NCBI RefSeq assembly: GCF_000495475.1
Contig: NZ_ASGZ01000005.1
Span: 1-64,000 of the forward strand
From: Candidatus Halobonum tyrrellensis G22
GTDB taxonomy: Archaea; Halobacteriota; Halobacteria; Halobacteriales; Haloferacaceae
DNA length: 64,000 nucleotides
Reading direction: 5' to 3'
Under the pieces are notes generated by a model. That model was not told where the DNA came from and searched no databases. It was given only the letters and a program-made list of their open reading frames with translations. Numbering within the stretch: the stretch's first letter is position 1; each line of letters starts with the position of its first letter. The position numbers were made by a program, and so were the translations under genes. Positions 1 through 64,000 of this stretch are shown in pieces.

Positions 1-417
1 TCGCTCGCCGCGACGGCCGGCGTCGCGCCCGCGACGCTCCGTCCGCTCGGGACGGCGGTCGCACTCGTCGGCGTCGGCGCGTCGCCCGCGGTCGTCGGCG
101 CGGACCGGACCGGCCTGCTCGCCGGGGCGGTCGCCGGCACGGTCGCGCTCTGGTTTGCGGCGGGGGCTCCCTACGTCGCCGGCGCGGTCCTGCTCGTCGG
201 CGGGGGCGTCGTCGGCGCTCCGATCGCACTCGTCGCCCTCGCCGTCGCGGGCGGCGTCGCCGGCCTCGTCTCCGCGCTGCGTCGCGGCCGGAGCGAGACC
301 GCAGTCGGCGTGGGCCTGGCGCTCGCGGCGGGCGTTCCGGCCACGCTGCCCCGAGCGCTTGGAGTCGTCGTCGCCGTCTCCCTGCTCGCCGGCGCGCCGG
401 GGGGTGAGGGGGCGTGA
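1..417 (+). CDS. C-terminal part of a polytopic membrane protein (5' end outside window)
   Basis: The reading frame is open from base 1 to a TGA at 415-417. It encodes about 138 residues made almost entirely of Ala, Val, Gly and Leu, forming several hydrophobic helices broken by one short basic loop (LRRGRSE). This is the tail of an integral membrane protein. The stop overlaps the GTG start of the HEAT-repeat gene by four bases, so the two are translationally coupled. I do not recognise the family. Confidence 0.6.
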   Translation, partial: SLAATAGVAPATLRPLGTAVALVGVGASPAVVGADRTGLLAGAVAGTVALWFAAGAPYVAGAVLLVGGGVVGAPIALVALAVAGGVAGLVSALRRGRSETAVGVGLALAAGVPATLPRALGVVVAVSLLAGAPGGEGA

Positions 418-1244
418 GAGACGAGGAGGAGGCGACCGACGGACCGCCCGACCCCGGGCTCCACCCCGAGCGGAGCCCCGGGTTCGGCGAGCAGCCCGAC
501 GGGCTAGAGGACATCGAGGTGGACCGGGACGTGACCATCGGCGAGGCGTCGATAGCCGAACTCGCGGCCAGCGACACCGAACCGGTCGAGGACGACGCGC
601 TGGCCGACCTGCTGGCGTCGCTCGCCGGCGACGACGTCGTCGACCGACGCCGCGCCGCGCTCGCACTCGCCGACCGCGAGCGCGACGAACGGGCCGTCGC
701 CGCGCTCGAACGCGTGGCGCGAGCCGACGACGACGCCGAGGTGAGGCAGTTCGCGGTCGAGGCGCTGGCGAAACTCGGCGGGACCGCGGCCGCCGACGCG
801 GCGCTCGAACTCACCCACGACCCGAACCCGTGGGTGCGCGCCGAGGCGGTCGTCGCGCTCGACCGCCTCGACCGCGGGACCCACGCGGACGCGATCGAGT
901 CCGCGCTCGACGACCCACACCACGCCGTCCGCCGGAACGCGCTGGTGTCGCTGTTCAAACACCGCGGCGAGGGCGCGCTCGCACCGCTGGTCGACGCGGC
1001 GGACGACCCGAGCGAACGGGTCCGCGAGTGGGCGGCGCACCTGCTCGGCGGCGTCGACGACGAGCGAGCGGCCGACGCGCTGGCGGAACTGACCCGCGAC
1101 GACGCCGACGTCGTCCGCAAGACCGCGGCCCGCGCCCGCGAGGTCGACGCCGGGAGCTTCCGCCGACAGTTCGGCGGCGCACTCGACGAAACCGACCGCA
1201 CGCTCCCGGGTGAAGACGACCTCAACCGCACGCCGAACCTCTAA
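414..1244 (+). CDS. HEAT-repeat protein
   Basis: A 276-residue acidic soluble protein. After a charged N-terminus of about 60 residues it has four to five HEAT-like helical repeats (roughly residues 60-250), with recurring pieces such as AALALADRERDERAV, VRQFAVEALAKLG and VRAEAVVALDRL. HEAT repeats form solenoids that mediate protein contacts and carry no catalytic residues. The GTG start at 414 overlaps the upstream membrane protein, and an Mrp-type ATPase begins 2 bases after the stop, so it is probably co-transcribed with both. A scaffold role in that operon is inference. Confidence 0.85.
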   Translation: MRDEEEATDGPPDPGLHPERSPGFGEQPDGLEDIEVDRDVTIGEASIAELAASDTEPVEDDALADLLASLAGDDVVDRRRAALALADRERDERAVAALERVARADDDAEVRQFAVEALAKLGGTAAADAALELTHDPNPWVRAEAVVALDRLDRGTHADAIESALDDPHHAVRRNALVSLFKHRGEGALAPLVDAADDPSERVREWAAHLLGGVDDERAADALAELTRDDADVVRKTAARAREVDAGSFRRQFGGALDETDRTLPGEDDLNRTPNL

Positions 1245-1246
1245 GC

Positions 1247-2629
1247 ATGACCGACAGTCCACACTCCGACCCCCGACGGAACCGCTCCGAAACCGACCAC
1301 GCGAGAACCGGCCGCGACGCCGACCCCGCTCCGGGTTCGGCCGACCCCGCCGGCACCCACGACCCCGACGGCGCGGGCGCGGACGACGCGGACTCGCTCG
1401 AAGCGCGCGTCGAGGCCGCGCTCCGGACGGTCCGAGACCCTGACGCCGGCGTGACCGTCTTCGAGGCGGGACTCGTGGAGTCGATCGACGTCGACGACGG
1501 CGAGGTGACCGTCGGGGCGGCGGTCGACGAGTTCGACGACGCGGGCGCGACGAACGCGATGGACGCGATGCTCCGTGCGGTCCGGGACGTGCCGGGCGTC
1601 GACGGCGCCCACGTCGAACCCGTCGCCCCGTCGACGACCGGGGAGGCCGGCGTCGACGGGTTCGAGACGGTGATCGCCGTCGCGAGCGCGAAAGGCGGCG
1701 TGGGGAAGTCGACCGCCTCGACCGGGCTGGCGTGCGCGCTCGCGGCCGACCGTCCGACGGGGTTGTTCGACGCCGACATCCACGGGCCGAACGCGCCCTC
1801 GCTCCTCGACGTCTCGGGGCCGGTCCGCTCGGACGACGAGGGCCGACCGCTCCCCGTCACCGCGTCCGGGAGCGACGCGGACCTCGACGTGATGAGCGTC
1901 GGGCTGATGGAGTCGGGCGCGCCGCTCGCGTGGCGGGGCGCGATGGCGCACGACGCCCTGACGGAACTGTTCACCGACACCGCGTGGCGCGCGGACGACA
2001 CGCTCGTCGTCGACCTGCCGCCGGGCACCGGCGACGTCGTCCTCACCACGCTCCAGGAGGCGCGGATCGACGGCGTGGTCGTGGTGACGACGCCGTTCCC
2101 GTCCAGCGTCGACGACACCGAACGGAGCATCGAACTGTTCCGGGACAACGACGTGCCCGTACTCGGCGCCGTCGTCAACATGGGCGCGTTCACCTGCCCA
2201 TCGTGCGGTGACACGCACGACCTCTTCCCCGGGAGCACGCCTACCGAGTCGCTCTCGGCGCCCGTCCTGGCCGAACTCCCGTTCGCACCCGAACTACAGG
2301 AGACCCCCTCGCCCGGAGACTCGGCTCCGGCGATGAAGCGACTCGCCGACCGTGTCGCGGACGCGGCGGCGACCGCGTGGGACGTCGACGCCCCCCCGGA
2401 CGCGGTCGATATCCGTGGCGACCCGCCGGAACGGCGGCGCGACCGGGTCGCCGACCGCTTTCGGTCACTCGAGAGCGGTGAGACGCTCACGCTCGTCAGC
2501 GACCGCGACCCCTCACCGGTCAGGGAGTTTCTCGCGGAGGTCGTCGACCGCGCGCCCGCTGCGATCGACGAGTTCGACGTCGAGCGCCGGACGCCGACCG
2601 ACTGGGTGCTCACAGCGGTCCGTCCCTGA
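1247..2629 (+). CDS. Mrp/NBP35-family Fe-S carrier ATPase with N-terminal MIP18-like and C-terminal DUF2249-like domains
   Basis: A 460-residue cytosolic P-loop protein. Residues about 45-130 resemble the MIP18/DUF59 domain. The deviant Walker A KGGVGKST lies near residue 148 and DADIHGPNAPSLL follows. The CxxC pair CPSC, expected to bridge a [4Fe-4S] cluster in a dimer, is near residue 316. Family members carry and transfer Fe-S clusters. The last 75 or so residues (RGDPPERRRDRVADRF, GETLTLVSDRDP) match the small DUF2249 fold, not part of ordinary Mrp proteins. About 100 residues longer than a typical archaeal Mrp. Family confident; purpose of the C-terminal domain unknown. Confidence 0.93.
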   Translation: MTDSPHSDPRRNRSETDHARTGRDADPAPGSADPAGTHDPDGAGADDADSLEARVEAALRTVRDPDAGVTVFEAGLVESIDVDDGEVTVGAAVDEFDDAGATNAMDAMLRAVRDVPGVDGAHVEPVAPSTTGEAGVDGFETVIAVASAKGGVGKSTASTGLACALAADRPTGLFDADIHGPNAPSLLDVSGPVRSDDEGRPLPVTASGSDADLDVMSVGLMESGAPLAWRGAMAHDALTELFTDTAWRADDTLVVDLPPGTGDVVLTTLQEARIDGVVVVTTPFPSSVDDTERSIELFRDNDVPVLGAVVNMGAFTCPSCGDTHDLFPGSTPTESLSAPVLAELPFAPELQETPSPGDSAPAMKRLADRVADAAATAWDVDAPPDAVDIRGDPPERRRDRVADRFRSLESGETLTLVSDRDPSPVREFLAEVVDRAPAAIDEFDVERRTPTDWVLTAVRP

Positions 2630-2640
2630 GGATCGCCCCG

Positions 2641-3138
2641 ATGACATCACCCACCGATCGTTCACCGGCCGCTGCGGGCACGGCCGACGGAGCGAGCGTC
2701 GAGCTTACCATCGTCGGTAGGGACGGCGCATCGCTGAGCCGCTCCGACCTCGAGTCGCTCCCGACCACGACGCGCGACTGTACGCTCGTCTGCGCTACTG
2801 GTACTCGAAGCACGGCGACGTGGACCGGCGCCCGAGTGTCGGATCTACTCTCGCGTGTTACCGTCCCCCCCGACACGACCCACCTCCTGCTGACGAGCGA
2901 CGATGGCTATCGGGCGTGCGTGGGAGTCGCCTCCGCGCTCGAGGGACTCGTCGCCGTCGAGCGAGACGGGGAGCGTCTCGCGTCCGTCGAACGGTACGGC
3001 TCGCGTTTCGTGAGTCCCGACGTCGGCGGGGAGCGATGGGTCAAGGGGGTTTCGGGTATCGAGACGGTCGCGTTGACACCAGGCGAAGACCCGACCGAAC
3101 TGGAAGCGCTCTCGCTCGACGACCCGGAGTACGACTGA
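2641..3138 (+). CDS. Molybdopterin-dependent oxidoreductase-like domain protein (sulfite-oxidase fold)
   Basis: A 165-residue protein starting 11 bases after the mrp stop. The central segment (CTLVCATGTRSTATWTGARV) and the later GSRFVSPDVGGERWVKGVSGIE resemble the Mo-pterin domain of sulfite-oxidase-family proteins, in which a conserved Cys coordinates molybdenum and a Trp-Lys-Gly segment lies near the cofactor. It is shorter than catalytic members and has no signal peptide, so it may be a stand-alone or degenerate cytoplasmic version. The neighbourhood (Fe-S carrier upstream, bd oxidase downstream) suggests a redox context. Function uncertain. Confidence 0.6.
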   Translation: MTSPTDRSPAAAGTADGASVELTIVGRDGASLSRSDLESLPTTTRDCTLVCATGTRSTATWTGARVSDLLSRVTVPPDTTHLLLTSDDGYRACVGVASALEGLVAVERDGERLASVERYGSRFVSPDVGGERWVKGVSGIETVALTPGEDPTELEALSLDDPEYD

Positions 3139-3956
3139 CTGGGCTGGACCCGTTTGGCAGCTGTTTTATCGAACTGTTCGAGGGGGAGATCGTATCGACG
3201 ATCGATAGCGTGGGCTGCCCTGTCGAGCGGACCGTCCTCGTGTACTTGCGGGGAAGTGGCGTCGAGATTCAGCCGCACGCGGCCCCTGGGTCGCGCGTCG
3301 GACGCCGAGCGACATCTACCACCCCCGAGCGACACCGGAGAACGTACCGGCCGCCCTGCCGACCGTTGGATACGGACGACTACGGCGGACACAGCCGACT
3401 ATGCAGGTGGCATCGGACGCGTATCCAATAGGTACCAGATGGCCCCTGTCAGTCGGGGAACCAGCCGGTTCGATTAATATACCGCCCCTCGCAGGGTGGG
3501 ACGCCGGACCATGTCAGGGGTGCTCCGCTCGGGAGCACTTTCGGTGTGTGTCATATCCGGTAATCCGGGGTCGAAGCCCGGTTCCGCTGTGATGGTCCGG
3601 CGTTCCCAATTGGAGAGGTGGAATCTCCTCCGGCATATGCTTCGTGGCCGCGAAAGAAGCACCCCGCGTCCCGATTCGGTCCGTTTTCGTACCCGAGCAC
3701 TTCCCTCCCCTCATGCTCTCCCGGGACAACCACCGGCGACGCTGTCTTGGCCACCAGCCGGCTACGCACTGGGGTTCCGAACTCGTGCGGTAGCTGTACT
3801 CCCTTCGAGACATCGCTGCCCGCGTGAACCGTGGGGTTCGCCGTCAGCGCCGCGGCGCCGTTCCGTACCGCGCTCCCGAATTTGGGCCTGCTCTGTGGGA
3901 GACCTCTGAGTGATTCGCGCTGACTATTCCTCCCCAATCGAGTAAACTTCTGATGT
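3139..3956. other. Gene-poor interval with a structured element
   Basis: No reading frame here has haloarchaeal codon bias. The left part (3139-3500) shows nothing I can name. The segment 3501-3603 folds strongly and is listed separately. The segment 3604-3956 contains further GC-rich inverted pieces but no recognisable rRNA, tRNA, SRP RNA or RNase P signature on either strand. Confidence 0.5.
3501..3603 (+). ncRNA. Candidate structured RNA or riboswitch-like element with a 12-bp closing stem
   Basis: ACGCCGGACCAT (3501-3512) is the exact reverse complement of ATGGTCCGGCGT (3592-3603). Inside are a perfect hairpin GTGCTCC/GGAGCAC with a 5-nt loop (3520-3538) and a second hairpin CCGGG/CCCGG with the 7-nt loop GTCGAAG (3565-3581). 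A piece before the closing stem (CCGCTGTGATGG) recalls part of cobalamin riboswitches, but the diagnostic GCCACTG loop is absent. It could also be a short mobile repeat with 12-bp termini. The strand is assumed from the downstream gene. Confidence 0.35.
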
Positions 3957-4139
3957 ATGGGACACGACCACGGCGACGACGGCGGTCACGGGCCAACCCG
4001 GAGACAGGCGCTCGCGTCGTGGGACTGGGGCCGCGTCGTCGGCTGGACGAACGCGCTCCGCGTCGTCGCCGGCGTCGCCAGCGTGGCCATCGGCGCGCTG
4101 CTCGCGCTCGAAACCGTCGGGGTCGCGAGCCTGCTCTGA
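3957..4139 (+). CDS. Small His-rich membrane protein
   Basis: A 60-residue product with strong GC3 bias. The N-terminus is rich in His, Asp and Gly (GHDHGDDGGHG), followed by RRQALASWDWGRVVGWTN and one hydrophobic helix of about 30 residues reaching the C-terminus. A one-span inner-membrane peptide with a cytoplasmic or external metal-binding-like tail is likely. It follows the foldable element 3501-3603 by about 350 bases. I do not recognise the family; a role in metal handling is only a guess from the His residues. Confidence 0.6.
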   Translation: MGHDHGDDGGHGPTRRQALASWDWGRVVGWTNALRVVAGVASVAIGALLALETVGVASLL

Positions 4140-4541
4140 ACGGACCGGGTGTCGACATCCGCTCCCGGGGGGTGTCGACGACTCGCGTTCACGCACGGTA
4201 CTCGGGACAGTCGCCCTGTCGTCGGGATGGCTCCGAGGCCGTACCAGCGGTTCCTCGGGAAAAGTCGCCACGAGGAGTCGAGGCTGGTCCACTCACTCTG
4301 CGTCCGTTCGAGTAGGCACCTATGAGATAGGTGAGTTCAGGGGAATCCCACCGACTGGGAATCCGCGCTCGGTTGACTGTCTACTCCGGCGAAAAGTGAG
4401 TAATGCCGAGTCGATCGATGCCCGTCTGTGGGTCCTCAGCGTTCGGTGCTCGACGGTTCCTCCCGAGCAATCGCGTCCGTCCGGGTCGTCCGCTCGTACG
4501 TATCGGGCGCCGCTCTCGGTGCGGCGCGGGAGACGGGCTCG
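4140..4541. other. Intergenic region upstream of cydA
   Basis: About 400 bases without a gene. In-frame codons extend upstream of the cydA start, but they encode a Ser/Arg-rich stretch unlike CydA and are not supported. It should contain the cydAB promoter, which I could not place with confidence. Confidence 0.4.
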
Positions 4542-5978
4542 ATGGTTGATCCCGTCGTCACGAGTCGCCTCCAGTTCGCGCTCACGACGATCGTTCACAT
4601 CATCTTCCCGGTGATGAGCATGGGCCTCGCGCCCTTCCTCGTCTACTTTACGTGGAGAGAGATCCGAACCCGGAAGCCGATCTACGAACAGCTCCGGCGG
4701 TTCTGGACGAAGATCTTCGCGGTCTCGTTCGTCGTCGGAACGGTCACCGGGATCGTCCTCGAGTTCGAGTTCGGCACCAACTTCGCGGCGTTTTCGACCA
4801 TCGCCGGGGAACTGTTCGGCGGCCCGCTCGCCCTCGAAGGGATGATGGCGTTCATGCTCGAAGCCACCTTCTTGGGCATCTTCGTGTTCGGCCGCGCGCG
4901 CGTCGGTGACCGACTCTACTTCGTCTCCAGCGTCGCCGTCGGTCTGGGAACGTGGCTGTCGGCCGTCTGGATCCTGATCGCCAACTCGTGGATGCAGACG
5001 CCCCGCGGGTTCGAGATGGTCGTCGAGAACGGCCAAGACGTCGTCCACCTCGTCGACCCACTTGCTGCGTACCTCAACCCGCGGTTCCCCTATATGTTCG
5101 TCCACATGCAGAACGCGGCGGTGGAGTCCGTCGCGCTGTTCATGGCCGGCATCGCCGCCTACCACGTCTATCGCCACCACGTCCGCGGAACGGACGTGGA
5201 GAACGTCGCCTTCTGGGAGCGCACGCTGAAGATCGCACTCGTCGCGTTGATACTCACGGCCCCGCTTCAGGTGGTCCACGGCGACCTGTACGCCCGCCAC
5301 GTCTACGAAACTCAGCCGCAGAAGTTCGCCGCCATGGAAGCGGTCTGGGACACCGAGTCGTACGTGCCCGAGTACATCATCGCGTTCCCGACTAGTCTCG
5401 ACGCGATCACCGACCCGCGTGCGAAGGAACTGCTGGGACTCGGGATTCCCGGCGGCGCGTCGTGGCTCGCAAGCGGTGGCGACGCGACCGCCGAGATACG
5501 GGGGCTCGACTCGTTCGACTCGGAGGCGCCGCCGGTCGCGGTCGTCTTCTGGGCGTTCCGTGCGATGGTCGGGATGGGGTTTTGGTTCATCCTACTCGCG
5601 TTCTGGGGCGGCTACCGCTGGTGGTCGGGTGAACTGTTCGAGGACGACCTCCTTCACAAGTCGCTCATGGCGTCGACGGTGCTCGGCATCGTCGCCGTCG
5701 AACTCGGCTGGGTCGTCACCGAGGTTGGCCGACAGCCGTGGGTGATCCAAGGCGTGCTACAGACGAGCGACGGCGTCTCACCCGGTCTGACCGGGAGCGA
5801 AACGCTCCTGACGCTCGCGGGGTTCGCGGTCGTCTATCTCGGCTTGCTGACGGTGTACTCGTACGTCGTCACACGGCTGATTCGGGCAGGGCCACCGACT
5901 GGCGACGACCTCCGGTCGGTGTCGCAAGCGTCCCCGCCGTCGGAGCAGCCTGCGGGGGAGGTGGCAAACGATGAGTAG
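4542..5978 (+). CDS. cydA: Cytochrome bd-type quinol oxidase subunit I
   Basis: A 478-residue multi-span protein. CydA binds the haems of the bd oxidase, oxidises quinol at the outer membrane face and reduces O2 to water. Visible signatures are the N-terminal SRLQF...VHIIFPVMSMG with the axial His, FEFGTNF in the third helix, and GRQPW near residue 395. The quinol-binding Q loop is short, as in non-proteobacterial bd oxidases. The ATG at 4542 is chosen because MVDPVVTSRLQF aligns with the usual N-terminus. It overlaps cydB by 8 bases; the two form the oxidase. High-affinity, low-oxygen respiration is the family role. Confidence 0.96.
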   Translation: MVDPVVTSRLQFALTTIVHIIFPVMSMGLAPFLVYFTWREIRTRKPIYEQLRRFWTKIFAVSFVVGTVTGIVLEFEFGTNFAAFSTIAGELFGGPLALEGMMAFMLEATFLGIFVFGRARVGDRLYFVSSVAVGLGTWLSAVWILIANSWMQTPRGFEMVVENGQDVVHLVDPLAAYLNPRFPYMFVHMQNAAVESVALFMAGIAAYHVYRHHVRGTDVENVAFWERTLKIALVALILTAPLQVVHGDLYARHVYETQPQKFAAMEAVWDTESYVPEYIIAFPTSLDAITDPRAKELLGLGIPGGASWLASGGDATAEIRGLDSFDSEAPPVAVVFWAFRAMVGMGFWFILLAFWGGYRWWSGELFEDDLLHKSLMASTVLGIVAVELGWVVTEVGRQPWVIQGVLQTSDGVSPGLTGSETLLTLAGFAVVYLGLLTVYSYVVTRLIRAGPPTGDDLRSVSQASPPSEQPAGEVANDE

Positions 5979-6972
5979 CGTCGAGACGCTCTCGTCCGGA
6001 CCGCTGTTCGGGCTTCCGCTGTCCGAACTGTGGTTCGCGCTCCTGTTCGCCATCCTCGGGACGTTCCTGTTCCTCGACGGCTTCGACTTCGGTGCCGGGA
6101 TCATCTTCGCGACGCGTGAGGACGCCGAAGAGCGCGAGACGATCCTCTCGGCGATCGGACCGTTCTGGGACGGCAACGAGGTGTGGCTCGTGGTGTTCGG
6201 TGGTGCGCTGTTCGCGGCGTTCCCGCCGGTCTACGCCAACCTGTTCAGCCGACACTACCTCCTCATGTTCGGCATCCTGGGTTCGCTCATCCTCCGCGGA
6301 CTCGCACCCGAGATGTACGAGCAACGTCACGACGAACGCTGGCAGACGTGGTGGGGGCGGTCGTTCGTGGCTGGCAGCGCTCTCGCGCCGTTCCTCCTCG
6401 GAGCGTTCGTCGGCAACTGGATCGCCGGCACTCCGCGGTCGTTCACGCCAGTCGGTGTCGTCGTCGGGCTCACGGTGACCGTGCTCACCGTCGTCTCCGG
6501 AGTGGCGTTCCTGCGACTGAAGACCCGTGGGTTGCTGCGTGACGAACTACGCGCGTACGGGGAACGAGCCGTAGGAGGCTACGTGCTCGCGGTCCTCGCG
6601 ACGCTCGCAGTCCTCGCGGCCACCGTACCCGCACTCCGCACGGCGGTCCTCAGTGGTCCGGTACTCGCGCTCGTCGGGCTCTCGGTCCTCCTCGCCGCCG
6701 GGTACGTGCTCGCGCTCAGGCGCGACCAGGACCTGTTCGCGCTCGCGGCGAGCGCCGGACTCACGTACGGACTCGTCGCCGTCGTGGCACTGCTCGTCTT
6801 CCCGACGATCGACCCGGCATCCGGGCTAACGGTGAACGCCGCGGTCGTCTCGACGCTCCCGTTGAACCTCATGTCGATCGGCGCAGCGTTGCTGTTGCCG
6901 CTCATCACGGTGTACTTCGTCGTCCTCTACTCGGCGTTCAGTGGACCGGCGCAACCCTCGGAGGGGTACTGA
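5971..6972 (+). CDS. cydB: Cytochrome bd-type quinol oxidase subunit II
   Basis: A 333-residue integral membrane protein with about eight helices. The N-terminal LWFALLFAILGTFLFLDGFDFG and GPFWDGNEVWLVVFGGALFAAFP are classic CydB motifs. It binds no haem itself but completes the bd oxidase with CydA. The ATG overlaps the end of cydA by 8 bases, giving tight coupling. No cydX-like short gene or cydDC exporter is visible nearby. Ends QPSEGY just before a long non-coding stretch. Confidence 0.96.
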   Translation: MSSVETLSSGPLFGLPLSELWFALLFAILGTFLFLDGFDFGAGIIFATREDAEERETILSAIGPFWDGNEVWLVVFGGALFAAFPPVYANLFSRHYLLMFGILGSLILRGLAPEMYEQRHDERWQTWWGRSFVAGSALAPFLLGAFVGNWIAGTPRSFTPVGVVVGLTVTVLTVVSGVAFLRLKTRGLLRDELRAYGERAVGGYVLAVLATLAVLAATVPALRTAVLSGPVLALVGLSVLLAAGYVLALRRDQDLFALAASAGLTYGLVAVVALLVFPTIDPASGLTVNAAVVSTLPLNLMSIGAALLLPLITVYFVVLYSAFSGPAQPSEGY

Positions 6973-7576
6973 CAGTGTCTCCCCGACGACGCTCGAACGA
7001 CTCGACACCCACACCGAGAGCATCGGAGGGGTTTTGTAACCGCAGCAGAGAGAGGAGAGGGACGGCACGGTCGGACAGCCACCTTTCAACTCCATGTGGT
7101 TTCCACGTGGGGTTGTCGCTGTCCGACCTACCCCGTCACTCTACCACCGACGAGCGACGGCTACTGTCCGAGCAGCACGGCAACCCACGACCGCCAACTC
7201 CGATCACCCGAGACGCACGAGCCACTGCTCCCGTTCGTCACCGGCCGCGCCCACGACGCGCTCGACGAGTCGACGGGACTGGCGATGCGTCAGTTGCTTC
7301 TTTTCGCCCTAGAGGTAGGGCAAACACCCAAGCCGCATCAACGCTAGCGCTGACACACGAATGGCCAGCGCCGACGAACAGACCGGATAAGCGGCACAGT
7401 GAAGACGGAACTCGACCGCCGACGAACAGACCGGATAAGCGGCACAGTGAAGACGGAACTCGACCGCCGGCGAACTGTCCCGCTCCCGTGACGAGCAGTG
7501 ACGGCTTCGGCGTGGTTGCCACCGCCCGGGGAGTGCGACGGCCGCCACTGTTGAACTGTCGAAGCAGTGTCGTCGT
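6973..7576. other. Non-coding interval after cydB
   Basis: About 600 bases in which no frame on either strand has convincing codon bias. The only clear structure is the 48-bp tandem duplication listed separately. I see no IS or RNA gene. Confidence 0.5.
7370..7465. repeat. Two exact tandem copies of a 48-bp unit
   Basis: Bases 7370-7417 and 7418-7465 are identical, followed by a partial third copy from 7466 with one early mismatch. The period is 16 codons, so frames through it on either strand stay open and give repeated 16-residue units. Those frames otherwise lack coding character, so this looks like a non-coding tandem duplication. Confidence 0.85.
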
Positions 7577-7957
7577 GTGAGCACGGAAGCCGTCTCCCGA
7601 CTCCGAGCGTATCTCGACGGGCTCTCCCGGGCGACACTGCTACTCGGTGGGGCGTTTATTATCGTCCCCGAGGTAGTCGGCAGTTCGCAGGTCTGTACGG
7701 CCGGGGACCCCTGTCCGCCCGTCGTCGCTCCGGACGCAGTCGTGACCGCGACGTTCGGGGTCGTTCTGCTGTACGTTTCCCGCCGTTCTAGCCGGAGTAG
7801 CGCTTCCGGCCGGCGCCCGTGGATGCGACTCACCAGTGCCGGGGACCCGCACGGATCGGTGCGGTCGGTCGAACCAGCGAAGAAGCTATCAACACCTCTA
7901 ATCGAGGCCGTGCTGATGGTTTGCCGATGCTCTCCACGCGAACCGTCGACCGGCTAG
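7577..7957 (+). CDS. Possible small membrane protein
   Basis: From a GTG at 7577 the first 75 or so codons look coding: a helical N-terminus (VSRLRAYLDGLSRAT), a hydrophobic helix (LLLGGAFIIVPEVVG), a Cys-containing loop (VCTAGDPCPP) and a second helix (ATFGVVLLYVS). The remainder is Arg/Ser-rich and loses codon bias, so the 3' end may be wrong or frameshifted. A two-helix membrane protein with an external Cys pair is plausible. No family recognised. Confidence 0.4.
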   Translation: MSTEAVSRLRAYLDGLSRATLLLGGAFIIVPEVVGSSQVCTAGDPCPPVVAPDAVVTATFGVVLLYVSRRSSRSSASGRRPWMRLTSAGDPHGSVRSVEPAKKLSTPLIEAVLMVCRCSPREPSTG

Positions 7958-8284
7958 AGGAGGCACTCGCCGTCGCGGAACGTGTGGAACGTGCTTGACG
8001 CCGATGACGAGCGAGTATTGGTCGTACACGGCGCACCGCACGTGTCGCAGTTTGGACGGACACTGACCGGGGCACCGACGATGGCACCGATCAGTTCGCT
8101 TCCGTTTATTGACGGCTGATGCCTACACGCTCTGGGTCACGCACTGGCGAATTCCCTCTATCTGATCCTTGTCAGATGCGTTCGCGCAAGATGGACGGCG
8201 CGTACGCAGCCGTCGCGCACCGAAAATCGGGACCGTCTGATCCGGTCAGTACAGGTCAGAGATCACACTCACAACGAACGCCAA
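7958..8284. other. Intergenic, possible decayed gene
   Basis: A frame from about 7926 reads LSTRTVDRLEEALAVAERVE and then, after a one-base shift, DADDERVLVVHGAP to a stop near 8119. This looks like a short decayed coding remnant on the + strand but matches nothing I recognise. The rest up to the CPBP gene shows no feature. Confidence 0.25.
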
Positions 8285-9010
8285 CTAGAACGGAAGAAAC
8301 ACCAGCCAGTAACCTGCGTGAGCCATGATCGGCACAGTCAAGTTTTCCGTCCGCTCGTAGCCAGCAGCCAGAAGGATGCCGAAAAAGCTCGTGAATAGTA
8401 TCGAGACGATCCCCCCAGTCGAAATGAGAAGATGCATCACACCGAACAGGAATCCACCGACCAGCACCCGGCCGGACGACTCGAGTGCCGGTTCGAGTGC
8501 ATCGTGAACTACTCCTCGATACAGGACTTCCTCCATAGGCGCCATGACGACGAACAGGACCACGAGCCCCGGAACGAGTATTTCCGGCTGATTCAAGAAC
8601 ACGCGCCACTTCGCCGTCCCACCACTGTGTGCGCCGTGGCTCAGCCCGACCAGGGGCAGTATCGGTGTCACCGCCCGCACTGCAACCTCGTACCCGACGA
8701 CTCCAAGGCCGATCCACGCGGCACCCTCGACTGAGGGCGTCCGAATCCGGTCTAGCGGATCGTAGTCGTCACACCACCAAATATAACCGGCGGCAACGAG
8801 CCCAAACCCCGGCTGAACAACGTAACTGCCTATCAATTCTCCAAAGAGAGTCCACTCCGTCTCGACGATGGCATACAGCGGGTCGACAACAACGATGGAT
8901 ACAAATCCGGCGACGACGCTCAGCGCCACGAGTGTTATCCCACCGGCCACGCTTCGAAATAGCTCTCGTACTCCTGAGTCCGGGCTGGCTGAATCGGTCT
9001 GAGTGTGCAT
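8285..9010 (-). CDS. CPBP-family intramembrane metalloprotease (Abi/CAAX-protease type)
   Basis: A 241-residue membrane protein starting at MHTQTDSASPDSG. The conserved CPBP motifs are present: MEEVLYRG (EExxxR), FGVMHLL (FxxxH) and MAHAGYW near the C-terminus. The Glu and His residues form the catalytic site in this family. Eukaryotic members cleave prenylated proteins; prokaryotic ones are often linked to bacteriocin immunity or signalling. The frame runs on upstream for over 200 codons without coding character, so the internal ATG at 9010 is preferred. An HTH regulator on the same strand lies about 570 bases upstream. Confidence 0.85.
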   Translation of the reverse strand: MHTQTDSASPDSGVRELFRSVAGGITLVALSVVAGFVSIVVVDPLYAIVETEWTLFGELIGSYVVQPGFGLVAAGYIWWCDDYDPLDRIRTPSVEGAAWIGLGVVGYEVAVRAVTPILPLVGLSHGAHSGGTAKWRVFLNQPEILVPGLVVLFVVMAPMEEVLYRGVVHDALEPALESSGRVLVGGFLFGVMHLLISTGGIVSILFTSFFGILLAAGYERTENLTVPIMAHAGYWLVFLPF

Positions 9011-9575
9011 ATACCGTTTCCGCAGTGGACAGTTAACAACACACGAGGACTGTTTCTGGCTGCGAAAACCCACGTTACTCTGATAGATCATCGAAAGAAA
9101 CCTGTCTGTCAAAGGGCGAATCCCCAGCGCGGGTCTTACGCGAGACACCGATCTGATTGGCTGCAGTAGCGAGCGGTCGATACAGAGAGCGTAGATATCG
9201 GAGCAGATGATTCCCTCCGGATCTATCCTACTGAACCAACCGTTCACTACCCCTGCCTGTCGAATACTACTCTTCGGCTCGCCGATTGACGATCTGTCGG
9301 GGACGGGAATCGTGACAGTCGGTCCTTCTGACGCGTCGAGGGATACCGTACCGCCGGGCGCACGGGTGGCCCAATAGGAACGAACGGAAACGTGGGCTGA
9401 CACCGAGTACCCACGTTTATGGTCGTTCCAGTCCCCGTTGGACTGGTCTGGAGTGTGTCCGTACTCGTCGGGACGGCTCTCGGCGCTATCAGGTGCTTCA
9501 GAATCTGCTGTGGATCGTCGACGCGCTTCCGGTTCGGACGAGTAAGCCGTAGGACTCGGTCGGTGAACGGCGGAA
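9011..9575. other. Non-coding interval
   Basis: About 565 bases between the CPBP protease and the HTH gene. A frame is open on the minus strand, but its Ser/Pro/Arg-rich translation lacks haloarchaeal codon bias. No repeat, RNA or IS remnant recognised. Confidence 0.45.
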
Positions 9576-9923
9576 TCAGTCCGCGACGTCGACCATAACT
9601 CCGATTCCGTCGTCGAGGGAGATAGAGATCGAGGTCGGAACGGACTCGAACCGTTCCTTGTGATGACCGTCGTCACAGATCATCATCTCAGTGCGAACGA
9701 GGCCCGCATCACGAAGGTCGTTGAGGCGACGATACGCCGTCGCCCGCGAGACACCCGCCGCCTCGGCCACTGCACGGCCGCTTCGTGGCTGCTCCGTGAT
9801 CGTCTCGTACACACGTCGAGTGTACTCGTCCCCGAAGAGTTCGAACAGTTCGGACGCCGAGAGGTCGATATCTTCCGTCCAGTCCGGTTGCCGCTGCGAT
9901 CTTGGGGTGGTGTTGACGGACAT
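9576..9923 (-). CDS. Winged-helix transcriptional regulator (ArsR-like)
   Basis: A 115-residue cytosolic protein. The core (ELFELFGDEYTRRVYE, then SGRAVAEAAGVSRATAYRRL for the helix-turn-helix and LRDAGLVRTE for the wing) is the standard haloarchaeal HTH regulator fold. The last 30 residues form an acidic beta-rich tail with a DDGHHKERFE segment. The ATG at 9923 is preferred to one 45 bases upstream because conserved character begins there. It is divergent from a HalX response regulator, with about 150 bases between them for both promoters. Confidence 0.8.
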   Translation of the reverse strand: MSVNTTPRSQRQPDWTEDIDLSASELFELFGDEYTRRVYETITEQPRSGRAVAEAAGVSRATAYRRLNDLRDAGLVRTEMMICDDGHHKERFESVPTSISISLDDGIGVMVDVAD

Positions 9924-10074
9924 ACGCGTAGAAGAACGCCGTTCGTACTGGATATCGGGGCTAAGCATACAGACCCCGTGACGGTCGAGACTCTAGGAGT
10001 GCAGATGGCGTTGCTCGGAGAAGATTACCAGTTATGTGGCTCCAGCCTCGACATCGCGTAAGCAACCGAGACAG

Positions 10075-10653
10075 ATGTCCGGAAACGATGGCGCGGCGGA
10101 CGTGCGCACCCTCGTCGTCGACGACGAACGGGAGGTTGCGGACGCGTACGCGCTCCGACTGCGAGGGTACTGCGACGTCGACACCGTTTACAGTGGAGAA
10201 GCCGCGCTTTCGGCAGTCGCCGATACGACGGTCGATATCGTCCTTTTGGACCGGCATATGCCGGGCATGTCGGGTGATGACGTGCTGTCGGAACTGGTCG
10301 AACGGGGATACTACGGACGGGTGGTGATGGTAACCGCGGTGGATCCTGGAATCGAAGTCCTCGATATGCCGTTCGACGACTATCTCTGTAAACCGGCAGA
10401 TCGGGAGGACGTCCGCGCGGTTATCGACCAGCAGCGACGGATCCTCGCGTACGAAACGCTCGGGGAGTACTTTAGCGTGGAAGCCAAGCGGGCGGTGCTC
10501 GAAGCGGAACTGGACGCAGAGAAGCATCGCGAGCACGACCGATTCGGAGCGGTGGCTGAACAGGCTGAGCGACTCGAAGCCCGAGCCAGACGGCTGCTGA
10601 CCGACGACGACATCCTCAACCGGTTCGAGGAGGTCGATCGCGGGGAGATGTGA
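10075..10653 (+). CDS. HalX-domain response regulator
   Basis: A 192-residue two-component receiver. The phosphoacceptor site is clear: VVDDE near the N-terminus, DIVLLDRHMPGMSGDD with the acceptor Asp, MVTAVD, and CKPADRED with the conserved Lys. The C-terminal YETLGEYFSVEAKRAVLEAE belongs to the archaeal HalX domain, a coiled-coil output module that lacks a DNA-binding fold and probably acts by protein contact. The ATG at 10075 is chosen over an upstream GTG. Histidine kinases lie 1.6-7 kb downstream and could be partners. Confidence 0.93.
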   Translation: MSGNDGAADVRTLVVDDEREVADAYALRLRGYCDVDTVYSGEAALSAVADTTVDIVLLDRHMPGMSGDDVLSELVERGYYGRVVMVTAVDPGIEVLDMPFDDYLCKPADREDVRAVIDQQRRILAYETLGEYFSVEAKRAVLEAELDAEKHREHDRFGAVAEQAERLEARARRLLTDDDILNRFEEVDRGEM

Positions 10654-10670
10654 GGAGCGCGACGATCCCA

Positions 10671-12218
10671 TCACTCCCGTTTGGATGCCTGCCTCCGTCC
10701 ATCGAGATAAGCATCCAGAAGCTTCCGCTGGGCGGCGCGGAGGTGATGGAGCAACGTCGACCCCGTGATATCCAGCGAGGTGGCGACTTCTTCGGCCGTG
10801 CTTCCCCGCGGTGACTCGAAGTAGTCGGCGAAGTATGCGGTTTGGAGGACCGTCCGCTGTCGCTGTGTCAGCCGGTCGTCCAGTTCGTCGCGGAACTCGC
10901 GGGCGGTCGTCACGGACCGTTTTCGCTCCGCCTTCGAGACGAACTCCGCGTCGTGCTCCCGGCTGACGGTATCCACGATCCGGCGGACGTCGCCGTCCGC
11001 GGGAAGGTCCACGACGAGGCGTCCCGTTCCCCCATCGAAACTGGCACGCCGGACGGTCCCACCGAGCGAGGAGATGGCGAGTAGCGGCGTCGAGCCACGG
11101 GTGGTAAGTTCGACCCTCCCGCCGGAGTCGGATTCGCTAATCACTCGTGTCCGTCCGATTTCCTTCATCCCCGCGGTCTCCTGATCGAGACGGTCGATCC
11201 CGTCGCCTTCGACGGAGACGAAACAGAGCAATGCATCGTCGGCCTGTGGAACCAGCCCTTCCAACTTCAGCGTCGAGTCGAGCGACCGACTCAGTCGCGT
11301 CAGTACCGAGCTTTCGCCGAGTTCGAAGGTGATCTCCGTGATGGTGTCGGAGAGCAGCAGGTTCCGATTCCGAACCGCAGTGATCGCGAACCCGGCTATC
11401 TCACCCAGCGTCTCGAAACTGGCACGTTCCCGCTCGGAGAACGCTTCGGTGCCACTGGCGTAGACGCCGACGACACCGTGGACGTTCGACCCGTACACGA
11501 CCGGAATGGCCAGTACCGACTGGACGCCGTCGGCAAAGCCGGCCGTCCGGACCGATTCGGGGACCGCGGAACTGGCGGTGAGTGGCTGGGCAGCCTGCAG
11601 TCGACCGCTCTCGACTGCGCGCTCCTCCGGGGTCGTCGCCGTCTCGTCGTCGAGCGCGTCGCGAACAGCGTCGAACATTTCGCCAGTCTCACCCGCGACG
11701 GCACGGGAAACGAGGCCGTCGCGTCCCACACCGCGTTCTCCAACCCAAGCGAACTCGTACAGGTCGGTCTCACCGAGCCCCCGACAGATCGTGTCGGCAA
11801 TCTCCTCGCGGGAGGAGGCGTCGACGAGCGCCGCGAGGATGTCCGAACGCACGTCGTCGATGAGCTCCGTCCGTTCACGCTCCCGTCGTAGTCGTTGGAG
11901 GGACTGTTTCTCGCGTCGCCGCTCGGTCACGTCTCGAACGTAGACGGTCCCGCTCTCGGAAAGCGCAACGACCGAGACGGCGAGCCACCTGTCGAGGCCG
12001 GGATAGTACTCCTCGAACTCCGTCTCGGTGACGGACTCACCCTCGACTGCGCTCAGGAGGGTGTCGTCGACGGACCGAGGGAACACGTCGGCGAGGGGGG
12101 AGCCGGTCGGATCCGTAGCGTCGATCAGTGTCCGACCGGTCTCGTTGCTGTCGAGTACGATCCCGTCGGTCGAGATCTCGAGAACGCCGATCGGCGCCCG
12201 TTGTAGCCGATCATCCAT
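10671..12218 (-). CDS. Bat-like PAS-GAF-HTH_10 transcriptional regulator
   Basis: A 515-residue cytosolic protein of the bacterio-opsin-activator type. A PAS domain (about residues 1-95, ending VRDVTERRREKQ) is followed by a coiled segment, a GAF domain (about 120-285, with VLAIPVVYGSNVHGVVGVYA), a Bat-type linker domain (about 290-450), and a C-terminal HTH_10 (TQRQRTVLQTAYFADYFE, STAEEVATSLDITGSTLLHHL). Family members sense light, redox or other cues and activate transcription. It converges on the HalX regulator, and a histidine kinase on the same strand lies just upstream. Its targets are unknown. Confidence 0.92.
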   Translation of the reverse strand: MDDRLQRAPIGVLEISTDGIVLDSNETGRTLIDATDPTGSPLADVFPRSVDDTLLSAVEGESVTETEFEEYYPGLDRWLAVSVVALSESGTVYVRDVTERRREKQSLQRLRRERERTELIDDVRSDILAALVDASSREEIADTICRGLGETDLYEFAWVGERGVGRDGLVSRAVAGETGEMFDAVRDALDDETATTPEERAVESGRLQAAQPLTASSAVPESVRTAGFADGVQSVLAIPVVYGSNVHGVVGVYASGTEAFSERERASFETLGEIAGFAITAVRNRNLLLSDTITEITFELGESSVLTRLSRSLDSTLKLEGLVPQADDALLCFVSVEGDGIDRLDQETAGMKEIGRTRVISESDSGGRVELTTRGSTPLLAISSLGGTVRRASFDGGTGRLVVDLPADGDVRRIVDTVSREHDAEFVSKAERKRSVTTAREFRDELDDRLTQRQRTVLQTAYFADYFESPRGSTAEEVATSLDITGSTLLHHLRAAQRKLLDAYLDGRRQASKRE

Positions 12219-12284
12219 GGCTGGGAGTACCGCCGTGGTCAGTTCGTTCCCTCTCGGTCATGAGTGCATGTTCAGCCATCGGCG

Positions 12285-13475
12285 TTAGAATCGGATCTCG
12301 AACCGCGCCCCACCACAGTCGGCTGTCGTGAGCGTTACGTTCCACCCGTGGGCAGCGACGATCTGTTCGACGATCGCGAGGCCGAGTCCGGTTCCGTCGC
12401 TCATGCTTGAGTGGCCCGGCTCGAAAACCGTCTCCCGTTCGTCGGCAGGGATACCCGCGCCGTCGTCGGCGACGTAGAAGCCGTCCGCTAACGCGCCGAC
12501 GGTGACGGTCAAGCCGCCTTCGGAGGCCGTCTCTTCGCTTCGACCGAGCGACTGTTCACGGGTTCTCGGACTCGACTCCCCCCGGTCCCCCTGAGCGTTC
12601 GCGGCGGGAGCGTCCGAGTCGCACTCCCCCGAATCTCCGGACCGCGTCCGGGTGTCCGTGGAGCCGTGTTCCACGCTGTCGTCGGGACTCTGCGACCGGT
12701 CGCTCGTCGAACTGTGGGTGACGTTGTCGCCGGAGTGACTTTGGCCGTCAGTCGCGTTGTGCTCTACACTGTTCCGGAACAGATTCTCGAACAGCCGTCG
12801 AACGCGATCGGCGTCGGCAGTGACAGTCGGGAGTGCTCCGACGAGATCGAGCGTCGCCCCATCGGTGTCGACTGATTGCCACGCGTCCGCCGCTGCGGTT
12901 TCGATCGAGACCCGATCCGAGGGGTCCACGACGGCGTCCCCTCGTGTGAGGGTGAGGACGTCGCGAATGATCCGTTCCATCCGGTCGTGTGCGTCGGCGA
13001 CCGATTCGAAGTGGTCCGGATCCCCCGTCTCTCGCGCTGCTGTGAGATGTGCCTCGGCGACGTCGAGCGGATTCCGGAGGTCGTGGCTAAGCACGCTACT
13101 GACCTGGTCGACGGCGGGCAGTTCCTCGATAGTGGGACAGTCCTCCAGGTCCGAGAAGACGAGATACCCGGCGCCCTCCTCGGAGGGGATCACTCGTGCG
13201 AAAAACGTCCCTCGATTCTCGGGGCCGTCAAGATAGATCCCGACACGGTCGCCCCGAACGACGTGGGTTATCGGATCCTGACTCCCGGTGGCGGTACGGT
13301 GGGTAAACCGGTCGAACATCGTCGAGACGAAATTTTCAGGCGACTCATCTCCGAACCGTCGCTCGAAACTCGCGTTCGTCGTCGTGATGCGCGCGTCACG
13401 ACCGTCGACGGCGTACGCGACAACGGGGTCCGGAAACGCGTCCACCGGGATCGCCGCGGTACACTCGTCGGTCAT
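12285..13475 (-). CDS. PAS-histidine kinase with a long repetitive insert in the ATPase domain
   Basis: A 396-residue cytosolic kinase. An N-terminal PAS-like domain is followed by the phosphoacceptor H box SHDLRNPLD near residue 130, an N box NLFRNSVEHN near 232, and G boxes DDGAGIP and GTGLGLAIVEQ. About 80 low-complexity residues rich in Ser, Asp, Thr and Gly separate the N box from the first G box. They look like degenerate repeats of a VEHGSTDxRxxS-like unit. An ATG at 13577 would add 34 residues; I prefer 13475. Cognate regulators could be the HalX or Bat-like proteins next to it. Confidence 0.88.
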   Translation of the reverse strand: MTDECTAAIPVDAFPDPVVAYAVDGRDARITTTNASFERRFGDESPENFVSTMFDRFTHRTATGSQDPITHVVRGDRVGIYLDGPENRGTFFARVIPSEEGAGYLVFSDLEDCPTIEELPAVDQVSSVLSHDLRNPLDVAEAHLTAARETGDPDHFESVADAHDRMERIIRDVLTLTRGDAVVDPSDRVSIETAAADAWQSVDTDGATLDLVGALPTVTADADRVRRLFENLFRNSVEHNATDGQSHSGDNVTHSSTSDRSQSPDDSVEHGSTDTRTRSGDSGECDSDAPAANAQGDRGESSPRTREQSLGRSEETASEGGLTVTVGALADGFYVADDGAGIPADERETVFEPGHSSMSDGTGLGLAIVEQIVAAHGWNVTLTTADCGGARFEIRF

Positions 13476-13937
13476 TGGCCTCCCGTCGTCCTTCCGGACA
13501 CCCGTCGCGGGGCCGCCATCTTCGACAACTGGGGAGGACGCCTCCGGCGGGAACGGAGCCGAACGCGATGCATGCATCTCCGTTAGTTCGGGCGTGTGTT
13601 TACTATTACCCCCATGACTCTGACTCGGAAACACCGCGTCCGAGTCTCGCGGTTGTCCGTTCGAGTTCCCGGACAGATCCGTTCGGGCGCGGACTTTACC
13701 GATCGTCGGTTCGAGACGACACGTCTCCGAACGCGTTCCCGCACGACCGAGCAACCGTGACCACCTCACCGGTCGGGAGGGGCGAAGCCCGGAGGACTAC
13801 ACCGCGAGCAACGCCGCTGAGAGGGCGTGTTCGGATACGACCGCCCGAAAACCGCACCTCATTCGCGGCCGACGCCTGATCACCGACGATGCGTCCGAAA
13901 TTATATCCACGACCTATCACAACCGATCGGTAGCTGT
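13476..13937. other. Divergent promoter region between two sensor genes
   Basis: About 460 bases between the minus-strand kinase and the plus-strand 7TM sensor. If the kinase starts at 13577 the gap is 360 bases. TTATATC at 13900-13906 lies about 35 bases upstream of the 13938 start and could be its TATA box. No other gene seen. Confidence 0.4.
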
Positions 13938-15704
13938 ATGTCACCCTACGGGGTCTCTCTCTCCCACTCACTGCTCGGCGCCGCCGCTTTACTGATCGCG
14001 GCCGCGCTCACCCGGACGGCGTGGACCCGACGAGGCAGGCCCGGAGCCGGGGCGCTAGCTACCGTCGGGGGGTTGCTCACGCTCGGGAGCCTCGTGTTCC
14101 TCGGTATGTTCGTCTACCCGGCACGGTATCAGCGACTCTGGATCGTAACGTTGTACAACACCTCCGGGTTCGGCGCCGTCTTCGCGTTCCTGTTCGCTAT
14201 CAGGTTTACCGGCCGCGGCCAGTGGCTCACGCGGTCGGTTCGAACGCTCCTGATATCGCTGCCGGTTATACTGCTGCTAGTGAGTTTCGTCCCGTTCGAA
14301 CTGGGTGTCGAGACGACGTCGCAGGCGGGTCTCCTCACCCAGCGCGTAATCGGACTCGTCTCCGGACTGCTTACTCCGCTGTACGCTATCGCCGCCGCCA
14401 TCCTTCTCTGGGCGGCGATCGCTCGTGACGCCGTGCCGTACGGGCAGGGGCTCTTACCGGCTGGGTCACTTCTCCTGTTGGCCCTGGCCCCGGGCCTATC
14501 GTCGGTATTTGCCTACTCGGAACGGATCTTCCCCGTCGTCCTGATCCTTGCGGGCGGCGGGCTCTTGGCCACGCTGCGCTGGTACCGGCCGTTGGAACAG
14601 CTTCCGGTTGCCCGACCGGTCGTCCAGAGTCGTATCGTCGACGAGTTGTCGGAACCGGTCGTGGCGATCGACCGGAAGGACAGGGTGGTCGATCTCAACA
14701 CCGCCGCCGAGGACACGTTCGACTGCGAGCAATCAACCGTGGTCGGCCGGCCCGCCCGACGTGTCCTCACCGATGCGGTGCTGGCACACGAGGAGCGACA
14801 CCTGATCGAAGTGAGCGATGGAGTCCGAACCGTCATCCCCGAGGCCGTTGGCGACGCCGACGGCGCTCCCCTCGGCACGGTACTGCTGTTCGGAGACGCG
14901 ACCGACCAGCGGCTCCGCGAGCGGCAAACCCGCATGCTGACCGACCTCCTCTCCGAGGTGATCGGCGTCCAACTCGACGAAATCGCGAGGCTCGCATCGT
15001 CGGTCGAAAACCGGGATGGTCGTGACGCACCCGGGGTCGCGGAGAGCGATGCGCCGGCCGACCCCGAGGGTGTGGGCGAACGGATCCGGACACGTAGCGA
15101 CCTCCTTCTCGCAGTCGGGAAGCGGGCAAGGGAGATGGAACGAGCGCTCGCGGAGACGTCTTTTGAAGCATCGAGCGACCTCCTGACGGGGGTTCGGACC
15201 GCCGCGACGCGCAGTTCGATACAGGCGGACGAACACACCGTCCACGCAACCGGAGAGTCGTACACCGTCACAGTCCCACAGCCGCTGTTGATCGCGGGGT
15301 TCGCGGCCGTTTTCGACGCCGTCACGATCCGGCACCGTTCGGTGACCGTCTCGGTCGAGGCCGACATCGGAGGGCGGGGCACAAACGGCGGATCGGTCGT
15401 TGGCGCCGATTCGAGAACCGGATCCGATACGGGCGGCTCGAACCGCCGGCCGGGTCCACGACGGACCGTCGTGGGAGCCGACGATCACGGGTACGACGGA
15501 GTCGTGTACGTCGATATACGAACGGACTCCCGCAGCGAGAACGCCGATCCGGTGTCGGAACCCACCGCGGAGCATCCCGCAGCGAAGCTGCTCTCGTTGA
15601 TCGCCATCGATGCTGGCGGGAGCGTGGCTGTCGACGGAACCCCTTGGGAGCATCTCCGCGTGGCGCTTCCCGCACGCAAAATCCGGTTCGAGGGTGAGCG
15701 ATGA
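13938..15704 (+). CDS. 7TM-PAS sensor with degenerate or missing histidine-kinase domain
   Basis: A 588-residue membrane protein. Seven predicted helices fill residues 1-230 (starting MSPYGVSLSHSLLGAAALLI), matching the histidine-kinase N-terminal 7TM module. A PAS domain follows (VVAIDRKDRVVDLNTAAEDTF). Where a kinase core is expected I find no H box with a phosphoacceptor His, no N box and no GxGxG; only a faint HATPase-like ending (HLRVALPARKIRFE). It is therefore a probable pseudokinase. The ATG at 13938 is chosen because the seven-helix domain begins there. It overlaps the next, catalytically complete 7TM kinase by 4 bases. Confidence 0.8.
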   Translation: MSPYGVSLSHSLLGAAALLIAAALTRTAWTRRGRPGAGALATVGGLLTLGSLVFLGMFVYPARYQRLWIVTLYNTSGFGAVFAFLFAIRFTGRGQWLTRSVRTLLISLPVILLLVSFVPFELGVETTSQAGLLTQRVIGLVSGLLTPLYAIAAAILLWAAIARDAVPYGQGLLPAGSLLLLALAPGLSSVFAYSERIFPVVLILAGGGLLATLRWYRPLEQLPVARPVVQSRIVDELSEPVVAIDRKDRVVDLNTAAEDTFDCEQSTVVGRPARRVLTDAVLAHEERHLIEVSDGVRTVIPEAVGDADGAPLGTVLLFGDATDQRLRERQTRMLTDLLSEVIGVQLDEIARLASSVENRDGRDAPGVAESDAPADPEGVGERIRTRSDLLLAVGKRAREMERALAETSFEASSDLLTGVRTAATRSSIQADEHTVHATGESYTVTVPQPLLIAGFAAVFDAVTIRHRSVTVSVEADIGGRGTNGGSVVGADSRTGSDTGGSNRRPGPRRTVVGADDHGYDGVVYVDIRTDSRSENADPVSEPTAEHPAAKLLSLIAIDAGGSVAVDGTPWEHLRVALPARKIRFEGER

Positions 15705-17329
15705 TCGAACCGCTCGTCGTCGTCGACGCCCTGTTCGTCGTGACCCTGGTCACGGCTGGACTCACGGCCGTCGCTCGCCGACCGGAACTCGGGACGACCG
15801 GTCTCGGTATCACTGCCGGGTGTCTGGCCGTGGTCGCGGTTCTCGACGTGGCCGTCCGTCTGCGGGTCGCTGCTATCGAGACGCTGTTCGGCGGCGTGAG
15901 AGTCGCCCTGTTCGGGGCGTCGATAGCCTGGCTGTGGTTCGCAGTCGAACACACCGGTCGCGGGCCAGAACTCACGCGCAGGCGGCTTTTCGGTGGCACC
16001 GGGGCGGCCGTCGCCCTCGTGTTCGCGACGCAACTGCCGGTGTCGGTGATCCGGTACGGCTCGGCGGCCATCATCAACATCTCGGCAACGTACGGGAGCG
16101 TCGCCGGAACCTTTCTGCTCTCACAGGCGACACTCAAGCGCAAATTGGTCCCTCTGTGGCAGGGTGTTCTCCTACCGATCAGCGGCAGCAGTCTCGTTCT
16201 GATCGGGTTCGTCGCGTCGCTCACACCCCTGCAAGACGGTGTCGTCCAGAATCTCGTCTTGGCTAGCGCCCTCGGCTCTGGAGTGCCATTGGCGGCAAGC
16301 GTGTTCACCGAAGCCGCCGAAGACACTACGAAACAGGCGCGGTTGGCCCGGGGCGTGGTTCTCGAAGGAATTTCGGAAGCCGTGATCGTAACGGACACGC
16401 GTGGGAGCGTTATCTATTCGAACGAAACCGCACAGCAGGTGTTTCTCGGAACGGAGTCTCGAGACGCCTTCGGACGCGATTTCGAGTCGCTTGTCGGGGT
16501 GAGACCCGACGAACTCCGCGACACTGCCGTCGACCGTGAGCTGACGACCGAAAGCGGCCGCCGATGGTTCGAGGTGACGCACAGCCCGATGACGGAACGG
16601 AAGGGTGATAGGACCGGTAACATCTACATCTTCCGTGACGTTACGGCGCGGCGGAGCAACCAGCAACGGAGAAACGTCCTCGTGAGGCTCCTGCGTCACA
16701 ACCTCCGTAACAAAGTAGACGTGATCCGTGCCCACGCGGAACTCCTTGCTGACCAGCCGGAACGGGGTACACGGATCGCGAACTCCGCCGGGGAGCTCGC
16801 GACGATGAGCGAGACGGTCACCGAGATGGACCACCTCCTCTCCCAAGAGCAGATCGACCGGGAACGGATCGAAGTAGGAGAACTCGTCCGGAAGGTAGGA
16901 GAACAGATCGCCGAGGAGTTCGGCGGGACCGTGACCGTCGACGCGGAGCCGGTAACGCTGTACACAAGTCGTGAGGCTGTCCAGACGGTTGTGGCCGAAC
17001 TCGTCAGCAACGGCATGAAACACGCCGAGATGGACGAGCCACCTGTTCGCATCTCGGTTCGCGCATCCGCCGAACACGCCGTGGTTACGATCGAAGACGC
17101 GGGACCGGGCATCCCCGAACAGGAGTACGCAGTGCTCGGGTCTGTCGAACAGTCACAGCTCCGTCACGGGCGGGGACTGGGCATCTGGATGGTACAGTGG
17201 ATCGTCACCCGTCTCGGCGGTACGCTCTCGTTCGACGCCGACAGCTCCGGAACCGTTGTAACCGTTCGACTTCCACGCGGTGACGGCGAACGTGACGCTC
17301 GATCTAGCCCTCCATACACGCACGACTGA
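15701..17329 (+). CDS. 7TM-PAS histidine kinase
   Basis: A 542-residue membrane sensor kinase. The N-terminal seven helices span about residues 1-210, then a PAS domain (VIVTDTRGSVIYSNETAQ, ending YIFRDVTARR), an H box LLRHNLRNKVDVI near residue 330, an N box ELVSNGMKH, and G boxes EDAGPGIP and GRGLGIWMVQ. All catalytic motifs are present, unlike its upstream partner. The start overlaps the partner's stop (ATGA), so the two are made together and may hetero-oligomerise. The ligand of the 7TM domain is unknown. Confidence 0.93.
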   Translation: MIEPLVVVDALFVVTLVTAGLTAVARRPELGTTGLGITAGCLAVVAVLDVAVRLRVAAIETLFGGVRVALFGASIAWLWFAVEHTGRGPELTRRRLFGGTGAAVALVFATQLPVSVIRYGSAAIINISATYGSVAGTFLLSQATLKRKLVPLWQGVLLPISGSSLVLIGFVASLTPLQDGVVQNLVLASALGSGVPLAASVFTEAAEDTTKQARLARGVVLEGISEAVIVTDTRGSVIYSNETAQQVFLGTESRDAFGRDFESLVGVRPDELRDTAVDRELTTESGRRWFEVTHSPMTERKGDRTGNIYIFRDVTARRSNQQRRNVLVRLLRHNLRNKVDVIRAHAELLADQPERGTRIANSAGELATMSETVTEMDHLLSQEQIDRERIEVGELVRKVGEQIAEEFGGTVTVDAEPVTLYTSREAVQTVVAELVSNGMKHAEMDEPPVRISVRASAEHAVVTIEDAGPGIPEQEYAVLGSVEQSQLRHGRGLGIWMVQWIVTRLGGTLSFDADSSGTVVTVRLPRGDGERDARSSPPYTHD

Positions 17330-17663
17330 TATCCGACGGTTGGATCGGCGTAGTAACACGTCCGGGCAAGCCGATATCGAAGCGGCACAGCTCGGAAATC
17401 ACGTACTAGTGGTGGTAACGGCTGAATCGAGTCGTCGTTCGTCGAGCCGTCGCATCGTACCGTCGCCCTCCGGAGACGTGTACGTCGGTCACCGTCGAAA
17501 GTATGCGCGTTGAGTATCGATCGTTCAGTAGGTGTCCGGACGTACCAGTCACGGATGCGGGGAGACTGGTGTTCTGACCGCGAGGCTACCGCCAACGTCA
17601 TCTCGTTTGTGACGGTCAGTTCACGACCACAACTGACTCGTTCGACAATAGATACATCAGGGT
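17330..17663. other. Intergenic region
   Basis: About 330 bases with no supported gene. It separates the kinase pair from the SRPBCC protein and shows no repeat or RNA signature. Confidence 0.4.
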
Positions 17664-18089
17664 ATGATCAGGGTCTCGGTCGAGCGGACGCTTCCCACCC
17701 CGCCAGACGAGGTCACACAGTATCTCTCGCCCGAGGGTATCGTACGCCTCGAAGGGCATTACGACCCGAAGAGCGTCCGCGTGGACGGCGACCGAACAGT
17801 CGTCACCGTATCCCCGACGGGGCGAATGTTCGCACCCCAGTACGAGTTTATCCGTACTCGAGACGGGTTTTCCTATCGGGTGGTGACCGAGAGTCGCTCC
17901 CCGGTAGAAGTGGAGACGACAGTGACACTGGCCCCCCGAGACGGCACTACCGGACTCCGAATCGAGTCGAGCTGTCGGTCGATCGTCCCGTTCCTTGACC
18001 GGGTCCTCGCGTGGCGCCGTCGCCGGACTCTCGAGCGATTAGCGCGTAATGTCACCGAAGCAGTTCCGGATGATGGGGCGAACCGCTGA
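17664..18089 (+). CDS. SRPBCC-fold protein
   Basis: A 141-residue cytosolic protein. It opens with the typical SRPBCC start (IRVSVERTLPTPPDEVTQYL) and alternates beta strands (RVDGDRTVVTVSPTGRMF, FSYRVVTESRSPVEVETTVTL), closing with a basic amphipathic helix (RVLAWRRRRTLERLARNV). The family binds hydrophobic small molecules in a helix-grip cavity. No catalytic residues can be assigned. Its neighbours give no functional link. Confidence 0.75.
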   Translation: MIRVSVERTLPTPPDEVTQYLSPEGIVRLEGHYDPKSVRVDGDRTVVTVSPTGRMFAPQYEFIRTRDGFSYRVVTESRSPVEVETTVTLAPRDGTTGLRIESSCRSIVPFLDRVLAWRRRRTLERLARNVTEAVPDDGANR

Positions 18090-18949
18090 ACCATCGCCAC
18101 AATTCGATTCTCCGATAGAGCGAACTACGAGCCGACTACATTGAGCAGTTAGATGAATAGTCGAACGTGTCGTGGTCAGCCCCTCGTCGTGGCCCGACAC
18201 GTGAGTCTCGCCGCACCGTCTTCCGCCAGATCGCCCAGCTATTCTCCATCGACTGGCCCACATACGAGTCCTTCCCGCTGTTCGATCGCTCGTCCCGTGC
18301 AGGTGGAGTTGACCGGTGAGTATGACTCTCATCAATCGTGACAGCGGACAGTACGTTACCGCTGTTGAAGAAGGAACCCGGAATCGCGTGGAGAGGGACT
18401 CTCTCCGCAATTGAGCGGCGCCTGAGTGGCTACGCTGTCGGAGGTCGTCGAACTTCGTGTATGTGGTTGGTAGTTCAACGAGATCGGCCGTTTGGGGAGC
18501 AATCTGAGTCAGTTTCCGTTCACTGGATCGACCGAAACCACGCATCACAGCCCTGCTAAAGCCCTTGTACTCTCAACACTCAAAGTCGGAACAGGAGTTG
18601 AGACCGCTTCTCTCAATGCATAGTTCTCAGTTCATCGCGCAAAGAAACGCTCTCTCATATGGATCGGATTACTCTGAGTTGGGAATTGCATAGCGGATCA
18701 CATCCGATTTAACTCCGAATCAGAATGTGGACGTCTCGTTGTGGAGCGTGCTACGTTACCGCGTCGCTAGTAAGGGTGCTGAGCCCTGCTGCGTCTCAGG
18801 CCGTCACCGCGTGCCAGAAGCGAGCGGAGTGGTCTCAGTCGGTCTGCGGACGAACCCCGCGATGCCGACGCTATCTATCTCCTGTGAGTGGTAATCCGAC
18901 CAGAGAAGATGAGACAGAACGAGTCCACGAGGGAGGAGAGCGAATCAGA
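18090..18949. other. Accessory debris with insertion-sequence fragments
   Basis: AT-richer than its surroundings and without an intact gene. It contains a transposase 3' fragment (18299-18377) and, on the minus strand at about 18557-18621, a fragment reading YALREAVSTPVPTLSVES. A related fragment recurs near 55425-55480. The rest shows no recognisable content. Confidence 0.5.
18299..18377 (+). pseudogene. 3' fragment of a DDE transposase
   Basis: The sequence reads VQVELTGEYDSHQS to a stop and then, after a shift, VTADSTLPLLKK. This matches, piece by piece, the VQVELTGRYEQSPVV and TANTVLTLLKK of the transposase pseudogene ending near 22612. It is a short decayed copy of the same IS family. 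Confidence 0.6.
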
Positions 18950-20668
18950 CTATTTTCCGAACACGTACGCCGATCCACTGATACTCCCTTCGAGCACAGA
19001 CTCACCGTATGCACCGACGATAGCCGTATCACCCGGCCCCGAAACAGCCACCGACCAGCCGAATTCGTCGTCTGCTACCCCGTCGTCGGCGGTGAGTTTC
19101 ACCTGTTGGGTCCACGTTCCGTTCGCTTGAGTGAACACGTACGCCGATCCAGAGTAAGAGTCTTCATCCGTCCTTTTAGCGCCGACTATGACCGTATCTC
19201 CCGGTTCCGAGACTGCTACCGAATGACCGAAGCCATCGTACATTGCGGCGTCGGTGGCGGTGAGTTTCGCTCGTTGGATCCAGCTTCCGTCCGTCCGGCC
19301 GAACACATACGCTGACCCCGAACTGATGCTTGCGTCGTCGTCTCTGGGTGTTCCAATGACGGCGGTGTCGCCGGAGTCGGACACCGCTACCGACCAGCCG
19401 AAAGCATCGCTCCGTTCCGCATCGGCGGCGGTAAGTTTCGCTTGCTGGGCCCAAGCTCCGTTCGCTCGACTGAACACGTATGCTGATCCGGTGGCAGAGC
19501 CCGCGTCAGTGTCATCAAACCGGGCCCCAATAATAGCTGTATCACCAGCCCCCGAGACTGCTACCGCAGAGCCGAAGGCATCGTCCCCTGCCGCGTCGTC
19601 GGCAGCGAGTTTCGCCTGCTGGGTCCAAGATCCGTCTGCTCGACTGAACACGTACGCTGACCCTGTCTCGGGAGCCGGGTCTGTGTCGTCGTACCGGGCT
19701 CCGACGATAACAGTGTCACCTGACGCCGAGATCGCCACTGAAGAGAAGTCGGCGACTGCTACCGCGTCGGTAGCAGTGAGTTTCGCTCGCTGAGTCCAGC
19801 CATAGTCTCCCCGACCAAACACGTACACTGCTCCGGTGTCCTCCACTCCCTCGTATCGAGCCGCGACAGCGATCGTATCGGCGGAATCGGAGACTGCCAC
19901 TGAAGAGCCGAACCAGTCGGCACCTGCTGCGTCGTCAGCGATAAGTTTCGTCTGTTGGGTCCACCCATCGTCCATCCGGCCGAACACGTACGCCGACCCT
20001 GAGTCATCCCCCGCATCATCATCCCCATATGCACCGACCACGGCAGTGTCGCCGGAGTGAGACATCGCCACTGACCAGCCGAATTCGTCGTCTGCTGTCG
20101 CATCGTCGGCGGTGAGTTTCGCGTAGTGTTCGTACCATTCAGGGAGTTGTGGACAGATCGTTCCGAGCGCGTTCTCGACAACCAGTTCGTGCGTTCCCGG
20201 ACCGAACGTGTCCGTCTCCGCGGCGAGGAGGTTCTGCTCCTCTTGGAATGAGAACGCCCCGCCAGGAAGGGAGTACACGGCGAGCGATAACACGCGTTCA
20301 CAGCCCTCATCGACGGTGAAATCGACTGAGACGGAGTCACCGCGCACTCGGATCGGCTCGGCCTTGACACATTCCCGAGTCTCGGAGTCGAGCGAGTTTA
20401 ACCACCTGTCGGCCGTCCGTGGCCCGTGTTGGTCGCCGTGGAGGTACTGGATGAGGCGATTCTGCCTTCCATAAAAAGCGTCCTCCGTCTCACCGAGCGT
20501 CTCGATGGAGTCGCCCGCAACGAAATCGACCTGATAGTAGCAGTGGTTGCTCTGGGGTGATCCGTTATTTTGCGCCGCTCCGAGCTGGGTGCCGACTCCT
20601 ATCAGTCCTGTCGCGATAGCGCCCGTCTTGAGTGCGTTCCGCCGTGTGAGCCGAGTGTTTCGTTCCAT
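18950..20668 (-). CDS. Secreted seven-bladed FG-GAP beta-propeller protein
   Basis: A 572-residue exported protein. The N-terminus (TRRNALKTGAIATGLIGVG) is a twin-arginine signal. A beta-rich domain (about residues 40-175) is followed by seven FG-GAP repeats of about 53 residues, each with the pattern FGWSVAVSDSGDTAVIGA, then GSAYVF and W-x-Q-x-A-K-L. Seven copies make a complete propeller like those of integrin alpha subunits. No sortase or PGF-CTERM anchor is seen, so it is secreted or otherwise held. Role in adhesion or surface binding is inferred. Sits alone between IS remnants. Confidence 0.88.
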   Translation of the reverse strand: MERNTRLTRRNALKTGAIATGLIGVGTQLGAAQNNGSPQSNHCYYQVDFVAGDSIETLGETEDAFYGRQNRLIQYLHGDQHGPRTADRWLNSLDSETRECVKAEPIRVRGDSVSVDFTVDEGCERVLSLAVYSLPGGAFSFQEEQNLLAAETDTFGPGTHELVVENALGTICPQLPEWYEHYAKLTADDATADDEFGWSVAMSHSGDTAVVGAYGDDDAGDDSGSAYVFGRMDDGWTQQTKLIADDAAGADWFGSSVAVSDSADTIAVAARYEGVEDTGAVYVFGRGDYGWTQRAKLTATDAVAVADFSSVAISASGDTVIVGARYDDTDPAPETGSAYVFSRADGSWTQQAKLAADDAAGDDAFGSAVAVSGAGDTAIIGARFDDTDAGSATGSAYVFSRANGAWAQQAKLTAADAERSDAFGWSVAVSDSGDTAVIGTPRDDDASISSGSAYVFGRTDGSWIQRAKLTATDAAMYDGFGHSVAVSEPGDTVIVGAKRTDEDSYSGSAYVFTQANGTWTQQVKLTADDGVADDEFGWSVAVSGPGDTAIVGAYGESVLEGSISGSAYVFGK

Positions 20669-20689
20669 AAAACATCTCCACTATATGTT

Positions 20690-20699
20690 GGATATTTAC
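20690..20699 (-). promoter_or_regulatory. TATA-like box upstream of the FG-GAP gene
   Basis: On the minus strand AGTAAATATC lies 22-31 bases upstream of the ATG at 20668, the right place for an archaeal TATA box of a leaderless or short-leader mRNA. Confidence 0.5.
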
Positions 20700-21131
20700 T
20701 ACAAATAAGTGCAGCTTCCCAGCTGCTTGATCATCGGTTGTGAACACGTACATACACCTATAGATTCAATACTATATGCAGATCGAGTACGTGCGAGTCG
20801 AATACAGGTGGGTGGACGGTACATCGGCGGCGGTGTGTTCAAGCGCTCCTCCCGAGCCGGCGGATTATGGTCGAGTCAAGTACGCGAGAACTTGACACGG
20901 ACCGCGAACAGTTCAGGGGGACATGACGACGACAGGGTGGTTAGTAGGTACGTAACCAAATCAACATCTTACCCATCGCAATGGCTGAGACAAGCAACTT
21001 CAATACACAATTACATCACAATATCGGTTCGATATACACGTCTTCATCTACGGACTCAGTATCACCAATCACATGGCATCCACGCGATCCTCCTATCATG
21101 CTGTCTTCGGCTGTATCGCCCAGACACCATA
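20700..21131. other. AT-rich intergenic region left of the transposase pseudogene
   Basis: About 430 bases with low GC and no gene. It probably contains the left end of the decayed IS that follows, but I could not identify terminal inverted repeats by eye. Confidence 0.35.
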
Positions 21132-22612
21132 TTATGAGTGGCCCCCTACACTACAACCGCGCTATACGACCGGAGTTCGACGAATGGTCTCAAAGAGCAC
21201 GATACGAGATGGAGCAGTTGGTGCGAGCGTTCCTACTCGAGGAACTGCACGGGTGGGCTTACGAAACGGGTCTCGTTAGCTACCTCGAACAACGACCCGC
21301 GCTGTGCCGCCAATTAGGCTTAGAGACGATCCCTGACCAGTCGACACTCTAGCGGACGTGGCACCGTCGCTTCTCAACCGACCTCCGAGAGACAATTCGG
21401 GAGTGTGCCCGGACGATTCTCACCAAAGCCGAGAGGGCTGACGTAGACGTCCCACGCGATCCTCAAAGAAAGGCTGCTATCCCGATGGCGACGACGAAGA
21501 CGCTCTCAGCGACCGGGTGCGGCTCTCGAAAGCAGACGATGTGATCGATGAGCTTCAGCGAATCGCCTACCCTGCACTCTCGCTGAACCGAGACGACTCC
21601 AGTGAGATACACTCGAACTCGTTCTGGGACCTACAGACGTATCTTGGACTCAGAGACGGTCCCGCCGCCACCGAAGGTGCTCGGAGCTTTACACTCGAAT
21701 CTTCGCGCGAGCAGACGCCACTTGGTCACACGCACCGATCACACCTTCGCAACTTCTCGATCGACGAGATTCGAGCGATGTATCGAGCGGCCGTGAGGCG
21801 GCTCATCGATCGAGTCACGAAGACAGATGATCCCTATCGGGCGGGTGTCGTTGTGATCGGTACGACCGAAGACGATCCCTTCACAGGCGACCGGACGGGC
21901 CACGAAGAAGAGATCATTGGGACGAAGGAGAACTCAGACGAGTACGCCTATCAATGGGCGACCATCCAGCTCGTTGGGAATGCCGTCCCATTGGTTCTCG
22001 ACGCTCGGCCGATTCGAAAAGGAGACGGCCGAGTGGAGATCGGTGCGGATCTGCTCGATTCGGCGCAAGAGCTCGTTCACGTCGACGAGGTGCTGATGGA
22101 CCGTGGATTCGACAGTCAGCACGTCCTCAAAGCCGTCTCCGACCGGCGGTTGAAATACATCGTCCCGAAGCGGATGTACACGAGTGAGAAGGCGCAGGCA
22201 AAGCGCCTGCTCAAACGCGACGAGGATCGGTTCGTCAATGACCGGCGGCTTCCCCTCTGAAACGACGAGTGGTTGCCGACGATGGTGGTCTACGAGCGAA
22301 AGGCAGACTCCGAGCGGACCGACTACGGACAGTACGCGGTGTTTATGACGAACAAGCCAGCGAGAACGATCCACGAGTATCGTTCCCGCTGGGAAATCGA
22401 GAGCGGCTACAAGAGTATCAAGCGGTTCATGGCAGCGACGACGTCGAAGAGCTTCGTGCTGCGGTTCTTCTACTTCGCGTTCGCGTGTCTACTGTATTCT
22501 ACATGGCGACCTGTGGATTTGCTCGTTCAGGTCGAATTGACTGGCAGGTACGAGCAGTCGCCAGTCGTAACGGCGAACACAGTTCTCACACTCCTGAAGA
22601 AGATATCCAGTT
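21132..22612 (+). pseudogene. Decayed IS4-superfamily DDE transposase
   Basis: Reading through the lesions gives about 490 residues: LHYNRAIRPEFDEW, LGLETIPDQSTL, VLMDRGFDSQHVLKAV (DDE Asp region) and YRSRWEIESGYKSIK, the Y-R-E-K signature of IS4-type enzymes, then FYFAFACLLYSTWRPVDLLV. Lesions are a TAG at 21350 where Trp is expected, a frameshift near 21480 and a TGA at 22258. The related fragment at 18299 shows the family was active here. Naming the exact haloarchaeal IS needs a database comparison. Confidence 0.8.
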
Positions 22613-22925
22613 TACCTTCGACGGTGACGAGTTGTTCGAGCCAGAAGAGTGTCGGCGTGTCCTTCTCACTGACGAACTTGTCGACCGCTTCGCGACCGAT
22701 GCCGGGTTCTCACTCGCAGTCCTCCGCGAAGCGGTTTTCGAGGCGGACGATATCGACGACGCGATCGCACCGGTCGCGTAGGGTGAGTGTCAGGGCTACA
22801 GTCGAACGGACGACGCGGCAATCGTGATGGGTGGAACGGCAGCGGCCACCGCCGCAGCGAGTGCGGGCGCAGCCAGTTGTGCGGGCGCGGGGGCGGCGGC
22901 TGGCGGTGGTGGCGGCGCGTGTTGA
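22613..22925 (+). other. Orphan coding tail and a Gly/Ala/Cys-rich peptide frame
   Basis: In a different frame from the transposase, about 55 acidic codons (GDELFEPEECRRVLLTDELV, then AVFEADDIDDAIAPVA) end at a TAG at 22779. The same frame then continues open to a TGA at 22923 and contains ATG 22827 followed by a Gly/Ala/Ser/Cys-rich sequence (GGTAAATAAASAGAASCAGA, ending GGGGGAC). It could be the 3' end of a gene cut by the IS, with or without a small peptide gene. No family recognised. Confidence 0.3.
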
Positions 22926-23131
22926 TCGGCCAAGATAATCTCTCGAACAGATAGCCGACTCCGTCTTGAGTTTTCGAACGTCTGTTGCTGACCGACCGCT
23001 GATCTCACTGTCCGGATCGCTGGGAACTTCTCGTAACTGGGGCGGCGCTGAAGACGATACGGTCAACTCCCGTTGAGTGGTATCGCTCGGTGCGTCGACC
23101 GTTTCCCTCCCGGTTCTCTCGGTCGAAGAGA

Positions 23132-23523
23132 TCAGGCGACGGGCTGGAGGAACATGAGGTTCACACGCCCGACCGCGCCGAAGTCACGGAGCTGATACAC
23201 GGGTTCACGGATCCGGTCCGCCCGACCCGCGCAGAAGATCGTCTCGAGACACCACTCTCCGCGGTGCATGTGGTGAGTCGTCTGGATGATCTCCCCGAAC
23301 TCGTGTTGGACGGTGTGGAGTTCTCCGATGACGAGCGTGTGCTCGTAGTCGAACGCGACAGCCGCAACCGCCTCCCCTCGACCTGTTCGGGTTGAGTATG
23401 TTGCTCGATGTACTCTTGCATCGCCTCCCGGGTTGCTCGTGAACGCGACTCCATGCCCTCCGATTTCCACGTCTCGTCGAACGAGTCGAGAACCTCCTGT
23501 GGGATGTTGAGTCTCGTTCGCAT
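23132..23523 (-). pseudogene. nikR: NikR-type nickel-responsive regulator, single frameshift
   Basis: The first 50 codons from ATG 23523 encode a ribbon-helix-helix domain (RTRLNIPQEVLDSFDETW, SRATREAMQEYIEQHTQ). The second frame supplies the nickel-binding ACT-like domain (EAVAAVAFDYEHTLVIGEL, THHMHRGEWCLETIFCAG) with the His-x-His and Cys ligands expected of NikR. The frames join if one base is restored in the GGGG run (CCCC on + at 23374-23377), giving QVEGEAVAAV. NikR is a nickel-dependent repressor. It is divergent from the nickel permease next door. Real inactivation, sequencing error or slippage cannot be told apart here. Confidence 0.8.
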
Positions 23524-23557
23524 ACACGCTTTTGTCTCCGAGCGCTACTCAGACCTC

Positions 23558-23588
23558 GTTATTACGATCTTCCGGATTCGGTCATAAC
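23558..23588. promoter_or_regulatory. Candidate NikR operator between nikR and nicO
   Basis: GTTATTAC (23558-23565) and GTCATAAC (23581-23588) are inverted half-sites matching at 7 of 8 positions, separated by 15 bases, in the divergent promoter region. A near copy lies at 24538-24567. The layout resembles bacterial NikR operators (two half-sites with about a 16-base gap), though the sequence differs. Confidence 0.55.
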
Positions 23589-23624
23589 AACCCCTAACAT
23601 GACCGATCGACTCCGTTCGAGATA

Positions 23625-24512
23625 ATGCTACACACGGAAGCCCTCGGCCTCTTGGTCGGAGCTGTTGCGCTCGGGGCGGTCCACGGGATCGAACCCGGTC
23701 ACGGCTGGCCCGTTGCCGCCGCGTACGCGCTCGACCAGACCAACAAGTGGGTCTCGGGGTTCACTGCGAGTTTCATCCTCGGGGTCGGCCACCTCATCAG
23801 CAGTCTCGTGATGGTTGGCATCTTCTTCTACGCCAAATCCTACTTCAGCCTCACACAGGTCAACGAGCCGATCCCGCTCGATCTGTTTTCGACTACTATC
23901 TTCATCGGCGGGCCGGTCAGCCTCGTCGCTGGTGTCTTGCTCATCCTCCTTGGGGTCCGCGAGTACTACGGTGGCCACTCGCACTCCCACGCGACGAGTC
24001 ACGATCACGACGACGACCACGCACACAGGAACCACTCACACGACGCCGACGAACATGACGACGCACACTCACACGATCACGACACTCACTCGCCCAGCGA
24101 CAGTGACCGCACCCATCACCACGACGACCACGCCGAGTCGGCTGATGGAGGGGGGTGGGGCGCACGGTTAAAGGGGTTCGTTCCGTTCGTCGGCGGCCAC
24201 TCACACGGCGACCTCGACGAGGCCGCCGAACGGGGGCTGTGGGGGATCGCATGGTTCGCGTTCCTCCTCGGGTTCGCTCACGAGGAGGAGTTCGAGATCA
24301 TCGCACTGTGTGCGGGTTCGACTTACTGTCTCGAACTCATGAGTGCGTACGCGCTCACCGTCATCGCGGGCATCGTCGTTTTGACGATGCTGTTGATCGC
24401 CGGCTACCACAGCTACGAGGATCGGGTCGAGAAGTACACGCCGTACCTACCCGCCTTCTCGGCTGTCGTTCTCATCATCATGGGATTCGGGTTCATCACT
24501 GGGCTCTTCTGA
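23625..24512 (+). CDS. NicO-family nickel/cobalt transporter with a His-rich loop
   Basis: A 295-residue membrane protein. The first helix carries HGIEPGHGW, similar to the His-x4-Asp/Glu-His metal motif of NicO/UreH transporters. Later helices include FLLGFAHEEEFEI with acidic and His ligands. Between them lies a cytoplasmic or external loop of about 70 residues that is extremely rich in His and Asp (SHSHATSHDHDDDHAH and similar). The family moves Ni2+ or Co2+ across the cytoplasmic membrane. Divergence from nikR and the operator between them support nickel. Uptake versus efflux cannot be decided from sequence. Confidence 0.9.
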   Translation: MLHTEALGLLVGAVALGAVHGIEPGHGWPVAAAYALDQTNKWVSGFTASFILGVGHLISSLVMVGIFFYAKSYFSLTQVNEPIPLDLFSTTIFIGGPVSLVAGVLLILLGVREYYGGHSHSHATSHDHDDDHAHRNHSHDADEHDDAHSHDHDTHSPSDSDRTHHHDDHAESADGGGWGARLKGFVPFVGGHSHGDLDEAAERGLWGIAWFAFLLGFAHEEEFEIIALCAGSTYCLELMSAYALTVIAGIVVLTMLLIAGYHSYEDRVEKYTPYLPAFSAVVLIIMGFGFITGLF

Positions 24513-24537
24513 CCCAGGTGCACCGACCGATCTCTCG

Positions 24538-24567
24538 GTTATTACGGTCTCGTAAAACGGTAGTAAC
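24538..24567. promoter_or_regulatory. Second candidate NikR operator, upstream of the MFS gene
   Basis: GTTATTAC (24538-24545) and GTAGTAAC (24560-24567), inverted and 14 bases apart. The left half-site is identical to that at 23558 and the gap nearly the same. It lies 38 bases before the MFS start codon, placing that gene in the same putative regulon. Confidence 0.5.
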
Positions 24568-24604
24568 GGAACGTAGTTGAAGGGGGCTCGGTGACTTCCT
24601 CGGG

Positions 24605-25839
24605 ATGGGCCTTCCCTCTCGATACGGGGTGTGGGAAGCGGGGCGCGGGAGCGTCCTGAAGTACTATCTCTACAAATCGACGAAGGCGGTCGAGTTCTAC
24701 CGGCCGATCATGTACCTCTTCTTCCTCGCACAGGGGCTTGACTTCACGCAGATCGCGATCGTGGAGGCGCTATACAACCTTACGACCCTGTTCGGCGAGA
24801 TTCCAACTGGCTACATCGGCGACCGGGTCGGGCGGTGGACCAGCCTCCTGATCGGGACCGTCCTGATTGCCGCCACCCTCCTCGGGATCGGGCTCGCCGA
24901 GTCGTTCCTTACGCTCGCGGTTCTGTGCGTCTGCTGGTCGGCCGGGTACAACTTTCGCTCGGGGAGTGAGGATGCGTGGCTCTACGACACGCTCACCGAC
25001 GACCTCTCCGAGGACGAGTTCGCCCGCGTCCGGGGACGAGGCGAGTCGGCAGCGCTCGCGGTCGGCGCGGGCGCGGCGGTCATTGGCGGCTACCTCGGGA
25101 GTATCGACCTCTCGTATCCGTGGTTCGTCGCCGCCGTCACTGGGATCGGTGCGGTGGTACTCCTCACGCTAGACGAGCCAGGGACGTACAAGGAGACTGA
25201 CACGGACGTGTTGAGTCTCCGTCGAACGGTCGGCATCGTCAGGGAGGCGCTCTCGCGCCGGACGCTTCGGTCGTTCATCCTCTACTACTACGTGCTGTAC
25301 GCCGCTGTCACCTACCTCGTGTTCGTCTTCCTCCAGCCCATCTTCGAGACGATTGTCGTCGACCTGGGTGTGGCCCCGGCGCAAGTGGAGTCGCTGTCGG
25401 GGTGGTTCTACGCGGCGTACAGTCTCGTCGGGGCGGTGCTCAGCTACTACACGGGGGCGATCAAGGAGTACGTCGGAGTCCGGACGTGGTTTCTCGCGTT
25501 GCCGTTCGTCGTCGGCGCGGCACTGGTCGGGATGTACTTCATTCCCCTGCTGGCGCTCCCTACCTTCCTTTTCGCGCGTGGACTGTCGGACGTGACGCGG
25601 TCGTTCGCCGGTCAGTACGTCAACGACCGGATCGGCACGCTCGGGCGAGCGACCGTGTTGAGCGCGATGGCGATAGTCAGTGGGCTGGCGGTTGTTCCCT
25701 TCCAGCTCGGAAGCGGCGTCGTCTCTGACATCGTCCCCCGTTGTTCGCACTCGCCGTCGCGGGTGGGCTCCTCATCGTCGGGTCCGGAGTCATCATTCTC
25801 TGGGAAACGCCGGTCGCTCAAGGGCGTCTCACCGACTAA
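24605..25839 (+). pseudogene. Major facilitator superfamily transporter, 3' frameshift
   Basis: About 410 residues and 12 helices when repaired. GEIPTGYIGDRVGRWTSLL is the MFS loop 2-3 motif (G-x3-D-R-x-G-R). Codon bias is good until VVSDIV near codon 378. After a run of five C at 25735-25739 the product turns Ser/Arg-rich, while another frame continues as FALAVAGGLLIVGSG to a stop at 25839. One added base restores the protein. Only the last helix is lost, so a partly active form is conceivable. The upstream nickel-type operator suggests a metal-related substrate; this is inference. Confidence 0.75.
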
Positions 25840-26048
25840 TTCGGCGTCTGACCCGGCGTACTGCGATCAGGCGCTCCACCGAGTTCCTCGTAGACTCGTT
25901 GTGGAACTACGAACGTGAGTCCGTTCCGCCGAGCGAATCGTTCGAGGGCTCTGTATTTGTCTCGTCCCTACCGACCGCACGCGATGAACACGCCGGTATC
26001 CACCACCCACGTTGTATCGTCCGGAACCGACGTATCCGGCTCGCTCAT
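25836..26048 (-). pseudogene. PIN-domain toxin remnant
   Basis: From ATG 26048 the frame gives WVVDTGVFIACGR with the PIN Asp, then a TAG. A shifted frame continues KYRALERFARRNGLTFVVPQ and RVYEELGGAP to a stop at 25836. PIN toxins are metal-dependent RNases with three or four acidic residues; only the first part of the fold is left. It lies 6 bases after the stop of an HTH regulator on the same strand, the same arrangement as at 33577-34624. Confidence 0.65.
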
Positions 26049-26054
26049 GCGGGC

Positions 26055-26639
26055 CTATGCATCGGTCTCAATCGGGTAGTCACGCGCATTTCGGATCTGG
26101 TCGAAGTACGGGTCGTACTCGCGCATCTCGCGGATCACCGTCGCCAACGCTTGGATGACTACGATACCGAACGCGACCTGGAGATCGAGTTCACGTGCTG
26201 CGACGCGCTCGCTCATTCCGCCGTCAACGTACGGAACCGCGTAGGTGAGTGTGGCCGCGAGTTTGCCGATGCCGTACTTCTCGATCAGGAGGTCGAGGTC
26301 CTGGTCGTGGGGCGCCCGCCCGATCGCCTCGATGAGCGTCGGTGTAATCGTGTACGTGTTGCCGTCGAGATTCGCAGTGAGCGAGATAGGACGAGCCGTG
26401 TAGGTGTGGGTCTTCCGTGACTCGTCGCGCGTGAGCACACCGAGGTCGGCCAACGTGCTCGTATCGGCGTACGCGGTCGTGCGCGGGGTCTCCATATCGG
26501 CAACGATGTCGTCGATGGTGACGCTGCCTTCCCGGAGGATGTAGGTGTAGAGGCGGGCGAGGCGCGGCTCTTCGAGCAGTTGCGCTACCGAGATGAGGCC
26601 GTTGATGGCACGCTCGGGGTCGCCCGCTGTCTTCGACAT
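26055..26639 (-). CDS. HTH transcriptional regulator or antitoxin-like protein
   Basis: A 194-residue cytosolic protein. The N-terminal third is a winged helix (RLARLYTYILREGSVTIDDI, RTTAYADTSTLADLGVLTRD). The remainder is a mixed domain with ITPTLIEAIGRA and LDLLIEKYGIGKLAATLTYA. It is clearly related in layout and motifs to the protein at 33923-34624, and both sit immediately upstream of a PIN gene. The start MSKTAGD at 26639 is preferred because a start at 26648 would lie inside the palindrome that follows. Autorepression is likely. Confidence 0.8.
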   Translation of the reverse strand: MSKTAGDPERAINGLISVAQLLEEPRLARLYTYILREGSVTIDDIVADMETPRTTAYADTSTLADLGVLTRDESRKTHTYTARPISLTANLDGNTYTITPTLIEAIGRAPHDQDLDLLIEKYGIGKLAATLTYAVPYVDGGMSERVAARELDLQVAFGIVVIQALATVIREMREYDPYFDQIRNARDYPIETDA

Positions 26640-26662
26640 ACAATACATGATTCGTGTATTGT
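26640..26662. promoter_or_regulatory. Perfect palindromic operator abutting the HTH start codon
   Basis: ACAATACA (26640-26647), a 7-base spacer, then TGTATTGT (26655-26662): a perfect 8-bp inverted repeat whose edge touches the ATG of the HTH gene. A palindrome with the same 7-base spacer precedes the related regulator at 34639-34657. Presumed autoregulatory site. Confidence 0.65.
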
Positions 26663-26940
26663 GTGATAACGCTTGGGACGGGCGATGGCCGTCTCGGAAT
26701 CGGCTCTACGTGCCGCCTTCCTATTGTTGCGGGATCGTCTCGATAACAAGTAGACGAGTTGTCGCCTGCTCTGGACCCGAAGCGGCAAGCGGGGCGTGTG
26801 CGACGGTTCGACTGGGGAGGATGCGCGTCACCCATCTGCTCAGAGATCGAGCCGAGTTCATCGAGCAGTGGGAACCCCTGATTCACGATCCAGGGAATGG
26901 GTGGTTTAGCATTCGTCTTTAGCTAAGACTCACACCTCGG

Positions 26941-27474
26941 TTATGTAGTGGTAGCGAGTGTCTCTTGGAGTATCGGTCGTTGCTGGTGGATCTTCTGAGC
27001 ATCCTCGATCAGTCGCTCCAGTAACGGCGGTGGCGAGTAGCCGAGATACTTACCGAGTTCGTGAAGGATGAGCTGGGCGTGCGACCGGAAGATCGCCGCC
27101 CAGTGTTCCGACGGAAACACGATCTCATCGTCGGCCTTGCTCGGTGATCAGATCCAACAGCTCACGACTCACCAGCAGTGACAACAACGCCGCATACAGC
27201 AGAATTCCCACGACAGCAGGGTTGCTTGTGTCGAATTTGTCCAACTCGTACTGTGTATTTAGCTTACGGAACAGCGCTTCTATCTCCCATCGACACCGAT
27301 ACAGCGTTGCTAAATCCGTCGGGAAACACTCCTCTCTGGACAGATTCGTAATGTAGTGGTAGGAGTCGTCGACATCCTCGTCGCGGACGCCGACGACACG
27401 GAACCGCTTCGTGTCCAGCGACCGCGTTCCCTCGTACTGCCCCCGCTTGAATTTCGCTTCGACTTCTGAGAGCT
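26941..27474 (-). pseudogene. 3' part of an IS4-family (ISH8-like) transposase
   Basis: About 178 codons remain. Key pieces are SYHYITNLSREECFP, YRCRWEIEALFRKLN (the Y-R-E-K signature), NPAVVGILLYAALLSLLVSR and FPSEHWAAIFRSHAQLILHE. A one-base insertion breaks the frame after LLDLITEQ near 27140. The 5' half, including the first catalytic Asp residues, is gone, and the remnant starts within 2 bases of the end of the universal-stress-protein gene. It is a truncated, dead insertion sequence. Confidence 0.75.
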
Positions 27475-27475
27475 A

Positions 27476-28624
27476 TCACTCTGTCTTGGGGGAGTCGTCG
27501 TCGGTTTCTTCAGCCTCCAAAGCCTGCTTGTACCGATAGTAGAGAGAGCGCATGGTCCGATCTGCATCCCGTCCCATCAGGACGGTCACGTCTTTCCGCC
27601 CAGCGAGTGTCTCTTGTACTGGCTTGAACACGAGGTCCCGCAACCTAAACTTCTGTTCAGGTGAGCCAATCGCCGTGAAGTCGTGATCTTGAGCCTCTTC
27701 AATGATGGCGTTAGCTTGGTCAGGTGCTTCTCTGAGTTCCGTCGTTGATTCGACGTCAGGGCCGAGTACGTCGTCCGCAAACCTCAGGAGATCGTTCGCC
27801 TCACTCCGCTCCTTCCCGGATACATCCGGCGGAATGACGTGCAGTACCGTAACTGCAGCATCAGACGCACGAGCCACCGCACGGGCCGCCTCTGAGGCGA
27901 GTGCTGCATGCGGTCCCGTTCCTACTGGAAGGAGTATCGAATCGATCGTTTCCGTTTCCGATTCAGCCAACGAGGCAACAGTGTGTCCCTCGACGTCCGG
28001 AACGTACAGCGCGTGCGCTCCTTGCCGAACGCCGACGTTCTCGACGAATACGTCACACTCGGCCTCCTCGACGACCGTATCGATAGTGCTCCTTCCGAGC
28101 AACCACCCTTCATCGAATCCAGTTCCGCGAAGAAGAAGTACAGCCGTCTCGATACCGTCTCCGAGAGCGTCAAGAATCCCCCGTGTCGTATCCGTCACCG
28201 TCCGCACCATCGCGTTCACGGACATGTCTGGATCGATGTCCTCTGCGACGTTTACCACTTGGGCTAACTGTCTCTGGCGCTCGCTGACGACTCTAGGTAT
28301 CGGCCGTCCCGAACCGTCTGGCGTATCCTCTGAACTGACGTACTCCCGAACCTGTTTGACAGCGTCCTCGTCGCCCACGTCTGCGATCCCGAGTAGGACG
28401 ACCCGACCATCGTTGTCAGCTGCTAGAGCGATCGCAGTCTGAAGGAATCGACGAGCGTTGATCCCGGTGTTGCTATCGAACAGATCGCTGACGACGGGCA
28501 CCACGACGGAGTACTCCGGCCGATGAATGATCTCCCCGTCATACCCATACGACTCAGCCTCTGACACTGGCTCTGACGCTGGAGCCGTGATCGGGACGGT
28601 AGCCTCGTCGGTATCGTTCGACAT
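27476..28624 (-). CDS. Tandem universal-stress-protein-type regulator of the Trk cluster
   Basis: A 382-residue cytosolic protein with two USP-like domains (about residues 35-200 and 225-365). The second has TETIDSILLPVGTGPHA, VTVLHVIPPD and FTAIGSPEQKF. USP domains bind ATP or AMP and often modulate membrane transporters in haloarchaea. The ATG at 28624 is preferred; a GTG at 28630 overlapping the upstream trkA stop would add two residues. It is the last gene of the potassium-transport group, and an IS remnant begins right after its stop. Confidence 0.8.
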   Translation of the reverse strand: MSNDTDEATVPITAPASEPVSEAESYGYDGEIIHRPEYSVVVPVVSDLFDSNTGINARRFLQTAIALAADNDGRVVLLGIADVGDEDAVKQVREYVSSEDTPDGSGRPIPRVVSERQRQLAQVVNVAEDIDPDMSVNAMVRTVTDTTRGILDALGDGIETAVLLLRGTGFDEGWLLGRSTIDTVVEEAECDVFVENVGVRQGAHALYVPDVEGHTVASLAESETETIDSILLPVGTGPHAALASEAARAVARASDAAVTVLHVIPPDVSGKERSEANDLLRFADDVLGPDVESTTELREAPDQANAIIEEAQDHDFTAIGSPEQKFRLRDLVFKPVQETLAGRKDVTVLMGRDADRTMRSLYYRYKQALEAEETDDDSPKTE

Positions 28625-28626
28625 GG

Positions 28627-29292
28627 TCACGATTCCCTGAACGCATCCGTGATTCGGTCGCTGGCCCCGTTCTTGACGAAGATAGTTACGGTATCGTCGG
28701 CCTGAATATCTGACTGTCCCCGAGGGATGTTCAGTTCGCCGTCGCGCACTATCGCCACGATGACCGTCTCTTCGGGGAGCAACCCCTCAGAATCTGCGTC
28801 GATGAGACTGAGTCCGGCGATTGGAGCGCCCTCCTCTACCGTCAACTCGAAGATCTCGGCCCCGCTCCCGATCTCCATGAAGTCTCTAATTGTGGGGCGT
28901 TGAACGGTCCGGTAGAGGTACTGTCCGTTGAGTTCGTGCGGACTCTCGACGATGTTCACGCCGAGATCTCCGAACAGATCCATGTGCTGGGGATCGTTGA
29001 TGGAACTCACGAGCGTCTCGACGTCGTACTGCTTGCCGAGCATGGATATCATGAGGTTCACTGAATCGCTCTCGGTCGTCGAGATAAGCGCGTCAGCCTC
29101 CTGTATGCCCGCTTCGAGCATGATATCCTTAGACGCCGCATCGGCGTTGATAACCATGCAATCGTAGGTCGCGCTCGTTTCCTCGGCGAGTTTCTGGTCA
29201 CGTTCGATGACGACCACCTCGTGGTCGTCTTGGGTCGCTAGCTCGATGACTTTGCTTCCGGTTCGGCCTGCACCGACGATGATAATGTACAT
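28627..29292 (-). CDS. trkA: TrkA potassium-uptake regulatory subunit (RCK_N-RCK_C)
   Basis: A 221-residue cytosolic protein. The N-terminal Rossmann domain opens MYIIIVGAGRTGSKVIELA with the GxGxxG nucleotide motif; the conserved VVIERD acidic end of strand 2 and TYDCMVINADA follow. Residues about 135-221 form an RCK_C domain (EGAPIAGLSLIDADSEG, ADDTVTIFVKNG). TrkA rings gate the TrkH channel in response to NAD(H) or adenine nucleotides. It overlaps or abuts the USP gene and follows trkH by about 120 bases. Confidence 0.95.
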   Translation of the reverse strand: MYIIIVGAGRTGSKVIELATQDDHEVVVIERDQKLAEETSATYDCMVINADAASKDIMLEAGIQEADALISTTESDSVNLMISMLGKQYDVETLVSSINDPQHMDLFGDLGVNIVESPHELNGQYLYRTVQRPTIRDFMEIGSGAEIFELTVEEGAPIAGLSLIDADSEGLLPEETVIVAIVRDGELNIPRGQSDIQADDTVTIFVKNGASDRITDAFRES

Positions 29293-29414
29293 TGGTACTG
29301 GTGTGGGTTGTCTGTTGGTTGGCGGACGGTGCTATCGAGGTGGACCTGAACGAAGTGGCGGTCCGGGAACGTCGAGCACGGGCGTGCTGGAAGCGGCTAA
29401 ACTGTACATACGGG

Positions 29415-31058
29415 TCACCGCCTGAAGATGCTGTTTACTAGGGCGAGGACGGGAACGATTTCGAGCCGTCCCATCCACATCTGGAAGATGAACAGGATCT
29501 CCGCGACGATCGGCATTCCCGGTCCGGTGATCCCGGCAGAGAGGCCGACAGTCCCCTGTGCGGTTGCCACCTCGAATATCGCGTCCGCGAGTGTGAACTC
29601 CGACGGCACGACCGCCAAGAGCACAAACAGCGAGGTAGCCAACAGGAGGAGGTACGTGAACGCGAAGGTCGCTGCGGCGCGGATTTCGTCGTTCGCCTCG
29701 TCGGCTTTGAACGTCCGCTGGCCGATTCTGAGGTCCTCGATGGCGTGTTGCGGGAGGAACACGCGAGTGACTTCCCAGCGAATCCCGCGAGCGATGATGT
29801 AGCCACGGAGGATCTTGATCCCGCCGACGGTCGCACCGGCAGACCCACCGAGCAGCATCGCTCCGAGCACGATGGTCATGACCGCGCCGTTGTTCCAGTC
29901 GCCGATAGCAGACGTCTGCCACCCGGTGGTCGTCTGGGCGCTAATGTACTGGAACAGGCCGTCGCGGAACGCCTGACTCGTCACGACCCGCCCAACGTAC
30001 CCTATCGGGTCACCGTTGTACGGGACGCCGACCCAGCGGGCGAGAAACACCGTCAAGACGACGACGCCGACGCCGAGCAGTCCGAACAGCATCCGAACCT
30101 GGGGGTTCTGGGTGAAGTCTCGGATGTTGCGATCGGAGAGCACGCCCCAGTAGACGGGAATCGAGATGGCTCCCGTGATCATCGCGGGGATGTGGACGAG
30201 TTCCATCGCGTAGGAGTCGTAGCCCGCGATGGAGTCGTCGAGTGTACTGAATCCGCCGGTGGACTGGCCGGTCATCGCGTGATTGATCGCGTCGAAGATC
30301 GTGTTCTCGATTCCGTACCCGGGTTGGACGACGAACGTCGCCACCGCGAGGTACACCGCCACTGCTGCCGTCACGCCGACATAGATCTTCCAGATGGCTC
30401 GCGCGGTTCCGACGATGCTCGGACGGAGCTTCTCGCTGCGGCCTTCGGACTGATACAGCGAAATCCCCGCCGTCCCGTGGGGTTGTCGAAGGATCGCCAG
30501 CGAGAGGACGATCATCCCTGCGCCACCGATCCACTGCATCTGCGAGCGGTACCAGAGGAAGCCGTGGCCGACAGACGGTTCCCGGATGCTCATCGTCAGG
30601 CCCGTCGTGGTGTACCCGCTCATGCTCTCGAAGAATGCATGCAACGGGTTCTGAAAGTACAGGAGGCTCGACTGGTAGTTCGCTCCAGCGGGAACGAGGG
30701 ATTCGAGGACTGCCGATGGTGTGATGTAGGCTGCGAGAACGAACGGAATCGCGCCGAATAACGCTGTCACTGCCCACCCGAGCGCCGCGATGATCATCGA
30801 GTGATGCCGTTGAGGCTCGGGTGCGTTTTCGTTCAGTTTGTACGCGACGCCACCCGCCACCGCAGTGATCCCCGCCGCGATCAGGAACGCGAGCGCGCTG
30901 TACCACTCTCGATAGACGAGAGAGACCAGCACCGGAACGAGCATCGAGCCGCCGATGAGGACCTGAAGCGCACCAACGTCTCTGAAGACCGTCCTCGTCG
31001 CTGTGATGAGGTCGTATCGGCCACCAGCCACTGTATCACTCGCTCCGTGCTCAGACAT
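29415..31058 (-). CDS. trkH: TrkH-family potassium transporter
   Basis: A 547-residue membrane protein of the SKT superfamily with four imperfect M1-P-M2 repeats. The pore loops are visible as FESMSGYTTTGLTM, NHAMTGQSTGGFST, QYISAQTTTGWQTS and AQGTVGLSAGI, each keeping the filter Gly. It takes up K+ together with TrkA subunits, which supplies the high cytoplasmic K+ of salt-in haloarchaea. The start overlaps the stop of the upstream second trkA by 8 bases. Confidence 0.95.
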   Translation of the reverse strand: MSEHGASDTVAGGRYDLITATRTVFRDVGALQVLIGGSMLVPVLVSLVYREWYSALAFLIAAGITAVAGGVAYKLNENAPEPQRHHSMIIAALGWAVTALFGAIPFVLAAYITPSAVLESLVPAGANYQSSLLYFQNPLHAFFESMSGYTTTGLTMSIREPSVGHGFLWYRSQMQWIGGAGMIVLSLAILRQPHGTAGISLYQSEGRSEKLRPSIVGTARAIWKIYVGVTAAVAVYLAVATFVVQPGYGIENTIFDAINHAMTGQSTGGFSTLDDSIAGYDSYAMELVHIPAMITGAISIPVYWGVLSDRNIRDFTQNPQVRMLFGLLGVGVVVLTVFLARWVGVPYNGDPIGYVGRVVTSQAFRDGLFQYISAQTTTGWQTSAIGDWNNGAVMTIVLGAMLLGGSAGATVGGIKILRGYIIARGIRWEVTRVFLPQHAIEDLRIGQRTFKADEANDEIRAAATFAFTYLLLLATSLFVLLAVVPSEFTLADAIFEVATAQGTVGLSAGITGPGMPIVAEILFIFQMWMGRLEIVPVLALVNSIFRR

Positions 31059-31788
31059 TGGTGAAGGAATTAGAGATTAATTCAGTTGCCGTGCTGAAGT
31101 TACTAGCGGCATGATCCTCGTAATGCCCAAAGACGTCGGTTATCTCGGGCGTCGCCCCACTTCCGGAGTAGACAGTCAACCGGTCACTCGTGTCGATACG
31201 GGTGTTTCCGCGGGGTGTTATCGGTTCACCCTCGCCTTCACGGTCGATTGCGACGATGAGAATGTCGTCTCCCAGTAACCCACTGTCACCCGCCTCCTGA
31301 AGCGTCTTGTCGGCAATCGGTGCATCGGAACCGACATCGATCTCGAACACCTCCGCGTGCTCGCCGACACGCATGTAGTCGACGATCGTCGGACGTTTCA
31401 CGGCCCGATAGAGGTACTCGGCGATGAGGCGCTGCGGGTTCTCGATGGTATTGACGCCGATCCACTCGAAGATACCCATGTGGTCGGGGTTGTGAACGAC
31501 GGAAACCACGCCCGGAAGCTCTAGTTCGGTGGCCAGCAGACACACCATGATGTTCGTCGCGTCCTGATTCGTGGTGGAGATCAACGCGTCCGCCCGGTCG
31601 GCACCCGCGTCGATCAGGGCCCCTTTCGTCGTCGCGTCGGTGTTGAGCACCAGACAGTCGTACTCGCTCGTGATCCGACTCGCACGCTGTTCGTCGCGTT
31701 CGATCACGACGACTTCGTTCCCGGAGCGGGTAGCGATGTCGATGAGGGGAGTACCGATATCCCCCGCTCCCACGATGATGACGTACAT
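31051..31788 (-). CDS. trkA: Second TrkA-type potassium-uptake regulator
   Basis: A 245-residue cytosolic RCK protein, paralogous to the product of 28627-29292. It begins MYVIIVGAGDIGTPLIDIA (GxGxxG), continues VVIERDEQRASRITSEYDC, and ends with an RCK_C domain (DAPIADKTLQEAGDSGLLGDD) plus a 35-residue tail that lies over the trkH start. The ATG at 31788 is used because the Rossmann strand starts there. Two TrkA subunits flanking one TrkH suggests mixed or alternative gating rings. Confidence 0.92.
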   Translation of the reverse strand: MYVIIVGAGDIGTPLIDIATRSGNEVVVIERDEQRASRITSEYDCLVLNTDATTKGALIDAGADRADALISTTNQDATNIMVCLLATELELPGVVSVVHNPDHMGIFEWIGVNTIENPQRLIAEYLYRAVKRPTIVDYMRVGEHAEVFEIDVGSDAPIADKTLQEAGDSGLLGDDILIVAIDREGEGEPITPRGNTRIDTSDRLTVYSGSGATPEITDVFGHYEDHAASNFSTATELISNSFTNV

Positions 31789-31994
31789 CTCAGCGTCCCC
31801 CCGTTTTCCCATCGCGACGTGTCGCGACGGGCGGTTCCGAGTCGGTCGGAACGCGGAGCGCTCTATCACCGGCGAGTGACCGCACGGAGCGACTCCCGTC
31901 CCGGCATCGAAACGCGCTATCGCTGCTCTCGCACTCGACGGCGAGAGCGTCGGTCGTCTCGACGAGTGGACCAGTGAGGTGTCGGCTCATCGGA

Positions 31995-32429
31995 TTACCG
32001 CTCCCCATCGTCTCCGTTAGTTTCCCCCTCGTAGCGAGGATGCGTCGTTGCGTGGCCACTCGCCGTCGTGTCGTGATTTCCACGCCCGCCATTCGGCTGT
32101 TCGCTCGCTTCCCCGAGGTACGACCAGTGGAGCGACTCCGTCCCGTCCACCTGCCACTCACGCGTCACCCGGTAGAGGGAGAGCGGTTTCGTCTCGCCGT
32201 CATCCCCGTCCGGTGGGTACTTCCAGACGAGGGTGTACGGCCCGTAATACTCGATGTCAACGACCGCCCCCTCCGTCTCCGAACAGATTCGTTCCACCAT
32301 CGAACATCCAACGTCGTCGAGTCGTCGCTCGACGTACGTCCGAACGGAGCGGAGGGTTGCTGCATCCAGATCGTCGAGGATCTCCGTGAGTATATCGGGA
32401 GGGTTCTCCCGTTTCGTCGGCATGCTCAT
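31995..32429 (-). CDS. Small acidic protein leading the Trk cluster
   Basis: A 144-residue soluble protein. The N-terminal half has a helix-rich segment (PPDILTEILDDLDAATLRSV, RTYVERRLDD) followed by beta strands (GAVVDIEYYGPYTLVWKYPP). The last 35 residues are disordered and rich in Gly, His and Thr. It lies upstream of trkA-trkH on the same strand, with about 200 bases between, and is divergent from the Lrp-RCK_C regulator. I do not recognise a named family. Starts at 32432 (GTG), 32429 and 32423 (ATG) are all possible. Confidence 0.7.
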   Translation of the reverse strand: MSMPTKRENPPDILTEILDDLDAATLRSVRTYVERRLDDVGCSMVERICSETEGAVVDIEYYGPYTLVWKYPPDGDDGETKPLSLYRVTREWQVDGTESLHWSYLGEASEQPNGGRGNHDTTASGHATTHPRYEGETNGDDGER

Positions 32430-32620
32430 CACCCTCCATCTCTAATGTATCGATAAAAAATTCCGGTAATACGTTCCCTTCGTTCGGATATGGGGGTCAT
32501 TCTTTCTAATCGTTTTCCAGACGGGGGCCTCGTCTACAGCCGATAGAGTCCCGGTTCCCGACGTTTCCCGGCGAGAAAGAGAGAGCAACCCATAACTGGA
32601 GAACGATACGGAAGAGTAAG

Positions 32621-32628
32621 TTAAATAT
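32621..32628 (+). promoter_or_regulatory. TATA box of the Lrp-RCK_C regulator
   Basis: TTAAATAT sits about 30 bases upstream of the ATG at 32658, as expected for an archaeal TATA box giving a nearly leaderless transcript. Confidence 0.55.
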
Positions 32629-32657
32629 GAATAGGGGATCGATCACTATAATACGCT

Positions 32658-33401
32658 ATGAGCGAGGGAATCGATGAAGTCGACGAGCAGATCCTCTACT
32701 ACCTCACGGAAGATGCCCGGCACACGTCCGCGCCGGATATCGCCGAAGAAGTAGAGCTTTCCCCGCCAACAGTTCGGAACCGGATCCGTCGTCTAGAGGA
32801 GAACGGTGTCATCACAGGATATCACGCTCACGTGAATTACGAACGGGCCGACGGTCGACTGACGAATCTCTTCATCTGCACCGCGTCAGCCACCAAACGG
32901 CAAGAACTCGCTCAGCGTGCTCTCGACGTTTCTGGCATCGTCAACGTACGAGAGATTATGACCGGGAGGGGTGATCTTCGGATCAAGGCGGTCGGCACGG
33001 ATACCGACGATCTCATGCGTATCGCGCAGGACATCACGGATCTCGGAATCGAAATCGACGATGAGGGACTTCTGCACAGGGAATACTTCCGCCCCTACTC
33101 CCAGTTCGCTCCGAGGGGATCCCAATTGACCTCCCCTGTCACGGGTGTCGCCGGATTAGCCGGCGCTGCCGACGTGGTCGAAGTCATCGTCAAAGAACGT
33201 GCGCCTATCGCCGGCAAAACACTCAAACAGGCGAACGAGAACGGACTGCTCTCGCCCGGCATACTAATCGTCCGGATCGACCGAGGGGACGAAACGATCA
33301 CGCCGAGTGGGAGTACGGTGATCCAAGAGGATGATTTCGTGACGATCCACTCCCGGTCGGGCATCGGTGATGACACCCTCGGTGTATTTACTGGGAAGTA
33401 A
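32658..33401 (+). CDS. Lrp/AsnC-type DNA-binding regulator fused to an RCK_C (TrkA-C) domain
   Basis: A 247-residue cytosolic regulator. Residues 1-60 are an Lrp-type winged helix (DEVDEQILYYLTEDARH, ELSPPTVRNRIRRLEENGVI). Residues about 65-145 are a small ligand-binding-like domain (GIVNVREIMTGRGDLRIK). Residues about 170-247 form an RCK_C domain (VKERAPIAGKTLKQANENG, EDDFVTIHSRSG) like that of the adjacent TrkA proteins. RCK_C domains bind cyclic dinucleotides or other small ligands in several families. Divergent from the trk cluster, it is the obvious candidate regulator of potassium uptake. Confidence 0.88.
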   Translation: MSEGIDEVDEQILYYLTEDARHTSAPDIAEEVELSPPTVRNRIRRLEENGVITGYHAHVNYERADGRLTNLFICTASATKRQELAQRALDVSGIVNVREIMTGRGDLRIKAVGTDTDDLMRIAQDITDLGIEIDDEGLLHREYFRPYSQFAPRGSQLTSPVTGVAGLAGAADVVEVIVKERAPIAGKTLKQANENGLLSPGILIVRIDRGDETITPSGSTVIQEDDFVTIHSRSGIGDDTLGVFTGK

Positions 33402-33576
33402 TATACGGTTTCGAACGTTCGTGGACGACGTCGCTGAAACCGCCGAATTCTACATCGGGGACGGCACCTCGCGACTCCGCAATCAGGTTAACCACAGCCG
33501 TCGATTCGACCCGGTGCGGAACGGATCCGCCGCCCAGACGACATCGCCTCGTCGGAAGGTCTGACCGTCACTCACG

Positions 33577-33913
33577 CTAGTCACGTGGATCGACCGCGTG
33601 TTCTTGCCACTCATCGTACGCGAACGACTCGTCTTCACGGCTGGCGGCAACGGCGCCGGCGTGGTTGACCGCCGCGCCGAGACTCCTCAATGACCTCTGC
33701 CCACCCTTCCTCGATAGCGGTCCGCACGCGAGCGTTCTCGGGACCGCCGAGTTCACCAACGACACGTCGAGGGAGTTTGAGCACGACGCCGGCCCGCTGT
33801 ACTTCCCCTCGGAATCGGTCGTACCGCGCGTTCGGCGGATGGCCGAGCGCGTAGAAGATGTTCGCGTCGACGAGCACATCCCCGTCAGTGGTGAGTGGAG
33901 AATCAGCGCCCAT
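33577..33913 (-). pseudogene. PIN-domain toxin, frameshifted near the 3' end
   Basis: From ATG 33913 it encodes DVLVDANIFYALGHPPNARYD and LPRRVVGELGGPENARVRTA, a PIN fold with the first Asp and a middle Glu. Near codon 77 (GWAEVIEE) the frame turns Arg-rich and stops at 33635, whereas a +1 frame gives SLGAAVNHAGAVAASREDES to a stop at 33577 with normal codon bias. One base change repairs it. It starts 9 bases after the HTH regulator stop, as in the module at 25836-26639. Confidence 0.65.
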
Positions 33914-33922
33914 CCGCTCGCC

Positions 33923-34624
33923 TCATTCGTCGGACGCCGCCTCTGTCGGTGCGTCGTCCAGTTCATCGAGTGCCGGAAGCTCCATCGCGTCGTGCACGTC
34001 GGGGAAGAGATACTCGAAGAACGGGTCGTGATCACGTCCGACGATCAGCGCGGGTCGGAGCGCGTAGATGATCATCATCGCCTCGGTATCATGGACATCG
34101 ATGTCGCTCGCGACCATCCGTTGGGTGGTCTCGCCGGTGAAGTGGAGGCCGGCGCCGCGGAGGGCGGCGATGAGTTTCCCGAGTCCGTATCGATCGAGGA
34201 AGTACTCGACGTCCTCGTCGACCTCCTGGAGCGCGAGCGCGTGGAGGACGGTCGGCGTGATGACGATGGGGACGTACTGCTCGACGATGACGATCGGGTC
34301 GGCGGTCAACTGGTGAGGACGCGTCGAGTCGTCGCGGTCGACGAGCCCGAGATCGACGAGTTGGTCGATATACTCGTAAGTGGTCGACTTCGAGAGATCG
34401 AGCGCATCCATGACTTCTGGCGGCGCGACCGGGCCCCAATAGCAGATGTAGACGTACACACGAGCGAGCTCCGACCGGTTGAGAAGCTGGATGACGGTTT
34501 CGAGACGGGGAGCGTTCTCGGCCATCGTCTCGGGTGCGAGCGTCTCCTCGTCGAGAGCATCAAGCGGCGGTGGATCGAACGTATCGATTCCTCCATCGGC
34601 ACGAAGTGACTCACGTTCAGTCAT
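33923..34624 (-). CDS. HTH transcriptional regulator or antitoxin-like protein
   Basis: A 233-residue cytosolic protein, related in layout to the product of 26055-26639. It has a winged helix (SELARVYVYICYWGPVAPPE, SKSTTYEYIDQLVDLGLVDR), then VIVEQYVPIVITPTVLHALA and VEYFLDRYGLGKLIAALRG. The acidic 40-residue N-terminal extension and Glu/Asp-rich tail are not shared. Pairing with a PIN gene suggests a toxin-antitoxin-like module in which this protein represses, and perhaps neutralises, the toxin. The second role is inference. Confidence 0.8.
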   Translation of the reverse strand: MTERESLRADGGIDTFDPPPLDALDEETLAPETMAENAPRLETVIQLLNRSELARVYVYICYWGPVAPPEVMDALDLSKSTTYEYIDQLVDLGLVDRDDSTRPHQLTADPIVIVEQYVPIVITPTVLHALALQEVDEDVEYFLDRYGLGKLIAALRGAGLHFTGETTQRMVASDIDVHDTEAMMIIYALRPALIVGRDHDPFFEYLFPDVHDAMELPALDELDDAPTEAASDE

Positions 34625-34638
34625 ACTCTAAAGTCCGA

Positions 34639-34657
34639 AGTCTGTGTACTTCAGACT
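34639..34657. promoter_or_regulatory. Candidate operator of the HTH-PIN module
   Basis: AGTCTG, a 7-base spacer, then CAGACT form an inverted repeat 15-33 bases upstream of the HTH start. The spacer length equals that of the palindrome at 26640-26662, but the half-site sequence differs. Confidence 0.45.
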
Positions 34658-34825
34658 AGCGCCTCGGTTGGTGGCAGAGATGCTAACGGAGAAGCCGAGC
34701 CCACGCACCAATTCAAGCGGTCTCGGCCTCAATACCCGACGAAGATGCCGCGAACCATAGTGAAGGAAATCCCAGCTGCTCCGTCGTTTAAGTAGTTCTG
34801 GTCACAAGGGATAGCTACGAAGGGC

Positions 34826-34847
34826 ATTCGACGCAGTTGCGTCGAAT
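34826..34847. repeat. 22-bp near-perfect palindrome
   Basis: ATTCGACGCA and TGCGTCGAAT are exact inverted 10-mers separated by only two bases, followed by TTTT. The spacing is too small for a stable hairpin loop without unpairing, so a dimer-binding operator or recombination site is as likely as a terminator. It lies in a 320-base gene-free gap (34625-34946). Confidence 0.5.
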
Positions 34848-34946
34848 TTTCTGCGTCTCACCGTTCCGCCGAGGCTTGACTCTCGACGGTCTGTATTCGG
34901 GTGCTAGCTACTCGGTTGGCAAGACGAGAGTGACAGTGGAGTTTAA

Positions 34947-35349
34947 TTATCCACCTGTAGTAATCTGATTCGCAGTCCATGTCAGAGGCACGGTGTCGTA
35001 CTGGCACCTATCACACCGTCGTAGCACGTAGTCGTTGTCCACCTCTGCAGTCGTGAGCGTCTCGACGACCGTCGCGTGAGTGAGCGCCGAGCAGTTGCGA
35101 CTCCGGGTGGAACACGGCGAGTTGCGTGATCGAGTCGAAGGCCTCGCTACTCGGATTGTGGACCAACACCCGTCGTTCCGCAACCGGCGTCACCACGCCG
35201 TCGTCGACGAAATCGTTAACCAACCGCTGCGCCGTCCCGTCGGTGAGGTCCGCTGTCGCCCGAGTGGCGTCTCGATCCTGCGCGAGTTGTTCGGTCTCGA
35301 ATCGCTCGTAGTCGGTACTTGTGTCGTCGAACGCAGTCGGACCAGCCAT
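34947..35349 (-). pseudogene. Frameshifted hypothetical protein with a C-terminal Cys pair
   Basis: The first frame from ATG 35349 gives about 80 acidic residues (TSTDYERFETEQLAQDRD, GTAQRLVNDFVDDGVVTP) with winged-helix character. The second frame gives ALTHATVVETLTTAEVDNDY, VLRRCDRCQYDTVPL to a stop at 34947. They join with a one-base change near 35100. The CxxC near the end suggests a zinc site. It is divergent from the HTH-VapBC operon. No family recognised. Confidence 0.5.
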
Positions 35350-35497
35350 GTGGAGTCACGAGACGCATCGTGAGCGCCTCGGGCCCTCCGGCGCCGATAA
35401 ACCGTTCCCGTCGGCATCAGAGTCCCAGCCGAACCGGTCAGGGCCATCAGCCACGGGAGCAGATGGACTTATCAGACGCGACGCCATAGCGAAAGGC

Positions 35498-35737
35498 ATG
35501 CCAACCTCCGAGCGAGATGAGGGCGGTCGATACAAGCCCGAACATTCGGATGCGGAGGTACTCGACGCAGTCCGGACGCACAACCCAGCCGCGACGAGTG
35601 AGGTTGCTGACGAACTCGGAATCGCACGCCAGAGTGCGGACTACCGGCTTCGAAAGCTCGCCGACGCCAACCACGTCAATCACAAGAAGATCGGTGCCGC
35701 AGCCGTCTGGTCGCTCCCAGCGGAGGCTGAGCGATGA
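35498..35737 (+). CDS. Small winged-helix protein heading the VapBC-like operon
   Basis: A 79-residue HTH protein (HSDAEVLDAVRTHNPAATSE, VADELGIARQSADYRLRKLA) of MarR/ArsR type, ending VWSLPAEAER. Its stop overlaps the ATG of the next gene by four bases. A dedicated DNA-binding protein in front of an antitoxin-toxin pair suggests a three-component regulation. Start chosen at MPTSERDEGGRY; the upstream codons lack bias. Confidence 0.75.
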   Translation: MPTSERDEGGRYKPEHSDAEVLDAVRTHNPAATSEVADELGIARQSADYRLRKLADANHVNHKKIGAAAVWSLPAEAER

Positions 35738-36039
35738 GTAGCGAGCACCGGCGGATCACGCTTACCGAGGCCACGGATGGCCGCTGGACAGCGCACGACG
35801 AACGCGCGAACGTGACTGTCCACGGCGACACCCGTTCTGGAGCGCTTGACGCGCTCGATGAGGCGATCGAAGCCGCTGAGACGGACGACAACGACCCGCC
35901 CGCTGCGCCACTCTACGAGCTGGTCGGCCTCGTCGACGACGAGGAAGCCGACCGTGTTCGAGAACGATCCGAGCAGTTCCGTGCGGAGTTCGACGAGCGG
36001 GTTGACCAGACGCGCCGAGAGCTATCGGATCAGAACTGA
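35734..36039 (+). CDS. Antitoxin-like protein paired with VapC
   Basis: A 101-residue acidic protein. The first half is a small beta-sheet domain of HicB-like appearance (RRITLTEATDGRWTAHDERA, VTVHGDTRSGALDALDEAIE). The second half is a long charged helix (EADRVRERSEQFRAEFDERV) suited to wrapping a toxin. It ends one base before the PIN gene start. Antitoxin role is inferred from this position, which is standard for VapBC operons. Confidence 0.75.
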   Translation: MSSEHRRITLTEATDGRWTAHDERANVTVHGDTRSGALDALDEAIEAAETDDNDPPAAPLYELVGLVDDEEADRVRERSEQFRAEFDERVDQTRRELSDQN

Positions 36040-36420
36040 ATGCTGCTCGACTCGACGTTTCTGATCGATTTGTTGAATTGCGATACGGACGCAATCGATC
36101 GACTTGACGACCTCGCCGACGCAGCGACCCCGGTTTCGTTTTCGGTCCTGACCGCGTTCGAGGTCGGAGTCGGACTCAGTGGTGCGACCCAACGAGAGCG
36201 ATACGACCGAGTGACGGACGCGATGACGGTGATGCCGCTGACACACGCCGATGCGCAGCGGGCGACCGTGATTCAGCGAACACTCCAGTCACAGGGAGCA
36301 GCGATTGGCTCGATCGACGCGCTCATCGCCGGCACTGCACTCGAGCGTGATGAGGCGGTACTCACGCGGAACGTCGACGAATTCGAACGGGTTGCCGATC
36401 TCGTGGTCGAGTCATATTGA
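36040..36420 (+). CDS. vapC: VapC-family PIN-domain toxin (intact)
   Basis: A 126-residue PIN RNase. The conserved acidic residues are visible: MLLDSTFLIDLL (first Asp), FEVGVG (Glu), GSIDALIAGTAL (second Asp) and LTRNVDEFERV (third Asp). VapC toxins cut tRNA or rRNA when freed from their antitoxin. It starts directly after the antitoxin stop. Of the three PIN genes in this window it is the only one without a frameshift. Confidence 0.9.
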   Translation: MLLDSTFLIDLLNCDTDAIDRLDDLADAATPVSFSVLTAFEVGVGLSGATQRERYDRVTDAMTVMPLTHADAQRATVIQRTLQSQGAAIGSIDALIAGTALERDEAVLTRNVDEFERVADLVVESY

Positions 36421-36481
36421 CTGTGACCGAGTGAATACTCGACCCCAATAGCCTACTGTGAGGGGCGTATAGTAGCTGTCA

Positions 36482-36715
36482 ATGTCGAACTCTCGGACAC
36501 CCTTGAGTCCGGGACAGCGCGCTGTCCTCGAACACCTCGAAGCGCACGTCGGGAGTTACGGCGAGGGCTTTTCGTGGAAGGCCACAGTCAGGATCCTTGC
36601 TGAACACGATATCGAAGAGGCGGCCGCCCGTGATCAGATCGAGGCGCTTCTGCTCAAAGGGTATCTCTACGAGGTAGAGGAAAGTCTCCGAATCCCGCCT
36701 CGCCCTTACGAGTGA
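36482..36715 (+). CDS. Small winged-helix protein
   Basis: A 77-residue acidic protein with a helix-rich wHTH-like core (LSPGQRAVLEHLEAHVGSYG, ATVRILAEHDIEEAAARDQI, EALLLKGYLYEVE). It starts 61 bases after vapC and could belong to the same transcript. It resembles short haloarchaeal HTH proteins, but DNA binding is not proven. Convergent with the lipoprotein gene that follows. Confidence 0.65.
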   Translation: MSNSRTPLSPGQRAVLEHLEAHVGSYGEGFSWKATVRILAEHDIEEAAARDQIEALLLKGYLYEVEESLRIPPRPYE

Positions 36716-36722
36716 CCCACCA

Positions 36723-37604
36723 TCAACAGCTGATGATGCTATCGCCATCGACTCGTTGAATACTCTCGGCCGTGACGAGATACGTCGCTCTTGAGGCACC
36801 GTCGGCCTCTGTGGTTGCCGTCGAATACCAGTACGGGTGCGTCACACTCACTCGAACACCGTCAGCCGTTCGCTCCGAGACGGTCGCCTCGGTTTCGACA
36901 CCAGTGTACGATTCGAGCCCCCACGACTCGGTACAGGATGCTTCCTTCAGCTGAGTTCTGATGTAGACCTCTTCGGCGGCGAGAGCACGTTCAGTTGCTT
37001 CGTCATCCGAGACACTGGATGCGTCAGTCGATGAGGATGACTCACTGGTCTGATTGTCACCACTCCGAATCGGGTCGGGAAGCGACCGCAGTTCGGGCAT
37101 CGTCCCCGACCGCTCGAGTGATTGGATACGGGTGCCGTCGACGGTCACGACGAGCGTTTCCCAGTCACTCGGGACGTTCGCGCCGCCAGTGAGGTGGGTC
37201 CCAGACTGGCAAGTCGCGTCTGCACTGGACGACGTCGGCGACGTAGTAGTGGTAGACGCGCTGGTTGTAGCGAAGTCGAGAACGTATTCAGTCGAGTGGG
37301 AGTTCGAAAGTGACGGTGTGACTCCTCCGAGAGAGTCACAGAGGCGCGCGTCGAACGTCAGATCAGCTGACTCCCCGTCGCTTACGATGTGAACCCAGCC
37401 CGTTTCGGATTCCGACTCGTCGGTAAACGAGCCACTGCTTTTCGAGTAGGCGAGCCCGAGTTCATGATCGGGGTTGTCGGATGGGACACCTGTTCCAGAT
37501 GCGCCCCAGTCGGAGTGAACAGAACTGAGACACCCGGAAAGAGAACTCACGCCAGCGGTGGCACCCACCGTGAGCAGCCGACGGCGAGAGAGTGGAGGGC
37601 TCAT
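36723..37604 (-). CDS. Tat-exported lipoprotein
   Basis: A 293-residue surface lipoprotein. The N-terminus (MSPPLSRRRLLTVGATAGVS) is a twin-arginine signal ending in the lipobox LSGC. A beta-rich domain with two or three further Cys follows, then a Ser/Thr/Asp-rich linker (about residues 180-215) and a C-terminal helix-strand domain (EEVYIRTQLKEASCTESWGL). Anchored outside the membrane. No known binding family recognised. Start MSPP at 37604 rather than 37610. Confidence 0.78.
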   Translation of the reverse strand: MSPPLSRRRLLTVGATAGVSSLSGCLSSVHSDWGASGTGVPSDNPDHELGLAYSKSSGSFTDESESETGWVHIVSDGESADLTFDARLCDSLGGVTPSLSNSHSTEYVLDFATTSASTTTTSPTSSSADATCQSGTHLTGGANVPSDWETLVVTVDGTRIQSLERSGTMPELRSLPDPIRSGDNQTSESSSSTDASSVSDDEATERALAAEEVYIRTQLKEASCTESWGLESYTGVETEATVSERTADGVRVSVTHPYWYSTATTEADGASRATYLVTAESIQRVDGDSIISC

Positions 37605-37759
37605 ACGCACGGTGAAGCAATGACTCGGTAAGTACTTTCGGTGGAGCGCGCTCTGCCGATGGCAAGTCCTGTTCTCAATGACCTGTATTCACCTCCTACA
37701 AAATGATCGATAGACTAGGTCTGTGTTTGCTTCCGCTAGTTTCCCACAAGCCTTTTGAC

Positions 37760-37914
37760 CCGACTCGGACGGCGGCCGAAGCGCCACAAGTTCGGCTTCA
37801 AGGGTCTCGACACGCTCCTGCAATTCGTCGATAGTCGCCTCTCGCTGTTCGAGTTTCGCCGAGAGGACCGAGTTTCGTTCCTTCAGGTAGGCACGCTCGC
37901 GTCCATCTGACGTC
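37760..37914 (-). pseudogene. Partial duplicate of the coiled-coil gene at 39209-39574
   Basis: About 155 bases, close to 90% identical by eye to 39317-39467, encode the same coiled-coil core in the minus direction (LKERNSVLSAKLEQREATID). No start or stop of the parent gene is retained. It lies in an otherwise empty gap of about 340 bases (37605-37943). Confidence 0.7.
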
Positions 37915-37943
37915 CCGTCGAGTGTCGGTATCGGACCGAGCAG

Positions 37944-38741
37944 CTATGCCCTCAAAGTTGTATTCGCCACCCAGTCCGGTTTCTGAACGGTAGTACTTCC
38001 TACGTCGGACAGGGTGTACGTCTCCGTCATCCTCCGAGTGTGATAGTCGGCCCAGATAAATTCGTACTCATAGTGGCGGATGACACCGTCCTCGTCGAGT
38101 AGGAGGGTCGCTGAGAATTCCTCGAAGTACGAACTCGGGTTCCCGCCCCCCGCCCAGTTGGGCAGCGCGTCAACGCCGGTGGCTTCATAGCGCATCACCG
38201 GAACGCCTTGATACGTCTCAACGCCTTCGCGCTGGTAGGTGGCGTCGATCGCAGCGACCGCGAGCACGCTCAGACTTCCGCTGTCGTTGTTGAACCATCC
38301 ACGCCAGAGATACTGGTCGCCCGATTCATTGAGCACCGACCCGGGGGCGAGTGTCCTTACTGACGTGCGATTATCCGGAAACAGAAAGTACTCCGTACTT
38401 CCGTTCGAGTAAATGGTACTGTTCCCTGCGTAGCCGCTAGTGTGGACAAGGTACTGTGAGTCACTGGGTTCGACGAGAAATCGAGCCGTCACGTTCTGGT
38501 ACGTGAAGTTGTCCTCTGAACGAATCGGATCGCGTTGCTTCTGTGTTCTCTCGGTTACGAGCGTGAAACTCGTATTCCCCAGTTCGGTCGTGTGCCGATC
38601 GAACACCGACTGATCGATGTCGGACGCATTCGGAAATTCATCGGGGGACGGCTGGTTACCATCTGTGCCCGGAAGTCCGATACACCCCGCGAGGACCAGC
38701 AGGGCGACGACAGTCATTACTGAGAGCCGAAATGTCCGCAT
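37944..38741 (-). CDS. Haloarchaeal lipoprotein (DUF7537-like)
   Basis: A 265-residue surface lipoprotein. The signal peptide (RTFRLSVMTVVALLVLAGC) ends in a lipobox Cys. The mature part is beta-rich with Asn-x-Ser/Thr sites that may be glycosylated, motifs such as NVTARFLVEPSDSQYLVHTS and YQGVPVMRYEATG, and a late DEDGVIRHYEYEF. It resembles a haloarchaeal lipoprotein family of unknown function. The ATG at 38741 follows a poorly coding upstream extension. Confidence 0.8.
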   Translation of the reverse strand: MRTFRLSVMTVVALLVLAGCIGLPGTDGNQPSPDEFPNASDIDQSVFDRHTTELGNTSFTLVTERTQKQRDPIRSEDNFTYQNVTARFLVEPSDSQYLVHTSGYAGNSTIYSNGSTEYFLFPDNRTSVRTLAPGSVLNESGDQYLWRGWFNNDSGSLSVLAVAAIDATYQREGVETYQGVPVMRYEATGVDALPNWAGGGNPSSYFEEFSATLLLDEDGVIRHYEYEFIWADYHTRRMTETYTLSDVGSTTVQKPDWVANTTLRA

Positions 38742-38866
38742 AGTATGCTGTTCAATCAAACTATGGTTAAATGTGAGGGGTACCGTCTAGATAAGGGACG
38801 AGCAGGTCGAAGGGTTAGTTTCCTCTGCTACTCTCAAACCTGCTCAAAGAGACGTTAGACACTGCT

Positions 38867-39090
38867 ATGCTTGAATGTTGGCAGCATGGAGAGGGGCGTC
38901 ACCGTCCGCCTCCACGCTGCCGGTCTCCCGCTCAGAAAAACAGAAGCGATTCTGCATTTGGGGTAGAGCGCTCGTTTCAGGCGATCTTCCAGTGGGTTCA
39001 TCGGCTGGCTGACAGCGTTTCGGACCCGCCTTCGGCGAAGCTGAAGCGGGTCGCGGTCGATGAGACCGCTGTCAAAATCAATGGCGCTCA
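38867..39090 (+). pseudogene. 5' fragment of an IS6-family transposase
   Basis: Across one frameshift it reads LRKTEAIL, then GVERSFQAIFQWVHRLADSV and RVAVDETAVKING, which is the N-terminal HTH and first DDE Asp region of haloarchaeal IS6-type enzymes. Sequence after KING is unrelated, so the element is cut off abruptly at about 39088. Confidence 0.75.
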
Positions 39091-39208
39091 ATGGTCGAAC
39101 GCCAATTCAGGGGGTTAACTAGACAGTACCCCTCTGCTTTACCCACTATATTCGAGAGGTCTTCCATCTCGCCAGCAGAAATCTGTGTGACCCAGACGAG
39201 GAGGAAGG

Positions 39209-39574
39209 CTACGTATTATTGCCCACGATGCCCTTCAGCCGACTCCACACCGACTCCTCCGATTCGGATTCGTCACTCCCTGCCTGTTGAGTCGACTGCT
39301 TGCCTCCCGCCTCATCCGACTCGGACGGCGACCGAAGCGCCGCGAGTTCTGACTCCAGTGTCTCGACACGCTCCTGCAACTCGTCGATGGTGGCCTCTCG
39401 CTGTTCAAGTTTCGCCGAGAGGACCGAGTTTCGTTCCTTCAGGTAGGCACGCTCGCGTCCATCTGACGAGTCACCTGCCCCCGTTGTCTCGACTGACTCA
39501 CCTGCTATCTGTATCGTCTCCGTTGACCCACCTGCGTCGGCCTGTGTCGCCTTCGTTGACTCATCTGTATCCAT
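39209..39574 (-). CDS. Coiled-coil protein
   Basis: A 121-residue acidic protein: a disordered Thr/Asp/Gly-rich N-terminus, a coiled coil of about 45 residues (LKERNSVLSAKLEQREATID, ELQERVETLESELAALR) and a C-terminal SVWSRLKGIVGNNT. The ATG lies inside the end of the upstream gene, so it is the last gene of a coupled minus-strand set with the HBD-domain and conjugation-type genes. A partial copy lies at 37760. Function unknown. Confidence 0.65.
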   Translation of the reverse strand: MDTDESTKATQADAGGSTETIQIAGESVETTGAGDSSDGRERAYLKERNSVLSAKLEQREATIDELQERVETLESELAALRSPSESDEAGGKQSTQQAGSDESESEESVWSRLKGIVGNNT

Positions 39575-39976
39575 CCCCTCTCGTCTCGGCCGATAGACCA
39601 CTCGAGGCTGCCGTGAACTCGTCGGCGAAGTCGGAGTCATCCTGCACCGCTGTCCCCTCCCGCGTGGAAGGCTCGTAGAACTCGCTCGTGTTGTCGATGG
39701 CACGCTTGACCGTCCGTTCACCGTAGGTATCGCCGTTCGAGTGATGGACGTCGTCCCACTTGTCCCGATAGAGCCGCGACCGGCGGAACAGTTTGTCGAC
39801 CCGCATTGCGTCTCCCCCCGTCCAGAACGCGAGCAGACAACACAGCGCCATGTCGGCTTCCGACTGACTCGGGTAGCCACTGGTTCCGCCTCTCCACAGT
39901 CGGTCGAACTTCTCGCCGTTCCCGGCGTCTCGTGCCTTCGCAGTAGTTCCTCGTCTGAGAGGCTCACCTCCGTCAC
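39561..39976 (-). pseudogene. HBD-domain (phage/plasmid primase-associated) protein, frameshifted
   Basis: From GTG 39976 it reads VTEVSLSDEELL; restoring one base near 39930 continues ARDAGNGEKFDRLWRGG, SEADMALCCLLAFWTGGDAM, FRRSRLYRDKWDDVHH and TYGERTVKRAIDNTSEF. This is the small C-terminal domain found in haloarchaeal phage/plasmid polymerase-primase proteins, here stand-alone. GTGA overlap with the upstream gene and ATG overlap with the downstream gene show a compact operon. Likely a decayed plasmid replication or transfer gene. Confidence 0.65.
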
Positions 39977-40997
39977 GGACTCCTCCGGCAGTCCAACTGC
40001 CTCCAGCGGTACTGCGTGCGGCGGCCTGTCCAGAACTCCTCGATCAGCGTGGCGAGCCGGTCAGCGGAGACGGGTTCACAGTCGCGCGAGTCGAGGCCCC
40101 GGATCGCAGCTTGCACGTCATCGAGGCGCTGTTCGAGCGTCTCGCGCTGTTGTTGTTCGATCTCGGCGCCGAGAGTAGCGGGCTCTCGGCGCCGATGAAC
40201 GCAAGCAGACTGCCGACATAGGGAAGCGACTGGAGGTGGGACGTGGCGCCTCGTTCGGCCAACTGGACGTCACGAATGCTGACCGGCACGAGGATGTGGT
40301 ACTCCCGAAGGCTGGTTCCCCGCGCTCGAAACTCCGCCGGCAGACGGGTTTCGTACGTCTCGACGATGTCCCGAAGCGCGTCGCTCGCCTGGACGTCGGG
40401 GTCGTCGCGACGATCCCGATAGCTCTCGGTGATCCGCTCGGGGTCGATCGAACGGGCGCTGGCGTGAATCTGGATCGGAAAACCGAGCGTGTTCAGTGCG
40501 TTCCCGAGGGCGTTGGCCGCGCCGTCCCACTCGTCGTGGGTCGCGAGCGCCATGTTCGCCGGGTCGACACGAACGGCCGCAACGAACTGGCCGTCCTGTC
40601 GCTCCACTGCGTCGGCTTCGGGGACGAACCGAGCGATCTGCGTCAACGAATCGGGACGCTCGTTGGGGGCTGTGTCCACGGCGGAGCGGGTGGTCTCGCA
40701 GGTGGCGAATCGCGCGATGCGAGTGAGCCACCGATGCGGCGTCATGTGGTTCGGCGCGATGTACACGACCGCGCCGGCCACGAGGAAGATCACGATCGCT
40801 CCTGCGAGGCCGATGGTCGTCCCCCAGCGCCCGCCGAAGCGGGAGCTGAGTAGGACGACCAGCAGAGCGCTGAACATCGCAGGGATGAACAGTTTGAGGT
40901 CGTCGATACTGTAGTCGATATCGACGCCGACGATTTCGTCGGCGGCGCCGAACTCATCGAGTACCCGTCGGTGGGGATCGCGGCTTCTGTTGCTCAT
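39973..40997 (-). pseudogene. PrgI/VirB-type conjugation membrane protein, frameshifted
   Basis: From ATG 40997: a short cytosolic start, two helices (DLKLFIPAMFSALLVVLLSS, LAGAIVIFLVAGAVVYIAP) as in PrgI-like type IV secretion proteins, then a soluble domain resembling the N-terminal part of VirB4-type proteins (GFPIQIHASARSID, REYHILVPVSIRDVQLAERG). At about 40176 the frame shifts; the correct frame continues EIEQQQRETLEQRLDDVQAA to a TGA at 39973. One indel separates it from a full gene. Part of a conjugation remnant. Confidence 0.65.
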
Positions 40998-41011
40998 TGG
41001 TTGAATCGAAG

Positions 41012-41257
41012 TTAGCCGTTGTGCGGCCCTGTGTCGTCAGTATTCGCGGTTTTCTGATTCTGTTCGATCGGCGGCCAGTCGTCGTCGAGCGACCACACGC
41101 GGTCGATGACCGAGCGAATACTGTACATCGTGCGAGCACCCCACACTGTCCGCTGTTCGGCCAGCCGGCGACCGACGTACAGCGCACCGACGGGTGGAGC
41201 GCCGATCAGCGCGGACTCGAAGATAATCGGCGAGAGGAGCGAGACTGTGGTGAACAA
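41012..41257 (-). CDS. Small membrane protein upstream of the conjugation gene
   Basis: About 81 codons ending 14 bases before the PrgI-like start. The content is one or two helices (SLLSPIIFESALIGAPPVGA), then a helix YVGRRLAEQRTVWGARTMYS and a polar tail. No ATG is available; a TTG at 41257 is the best start, and it overlaps the divergent RPA-like gene, so the N-terminus may be truncated. The companion position fits a VirB2/VirB3-like part of a transfer apparatus, which is inference. Confidence 0.45.
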   Translation of the reverse strand: MFTTVSLLSPIIFESALIGAPPVGALYVGRRLAEQRTVWGARTMYSIRSVIDRVWSLDDDWPPIEQNQKTANTDDTGPHNG

Positions 41258-42095
41258 CGAGGATGCGGCAATCGACGAGGACGGATTCAAGGTCGTCGAC
41301 GAGCGGGTAGAGTTCCGGCCGACGGTGGAGATGGAAGTGCGGGCGAAGGTGGACGCCAACCACCCGGACGCGCGGGTTGATGATGACCCAGATCACATGG
41401 TCGGTAAGACCCTCGCACAGGAAGAGCGCATCCAAGCGCGGAACGACGAGTTGGAGCACATCAGTACCCAAGCGGAGTTGACGACCCAAGACGGTCGGCC
41501 GGGGCGGACGCGAGACGTGGTGACCGAGCAGAGCAAGAAGCAACAAGAGGAGTTCCAGAAGCGGCGCGCGGCCGTGGATCACTGGGCCGACCCCGAGCGG
41601 GACGACCCCCGAGAGCTGCTATCGCAAGAGCAGTTGGGCGAGGTCAACAGCGAGGCGATGCGGATGGATGAGAAGATCGAACAGTGGTCGCGGGCGGCGA
41701 TCAGTCGGCGGTTGGCACGGGCGGTCGTGAATGGAACGAGCATGATGAGTGCGGTTCTGCGCGTGTTCGAGCAGTTGCAGACGGCGCCGGGACGGGTCGT
41801 GCCGATTGGGGAGTTGGAAGGGTTGAGTCGACAGACAGTAAGCATCGAAGGAACGGTAACTCAGCTCTGGGATGCTAACTCACCAGCCATTCAACAAGTC
41901 GGGCTCATTGAGGACGAAAGCGGGAAAACGAAATTCACGATCTGGACCAAATCCCGTCAGTCTCTGGTCGAAGAGGACGAGCGTGTGTGGATGCATGGAG
42001 TGAAGCGGAGCTGGTACGAAGGACGGGTCTCCATAGCTGTCACAGGCTGGTCGACCCTGCACTTCCCCGAGCGCGGGCGCTGGTGGAACGAATAG
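41247..42095 (+). CDS. RPA-like OB-fold single-stranded-DNA-binding protein
   Basis: A 282-residue acidic protein. A long helical first half (EMEVRAKVDANHPDARVDDD, EQSKKQQEEFQKRRAAVDHW) leads to an OB fold in the last 90 residues (QTVSIEGTVTQLWDANSPAI, IEDESGKTKFTIWTKSRQSL, RVSIAVTGWSTLHF). This resembles haloarchaeal plasmid-borne replication-factor-A-like proteins that bind ssDNA. GTG starts at 41247 and 41250 are equally possible. It is divergent from the conjugation remnants. Confidence 0.82.
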   Translation: MVNNEDAAIDEDGFKVVDERVEFRPTVEMEVRAKVDANHPDARVDDDPDHMVGKTLAQEERIQARNDELEHISTQAELTTQDGRPGRTRDVVTEQSKKQQEEFQKRRAAVDHWADPERDDPRELLSQEQLGEVNSEAMRMDEKIEQWSRAAISRRLARAVVNGTSMMSAVLRVFEQLQTAPGRVVPIGELEGLSRQTVSIEGTVTQLWDANSPAIQQVGLIEDESGKTKFTIWTKSRQSLVEEDERVWMHGVKRSWYEGRVSIAVTGWSTLHFPERGRWWNE

Positions 42096-42309
42096 CCGGA
42101 CAGTATGAGTTTTCTTTTTGCTAGACGTCGGACCGACCCTGACCCCACCCTCCGCTCCGTGCTCGCGTCGCTGCGCGCGCAGTCACGACCTCCGTAGCTG
42201 GTACTCGTTGCTCCCTACACTAGATCACCAAACAAAGCGTTAGAGAGGTCGTTTATCTGCGCCTCGATGGCTGAGGCGCTCGAATCAATACGGGCGTCTT
42301 CGAGCTACG

Positions 42310-42527
42310 ATGACAACGGACGATGACTCCTACGTATGTGACCTCTGTGGGAAACGTTCGAGCGACCAAGCAAGCTAGGCGGCCACAAGCGCGGTCACCA
42401 GCTCACGGTCGGGCGTGAGGAGTTCCAAGCCGAACTCAGACGCCTCGCTGATGAGTTCGAAACGCCGACAGTGTCGATGATGAACGAGCAATTCACGCAG
42501 GCGGCAGTCGCGGCGGCGGCGGTGTGA
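42310..42527 (+). pseudogene. Single C2H2 zinc-finger protein, frameshifted
   Basis: ATG 42310 gives TTDDDSYVCDLCGK; with one extra A in the AAA run at about 42350 the frame continues FERPSKLGGHKRGHQLTVGR, forming C-x2-C-x12-H-x3-H. A helix (REEFQAELRRLADEFETP) and an Ala/Val tail follow to a stop at 42525-42527. Without the repair it ends after 23 codons. A short GTG frame overlapping this stop (42523-42612) may be another small gene. Confidence 0.6.
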
Positions 42528-42778
42528 CGGCGAACACGATTCGGAAGCATAGCAAGACGCTAGGGGAGGTGCGGATTACCGCTGATGACGCGAATCGTAG
42601 TGGCGATAGATGACAGTACAGAGGGCCGTCGATGCCAAAGGGAGAACGAAGCCCGAGCTACTTCTAATACCGCCCAATAGCTAACGACTTACGGTAGAGC
42701 GTGTGTCTACTGACGCCTACGCCACGACGATATAACGAATGAGTAACTCAATGTGAACTGGTCCAGGGAGGTGTCTCA

Positions 42779-43594
42779 TTACCTAACTTCTGAATCGGTA
42801 TTCTCTGGTACGTGTTCGAGTACACGTCCCACAACGGTTGCCGTTCGCTGAACGAAGTGTAGATTACCGTCCCGTCGAAACGGACATGTTCCACTCAAGT
42901 CGCGTTCTTCGTCTTTCCGTATCATCTCTCGTACGTCCATGGCTCGTTGTTCCGGTGTCTCTGCGTCACTAAGCCATGCTTCCATCTCCGGCACGAGCGT
43001 TCCCATTCGCACGTTCTCTACTTCGACCCCTTGTTTAGCGATCGCTTGCAGTAGCTCGCTGAGGGGGAGTGCCCGCACGTGAGAGGAGTCCCTGAGGCGT
43101 TCGAACTCGTTCTGGTAGTTCCCACGCTCAGAGTGTTCACTGACCACAAGGTCCCCTACGGCTATGGTCCCACCCGGACGGCAAACTCGTACCATCTGTT
43201 CGAGGACCTGTGCGGGGTCTTTGACGTGGTGGAGAGCGAGCCGACAGACGACAGTATCGAAAGAGTCGTCGGAGAATGGAAGCGATTCCGCGTCACCCTG
43301 TAGGAACGCAATATTCTCTATCTCCCGGTCACGCTTTCGATTGGCGGCGATAGCGAGTGGTGCATCGGTGAGGTCGAGTCCGACGACGTCCTTACACACG
43401 TCCGCGAAGCCGAATGCAACGTGTCCCGGCCCAGTCGCGACTTCCAGAACACGTGCATTTGGATCCACACCGGACATCCGCACCAGTCGGTCGATACGCT
43501 CCGAGTCCGTTAGTGAGGCGTTCGAGGCGTACGCTTCGGCTTGTCTCGTGAACGCCTCCTGTACTGTCTGCTTGTGATCCTCTGTACTGGGCAT
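42779..43594 (-). CDS. Class I SAM-dependent methyltransferase (UbiE-like)
   Basis: A 271-residue cytosolic enzyme. Motif I VLEVATGPGHVAFGF, motif II VVGLDLTDAPLAIA, and post-motif FLQGDAESLPFSDDSFDTVV with the LALHHVKDP block are typical of type-11 methyltransferases acting on small molecules. The C-terminal 90 residues (LRDSSHVRALPLSELLQAIA) resemble the UbiE/MenG tail, but the substrate cannot be read from sequence. The ATG at 43594 (MPSTEDHK) is chosen. Isolated from its neighbours by more than 150 bases each side. Confidence 0.88.
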   Translation of the reverse strand: MPSTEDHKQTVQEAFTRQAEAYASNASLTDSERIDRLVRMSGVDPNARVLEVATGPGHVAFGFADVCKDVVGLDLTDAPLAIAANRKRDREIENIAFLQGDAESLPFSDDSFDTVVCRLALHHVKDPAQVLEQMVRVCRPGGTIAVGDLVVSEHSERGNYQNEFERLRDSSHVRALPLSELLQAIAKQGVEVENVRMGTLVPEMEAWLSDAETPEQRAMDVREMIRKDEERDLSGTCPFRRDGNLHFVQRTATVVGRVLEHVPENTDSEVR

Positions 43595-43809
43595 ATGAAC
43601 CAACAACTGAGAGAGGGTTTTAGTGTGTCCCCTTAGCCCCTTTCACACCTGGCACGCGTCCCTCAGGCGGCCGTTCGATAGATGCTCTACTACTCTACCG
43701 ACACCACGTAACACAGAAACGAGGTCATCAGGTCTCGCTGTTCTGTCTATCGATCCTGGAGGGATAGGGGCGTGAAAGAGCGTCTCCCTCGATTTCTGGG
43801 TGAGATCAA

Positions 43810-44043
43810 ATGCCGACGAGAGCCATCTACGAGACGACGGTCGACGAGGACGTATATCCCGACTCAAACGCCAACCCCTGTCCCGAGTGCGGCGACCGAG
43901 TAACGACCAACGCCGTCGGAACAGTCTGTGACGACTGCGGGCTCGTGATCGACTCGGCCCCCGAGTGGCAGAACCAGAGCGCGGCCGACCGCGAGCAGTA
44001 TGGCCCACCTGCGGTGCGGGGGACGGTGAGCGCCGATGAGTAG
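43810..44043 (+). CDS. TFB-like zinc-ribbon protein
   Basis: A 77-residue protein with one zinc ribbon, CPECGDRVTTNAVGTVCDDC, identical in spacing to the N-terminal ribbon of archaeal TFB, followed by GLVIDSAPEWQ. The cyclin-like core of TFB is missing. It may modulate basal transcription or simply be a small structural ribbon. Its stop overlaps the ATG of the methylase by 8 bases. Confidence 0.7.
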   Translation: MPTRAIYETTVDEDVYPDSNANPCPECGDRVTTNAVGTVCDDCGLVIDSAPEWQNQSAADREQYGPPAVRGTVSADE

Positions 44044-44664
44044 CACGACCGGCGTCAACGTTGAGCCGATCCTCGATCCAGTAGAGGAGATCGAACGTCG
44101 TGGGTTCAGTCGCTACGACGTCTTCCGCGACTGGGTCGACCTCATGCTCGCGGCGCTCCAGCGCGACGACGACACCTACCTCGAGACGCTCGGTCGGTAC
44201 GACCGCGACGGTACTCACGACCGTGAGCGCGGTGAGCGTGTTCCCGACCTGTTCGCGAGTGCCTTCTCGGAACTCATGGCCGCGAGGACGAGACGGGGCG
44301 AGATGACGATCGCGGACCCCGCGTGTGGGTCGGGCGACTGCTCGTTCTTGCCGCTCGCCATCAGGACGCGCCGACGGTCTGCTTCGGGCAGGACACAGAC
44401 CTCGTCTGTGCGCAGATGGCCGCGCTCAACCTCTGCTTCTTCAACATCGACGGGGCGGTGGTCTGGGGCGATTCGCTCGCCATGACGAAGCGACGCGCGT
44501 GGAAGACGCGCGGGACGATGCTCGGTGGCGAGATAGCCGAGGTTGAGCCCGACGACCTGCCGTGGCCCGAGGCTGCGTTCGACAAGCCAACGAACGATGC
44601 GGAGCCGACAACCGTAGAGCATGATGCGATTGAACAGTCAGAATTGGGAGCGTGGGAGCAGTGA
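44036..44664 (+). pseudogene. N6-adenine DNA methylase, short and frameshifted
   Basis: ATG 44036 encodes about 100 residues ending in the SAM motif IADPACGSG. Restoring one base at about 44335 gives GSGRLLVLAARHQDAPTVCF, then CAQMAALNLCFFNIDGAVVWGD, the HsdM-type layout. The catalytic NPPY/DPPY motif is not present, so even repaired (about 208 residues) it seems truncated or specialised. Coupled to the zinc-ribbon gene upstream and, by a GTGA overlap, to the next remnant. Confidence 0.65.
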
Positions 44665-44820
44665 GCGACGCCGAGCAGCCGCCCTTATGCGTCGGCGACT
44701 ACGTAATCAACCGTAAGGCGACGAAGACCCCAGATAAGGACACATCAGTCAGCTCGTGGTCAAACTGACGCTCAACCGGGTGGATGCTGTCTCCATCGAA
44801 GAGGGAGAGGCCGTTGCCAA
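44661..44820 (+). pseudogene. Truncated small plasmid-type hypothetical
   Basis: GTG 44661 starts VSDAEQPPLCVGDYVINRKA, breaks near 44755, and a shifted frame continues VVKLTLNRVDAVSIEEGEAV before losing coding character. It looks like the first 50 codons of a short conserved haloarchaeal plasmid gene, with a frameshift and a lost 3' end. Confidence 0.45.
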
Positions 44821-44904
44821 CACAGGTGACAGGCAATACACTACCACCCTATTCGTTTCGGTGCCTAGCCGGTACGATAGGCGGCGTACCAACTCTGTAC
44901 TGAC

Positions 44905-45201
44905 TTACTTTGTGATTGACTGCTCATTGAGCGGAGTCGGATCGACAAGAGTGGCCATTACCTTGTAGAATCCATATAAGCAGACGAGAGCCATAATCAG
45001 CGCGGCCACGAACACCGATAGACTAACGGGGACCGTAGTATATATTCCAGCGATCACAATAGCTACTGCGACAGCAAGGACACCAAGCAGGAGGAGGGCA
45101 ACCCCGACGTACCATGTCTCTCGTGTCGCCATCTGTGGCATCCTATTCTCTCCTGCATCTATTATATCTGTGGTAGACACTGACACTAGCTCATTAGCCA
45201 T
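44905..45201 (-). CDS. Small two-helix membrane protein
   Basis: A 98-residue protein with a polar N-terminus (MANELVSVSTTDIIDAGENR) and two hydrophobic helices (YVGVALLLLGVLAVAVAIVI, VSLSVFVAALIMALVCLYGF). Codon use is AT-richer than in core genes, consistent with an accessory origin. No family recognised. Confidence 0.6.
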   Translation of the reverse strand: MANELVSVSTTDIIDAGENRMPQMATRETWYVGVALLLLGVLAVAVAIVIAGIYTTVPVSLSVFVAALIMALVCLYGFYKVMATLVDPTPLNEQSITK

Positions 45202-45268
45202 ACACCATACAGGAGATCGGATAACGACGATTTACAAGCAATGACGCTCCAGAGCTGTGATCAGTCCC

Positions 45269-46139
45269 ATGCCCGGACGTGACTTCGACGACGACGCCGA
45301 ACTCCGCCCGCTCGGAGAGTCGACTCACGTCCCCGATCACGAACTCGACACCGACTGCACAGACCGGCGTCGTGACCCGCGACGCGCTCGCTCGTCTGCC
45401 GAGGCCGGGTCCCCGCTCAACTGCTGCGCCTGTGGTGCGTCGATCCCCGCCGGGCGCACGAAGTGTCGGTTTTGTCTAACGAATCACGTCGAACCGGTCG
45501 ATACCGACGATGACGCAGCCGACGAGACGGAGTTCCTCCACGTCGTCCACCTGATCGTCCCGGCGGCCTCCCGGTACGCCGCCATCGCGAAGGCCACCAC
45601 CGCCGCGTCGGTCGTCCCACGGAACGACGGGACGATCACCGGTTGTGATCCCGTCGCCGCTCTCGACGATGAGCCGACACAGCAATTGGTGAAACGGTGG
45701 GGTGCGCTTCCGGCGGCGGTACGGGTGGCCGCCGAGCGCGGGCAGCAACTCCTTGCGACCGGTCGGGAGCGAACGCTGAGATGGACGCCGGACAGGTACG
45801 CGGCGACTATGAGGGCCATACGACGTTCCTCTACGACGAGATGGGACAGGCGGTCGAGAACGACGAGCGGCTCACGGCGCTCCTTGAGGACGCCCGTGAC
45901 GACCTGTGGCTCGTGCCCGCGCTCGCGCTTCAGCGCGCTGAGAGTGGCGACGAGGGGAGTGAGAGTCAGCGTCATCACGGTCCGAAGCGAGCGAGTCTCA
46001 CCTGCCGCGAGTGTGACCGCGAGACGGCACACCAGTTCCAGTCGGTCGAGGAGACCCCCGACGAGACGTGGCCGGGCCAGCCTATCTGGAGTGTCGCGTG
46101 TGCGGTGCGAGTCGGTACGGCCCATCCAAAGACGAATGA
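45269..46139 (+). pseudogene. Double-zinc-ribbon protein, two frameshifts
   Basis: ATG 45269 begins PGRDFDDDAELRPLGESTHV and contains a first ribbon CCACGASIPAGRTKCRFC. Near 45785 the frame shifts to DAGQVRGDYEGHTTFLYDEM, EDARDDLWLVPALALQRAES and CRECDRETAHQF; near 46085 it shifts again to ECRVCGASRYGPSKDE. Repaired, it is about 290 residues with two Cys4 ribbons. A conserved haloarchaeal accessory family of unknown function, here broken. Confidence 0.6.
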
Positions 46140-46158
46140 ACCATATCGAGGGTACGCT

Positions 46159-47940
46159 CTACAGGCGGTCTAGATAGTCATCGAAGGTTGCGGCCGCTCG
46201 TTCGTATGACTCATCAGAGAGTACGTCCACGCCGAGTGTCTCGAACGATTCCACCGGTGGGTGACGGCCAATCGTTCGAAGGAACTCTCGGTACTCGATC
46301 GGTCGGAGACTCTCGTCGCGAAGCCGCTCACGGACACCAAGCGCGCCGGTTGCACCCAAGACGTATTGATAGCTGCTGTACGGAATTCGCTGTCCGTGCC
46401 CGAGCCACTCACGTCCACTATCGCCGGGGAAGTCGACTGTGGGATCGAACTCCGCAAGGAGGTTCGCATACGCTTCACGGGCCATACGGGGAGAGAGTTC
46501 GTCGCCGGCTTCGATCGTCGTCGCCAGTCTGTGATTGAACGCAGCGGTTCGGGCGTTCCGATAGAAGTTCCCACTCAAGCACTCGATGAGCCGGTCACGT
46601 GCGTGTGCTGCGAGCGCTCCACCCGCATCGAGGCAGTGTTCTGCGAGCAACACCTCGTGGAGAATCGACGGTACCTCACAGATCGCCGTGGGAGCCGTCG
46701 CGTACCGAGTCGGCTCCGGTTGATACAGCATCGCGGTGAGCGCGTGGCCGAGTTCGTGGGCGATGTAGAACATCGTCCGTACGTCACGGTGGAAGTTCGC
46801 GAGGACGAACGCCCCGTCCGTGGCCGAAGACGGACAGTATGCCGGAATATCCGTTCGCTTGTCTTCGGTCGGGAACACGTCGATCCGCCGCTCCGAGAGG
46901 AAGGTGCGAGCCAATTCGACGTACTGCTCTCCGAGCGGTTCGAGAGCGGCTAGAATCAGGCTGGTCGCGTCCTCGTACTCGAGCTCCGGTGGCGAGGTAT
47001 CAGCCGTCGGAACCCGTCGATCCCACGGACGGAGCGTGTCGACGCCCAACCGTTCGCGTCGCACGCGCTGTGACCGATGGTACGGTTCGAGGTTATCGCG
47101 CACGGCAGCAACCAGCGTCTCGTGGACCGACTCAGGGAGGGCCGGCTCTAACCCGGATTCGGGGTACGTTCCGCGGAGGTCGCGGTCACGGATCGAGTCA
47201 TAGTCGCGGATCTCGGCTTCCGTCGCCGCCGCTGAGAGTTTCTCCGCTATCGTTCGCGTCAGTGTGGCCTCGAACCGCTCCATCTCCTCGTAGTACGTCT
47301 TATAGACCGTCTGTCGATAGTCGCGGTCCGAGTGTGACAGCTCCGTTCGCTTGTTGCCGACGCTCAGATCGACCGGGTCGCCGTCGGGCCGTTCGATCGT
47401 CGGGGGATCGAAGTCCTCGGTTGTGGTCGCGCGGTGAATCCGAGTCGGGGCACTCCGCGCTTCGGCGTGGGTAGCGATCGCCTCCTCGACAGCCGGCTCA
47501 CGCATTCGAGACGCCTGTGTACGGAGGTTCTGTGCATAGTAGCTGTACTCGTCGAGGTCCGAGAGCATCTCCTCGAACTCGGCGTCGGTGAGTCCGCCGA
47601 GACAGCGCCGGACCGACGCGACGACCGGTTCGAAATCGGCTTCGAGTTCGCGAAACTGTCGTTGGCGAGTAGCTGCTTCGTCGGAGGATGTCTCGACGTT
47701 CGCTGAGAGAGTCGCGTAGAGATCGAGTTGCTGTTTGCGCCGATAGCACTCCTCTGTCAGGTCGAGTACTTCCAGGAGTTCGGTTGTGTCAGTCGGTGGG
47801 TCAGCGGCAACCGATTCGAGACGAGCAAGTCGTTTTTCGAGCGCCTTACGTGCATCCGCCCATTCGTCGGGTGTCTCGAAGATGTGGCTGAGGTCGAAGC
47901 GATACTGCGGATCGACGTCGTCGCGTGACGGAAGACTCAT
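46159..47940 (-). CDS. pepF: Oligoendopeptidase F (M3 family)
   Basis: A 593-residue cytosolic zinc metallopeptidase. The catalytic HELGH sits in FYIAHELGHALTAML, with the third ligand Glu downstream in ICEVPSILHEVLLAEH. The all-helical N-terminal half (FETPDEWADARKALEKRLAR, YATLSANVETSSDEAATRQR) is typical. It cleaves short peptides. Full length, no lesions. It converges on the zinc-ribbon pseudogene. Confidence 0.95.
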   Translation of the reverse strand: MSLPSRDDVDPQYRFDLSHIFETPDEWADARKALEKRLARLESVAADPPTDTTELLEVLDLTEECYRRKQQLDLYATLSANVETSSDEAATRQRQFRELEADFEPVVASVRRCLGGLTDAEFEEMLSDLDEYSYYAQNLRTQASRMREPAVEEAIATHAEARSAPTRIHRATTTEDFDPPTIERPDGDPVDLSVGNKRTELSHSDRDYRQTVYKTYYEEMERFEATLTRTIAEKLSAAATEAEIRDYDSIRDRDLRGTYPESGLEPALPESVHETLVAAVRDNLEPYHRSQRVRRERLGVDTLRPWDRRVPTADTSPPELEYEDATSLILAALEPLGEQYVELARTFLSERRIDVFPTEDKRTDIPAYCPSSATDGAFVLANFHRDVRTMFYIAHELGHALTAMLYQPEPTRYATAPTAICEVPSILHEVLLAEHCLDAGGALAAHARDRLIECLSGNFYRNARTAAFNHRLATTIEAGDELSPRMAREAYANLLAEFDPTVDFPGDSGREWLGHGQRIPYSSYQYVLGATGALGVRERLRDESLRPIEYREFLRTIGRHPPVESFETLGVDVLSDESYERAAATFDDYLDRL

Positions 47941-48173
47941 TTGTGGCTCGGGATCGATGGGCTATCTACGAGGCGAAACGGCTGGTGAGACGAGCAACTA
48001 GTGCGGGCGAACACCAGTCGGAGAAACGTTAGCAGGTCATCGATCGACCGTCGTTGAACGTCTATCTGAGAGGGACGTAGATAGGTGTACCGGAGGCACG
48101 TTAGACGATCCCACGCCCCGGTGGTGTTTATCCCCCTCAGGGGTGCGGGGGGACAACCCTCGCAAGAGTACCA

Positions 48174-48554
48174 ATGGCGACACTCCACGCAGCGACCGCT
48201 TCACGCGGCGCACACGTCACCGACGCACAGGCCGTTCGACACCTCTGCGACTCCCACTACTTCGGGATGCTCGAGTGAGAAGCCACCGAGACGAGCGAGT
48301 TCTCATTCTGGGGCTACGATGCCTTCGACGTCTACGAGGCTGACGACGAGGGCCTCCCTGACTACGAGGCAGGTATCGCGACGCGATCGTTCCTGCGTGA
48401 ACTTTCGGAGCACATCGCTCCGGACGCGGAACTCGACATCCAGACGGCCGGCTACACCAAGTGTCGGTTCCCGGTCCACGCCCAGCGGTACGTCGTTCGT
48501 GAAAACGAGGTCCTCCACGCCGACCTCGGGAGCCTCGAAACAATCGACGGGTAG
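48174..48554 (+). pseudogene. Hypothetical protein with an in-frame stop
   Basis: ATG 48174 to TAG 48552 is one frame of 127 codons interrupted by TGA at codon 35 (48276). The translation is HVTDAQAVRHLCDSHYFGML, stop, then FSFWGYDAFDVYEADDEGLP, FLRELSEHIAPDAELDIQTA and FPVHAQRYVVRENEVLHADL. Both sides have normal codon bias, so a recent nonsense mutation is likely. Conserved plasmid-type small protein, function unknown. Confidence 0.6.
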
Positions 48555-48702
48555 AACTCACGAGTCGCACAGCAGAGCGATTTATCGAGCGCCGGCAGTG
48601 GGTGCCGGTGCCGTGAATGGGGCGACGAAGCGTCCACTCACCTGCGTCGGCGGAGTGAAAACCCGTGCACATGATCATCTACGCGCTCGTCGACGTGCTC
48701 GG

Positions 48703-48954
48703 TTATTCGAGACCAATCTCAGAGATCCGATCATTCACACGACTCACGAGTTCGGATATGCGCTTTCGGTGGGCTTGCCGGTCACGTCGCCGCTTGTAGA
48801 TGTCTTCTGCTCGATGGGCTATGGGAACGCTTACAGCCGCGATGAGGGCAATCAAGGCTGTTGCTTCGAGCGGGAGAGTCAGTAACCTCGTGACGAATAC
48901 CAGGACCCCTATGAGGGCGTAGAGGCCAAATAAAGCGATATCCCACTTATTCAT
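48703..48954 (-). CDS. Small two-helix membrane protein with a basic tail
   Basis: An 83-residue protein: helix 1 (IALFGLYALIGVLVFVT), helix 2 (ATALIALIAAVSVPIA) and a highly charged tail (YKRRRDRQAHRKRISELVSR). Upstream on the minus strand lie AT-rich TATA-like stretches around 48970-48990. No family recognised; similar in type to the product of 44905-45201. Confidence 0.6.
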   Translation of the reverse strand: MNKWDIALFGLYALIGVLVFVTRLLTLPLEATALIALIAAVSVPIAHRAEDIYKRRRDRQAHRKRISELVSRVNDRISEIGLE

Positions 48955-49057
48955 ATCCTGTATGGATTCGATATATCCAGCATTATATTAGTTGACTCTA
49001 CATCGGTGGGGCTGGTTAAGCTCAGTCTCATCATCGCTTATTTATAAGGCTCATGTA

Positions 49058-49297
49058 GTGCGGGGCCTTGGCAGATACGACTACGTCGGCCGAGTGGACG
49101 CACCCGTTCCCGCGCAGACGACGGTGACGGCGACGTTCGTCGCCGACCGCTTTCCCGAGGCGACCGTCGAGTGTGGCTCCTGTGGTATGTTGTTCGAGAC
49201 GACGAACGAGCGTGCGGTCTACTACTGGGACGCCGACCCGTGGGTACGGAAACCGGCACAGGTCCGTCGCCGGAGCAAACACAGCAAAGAGTCTTAA
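49058..49297 (+). CDS. Small zinc-ribbon protein
   Basis: A 79-residue protein (RGLGRYDYVGRVDAPVPA, ADRFPEATVECGSCGMLFET, ERAVYYWDADPWVR). Only one CxxC is present, so zinc binding would need a dimer or other ligands. TTATTTATAA lies at 49038-49047; it is very close to the GTG at 49058, so the in-frame GTG at 49094 is an alternative start. Its stop codon is part of the inverted repeat 49294-49337. Confidence 0.6.
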   Translation: MRGLGRYDYVGRVDAPVPAQTTVTATFVADRFPEATVECGSCGMLFETTNERAVYYWDADPWVRKPAQVRRRSKHSKES

Positions 49298-49337
49298 CCA
49301 ACAATCGTCGGGGTATCCCTTCACCCGTATTGGTTAA
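49294..49337. repeat. TTAACCAA/TTGGTTAA inverted repeat over a stop codon
   Basis: TTAACCAA (49294-49301) and TTGGTTAA (49330-49337) flank 28 bases. The stop TAA of the 49058 gene is inside the left arm. A second copy of this arrangement is at 56655-56698. Terminator or site of a DNA-binding protein; undecided. Confidence 0.55.
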
Positions 49338-49515
49338 GGGAGCTGTCCATCGGCCGAGAAAACGGCGGACTCGTGAAATGTGGTGTGTCCAAGCACGGGC
49401 CTACCGACTCGACAATGTCAGGCACCGCCAGTGACCAGTTCTCGTGAAGAGTGTATATCAGTTCGTGACTCGCTCCAAGAGCTGTTTATCTGCCCTCTGA
49501 CGGGTACGAGGGCGA

Positions 49516-49608
49516 GTTTCAGACGTACCCTCGTGGGGTTGAAGCCCGACGCGGGCACGACCCCCTCCTCCGCCATGCGCTTCAGACGAACCCTTGTGGG
49601 GTTGAAGC
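49516..49608 (+). CRISPR. Two-repeat CRISPR relic
   Basis: Two 30-base repeats (49516-49545 and 49579-49608) flank a 33-base spacer. Both end with GTGGGGTTGAAGC and begin GTTTCAGACG or GCTTCAGACG, which is the common haloarchaeal type I-B repeat. The copies differ at three positions. No cas gene and no AT-rich leader are visible in the window, so it is probably a broken-off or solitary piece. The strand is given in the repeat orientation shown. Confidence 0.75.
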
Positions 49609-49651
49609 GACCGCTGCGAGGTGGTCCTCGAACGTCGCGCTCGCCGTCGTC

Positions 49652-50089
49652 ATGTCCGTCTTCGCGACCGAACCGGCGACCAACGAAGGCGCGCAAGCTG
49701 CCGCGGAGAGCGGTTTGCTCGTCTGGATAATTCCTCTATCCCTGCTGCTCATCGGCCCGGGTGAGGAACTATTGATCCGCGGTATCATCCAGGGGTCGCT
49801 GCGCCGGCGCTTCTCCGCAACCGGCGCGATCGTCCTCGCTACCGCAATGTTCGCGCCCGCGCACATCGTGTCGCTGTCCGGGAGCCTTCAGGCGGCCGCG
49901 CTCACTATCAGTATCCTCTCAGTATCGAGTCTCATGTTCGGGCTCGTCTACGAACGCACCCGGAACCTCAGCGTCCCCATGCTCTGCCACGGCTTGTATA
50001 ACGCGACGCTGTTCGGCATTCAGACGCTCGCCCCCACCAGCGGCAACGGCGCCAATAGCCTTCTCTCCGTCTTTGTCGCGTCCCTGTAA
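49652..50089 (+). CDS. Shortened CPBP-family intramembrane protease
   Basis: A 145-residue membrane protein keeping the CPBP core: GPGEELLIRGIIQG (EExxxR), APAHIVSLSG and MLCHGLYNATL. Usual members have 220-280 residues with two or three more N-terminal helices. In-frame codons extend upstream (SSNVALAVV) right to the second CRISPR repeat, so the 5' part was probably replaced when the repeat fragment came to lie here. Activity uncertain. Different from the full-length member at 8285-9010. Confidence 0.6.
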   Translation: MSVFATEPATNEGAQAAAESGLLVWIIPLSLLLIGPGEELLIRGIIQGSLRRRFSATGAIVLATAMFAPAHIVSLSGSLQAAALTISILSVSSLMFGLVYERTRNLSVPMLCHGLYNATLFGIQTLAPTSGNGANSLLSVFVASL

Positions 50090-50410
50090 TTCGAGGACGC
50101 CTGTGATGTTCCGCTCACTGGCTCCCTATTCGCTCCGGTCGATGGCCGTGCTCTGCCCGCCGTCGGTCGCCGCAGCACCCGCACGGCCGTCACCGCTCGC
50201 ATCGTAGTCGCGGGCGCCGGCCTCGCGGCTCCGCCAGCGACAGCGTCCGTGGACACGTCAAACCCGTCCGGCACAAGTGCAGTGTCATACCCCCGGCTGC
50301 CACCCCTCCTCACCAGTTTCAAGCTCAACGCCGAAGACGCAACCGGGTCACGGTCCGCTGTCTACCGCGACGACCGGGTGGTTTTTGCTCTCTCGGGGTC
50401 ATCGGCGGCC
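50090..50410. other. Intergenic region before the sugar-acid operon
   Basis: About 320 bases. The kinase frame is open through part of it, but the translation lacks family similarity. It should hold the promoter of the kinase-pdxA pair; no clear TATA box located. Confidence 0.35.
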
Positions 50411-51676
50411 ATGCACGACGCCGCCGTCGTGGGGGACGACCTCACGGGAACGATGGACACCGCACACGCCATCGCGGCCGCCGGCCGGCGGGCGGTCGTC
50501 CACGCACGGCCGGGCGAACGAGACCCCGACGTTGACGCGAACGCGTCCGTGGTCGGCCTCACCACCGAGAGCAGATACGACGACCCTCACGACGCGGCCA
50601 TCGCGGTCCGGAACGTCATCGAATCTCTCCCCTCGTACGTTCTCTACAAGAAGATCGACTCCACCCTACGTGGGAACGTCGGCCCGGAGGTAGACGCGGC
50701 GCTGACGGCCGCGGGGCGCCAACTCGCGGTCGTCGCACCCGCGTTCCCGGCGAGGGGTCGGACCACCGTCGAGGGTGTCCACTACGTGGAGGGGACGCCG
50801 GTTGCCGAAACCGAGTACGCGGTCGACGCCGCAGGCCCGGACTCGTCGGCGGTCGCCGACCGCTTCGGAGGGGTCGACAGACGGGTGACGACGGTTGACC
50901 GCTCGACCGTCCGGGCGGGCGACGAGACGGTGCGTGCCGCGTTCCGGCGGGCTGTCGCGGTCGGCGACCGGGCGCCAGTCGTCGTCTGTGATGCGAGCAC
51001 CGACACCGATCTGGCGACCGTTGCTGCGGCAGCCGCGGAATTCGACGTACTCTACGTGGGCAGCGCCGGGTTGGCCGAACACGTCGCCCTCCCGGGGGAG
51101 GCGACTGACCTCGCAGAGTCGACTCTCGCGTCGACCGGCGCACCGCTGGGCATCGTCGGGAGCGTGAGTCCGACCACCCTCCGCCAGCTCGACCGCGTCC
51201 CCGAGGAGGCCGTCTTCGAACTCGAACCGACGGCCGCACTCGATGCCGAGGCCGACCCGACACCCGCGGGCGCGGTCGAGCGACTCCGCGGGGGAGCGCC
51301 AACCGTCGTCACCGCCGCGACCGACCGAGGGGCGGTCGAACAGACGGAGGCGGCAGGGGCTGCACGTGGTCTCGCCCCAAACGAGATTCGCGACCGGGTG
51401 GCGAGCGCCCTCGGCAGCGCAACGGCGCACCTCGTCGGTGAGGGTGAACCGTCAGGGGTGGTCCTCACGGGCGGCGATGTGGCGAGCGCCGCCGTCCGAG
51501 CGCTCGACGCGACGGCGATCCGACTCGCCGACGAGCCGGTCGAACGGGGGATTCCGAGAGGCCGACTCGCCGACGGCCCCGCCGCTGGGACACCGATCGC
51601 CACGAAGGCCGGCGGGTTCGGTGTGGAGGGAACCATCGTTAACTGTCTAAACGCCCTCTCTCCGACCGATGACTGA
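50411..51676 (+). CDS. Four-carbon acid sugar kinase family protein (DUF1537, OtnK/DtnK-like)
   Basis: A 421-residue cytosolic kinase. N-terminal domain motifs AAVVGDDLTGTMDTAHAIAA and YVLYKKIDSTLRGNVGPEVD, and C-terminal LYVGSAGLAEH, GVVLTGGDVASAAVRAL and IATKAGGFG, are those of D-threonate/D-erythronate kinases and relatives. The family phosphorylates the C4 hydroxyl. The ATG at 50411 starts the conserved sequence. It overlaps the PdxA-like gene by 8 bases, and this gene pair is the known core of four-carbon acid sugar breakdown. Confidence 0.88.
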   Translation: MHDAAVVGDDLTGTMDTAHAIAAAGRRAVVHARPGERDPDVDANASVVGLTTESRYDDPHDAAIAVRNVIESLPSYVLYKKIDSTLRGNVGPEVDAALTAAGRQLAVVAPAFPARGRTTVEGVHYVEGTPVAETEYAVDAAGPDSSAVADRFGGVDRRVTTVDRSTVRAGDETVRAAFRRAVAVGDRAPVVVCDASTDTDLATVAAAAAEFDVLYVGSAGLAEHVALPGEATDLAESTLASTGAPLGIVGSVSPTTLRQLDRVPEEAVFELEPTAALDAEADPTPAGAVERLRGGAPTVVTAATDRGAVEQTEAAGAARGLAPNEIRDRVASALGSATAHLVGEGEPSGVVLTGGDVASAAVRALDATAIRLADEPVERGIPRGRLADGPAAGTPIATKAGGFGVEGTIVNCLNALSPTDD

Positions 51677-52685
51677 CCACCTCCCGCTCGTCGGGATCAC
51701 CATGGGCGACCCCGGGGGTATCGGCCCCGAGGTGATCGCGAAAGCCTACTCCGAGATCCGACACCGGAGTCGCCCGATCGTGATCGGTGACGCGGACGTT
51801 GTCGCGGCCGCGACCGAGGTCTGCGAGACTCCGCTCTCGGTCGAACGGGTCGCGGACGTGGCCGACGCGACGTTCGAATCCGAGCGGATCCCCGTCTTGG
51901 ACCTCGACAACGTCGAGGAACTCGTCCGCGGGGTGGTCAGAGAGGAGTATGGCGCGGCGAGTCTCGCCTACGTCGAGCGTGCGATCGAACTCGCGACCGC
52001 AGGACGGATCGACGCGATCGTGACCGCTCCGATCAACAAGCAGGCGACGAAACTCGCGGGGAGCGACTACGCGGGTCACACCGGAATGCTCGCGGACTAC
52101 ACCGACACCGACGACTACTCGATGATGCTAGTCGAAGACGAGTTGCGCGTGACCCACGTCTCGACGCACATCTCATTGCGGAAGGCGTGCGACCGAGTCA
52201 CGACGGAGCGCGTGCTCGCGACGATCCGACTGACTCACGAGGCGCTCCGGGAACTCGGCCTCGACTCGCCGTCGGTTGGGGTCGCAGGTCTCAACCCACA
52301 TGCCAGCGACGGGGGCCTCCTCGGCGACGAGGACGGTGAGGAGATCGCCCCGGCGGTCGAGCAGGCGGTCGACGAGGGGATCGACGCGACGGGGCCCGAG
52401 TCACCCGACACCATCTACGTCAGGGCAGCGCGTGGCGAGTTCGACTGCGTGGTGTCGATGTACCACGACCAGGGGCACATCCCGATCAAGATGCTGGGGT
52501 TCGCGGGCGGCGACGCGGTTTCGGGCGTCAACGTGACGATCGGGTTGCCGATCGTCCGCACGAGCGTCGACCACGGGACCGCGTTCGACATCGCGGGGAC
52601 GGGAGCCGCCTCCGAGCGGAGCCTGATCGACGCCGTCGACGTCGCCGTGGAACTGGCCGCCGCGCGGACGGGCCGTGGCGGGTAA
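51669..52685 (+). CDS. PdxA-family 4-phospho-sugar-acid dehydrogenase (PdxA2-like)
   Basis: A 338-residue cytosolic NAD-dependent decarboxylating dehydrogenase. Motifs: GITMGDPGGIGPEVIAKAY, APINKQATKLAGSDYAGHTG, VAGLNPHASDGG and SMYHDQGHIPIKMLGF with the metal-binding His residues. PdxA proper acts on 4-phosphohydroxythreonine in vitamin B6 synthesis, but next to a DUF1537 kinase the PdxA2 role, oxidising 4-phosphothreonate or 4-phosphoerythronate to dihydroxyacetone phosphate, is more likely. The aldolase/isomerase partners seen in some bacteria are absent. Confidence 0.9.
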   Translation: MTDHLPLVGITMGDPGGIGPEVIAKAYSEIRHRSRPIVIGDADVVAAATEVCETPLSVERVADVADATFESERIPVLDLDNVEELVRGVVREEYGAASLAYVERAIELATAGRIDAIVTAPINKQATKLAGSDYAGHTGMLADYTDTDDYSMMLVEDELRVTHVSTHISLRKACDRVTTERVLATIRLTHEALRELGLDSPSVGVAGLNPHASDGGLLGDEDGEEIAPAVEQAVDEGIDATGPESPDTIYVRAARGEFDCVVSMYHDQGHIPIKMLGFAGGDAVSGVNVTIGLPIVRTSVDHGTAFDIAGTGAASERSLIDAVDVAVELAAARTGRGG

Positions 52686-53104
52686 TCCACGCTGTACTCA
52701 ACGGCGACACGCCGATCGTCTCATGCGCGGCCGGCGGTACAACCGGGCCTCAGAGGGGAGATGAAGACCTTGACAGCAACCCAGAAGCCACACTAGAGCA
52801 GAGCACTCAGACGCGGATTCAGATAACACGACAGTGGCGGGATCACGTAGATCGGTCAAGAGTTGAGTGACAAGAAACGGGGCGTACACTAGGACAACGA
52901 CCGTGATCTGGTCGAGAGATGCTCGAACACATGGTAGTTGTGAGGTGTAACGACTAAGAGTGTCGTACCCATCATCGGAGCCGTATCCCCTCGACCTCTG
53001 CTACCGCTCTCCAGCAGAGTTCATCCGCGGTGCGCTTCGCGATGCAGTCAAACGCCCCTCTGGTTGTACTGGAATCCTGCCCGGGTCTTCCGCCGCGAGC
53101 GCGG
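52686..53104. other. Gene-free interval containing one copy of a 155-bp repeat
   Basis: About 420 bases. Only the arsenite-transporter-like fragment at about 52868-53023, listed separately, is recognisable. Confidence 0.4.
52868..53023 (-). repeat. Decayed arsenite-transporter fragment, copy A
   Basis: Aligned by eye, this segment matches 55835-55990 over about 155 bases at roughly 80%, in the same orientation. In the minus direction both correspond to the region around NSAEERWQRSMGNLPVPMMG of an ACR3/bile-acid-symporter-type protein; copy A has stops and indels throughout. Confidence 0.6.
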
Positions 53105-53761
53105 TCAGTCCGCCGAGAGTACCTCGTCGAGACGCCGCTCGAACTCGGTGAGCTCGTCTCGAAGGCCCTGTTCGTCTATCTCGTCGAGCCGGTCCGCCAA
53201 CCCTCGGAGTCGCGAGAACTTCTCGTCCTCCGCGACGTCCGTCTTTTGGATGTACACCTGTTCGTCCACGTCGTAGACTTCCTCCTCTTCGATCTCTGTG
53301 ACCGCGAGAACGACGTCCAGTTTGTCGGGGTCGACGCCGAGTACCCACTCGTGCGGGATGCCGTGTTCGTCGAGCGTGTCGAGCACCGTCTCGTCGTCTT
53401 TCGCCCGACGCCGTTCACACGTCGTCCGCCGGATCGTCCCAAATCGACCGTGTAACCGCTGATCAGCGCCGAGACGGTCGAGGAGGGAAGTTTTGGCGGT
53501 GGCCCTGACTCGATCGGCGCCACGCTGGACGTCAGACAGAAGGACGTACAGGTCGGTCAGCGCCTCCGTATCGAGCGATGCAGGATCGTCCGCGTCGAGG
53601 TGATCGAGGAGGTCCGCGAGCAGTAGGGAGTCGTCGTGGATCCGCTCCGGAGCCGTCCGCGTCTCCTCCGGGGAGACGAGGTAGGGACTCTCGCCGCGAA
53701 CCGCCTCGTCGGATTCAAACAAGGCCTCGTCCTCCGAAATGTACTCACCGGAGAGGCTCAA
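53105..53761 (-). CDS. Acidic haloarchaeal protein of unknown function
   Basis: A 218-residue very acidic protein, mostly helical: LLLADLLDHLDADDPASLDT, LYVLLSDVQRGADRVRAT, TIRRTTCERRRAKDDETVLD, and a C-terminal coiled region RGLADRLDEIDEQGLRDELT. DKLDVVLAVTEIEEEEVYDV suggests a beta-rich insert. The start overlaps the stop of the 53758-54015 gene (ATGA), so the two form an operon. No family recognised. Confidence 0.75.
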   Translation of the reverse strand: MSLSGEYISEDEALFESDEAVRGESPYLVSPEETRTAPERIHDDSLLLADLLDHLDADDPASLDTEALTDLYVLLSDVQRGADRVRATAKTSLLDRLGADQRLHGRFGTIRRTTCERRRAKDDETVLDTLDEHGIPHEWVLGVDPDKLDVVLAVTEIEEEEVYDVDEQVYIQKTDVAEDEKFSRLRGLADRLDEIDEQGLRDELTEFERRLDEVLSAD

Positions 53762-54015
53762 TACTGCCGCGTACGGCTCGACACCGGGGGCAGGTCCTCG
53801 AGCGAAACCAGACCGTCGTCAAGTCGGTCGACGAGTACGTCGAACTGTTCGCGGTGAAGCGGGCGTTCTTCGCCGCTGTCTCGAAATCGAACGACGAATC
53901 GGTCATCGACCGTCGCCTCGATCCGGAAGCCTCGTGCCGAGACGGGAGTTACCAGTTCCGCGTTTGGGTCGATACGCTCGGCCGTTTCGCGCAGGTCTCG
54001 CCACAGATCCTCCAT
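53758..54015 (-). CDS. Small acidic protein coupled to the 53105 gene
   Basis: An 85-residue protein: helix EDLWRDLRETAERIDPNAEL, strands GFRIEATVDDRFVVRFRDSG, and a helix REQFDVLVDRLDDGLVSLED. Compact alpha-beta domain, no motif I can name. The ATG at 54015 is preferred; upstream codons lack bias. First gene of a two-gene minus-strand operon, divergent from the DUF5806-like gene. Confidence 0.7.
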   Translation of the reverse strand: MEDLWRDLRETAERIDPNAELVTPVSARGFRIEATVDDRFVVRFRDSGEERPLHREQFDVLVDRLDDGLVSLEDLPPVSSRTRQY

Positions 54016-54210
54016 ACGAGTCCGTCCGTCGGGTAGACGGAAAAGCGTCGTCCGCGCCGTTGCCGGCAGTAGGGGGATGCAGGGAGCCACCCCCGAGGCA
54101 GACGGACGGTAGTCCCGTCGTCGAACTCCGGACTCCCGCTATCCGGCGAAGAGAAGGGGTTATCCCCGTCAATCCCCAACTTCCGATGCGGGCAACCGCA
54201 CGAAATAACC

Positions 54211-54789
54211 ATGCCCGAGAAGCCGCAGATATCTTCCGAGACGGATAGTTTCGAGTTCCGGCGGTTCGAGCGATTGGAGGGCGCCGACTACGACCGAGTA
54301 AACGAGTTCCTCCGCGAGTACGTCACGTTCACGGCCCGCGAGTGGGCGCTCGCTCGGCTCTGTGCGGACTTTCGAACGAAGACCGGGGTCGAGATGAAGA
54401 CGATCGGCGAGAACCTGCCCGACCTCGTTCCCTTCATGGACGACCAGTACACGCGACAGTCCGTCTATGGGGCGCGACGATCGTTCGAACGGAAGGCACG
54501 CGAAGCGGGAGCGACGTTCCTGTACGGTGCCTACAGTGGGTTCTTCACGGCCGACGAGATCGACGACATCACGTACGAGGCGACCGAGGTCGCGAAGTTC
54601 CTACTCGAAGTGGAGGGGGCGCAGCTCTCACACGACCGGGAGGCTGCCGTCGAAGAACGCGTACGGACGGCACTCGAATCCGTACACGAAGCGAGCGCGG
54701 AGTTCCGCTACGACCGCTGTCCCCACTGTCACGAGAAACTGGGCGACGAAGTCGCCGGCCCGAACTCGCAGTCGAAAGCCAGTCGCTAA
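54211..54789 (+). CDS. DUF5806-like haloarchaeal protein
   Basis: A 192-residue protein. The conserved pieces FERLEGADYDRVNEFLREYV, TAREWALARLCADFRT, GVEMKTIGENLPDLVPFMDD and ATEVAKFLLEVEG match a family widespread in Halobacteria and of unknown role. The C-terminus adds CPHCHEKLGDE, a possible half zinc ribbon. Largely helical and cytosolic. The family assignment is from memory of its motifs. Confidence 0.8.
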   Translation: MPEKPQISSETDSFEFRRFERLEGADYDRVNEFLREYVTFTAREWALARLCADFRTKTGVEMKTIGENLPDLVPFMDDQYTRQSVYGARRSFERKAREAGATFLYGAYSGFFTADEIDDITYEATEVAKFLLEVEGAQLSHDREAAVEERVRTALESVHEASAEFRYDRCPHCHEKLGDEVAGPNSQSKASR

Positions 54790-54818
54790 AGTACGAAGAC
54801 CTCGATCCCCATTTCACG

Positions 54819-55175
54819 ATGGACCGAGACGATCTCAGCCCCGACGAGGTCGAGTTCGACGGGATAGAGAGTGTAAACCAGTACGAGGCGACGTTCACCG
54901 GCACCGTCGGCGGAGAGGAGGTAACACTGGTGTACTCGCTTGAGAACGCGATTGGAACTGAAGCCGAGGCGACTCTGTATTTGCCCGGCGACGAGGAACT
55001 CGAAGGGATCGTCGTCCACCCCGACACGTACGAGTTCGAGACCGACAACCAGGACACCGTCCGCTTCGCGGCAACCGACGACGACGGCGACGACCTGTTC
55101 CTGATCTACGGTCTCTCGGAGGCCGAGGACGCCGACGCGAACGCGGTCGGCCTGTCAGTCGATCCGAATCCCTGA
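54819..55175 (+). CDS. Small acidic beta-rich protein
   Basis: A 118-residue very acidic protein made of short strands (SVNQYEATFTGTVGGEEVTL, VYSLENAIGTEAEATLYLPG, TVRFAATDDDGDDLFLIYGL). It starts 29 bases after the DUF5806-like gene and probably shares its transcript. No family recognised; good codon bias supports it. Confidence 0.72.
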   Translation: MDRDDLSPDEVEFDGIESVNQYEATFTGTVGGEEVTLVYSLENAIGTEAEATLYLPGDEELEGIVVHPDTYEFETDNQDTVRFAATDDDGDDLFLIYGLSEAEDADANAVGLSVDPNP

Positions 55176-55559
55176 GCCGGCCATCGCGCGTTCAAAGGAG
55201 GAACGTGTAGAGGAAGCCGGCGGGCGCGAGCGTGATGTACGGGCCGGCCTGTTCGTACGCGTCGGAGTAAATCTCCCCTGCGAGCGATGTGTGTAGACGG
55301 AGTACCGATTTGGGGCGCTGATTCTTCTGATTTTGGGGGGCTGTGATAGGTCGACGAAATCGGTGCCATCGCTCGGTTTCATCGTCTGAACGGCTCTCGT
55401 GATGGAATGCTGGCGCAGGAATTTGGCAGCTTCGGAGGCTCAGGACGGCAGAAGTTGAGACTACGGCCCTCAATGCATAGCCCCACCAGCACATCGTCAC
55501 GGAGGGATTTGATGCGCCCTTGTTTACTGCCAGTCAAGGTGGCTCAGCTCTTCCTGTGA
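55176..55559. other. Junction of gene fragments
   Basis: On the minus strand the last 28 codons of some membrane protein (GEIYSDAYEQAGPYITLAPA, GFLYTFLL) end at 55192. Further right, about 55425-55480 reads WWGYALRAVVSTSAVLSL, related to the fragment near 18600. No intact gene; it looks like several recombination joints. Confidence 0.4.
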
Positions 55560-55589
55560 AGCGTGACTGATCAGTGAGGTCGACTTTCG

Positions 55590-56009
55590 TATCATCGCTC
55601 TCAAGCGCTCCCAGACGCCCGAGGCGACGAGACGAGTGAGAACGACCATCCCAACGAGTTCGACGAGCGTCTGTGTAACCACGACTGCCGAACGAACGCG
55701 TACTCCGCGAGTGCGAGCGGAAGGACGACCAGCGAGTTTCGCGTCACCAACGTGAATACGAGCGCTCGATTCTCCTCGTCGGGAAGCCCGAGTCGAGCAG
55801 CTACGATGCGGTTGAGAATTGGCATGATGCCGAGGAACGCGACGTACACGGGACGACGACAGCGATCTGGTCGAGAGACGCTCGAACACATGGAGTTGTG
55901 AGCCGACAACGACCAGGAGTGTCACGCCCATCATCGGAACCGGCAGATTCCCCATCGACCTCTGCCACCGCTCTTCAGCAGAGTTAGTGATGGCTGTGAG
56001 TGGCAACAC
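55590..56009 (-). pseudogene. ACR3-like arsenite efflux or bile-acid-symporter-type protein, 3' half, frameshifted
   Basis: Across three frames: NSAEERWQRSMGNLPVPMMG, VTLLVVVGSQLHVFERL, then VYVAFLGIMPILNRIVAARL, ENRALVFTLVTRNSLVVLPL, then VVTQTLVELVGMVVLTRLVA. These are consecutive helices of an arsenic-resistance transporter. At least two indels and a missing N-terminal half make it non-functional. Copy A of part of it is at 52868. Confidence 0.65.
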
Positions 56010-56117
56010 AACGAAGTGCGCCTCACTGCGTCCGGAGTTCTTCTATCTCTCCCAGAGTATGCCAGCAATTCATTCAAGCGGGAGCGAGTCAATCTCACAC
56101 ACGGAGAGGAGACAAGA

Positions 56118-56528
56118 ATGACACCCACTCGACGCCGCCGAGAGCCGGAGAGGCCCCCTGACCTCACGACGCGCGACGACCGTCCAGTATGGATCGGCGA
56201 GGTAACCGACGGCGACCTGCCCGTCGTACTCGGGGACGAGGTATGGACCGTCCCGGTCGACGACGTCGAACCGACCGCGTTCCCGTGCGCGGGCCCACTC
56301 CCCGTGCTCGATACGATCGATATGGAGCGAGTGTACTGCTTCGAGGGGGAACCGCGTGCGGAGGCGGTCGTCACCTCGACTGTCGTCGTCGAGTTGAGAC
56401 ACCGAGACGGGCAGTGGCGTCTCCACGGGTTCGCCTCGTCGGATGCGAGCTGTCTGTCTACGAACGAGAAGACGCTCTGGGAACGCGATGTGAGTGAGAC
56501 TTCCGAGCGTGAAGAACTGAGCGCGTGA
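56118..56528 (+). CDS. Hypothetical protein
   Basis: A 136-residue protein. After a basic N-terminus (TPTRRRREPERPP) it has an antiparallel beta pattern (RPVWIGEVTDGDLPVVLGDE, VWTVPVDDVEPTAF, AEAVVTSTVVVELRHRDGQW). Codon bias is good. No family recognised; three Cys could bind metal. The ATG at 56118 is chosen over upstream codons that lack bias. Confidence 0.6.
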   Translation: MTPTRRRREPERPPDLTTRDDRPVWIGEVTDGDLPVVLGDEVWTVPVDDVEPTAFPCAGPLPVLDTIDMERVYCFEGEPRAEAVVTSTVVVELRHRDGQWRLHGFASSDASCLSTNEKTLWERDVSETSEREELSA

Positions 56529-56654
56529 CCCCTTCGACCGCCGGTGCGGTGGATCGATTCCACGCCGGCGAGACAGTCAAGAGCGGCTGATGTGTCCATC
56601 GACCGAGAATGCTTGACGAGAGAGAGGCGCTCGCGACGTTACTCTGTACTTTGA

Positions 56655-56698
56655 TTAACCAACATCAGGCTACTGACAACAGCATTCGCGTTGGTTAA
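56655..56698. repeat. Second TTAACCAAC/GTTGGTTAA inverted repeat
   Basis: TTAACCAAC (56655-56663) and GTTGGTTAA (56690-56698) are perfect 9-bp inverted arms 26 bases apart. The minus-strand gene ending at 56695 has its stop TAA inside the right arm, just as the 49058 gene does at 49294-49337. Confidence 0.6.
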
Positions 56699-56895
56699 GA
56701 TTCGGCGTTCTCGTCGAAGCGGTATCGCCGCCCGCTCCGCTTCGAAAACTCGACGGCGATCAGTTTCCCGAGTTCCTTCGAGATTAGTGTCTCATACCCG
56801 TCGCGAACGATAGGGTACTGTCGAAGCCGTCCTCGTCTCTCGTCCGGAGTCCTCGTTCGGCAGTTCGGCTCGTCTGCCGCATCGGACTCCGCCAT
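56695..56895 (-). CDS. Small basic/acidic protein
   Basis: A 66-residue protein with an acidic start (MAESDAADEPNCRTRTPDER) and a possible winged-helix-like remainder (QYPIVRDGYETLISKELGKL, EFSKRSGRRYRFDE). It ends with ES-stop inside the inverted repeat. No family recognised. Confidence 0.5.
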   Translation of the reverse strand: MAESDAADEPNCRTRTPDERRGRLRQYPIVRDGYETLISKELGKLIAVEFSKRSGRRYRFDENAES

Positions 56896-56951
56896 CGCGT
56901 TGTAGTGACGCCTGTCGTCGCGTGTATGTCGGTCCGAATCGTAACTCGTGG

Positions 56952-57140
56952 CTAGGTCGAGATATCAAGGCTGCGCCGAGGTTGTCGGCCCCAGACGACG
57001 CCGGGCGTCTCGTCTTCGCTTTGGTGGACATAGTAGCCGACGTACCCCGGGAGGAGCGGGAACGCGCACGGCGCGAAGAACGTCGTGAGTCCCGCGCCAG
57101 CGGCGAACGCGACCGTCCCGAGGAACGCGGCCGAGGTCAT
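56952..57140 (-). pseudogene. ccdA 5' fragment
   Basis: The first 45 codons are a CcdA/DsbD-type membrane start: TSAAFLGTVAFAAGAGLTTF, then FFAPCAFPLLPGYVGYYV with the proline-flanked redox Cys. Sequence after SEDETPG is unrelated and stops at 56952, so only the first helix remains. CcdA passes electrons across the membrane for cytochrome c or thiol chemistry. Its ATG overlaps the thioredoxin-like fragment upstream. Confidence 0.65.
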
Positions 57141-57272
57141 GCGCTGTCGAGTGCCGCGTCGCTCTGCGTCCGGAGGGTCGACGCATCGGCGATACGGCCA
57201 TGACTCCACTGAACCGTGCCCGACGCGTCCGTGACCGCGAGAAAGGGGAGGCCGTCCGCGCCGAGTATCCAT
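57137..57272 (-). pseudogene. TlpA/thioredoxin-like 3' fragment
   Basis: The last 45 codons of a thioredoxin-fold protein: WILGADGLPFLAVTDASGTV, QWSHGRIADASTL, with the cis-Pro (GLPF) and following strand. The CxxC half is missing; left of 57272 the sequence belongs to the substrate-binding gene. ATGA overlap with ccdA shows the original tlpA-ccdA operon. Confidence 0.55.
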
Positions 57273-57275
57273 GAT

Positions 57276-57821
57276 TCAGGTATCGCCGTTGATGATATCA
57301 GCGACCTCCTCGGCGTCGTCCTCGCTCCAGTCGTTGGCCAGGATGCCGAGCCAGTTGGGATCGATCAGGTGAACGTCACAGTCCAGTTCGTAGAGGATCT
57401 CCTTGTCGAACTCGCCGCCCTCGGCGATGGGCGTGACATCGTCGAACGAGACGTTCACACCCGGAAGCGCGTCGTAGAACGCCGTCGGCATGGTTTCCGG
57501 ATCCCACAACCCCCTGAGGCCGCCGGCCTGACCCAGAGCGATGCCCATGTCGCCGTACGTGCTGAGGAAGGCCAGCCAGGTCTCCGGTGGCTCGCCGAAC
57601 TCGACGGTTCCCATCGGCTCCATCGTCACCGAGTAACTGGTGTCCTCGGTCGGGGTCTCCGCCGAGGCTTGCGTCTCTGTCGCCGTCGAATCAGGTGTCG
57701 AGCCACCGTCTGAATCGCCCGTACACCCGGCGAGCAGTCCCCCGCCGACGACCGCGCCGCCGTATTTCACGTAGTCACGCCGCGTCGGTGTCTCACCCGT
57801 GTCAGTCGTCTCCTCGTTCAT
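57276..57821 (-). pseudogene. Substrate-binding lipoprotein with a large internal deletion
   Basis: A 181-residue product. The N-terminal 170 residues follow the intact paralogue at 57824-59035 (TRRDYVKYGGAVVGGGLLAG-C, ILYELDCDVHLIDP). Then DDAEEV is joined directly to ADIINGDT, the counterpart of the paralogue's C-terminal ADIVKGDI, removing about 220 residues in frame. The exported Tat lipoprotein signal is intact, but the second lobe is missing, so ligand binding is unlikely. Confidence 0.75.
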
Positions 57822-57823
57822 GG

Positions 57824-59035
57824 TTAGATGTCTCCTTTGACGATGTCCGCGACTCGCTGGCGGTCGAACAGCTCCTCGTCACCGGTCACCTCGCCGAAGA
57901 TGTCGGGGTAGAGTTGCTTTGCGGCCCGTTCGGTCAGGAACAGGTTCTGGATCGGCCCCTGGTTGAGGTAGCCGCCGCGGTAGACGCGTTCGTTCCGAAC
58001 CGCGGTGAGTTCGCTCCCGACGGAGTGGTCCTGCATGTACCCCAAGACGACGTCGCGGAACTCTTCGGCGCTCTTGCGCTCCTGACCGCGGACCAGGATC
58101 ACGTCGGGGTCGACTTCCAGCAGGTTCTCGTAGTCGAGTTCCCCACGGTTGGTCGTGCTGAGGTTCTCGATATCGGTCCCCTCTAGAGCGTCCTTCGCGC
58201 CGAGGTCACGCCACTGTTTCTTGCTCGTACCCTTGTCTTTGAGCCGGTACGGCGAGAACGTCGATGGTTCGTCGGTCCCCTCGTACGTGAGGAACACGCG
58301 CGGGCGTTCCTCCTCTAGGGGTAGTTCGGCCTGAACGCCCGCGATGAACTCGTCGTGTAGCGCGGTGAAGGCCTCGTAGCGGTCTCGGGTCCCGAACATC
58401 GCCGCGACCTTCTCGAATGCCTCGTACAGCGTGTAGTAGCGGTAGTCGTGCCACTCGTCGGACCGCCGGAAGATCAGGTTCGCGAAGAAGGGCGCGACGT
58501 TCTCGCTGATCTCCTCGACGTCGGACTGGGCCCAGTCGAACCAGTTCACCAGCATCTGCGGGTCGTAGAGGTGGACGTCACAATCGAGTTCGTAGAACTC
58601 CTCTTTGGTCCTAACCTCGGGGAACTTCTCCAGCGGTTCCTCCGGAACGTCTACGCCCGGGAGTTCGTCGTAGATGGACCGGTAGTACCGCTTCGCGTAA
58701 CCGATGCCGGCGAGGCCGTCGGCCCGGCCCAGCGCCACGGCCATATCGGCGTAGCCGCCGTCGTAGGCGGCCCACGTCTCGGGCGGCGATTCGAAGGTCA
58801 CCTCGCCGACCGGCGCCATCTCTACCGAATAGGAACTGTCCTCTGCCGTCGTTTCGGCCTCGGTGTCAGTCGCTGTGGCACTGTCGGTGGCCGTAGCGCT
58901 GTCGGTCGTCGGCCTCGACTCCGAGCCGCCGTCTCCGGCACATCCGGCGAAGAGTCCGCCACCGATGACCGCCCCTCCGTACTTCACGTAGTCGCGCCGC
59001 GTCGATGCCTCGTGTTCGCCGAGATCGTCCGCCAT
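57824..59035 (-). CDS. Iron/siderophore-type ABC substrate-binding lipoprotein
   Basis: A 403-residue exported protein. A Tat signal with lipobox (TRRDYVKYGGAVIGGGLFAG-C) and a Thr/Asp-rich linker precede a two-lobed periplasmic-binding domain (GVDVPEEPLEKFPEVRTKEE, EVDPDVILVRGQE, AAKQLYPDIFGEV). Such proteins deliver Fe(III) chelates, haem or cobalamin to a permease, which is not in the window. Two DtxR-type palindromes at 59041-59090 upstream of the ATG argue for iron. Followed after 2 bases by its truncated paralogue. Confidence 0.88.
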   Translation of the reverse strand: MADDLGEHEASTRRDYVKYGGAVIGGGLFAGCAGDGGSESRPTTDSATATDSATATDTEAETTAEDSSYSVEMAPVGEVTFESPPETWAAYDGGYADMAVALGRADGLAGIGYAKRYYRSIYDELPGVDVPEEPLEKFPEVRTKEEFYELDCDVHLYDPQMLVNWFDWAQSDVEEISENVAPFFANLIFRRSDEWHDYRYYTLYEAFEKVAAMFGTRDRYEAFTALHDEFIAGVQAELPLEEERPRVFLTYEGTDEPSTFSPYRLKDKGTSKKQWRDLGAKDALEGTDIENLSTTNRGELDYENLLEVDPDVILVRGQERKSAEEFRDVVLGYMQDHSVGSELTAVRNERVYRGGYLNQGPIQNLFLTERAAKQLYPDIFGEVTGDEELFDRQRVADIVKGDI

Positions 59036-59040
59036 ACGAT

Positions 59041-59090
59041 TTAGGCCCGCCTAATCACGCAAAAGCGTTCCGAACTTTAGGCCAGCCAAA
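59041..59090 (-). promoter_or_regulatory. Two DtxR/SirR-type iron boxes
   Basis: TTAGGCCCGCCTAA (59041-59054) has perfect TTAGGC/GCCTAA halves, and TTAGGCCAGCCAAA (59077-59090) is a near match, 36 bases apart. The first lies 6 bases from the start codon of the iron-type lipoprotein gene, where binding of a metal-loaded repressor would block transcription. The motif resembles known haloarchaeal DtxR-family boxes. Confidence 0.65.
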
Positions 59091-59094
59091 TCAA

Positions 59095-60101
59095 TCAGCG
59101 AGGCACACCGCAGCGTGGACACATCGGTGATCCGCTCGCGGAGAGATCGAGCCCGCAGTGGGGGCACTCGCCGTCGGCGGGCGCGTTCATCTCTTCGACC
59201 ACGTCGTCGGTTCCATCTCGGATCGATTCGATGTGGCGACCCCGTCCGGGGACGCCCCGGACCCCTCGTCGGTCACTCGTCGCCGACAGAACTGTACTCG
59301 GTCGGATAGGAACGACGGCGAGTCGCCGTCTGTGATGTCGAGCGCAGCAAGCACAGATCGGACTTGACTCCCTCGTCCGTTCCCGCGAGCAGACCGAGGG
59401 CCTCGGCCGCCCGTCCCTGCACGTAGGGGTTCTCATCACCCAGCCGCTCCCGAAGCGCTTCCGGTGCGCTGGTCAGCTTCGCCGCATGCTCACAGCCGAC
59501 GACTACCAGCGTCGTACAGAGGTGATAGCGGACGAGTTCGCTATCGTCGTCCAGGTGCTCGGCCAGCGACGACACCTGGTGGCGGAGTCGACTCGCGTCA
59601 CCGAGTGCGACGTACGCCAGTGCTTTCGCCAGCTTCTCTTTGACCTCAGGTTCATCGAACTCCAGTCCGATGCGGAGGTCGGCTAGCGTGTCCGGATCGG
59701 TGACCGTTTCGGGCGCTTTGACAGCGACGTAACCGAGTGCTTCGGGGCATCGCGCCCGGACGTAGTAGAACTCGTCCTCGTCCGCCAGTCGGCCAGCAAG
59801 GTCGTCGACGGCAGGGAGGACGACCAGGGGTTCCGACTGCGCCAGCGTGACGAACAGTTTCGCGGTCATCAGCCTGACGGCCCGGTCCTCGTCGGAAGAA
59901 CGTCAAAACCGGATCGATGAGTTTCTCGACGGAACGCGACCGCTCGGCAGCTACGTCCCGAACCGCCCGCAACGCACGCTTGCGAGTCTCAGTCTCAGCC
60001 GCATTGAGGCGGTCGAGACACGCCAGTGTCTCCTCGCGGGTACCCTCACGGAGGAGTTCGGCGAAACGGTCTGGCGGTAGCGGCTGGTCTGAGTCACTCA
60101 T
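59095..60101 (-). pseudogene. HEAT-repeat protein with C-terminal zinc ribbon, three frameshifts
   Basis: From ATG 60101: FAELLREGTREETLACLDRL, KRALRAVRDVAAERSRS; after a shift near 59895, AKLFVTLAQSEPLVVLPAVD, PEVKEKLAKALAYVALGD, VQGRAAEALGLLAG; after shifts near 59350 and 59250, DGTDDVVEEMNAPADGECPH and a ribbon CPHCGLDLSASGSPMCPRCG. Repaired, about 335 residues. HEAT solenoid plus ribbon suggests a scaffold. Broken here. Confidence 0.65.
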
Positions 60102-60217
60102 CGGCGCGATCGGTGTGTGACTGGCTTTCACGACTAGTCGCTTCAATCCGGTGGTTCGGCGCCGACCTCAAACCCTCTACTGAGCACCTCTATAGACGGC
60201 TGCTGATGGTATAGACG

Positions 60218-60484
60218 GTGGCCACTTCTAACCCGCCGATACACTCAGAATCGACGTCGGAGACGCTCTCGGACCGTGCCTGCCGGATAACCCACGCCTA
60301 CAAGACCGGAATCGATCTCAGAGAGACGCTAGGAAATGGAGCGGGCCTCCGAGCCGCGGTTAGCGAGGTCATGCTCTACACGGATCAATTTGAGGACAGC
60401 TATCCGGAGTGGCACCCAGCACCCGATTTGTTCCCGGGAACGCTCCGGCTGTTCATCTATCGGGAGATTACGGGCGACAGTTAG
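60218..60484 (+). pseudogene. 5' fragment of an IS4-type transposase
   Basis: An 88-codon fragment: ITHAYKTGIDLRETLGNGAG, EWHPAPDLFPGTLRLFIYRE, ITGDS-stop. The N-terminal signature (HxYxTGIDLRE...FPGxxRLFxYREITG) is that of a haloarchaeal IS transposase normally above 400 residues. The following 230 bases contain nothing further of it. Confidence 0.65.
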
Positions 60485-60720
60485 GGCTCCAAAATTCGGT
60501 ATCGCGGCATATAATTTATAGAAGAAGATTCTAGCCGTGTAGGGCTTGTGGTCTACGAAATCGTCGGGTTCGGAGATTGCATTGGCCACTGTGGATTATA
60601 CCAGCTGTACACAGTGGATTTACGGAGGTCCACGCTGTCGGGTGAGCTTACTCGCTGCCGCCGTCTCACGTCTGCTCGATACAACGGATGGGAAGAGGAG
60701 ACTCCTTTCCAGCAGTGGGT

Positions 60721-61968
60721 TTACCGCTCTCCACCCGGATACAGGGTTGCTGTCGCTAGCCGTTTTGGTTGGCCGAGTGATTCTCCCGTCGGCTCGAGTC
60801 GAGTCTCAGCCTCGGAGAACACGTGAATCGTCCCTTCCTCGCGTAGCAACACCTGCTCACTCCCGCTCTCACACAGATCGGCGTGCGCGGCGTGACCGTC
60901 TATCGGAAACGAGACCACGGGGTCGATCGACCCGTCGTAGAGAGCCGGGTTCGTCCCACCACCGCGTCGCCACGCGAGAAGGTGATCGCGCTCCCCCCTA
61001 GTCCACCCAGTCATCGGCTCGACAATAGTGAGCCACCCGCCCGGGTCCCGATTCTCCTCCGCGAAAAGTTCCCCGGTAGCGTTCACGAGGAAGATACCAT
61101 CACGTCCATCATTCCGGCCCGACCCGCGAACGATGCGGTCGAGACCGGCGATATCGAGGCCCTCGCCGTCCTCGCGGTAGTCACCGGGCGCAACGTGTTG
61201 GACCTCCCTCGGTTTCTTGTTTCGCCACAGTTCCTCGCCCTCCGCGGTGTACGCGTAGAGTCCTCCCTCGCCGATCAGGATCTCGGACTGTCCGTCCCCG
61301 TTCACGTCGGCCACCCAGATACAGTCGGCGTGTTCCTCCTCGATGTCGGCGTGCCAACGCGGAGTGCCATCGGCGTCGAGGAAATCGTATCCCGCCATCA
61401 CCTCGTCGCGGCCGTCGCCGTCGAAGTCGTGCGGCCAGGGGTAGTGGCCGACGTTCCCCTCGTGCGTCCAGTGTACCTCGAAGTCCGCATCTAGATCGAT
61501 AGCCCACACGCGCCGGTACCGGTCCTTGAGCAGGACGTCACCTGCGTACTCGCGCCCACTCACGTTCGCCGGCACGATGCAGTCGTGCGCATCCGGGTCC
61601 GGGAGGTCGTAGGATCGGCTGATCTTACCGGTCTCGCCTGCGATCACGAGGAAGCGGTCGTCCATCACACAGCAGACTTCGTTCTCGCCGTCGCCGTCGA
61701 CGTCCCAGACCTGAACCGGGTAGTCCGCGCCGTGGCTTCCGCCTCGAGGGTCGACGTCGCCAACCTGCCACAGCACCTCGCCGTCGAGGTCGATGGCGGT
61801 GAGCGCCGTCACCTCGTGGGGCGTGTGTCGGGCGTCGATGTCGTCACCCTGTGCCAGTAGCACGTCCATCCGCCCATCGCCGCTCAAGTCTCCGAGACGT
61901 AGCTGTGGTCGTCCACCAGCGGGTCCGATGTCGACGGTTCGTAGTTCGACGGGCTCGTCCGTACTCAC
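60721..61968 (-). CDS. VCBS/FG-GAP-type beta-propeller protein
   Basis: A 415-residue protein without a signal peptide. Repeated Ca2+-binding-like loops D-x-D-G-D-G (LGDLSGDGRMDVLLA, VWDVDGDGENEVCCV, PHDFDGDGRDEVMAG, VADVNGDGQSEILIG) spaced 50-60 residues apart form a propeller, as in the C-terminal part of rhamnogalacturonan lyases and related sugar-binding proteins. Cytosolic location and the nearby ThuA protein suggest carbohydrate metabolism; substrate unknown. Confidence 0.8.
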   Translation of the reverse strand: MSTDEPVELRTVDIGPAGGRPQLRLGDLSGDGRMDVLLAQGDDIDARHTPHEVTALTAIDLDGEVLWQVGDVDPRGGSHGADYPVQVWDVDGDGENEVCCVMDDRFLVIAGETGKISRSYDLPDPDAHDCIVPANVSGREYAGDVLLKDRYRRVWAIDLDADFEVHWTHEGNVGHYPWPHDFDGDGRDEVMAGYDFLDADGTPRWHADIEEEHADCIWVADVNGDGQSEILIGEGGLYAYTAEGEELWRNKKPREVQHVAPGDYREDGEGLDIAGLDRIVRGSGRNDGRDGIFLVNATGELFAEENRDPGGWLTIVEPMTGWTRGERDHLLAWRRGGGTNPALYDGSIDPVVSFPIDGHAAHADLCESGSEQVLLREEGTIHVFSEAETRLEPTGESLGQPKRLATATLYPGGER

Positions 61969-63163
61969 GGGTTAGTTCGGTCCCGGGGGGAGAATTACTC
62001 TCGCGTTCACGCGAAGGCCGCCGGTTTCGAATGGCGGAGGCGATCCACTCTCGTCCAGCAATCCGACGAATTCGTCGTTGTACGGCGATTTCATACGGAA
62101 GAGGAGCGGGGAGATGGATCGATAGCGACCACCGCTACCCTCGGGAAATCGGGTTCGAACCCGAACTAACCGAGTGAGAGGGAGGGTTCCGAACGGGGAC
62201 GGCGTGTCACGACCGAAGCGCTGTGAGTACGGCCAGACACCGCCCGAGGGGTGACACGCGGGCTGGTCGGGGTGAGCCGACGACTGTAGACAGTACGCAG
62301 ACTGAAGGGGAGTTCCTTTCCGAGTCGGAGGCGGCAGCGACCAGCGACGTCAGCGACGCGGTCCGTACCGTCGAACGTCATCACTAGGTTCGTATATTTC
62401 CATGAGTCTATCAAATATATTATATACGGTGGCTACGTGCGAGCGGATGCAGTCGAGGATCCCCCCGCGGCTTCGAGTAGAAGTCCCGTGTGGATCACGG
62501 GTCGTCAGGGGGGCGAGACGTCGTCAGTCCCACGAGGACGACCCCGTCGAGGGCGGCGTCACTCACGTCCCCGTCGTCTCGTGCAGTCGCCCGCCCGTAG
62601 GCGGACGGCGTCGAGGTGGACGCCGACGCTGGAAACACGTCGTGGAACTGGCCGATCGGTAGGACCCGTCACTCGGCGTCGAAGTCGTCGCAAGCGTGTT
62701 CGAACGGGCCGTCGACCGGGTCCTGAGCCGTGCCCAACCGGCACGGATCCGCGGGGAAGATCGAAGCGTGCCATCGTCTTCACGACTCGTTCACTCGTAC
62801 GACACGTATAACTAGATATCGAACATTTCTGATCCGACGAGAGCGAAAACCGCATCGGCTCCGAAGTGGCCTCTGGCGGAGCCGGGGTTCTCATGACTCG
62901 GAACCCACGCGTACCGTGTCGGTCAGCGGATATAGTAGTATCGTTCGTGACGTTCGTACCGGTGAACGACCGGGAGACGGAGCGAAGACCGTCAACTCCT
63001 CCCGACCGTCGTATTTCCCCCTCGGCCCGGCAACCGAACGGCGGACGGGCCTTCGGCGCTCCGACTCTCCACTACAGCCGGTTCGTCGGACCTCGCTTTG
63101 CCGCTTGCGGGAGGAGAGGGCAATCGACGACGGACTCGTCTGTCGGGGCACGTCGAATCTCGT
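61969..63163. other. Long gene-free interval
   Basis: About 1.2 kb. Frames exist but lack codon bias. AT-rich 62390-62430 (with AAATATATTATATA) looks promoter-like but leads to no convincing gene. A minus-strand tail reading DPVDGPFEHACDDFDAE stops near 62676 and may be a decayed gene end. Otherwise nothing recognised. Confidence 0.45.
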
Positions 63164-63862
63164 TCACCCGTCGGCGGCGACCCACTCCACCGCGTTCGCG
63201 AGCGCCCGCCGGACCTCGTCGTGGTCGCGGTAGATCGGGAACTCCTCGTGGCCCGGACGGAGGTAGAAGCCGGCGCCCGCCCCGAACCGGAACGCGACGC
63301 CCGAGCGGAACCACCCGCCCTCGGAGAACTCGCTCTCGAAGACCACCGTCTCCGGGTCGGGGATGTCGTACGGTTCGCCGAACATCTCCACCCCGTCGAT
63401 CACGAAGTCGTCGACCCCGTCGGCGACCGGGTGGTCGGGCGCTTCGACGCCGACCCGTTCGCGCTCCCCGTCGACGAGTCGCACCTCGCCGAGGTCGCCC
63501 GAGGTTCCGATCAGTCGCTTGTAGGGCCGGGCGTAGTGCGCAGAGTGGAGGCTGACGAATCCGACGCCCTCCTCGGTGACGGCCTCCTCGATGCGGTCGA
63601 CCGTCCGGTCGGTCACGTCGTCGTGGCGGAGGTGCCCCCACCAGACCACGGCGTCCGCCCAGTCGAGGTCGGCGGCGCTCGCGCCTTGCCCCTCGTCGTC
63701 GAGCGACCGCGTCCGAGTTTCGATGCCGCCGCGGTCGGCGAGCGCCGAGGCGACGGCTCCGCGGATCCCGTCGGGGTAGATCTCTTCCGGTTCGGTGCCC
63801 TCCGACCACACGAGGGCGTTGATATCACTGGTTACCACGCCCGTCACCACGGATCCCTCCAC
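63164..63862 (-). CDS. ThuA-domain (trehalose-utilisation-like) protein
   Basis: A 232-residue cytosolic protein with the glutamine-amidotransferase-like ThuA fold: DLDWADAVVWWGHLRHDDVT, VGFVSLHSAHYARPYKRLIG, VEAPDHPVADGVDDFVIDGV, EMFGEPYDIPDP and FYLRPGHEEFPIYRDHDEVR. The SLHSAHY loop and H-P-V-A motif are characteristic. ThuA proteins accompany sugar dehydrogenases and isomerases. GTG starts at 63862 and 63847 are both possible. The truncated gene upstream on the same strand may be its operon partner. Confidence 0.88.
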   Translation of the reverse strand: MEGSVVTGVVTSDINALVWSEGTEPEEIYPDGIRGAVASALADRGGIETRTRSLDDEGQGASAADLDWADAVVWWGHLRHDDVTDRTVDRIEEAVTEEGVGFVSLHSAHYARPYKRLIGTSGDLGEVRLVDGERERVGVEAPDHPVADGVDDFVIDGVEMFGEPYDIPDPETVVFESEFSEGGWFRSGVAFRFGAGAGFYLRPGHEEFPIYRDHDEVRRALANAVEWVAADG

Positions 63863-63944
63863 CTTGAATCCGATCGATTCTCCCTACGAGGGGAGTCCCG
63901 ACCGCGTCACGCCCAACGCCGGTCGAACGGCACGGTGATAGGCG

Positions 63945-64000
63945 TCACTCGAAGTCGCCGAGGTCGATGTCGACGCGCCGTCCGGTCGTCGCTGACTCGT
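63945..64000 (-). CDS. C-terminus of a gene extending beyond the window
   Basis: Minus-strand frame entering at 64000 and ending at TGA 63945 encodes ESATTGRRVDIDLGDFE. Codon bias is good. A ThuA gene follows on the same strand after about 80 bases; in many genomes a Gfo/Idh/MocA dehydrogenase precedes ThuA, but 17 residues are too few to assign it. Confidence 0.45.
   Translation of the reverse strand, partial: ESATTGRRVDIDLGDFE

Follow-up and report, generated by a model that had tools for sequence, protein, structure and literature searches.

The leader next to the first repeat is needed for a CRISPR array to grow, and most CRISPR spacers match no known mobile element. Type I-B CRISPR-Cas systems are carried by plasmids of several haloarchaea, namely pSTJ001 of Halobacterium hubeiense, pJOR178 of Salarchaeum and a plasmid of Halobacterium sp. 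DL1. Orphan or mini-CRISPR arrays, in which one spacer stands between two complete repeats matching the complete system of the host, have been reviewed (PMC8616872). A further kind of solitary pair is the CreA guide of CreTA modules (PMC8501985, PMC9458426). CreA guides have degenerate repeats, and bases 1–5 and 7–11 of the spacer pair with a promoter beside the PAM TTC (PMC8501985). The 5' handle of the crRNA has also been described (PMC9458426).

The pair described here lies in the genome of Candidatus Halobonum tyrrellensis G22, in a window of 64,000 nt (the whole stretch of DNA analysed) that begins the 211-kb contig C5. It consists of two repeats with one spacer and stands between decayed plasmid DNA and a broken protease gene. 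The features are as follows.

34777–49515, no strand assigned: plasmid-derived block with 68–93 % matches to contig C70, with insertions and with its left part inverted; the pair is at its right edge
49076–49400, + strand: 5'-truncated remnant of a plasmid gene for a hypothetical protein, 78–81 % identical to C70 at the same two places as the promoter block
49469–49515, + strand: promoter block of a plasmid cassette, 47 bp, 96 % identical to two copies on C70, where it precedes a DUF7389 gene
49516–49545, + strand: CRISPR repeat 1, 30/30 identical to the array B repeats of contigs C72 and C70
49546–49578, + strand: spacer of 33 nt, with no match in any collection searched
49579–49608, + strand: CRISPR repeat 2, taken as a terminal (trailer-end) repeat
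49609–49645, + strand: ambiguous junction stretch with weak CPBP alignment, part of which resembles a spacer of array A
49652–50089, + strand: N-terminally truncated CPBP/Rce1-like protease gene, 145 aa from the first ATG at 49652 (Pfam PF02517, E 8e-19)

Repeat pair and spacer

The two 30-bp repeats, GTTTCAGACGTACCCTCGTGGGGTTGAAGC (repeat 1) and GCTTCAGACGAACCCTTGTGGGGTTGAAGC (repeat 2), are identical to each other at 27 of 30 positions. Both score above the gathering score of 35, the curated Rfam cut-off, for CRISPR-DR24 (43.0 bits, E 7.5e-6 for repeat 1 and 46.0 bits, E 1.5e-6 for repeat 2), and a chance origin was therefore dismissed. This bears out the preliminary description, made from the sequence alone, of two haloarchaeal-type repeats around one 33-base spacer. 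The last 8 bases, GTTGAAGC, from which the 5' handle of a crRNA is formed, are retained in both repeats. The spacer length is within the 32–40 nt range of the related plasmid arrays, in which 11 of 269 spacers have 33 nt. The predicted fold of a transcript of the pair was no better than that of shuffled sequences (z −0.87).

No further repeat with up to nine mismatches to the haloarchaeal consensus was found in the whole window, and no cas gene was found among the window ORFs read or scanned. The sequence standing directly before both plasmid arrays is missing at repeat 1, and the plasmid promoter block occupies the place of the leader. The pair was thus correctly described as having neither a leader nor linked cas genes.

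Type I-B system elsewhere in the genome

A complete type I-B set (cas6-8b-7-5-3-4-1-2) was found on the 10.5-kb contig C72, with array A (repeat GTTACAGACGAACCCTTGTGGGGTTGAAGC) before cas6 and array B (whose repeat is that of repeat 1) after cas2. The arrays run off C72 and resume on both ends of C70, from which we infer one circle of at least 143 kb; C70 and C72 are apparently one plasmid, and C70 has an Orc1/Cdc6-like frame. The cas block of C72 is 87–88 % identical to plasmids of H. hubeiense, Salarchaeum and Halobacterium sp. DL1. In pJOR178, the cas operon of which is 88 % identical to that of the present genome, the array repeats equal repeat 1 at every base. It had been proposed that an array or cas operon directly linked to the pair would overturn its solitary status; the cas operon is on a different contig from the pair.

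The search for a main array that had been recommended led to arrays A and B, whose repeats are identical to those of the pair at 27–30 of 30 positions. Repeat 1 is the array B repeat, whereas repeat 2 differs from the array B repeat by three bases and from the last repeat of array A by one (T2C), and is a variant unique in the assembly. The truncated last repeat of array B (C70, about 369–383) carries AACCC, like repeat 2, in place of the TACCC of the body repeats. A B-type body repeat followed by a last repeat of the AACCC type agrees with the structure expected of a B-type array at its trailer end. The spacer of the pair is in neither array as assembled, both being incomplete. Recombination between arrays A and B was considered as a source of the mixed repeats and was rejected, as it predicts an A-type followed by a B-type repeat and the reverse order was observed.

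Plasmid-derived sequence to the left of the pair

The pieces matching C70 indicate that roughly 34.8–49.5 kb, about 15 kb, is a shrunken and rearranged plasmid segment with the CRISPR pair as its right edge. Three stretches, 41252–42100 (86 %), 45266–46128 (88 %) and 48125–48695 (88 %), match C70 at 88.7, 91.1 and 92.7 kb, collinear and on the same strand, and 49076–49515 matches at 102.5 (or 125.7) kb with order and strand kept. Most of 34777–41253 matches pieces of C70 between 63.4 and 47.9 kb in inverted order, and there are sharp switches between distant C70 segments at 40004/40005 and 41252. An M3 peptidase gene (46159–47940) is inserted in the block. Across the 211-kb contig, C70 matches of >80 % and >500 bases form a cluster at 39.3–48.7 kb, with one more at 120 kb; the remainder of the contig (64–211 kb) has scattered matches only. 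The GC content rises just right of the pair, from 0.565 at 48.5–49.5 kb to 0.70 at 50–51 kb.

At its right end the plasmid cassette meets the pair in an exact junction, which the preliminary description had not noticed: the last base of the promoter block is 49515, and repeat 1 begins at the next. A TATA-like TTTATC at 49485–49490, about 25 nt before repeat 1, would by its position put a transcription start near repeat 1. Genes related to the truncated remnant upstream of the block occur on many haloarchaeal plasmids. The junction of promoter block and repeat was found in no other of 170 genomes of the family, as would be expected of a local accident.

No tRNA gene was found as an integration site in the window or in the rest of the contig. 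With no tRNA gene found in its 211 kb, C5 could be another large plasmid (a megaplasmid) rather than chromosome.

Truncated CPBP gene to the right of the pair

The CPBP gene to the right retains the conserved C-terminal motif residues. In comparison with its 29 closest relatives (250–325 aa, from other genomes of the family) it is without the first 110–120 residues or so, in agreement with the earlier remark that the usual N-terminal part is lacking, and the 145-aa product is not a complete, full-length Rce1-like membrane protein. The missing half was not found elsewhere in the window; a second CPBP gene at 8.3–9.1 kb was rejected as its source, being a distant paralogue. Nothing on C70 corresponds to the CPBP sequence on the right, so that a plasmid origin is shown for the left side of the pair but not for the trailer side.

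Repeat 2 had been described as lying directly against CPBP sequence. This holds to within about 30 nt: the first 28–37 nt after repeat 2 align poorly, and the alignment to a profile built from the relatives becomes firm at about 49637–49646. The 36 nt after repeat 2 (49609–49644) also show 24/36 identity, in register, to a spacer of array A at C72:81–116. By resampling, about one random place in 10,000 shows such a likeness. The match was noticed post hoc, however, and it was given no weight because 67 % falls below the usual 80–91 % identity of the plasmid block.

Spacer targets and regulatory potential

The search for the spacer in haloarchaeal viruses, plasmids and the host genome, which had been advised, gave no match in the collections used, which were searched with differing strictness. 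No match within three mismatches was present in the genome itself or in 392 Halobacteriales genomes, and blastn against phage and plasmid records returned only weak, chance-like matches. IMG/VR gave nothing with exact and degenerate patterns, including the back-translated frame, and neither did the genome contigs collection with the exact 24-base spacer core. A blastn candidate for a homologous solitary pair, on p117 of Halorubrum BOL3-1, proved to be a normal short array that has a leader of its own.

A regulatory crRNA source had also been suggested for the pair. A CreA-like guide, with the ectopic repeats directing Cascade to a host promoter, would share with two-repeat creA genes the two repeats around one spacer, the lack of a leader and the location outside the arrays (PMC8501985). 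However, the repeats are not degenerate, and the only site in the genome with TTC and the full seed (bases 1–5 and 7–11) is C44:42814, which is at chance level (an estimated 0.5 such sites in the whole genome) and pairs poorly beyond the seed; contigs C5, C70 and C72 have no 10/10 seed match with a known PAM. As a positive control, the same scan recovered the target of a creA-like gene on C72, with PAM TTC, at the promoter of a candidate creT. As this test recovers the creA-like gene but is negative for the pair, a regulatory role is not supported, and we regard a CreA-like guide as highly improbable. This simple control, which the creA-like gene passes and the pair fails, cautions against reading such repeat pairs as regulators.

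The creA-like gene is part of a CreTA-like module at 330–630 on C72, between array A and cas6. It has degenerate repeats at 539–568 and 597–626 around a 28-nt guide, the first 11 bases of which match the candidate creT promoter next to TTC. The candidate creT is a mini-ORF, ATG-AAG-CCT-AGA-AGA-TGA, with rare arginine codons; the similar module of H. hubeiense uses ATA codons instead.

Origin of the repeat pair

We conclude, with a probability of about 0.8, that the pair is what remains of the trailer end of a B-type array, carried by a plasmid related to the CRISPR plasmid of this genome (C70 and C72), and that it marks the border of decayed plasmid DNA. The preliminary description had offered either a cut-off array end or repeat-mediated recombination into a gene. 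The former is favoured by the array B sequence of repeat 1, the last-repeat type of repeat 2 and the shrunken copy of the plasmid family in the left-hand DNA. The latter may apply on the CPBP side, although a single genome does not reveal the mechanism and the N-terminal half was not found in the window. In the proposed course of events, a segment of a plasmid related to C70 and C72 would have lodged in the replicon represented by C5 and then shrunk by deletions. One deletion would have fused the promoter block of the DUF7389 cassette to the first base of the repeat, with loss of the leader, the cas genes and the remaining array. At the other edge stands a CPBP gene whose N-terminal half has been lost. 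The spacer and both repeats are intact, and were the pair transcribed, possibly by way of the captured promoter, the Cas6 of C72 could cut both repeats and one crRNA could enter the plasmid's Cascade in trans. Without a leader the array could not grow, and most likely the pair is a relic that does little. Several points weigh against this origin. Both edges are near repeat boundaries, which is rare for random deletion (about 1 in 60 for the left edge), the spacer is in neither of the incompletely assembled arrays A and B, the CPBP side has no match on C70, and the likeness to an array A spacer, if real, would mean that the array continued past repeat 2. The fragmented assembly also leaves room for a misjoin at a repeat.

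The captured promoter could also drive a functional stand-alone mini-CRISPR, supplying one crRNA to the plasmid's Cascade against some mobile element. The intact repeats with their handle, the conserved promoter block with its suitably spaced TTTATC and the complete I-B set of this genome are consistent with this, but no protospacer was found in the collections searched and the arrangement is not conserved among the 170 family genomes; we consider such a function possible though doubtful, and it can coexist with an origin as a relic. A narrower version, in which the joining of a plasmid promoter to repeat–spacer–repeat has freshly formed a single-guide gene transcribed from the repeat and acting in trans with that Cascade, appears distinctly unlikely. 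If true, it would represent an intermediate of the type proposed to give rise to ‘minimal CRISPR’ regulators such as creA.

The pair might instead mark a site of recombination or integration, with CRISPR repeats mediating the fusion of plasmid and replicon or with Cas1-Cas2 acting at repeat ends. The plasmid-derived block does end at the repeats, both of which are complete, and the right side switches to high-GC DNA with a broken gene. However, no second CRISPR copy or CPBP N-terminus is present at the other edge of the block, the right edge is resolved only to about 30 nt, and repeat-exact boundaries are inherent in array ends and leader junctions; this origin seems unlikely. A misjoin at the 30-base repeat shared with array B must be weighed for a fragmented assembly of 72 contigs in which C70 and C72 end inside arrays. 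It is very unlikely, as individual contigs read through several array repeats, the repeat 2 variant is unique in the assembly, and the plasmid-derived block and the truncated CPBP gene are independent of the repeat.

Comparison with known systems

A solitary repeat is also present on a putative haloarchaeal virus contig (IMG/VR UViG_3300025333_000002), where positions 2727–2756 match the array B repeat at 30/30. Five scattered copies of about the 3' half of the repeat lie at 1745, 2042, 5000, 5406 and 7380, most of them including the crRNA handle, and two copies share the sequence that follows. Six repeat matches in 7.7 kb, against 0.02 expected, are suggestive of solitary repeat units or of RNA anti-CRISPR decoys.

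An orphan CRISPR remnant is a kind of relic already known. The present pair would illustrate one way in which orphan pairs originate, with a segment of a CRISPR plasmid entering another replicon and decaying to the tail of an array, while a relative with the full system persists in the cell. In comparison with the plasmid-borne type I-B systems, repeat 1 is their array repeat (30/30 in pJOR178, one change in pSTJ001 and the DL1 plasmid), but the pair comprises just two repeats, lacks a leader and linked cas genes, and is on a different contig from the genome's own system. It agrees with CreA in general layout but differs in its non-degenerate repeats, in the lack of a promoter target found for it and in its position, which is not beside the cas operon; the only candidate creT toxin recognised is, like that operon, on C72. 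It resembles the orphan and mini-CRISPR arrays (PMC8616872) in form, with one spacer between two complete repeats that match the host's complete system, and differs from them in its setting of decayed plasmid DNA beside a broken gene and in that no target of its spacer was found. Virus-borne mini-arrays are located in a virus or provirus, whereas the flank of the pair is plasmid DNA that gave no phage match.
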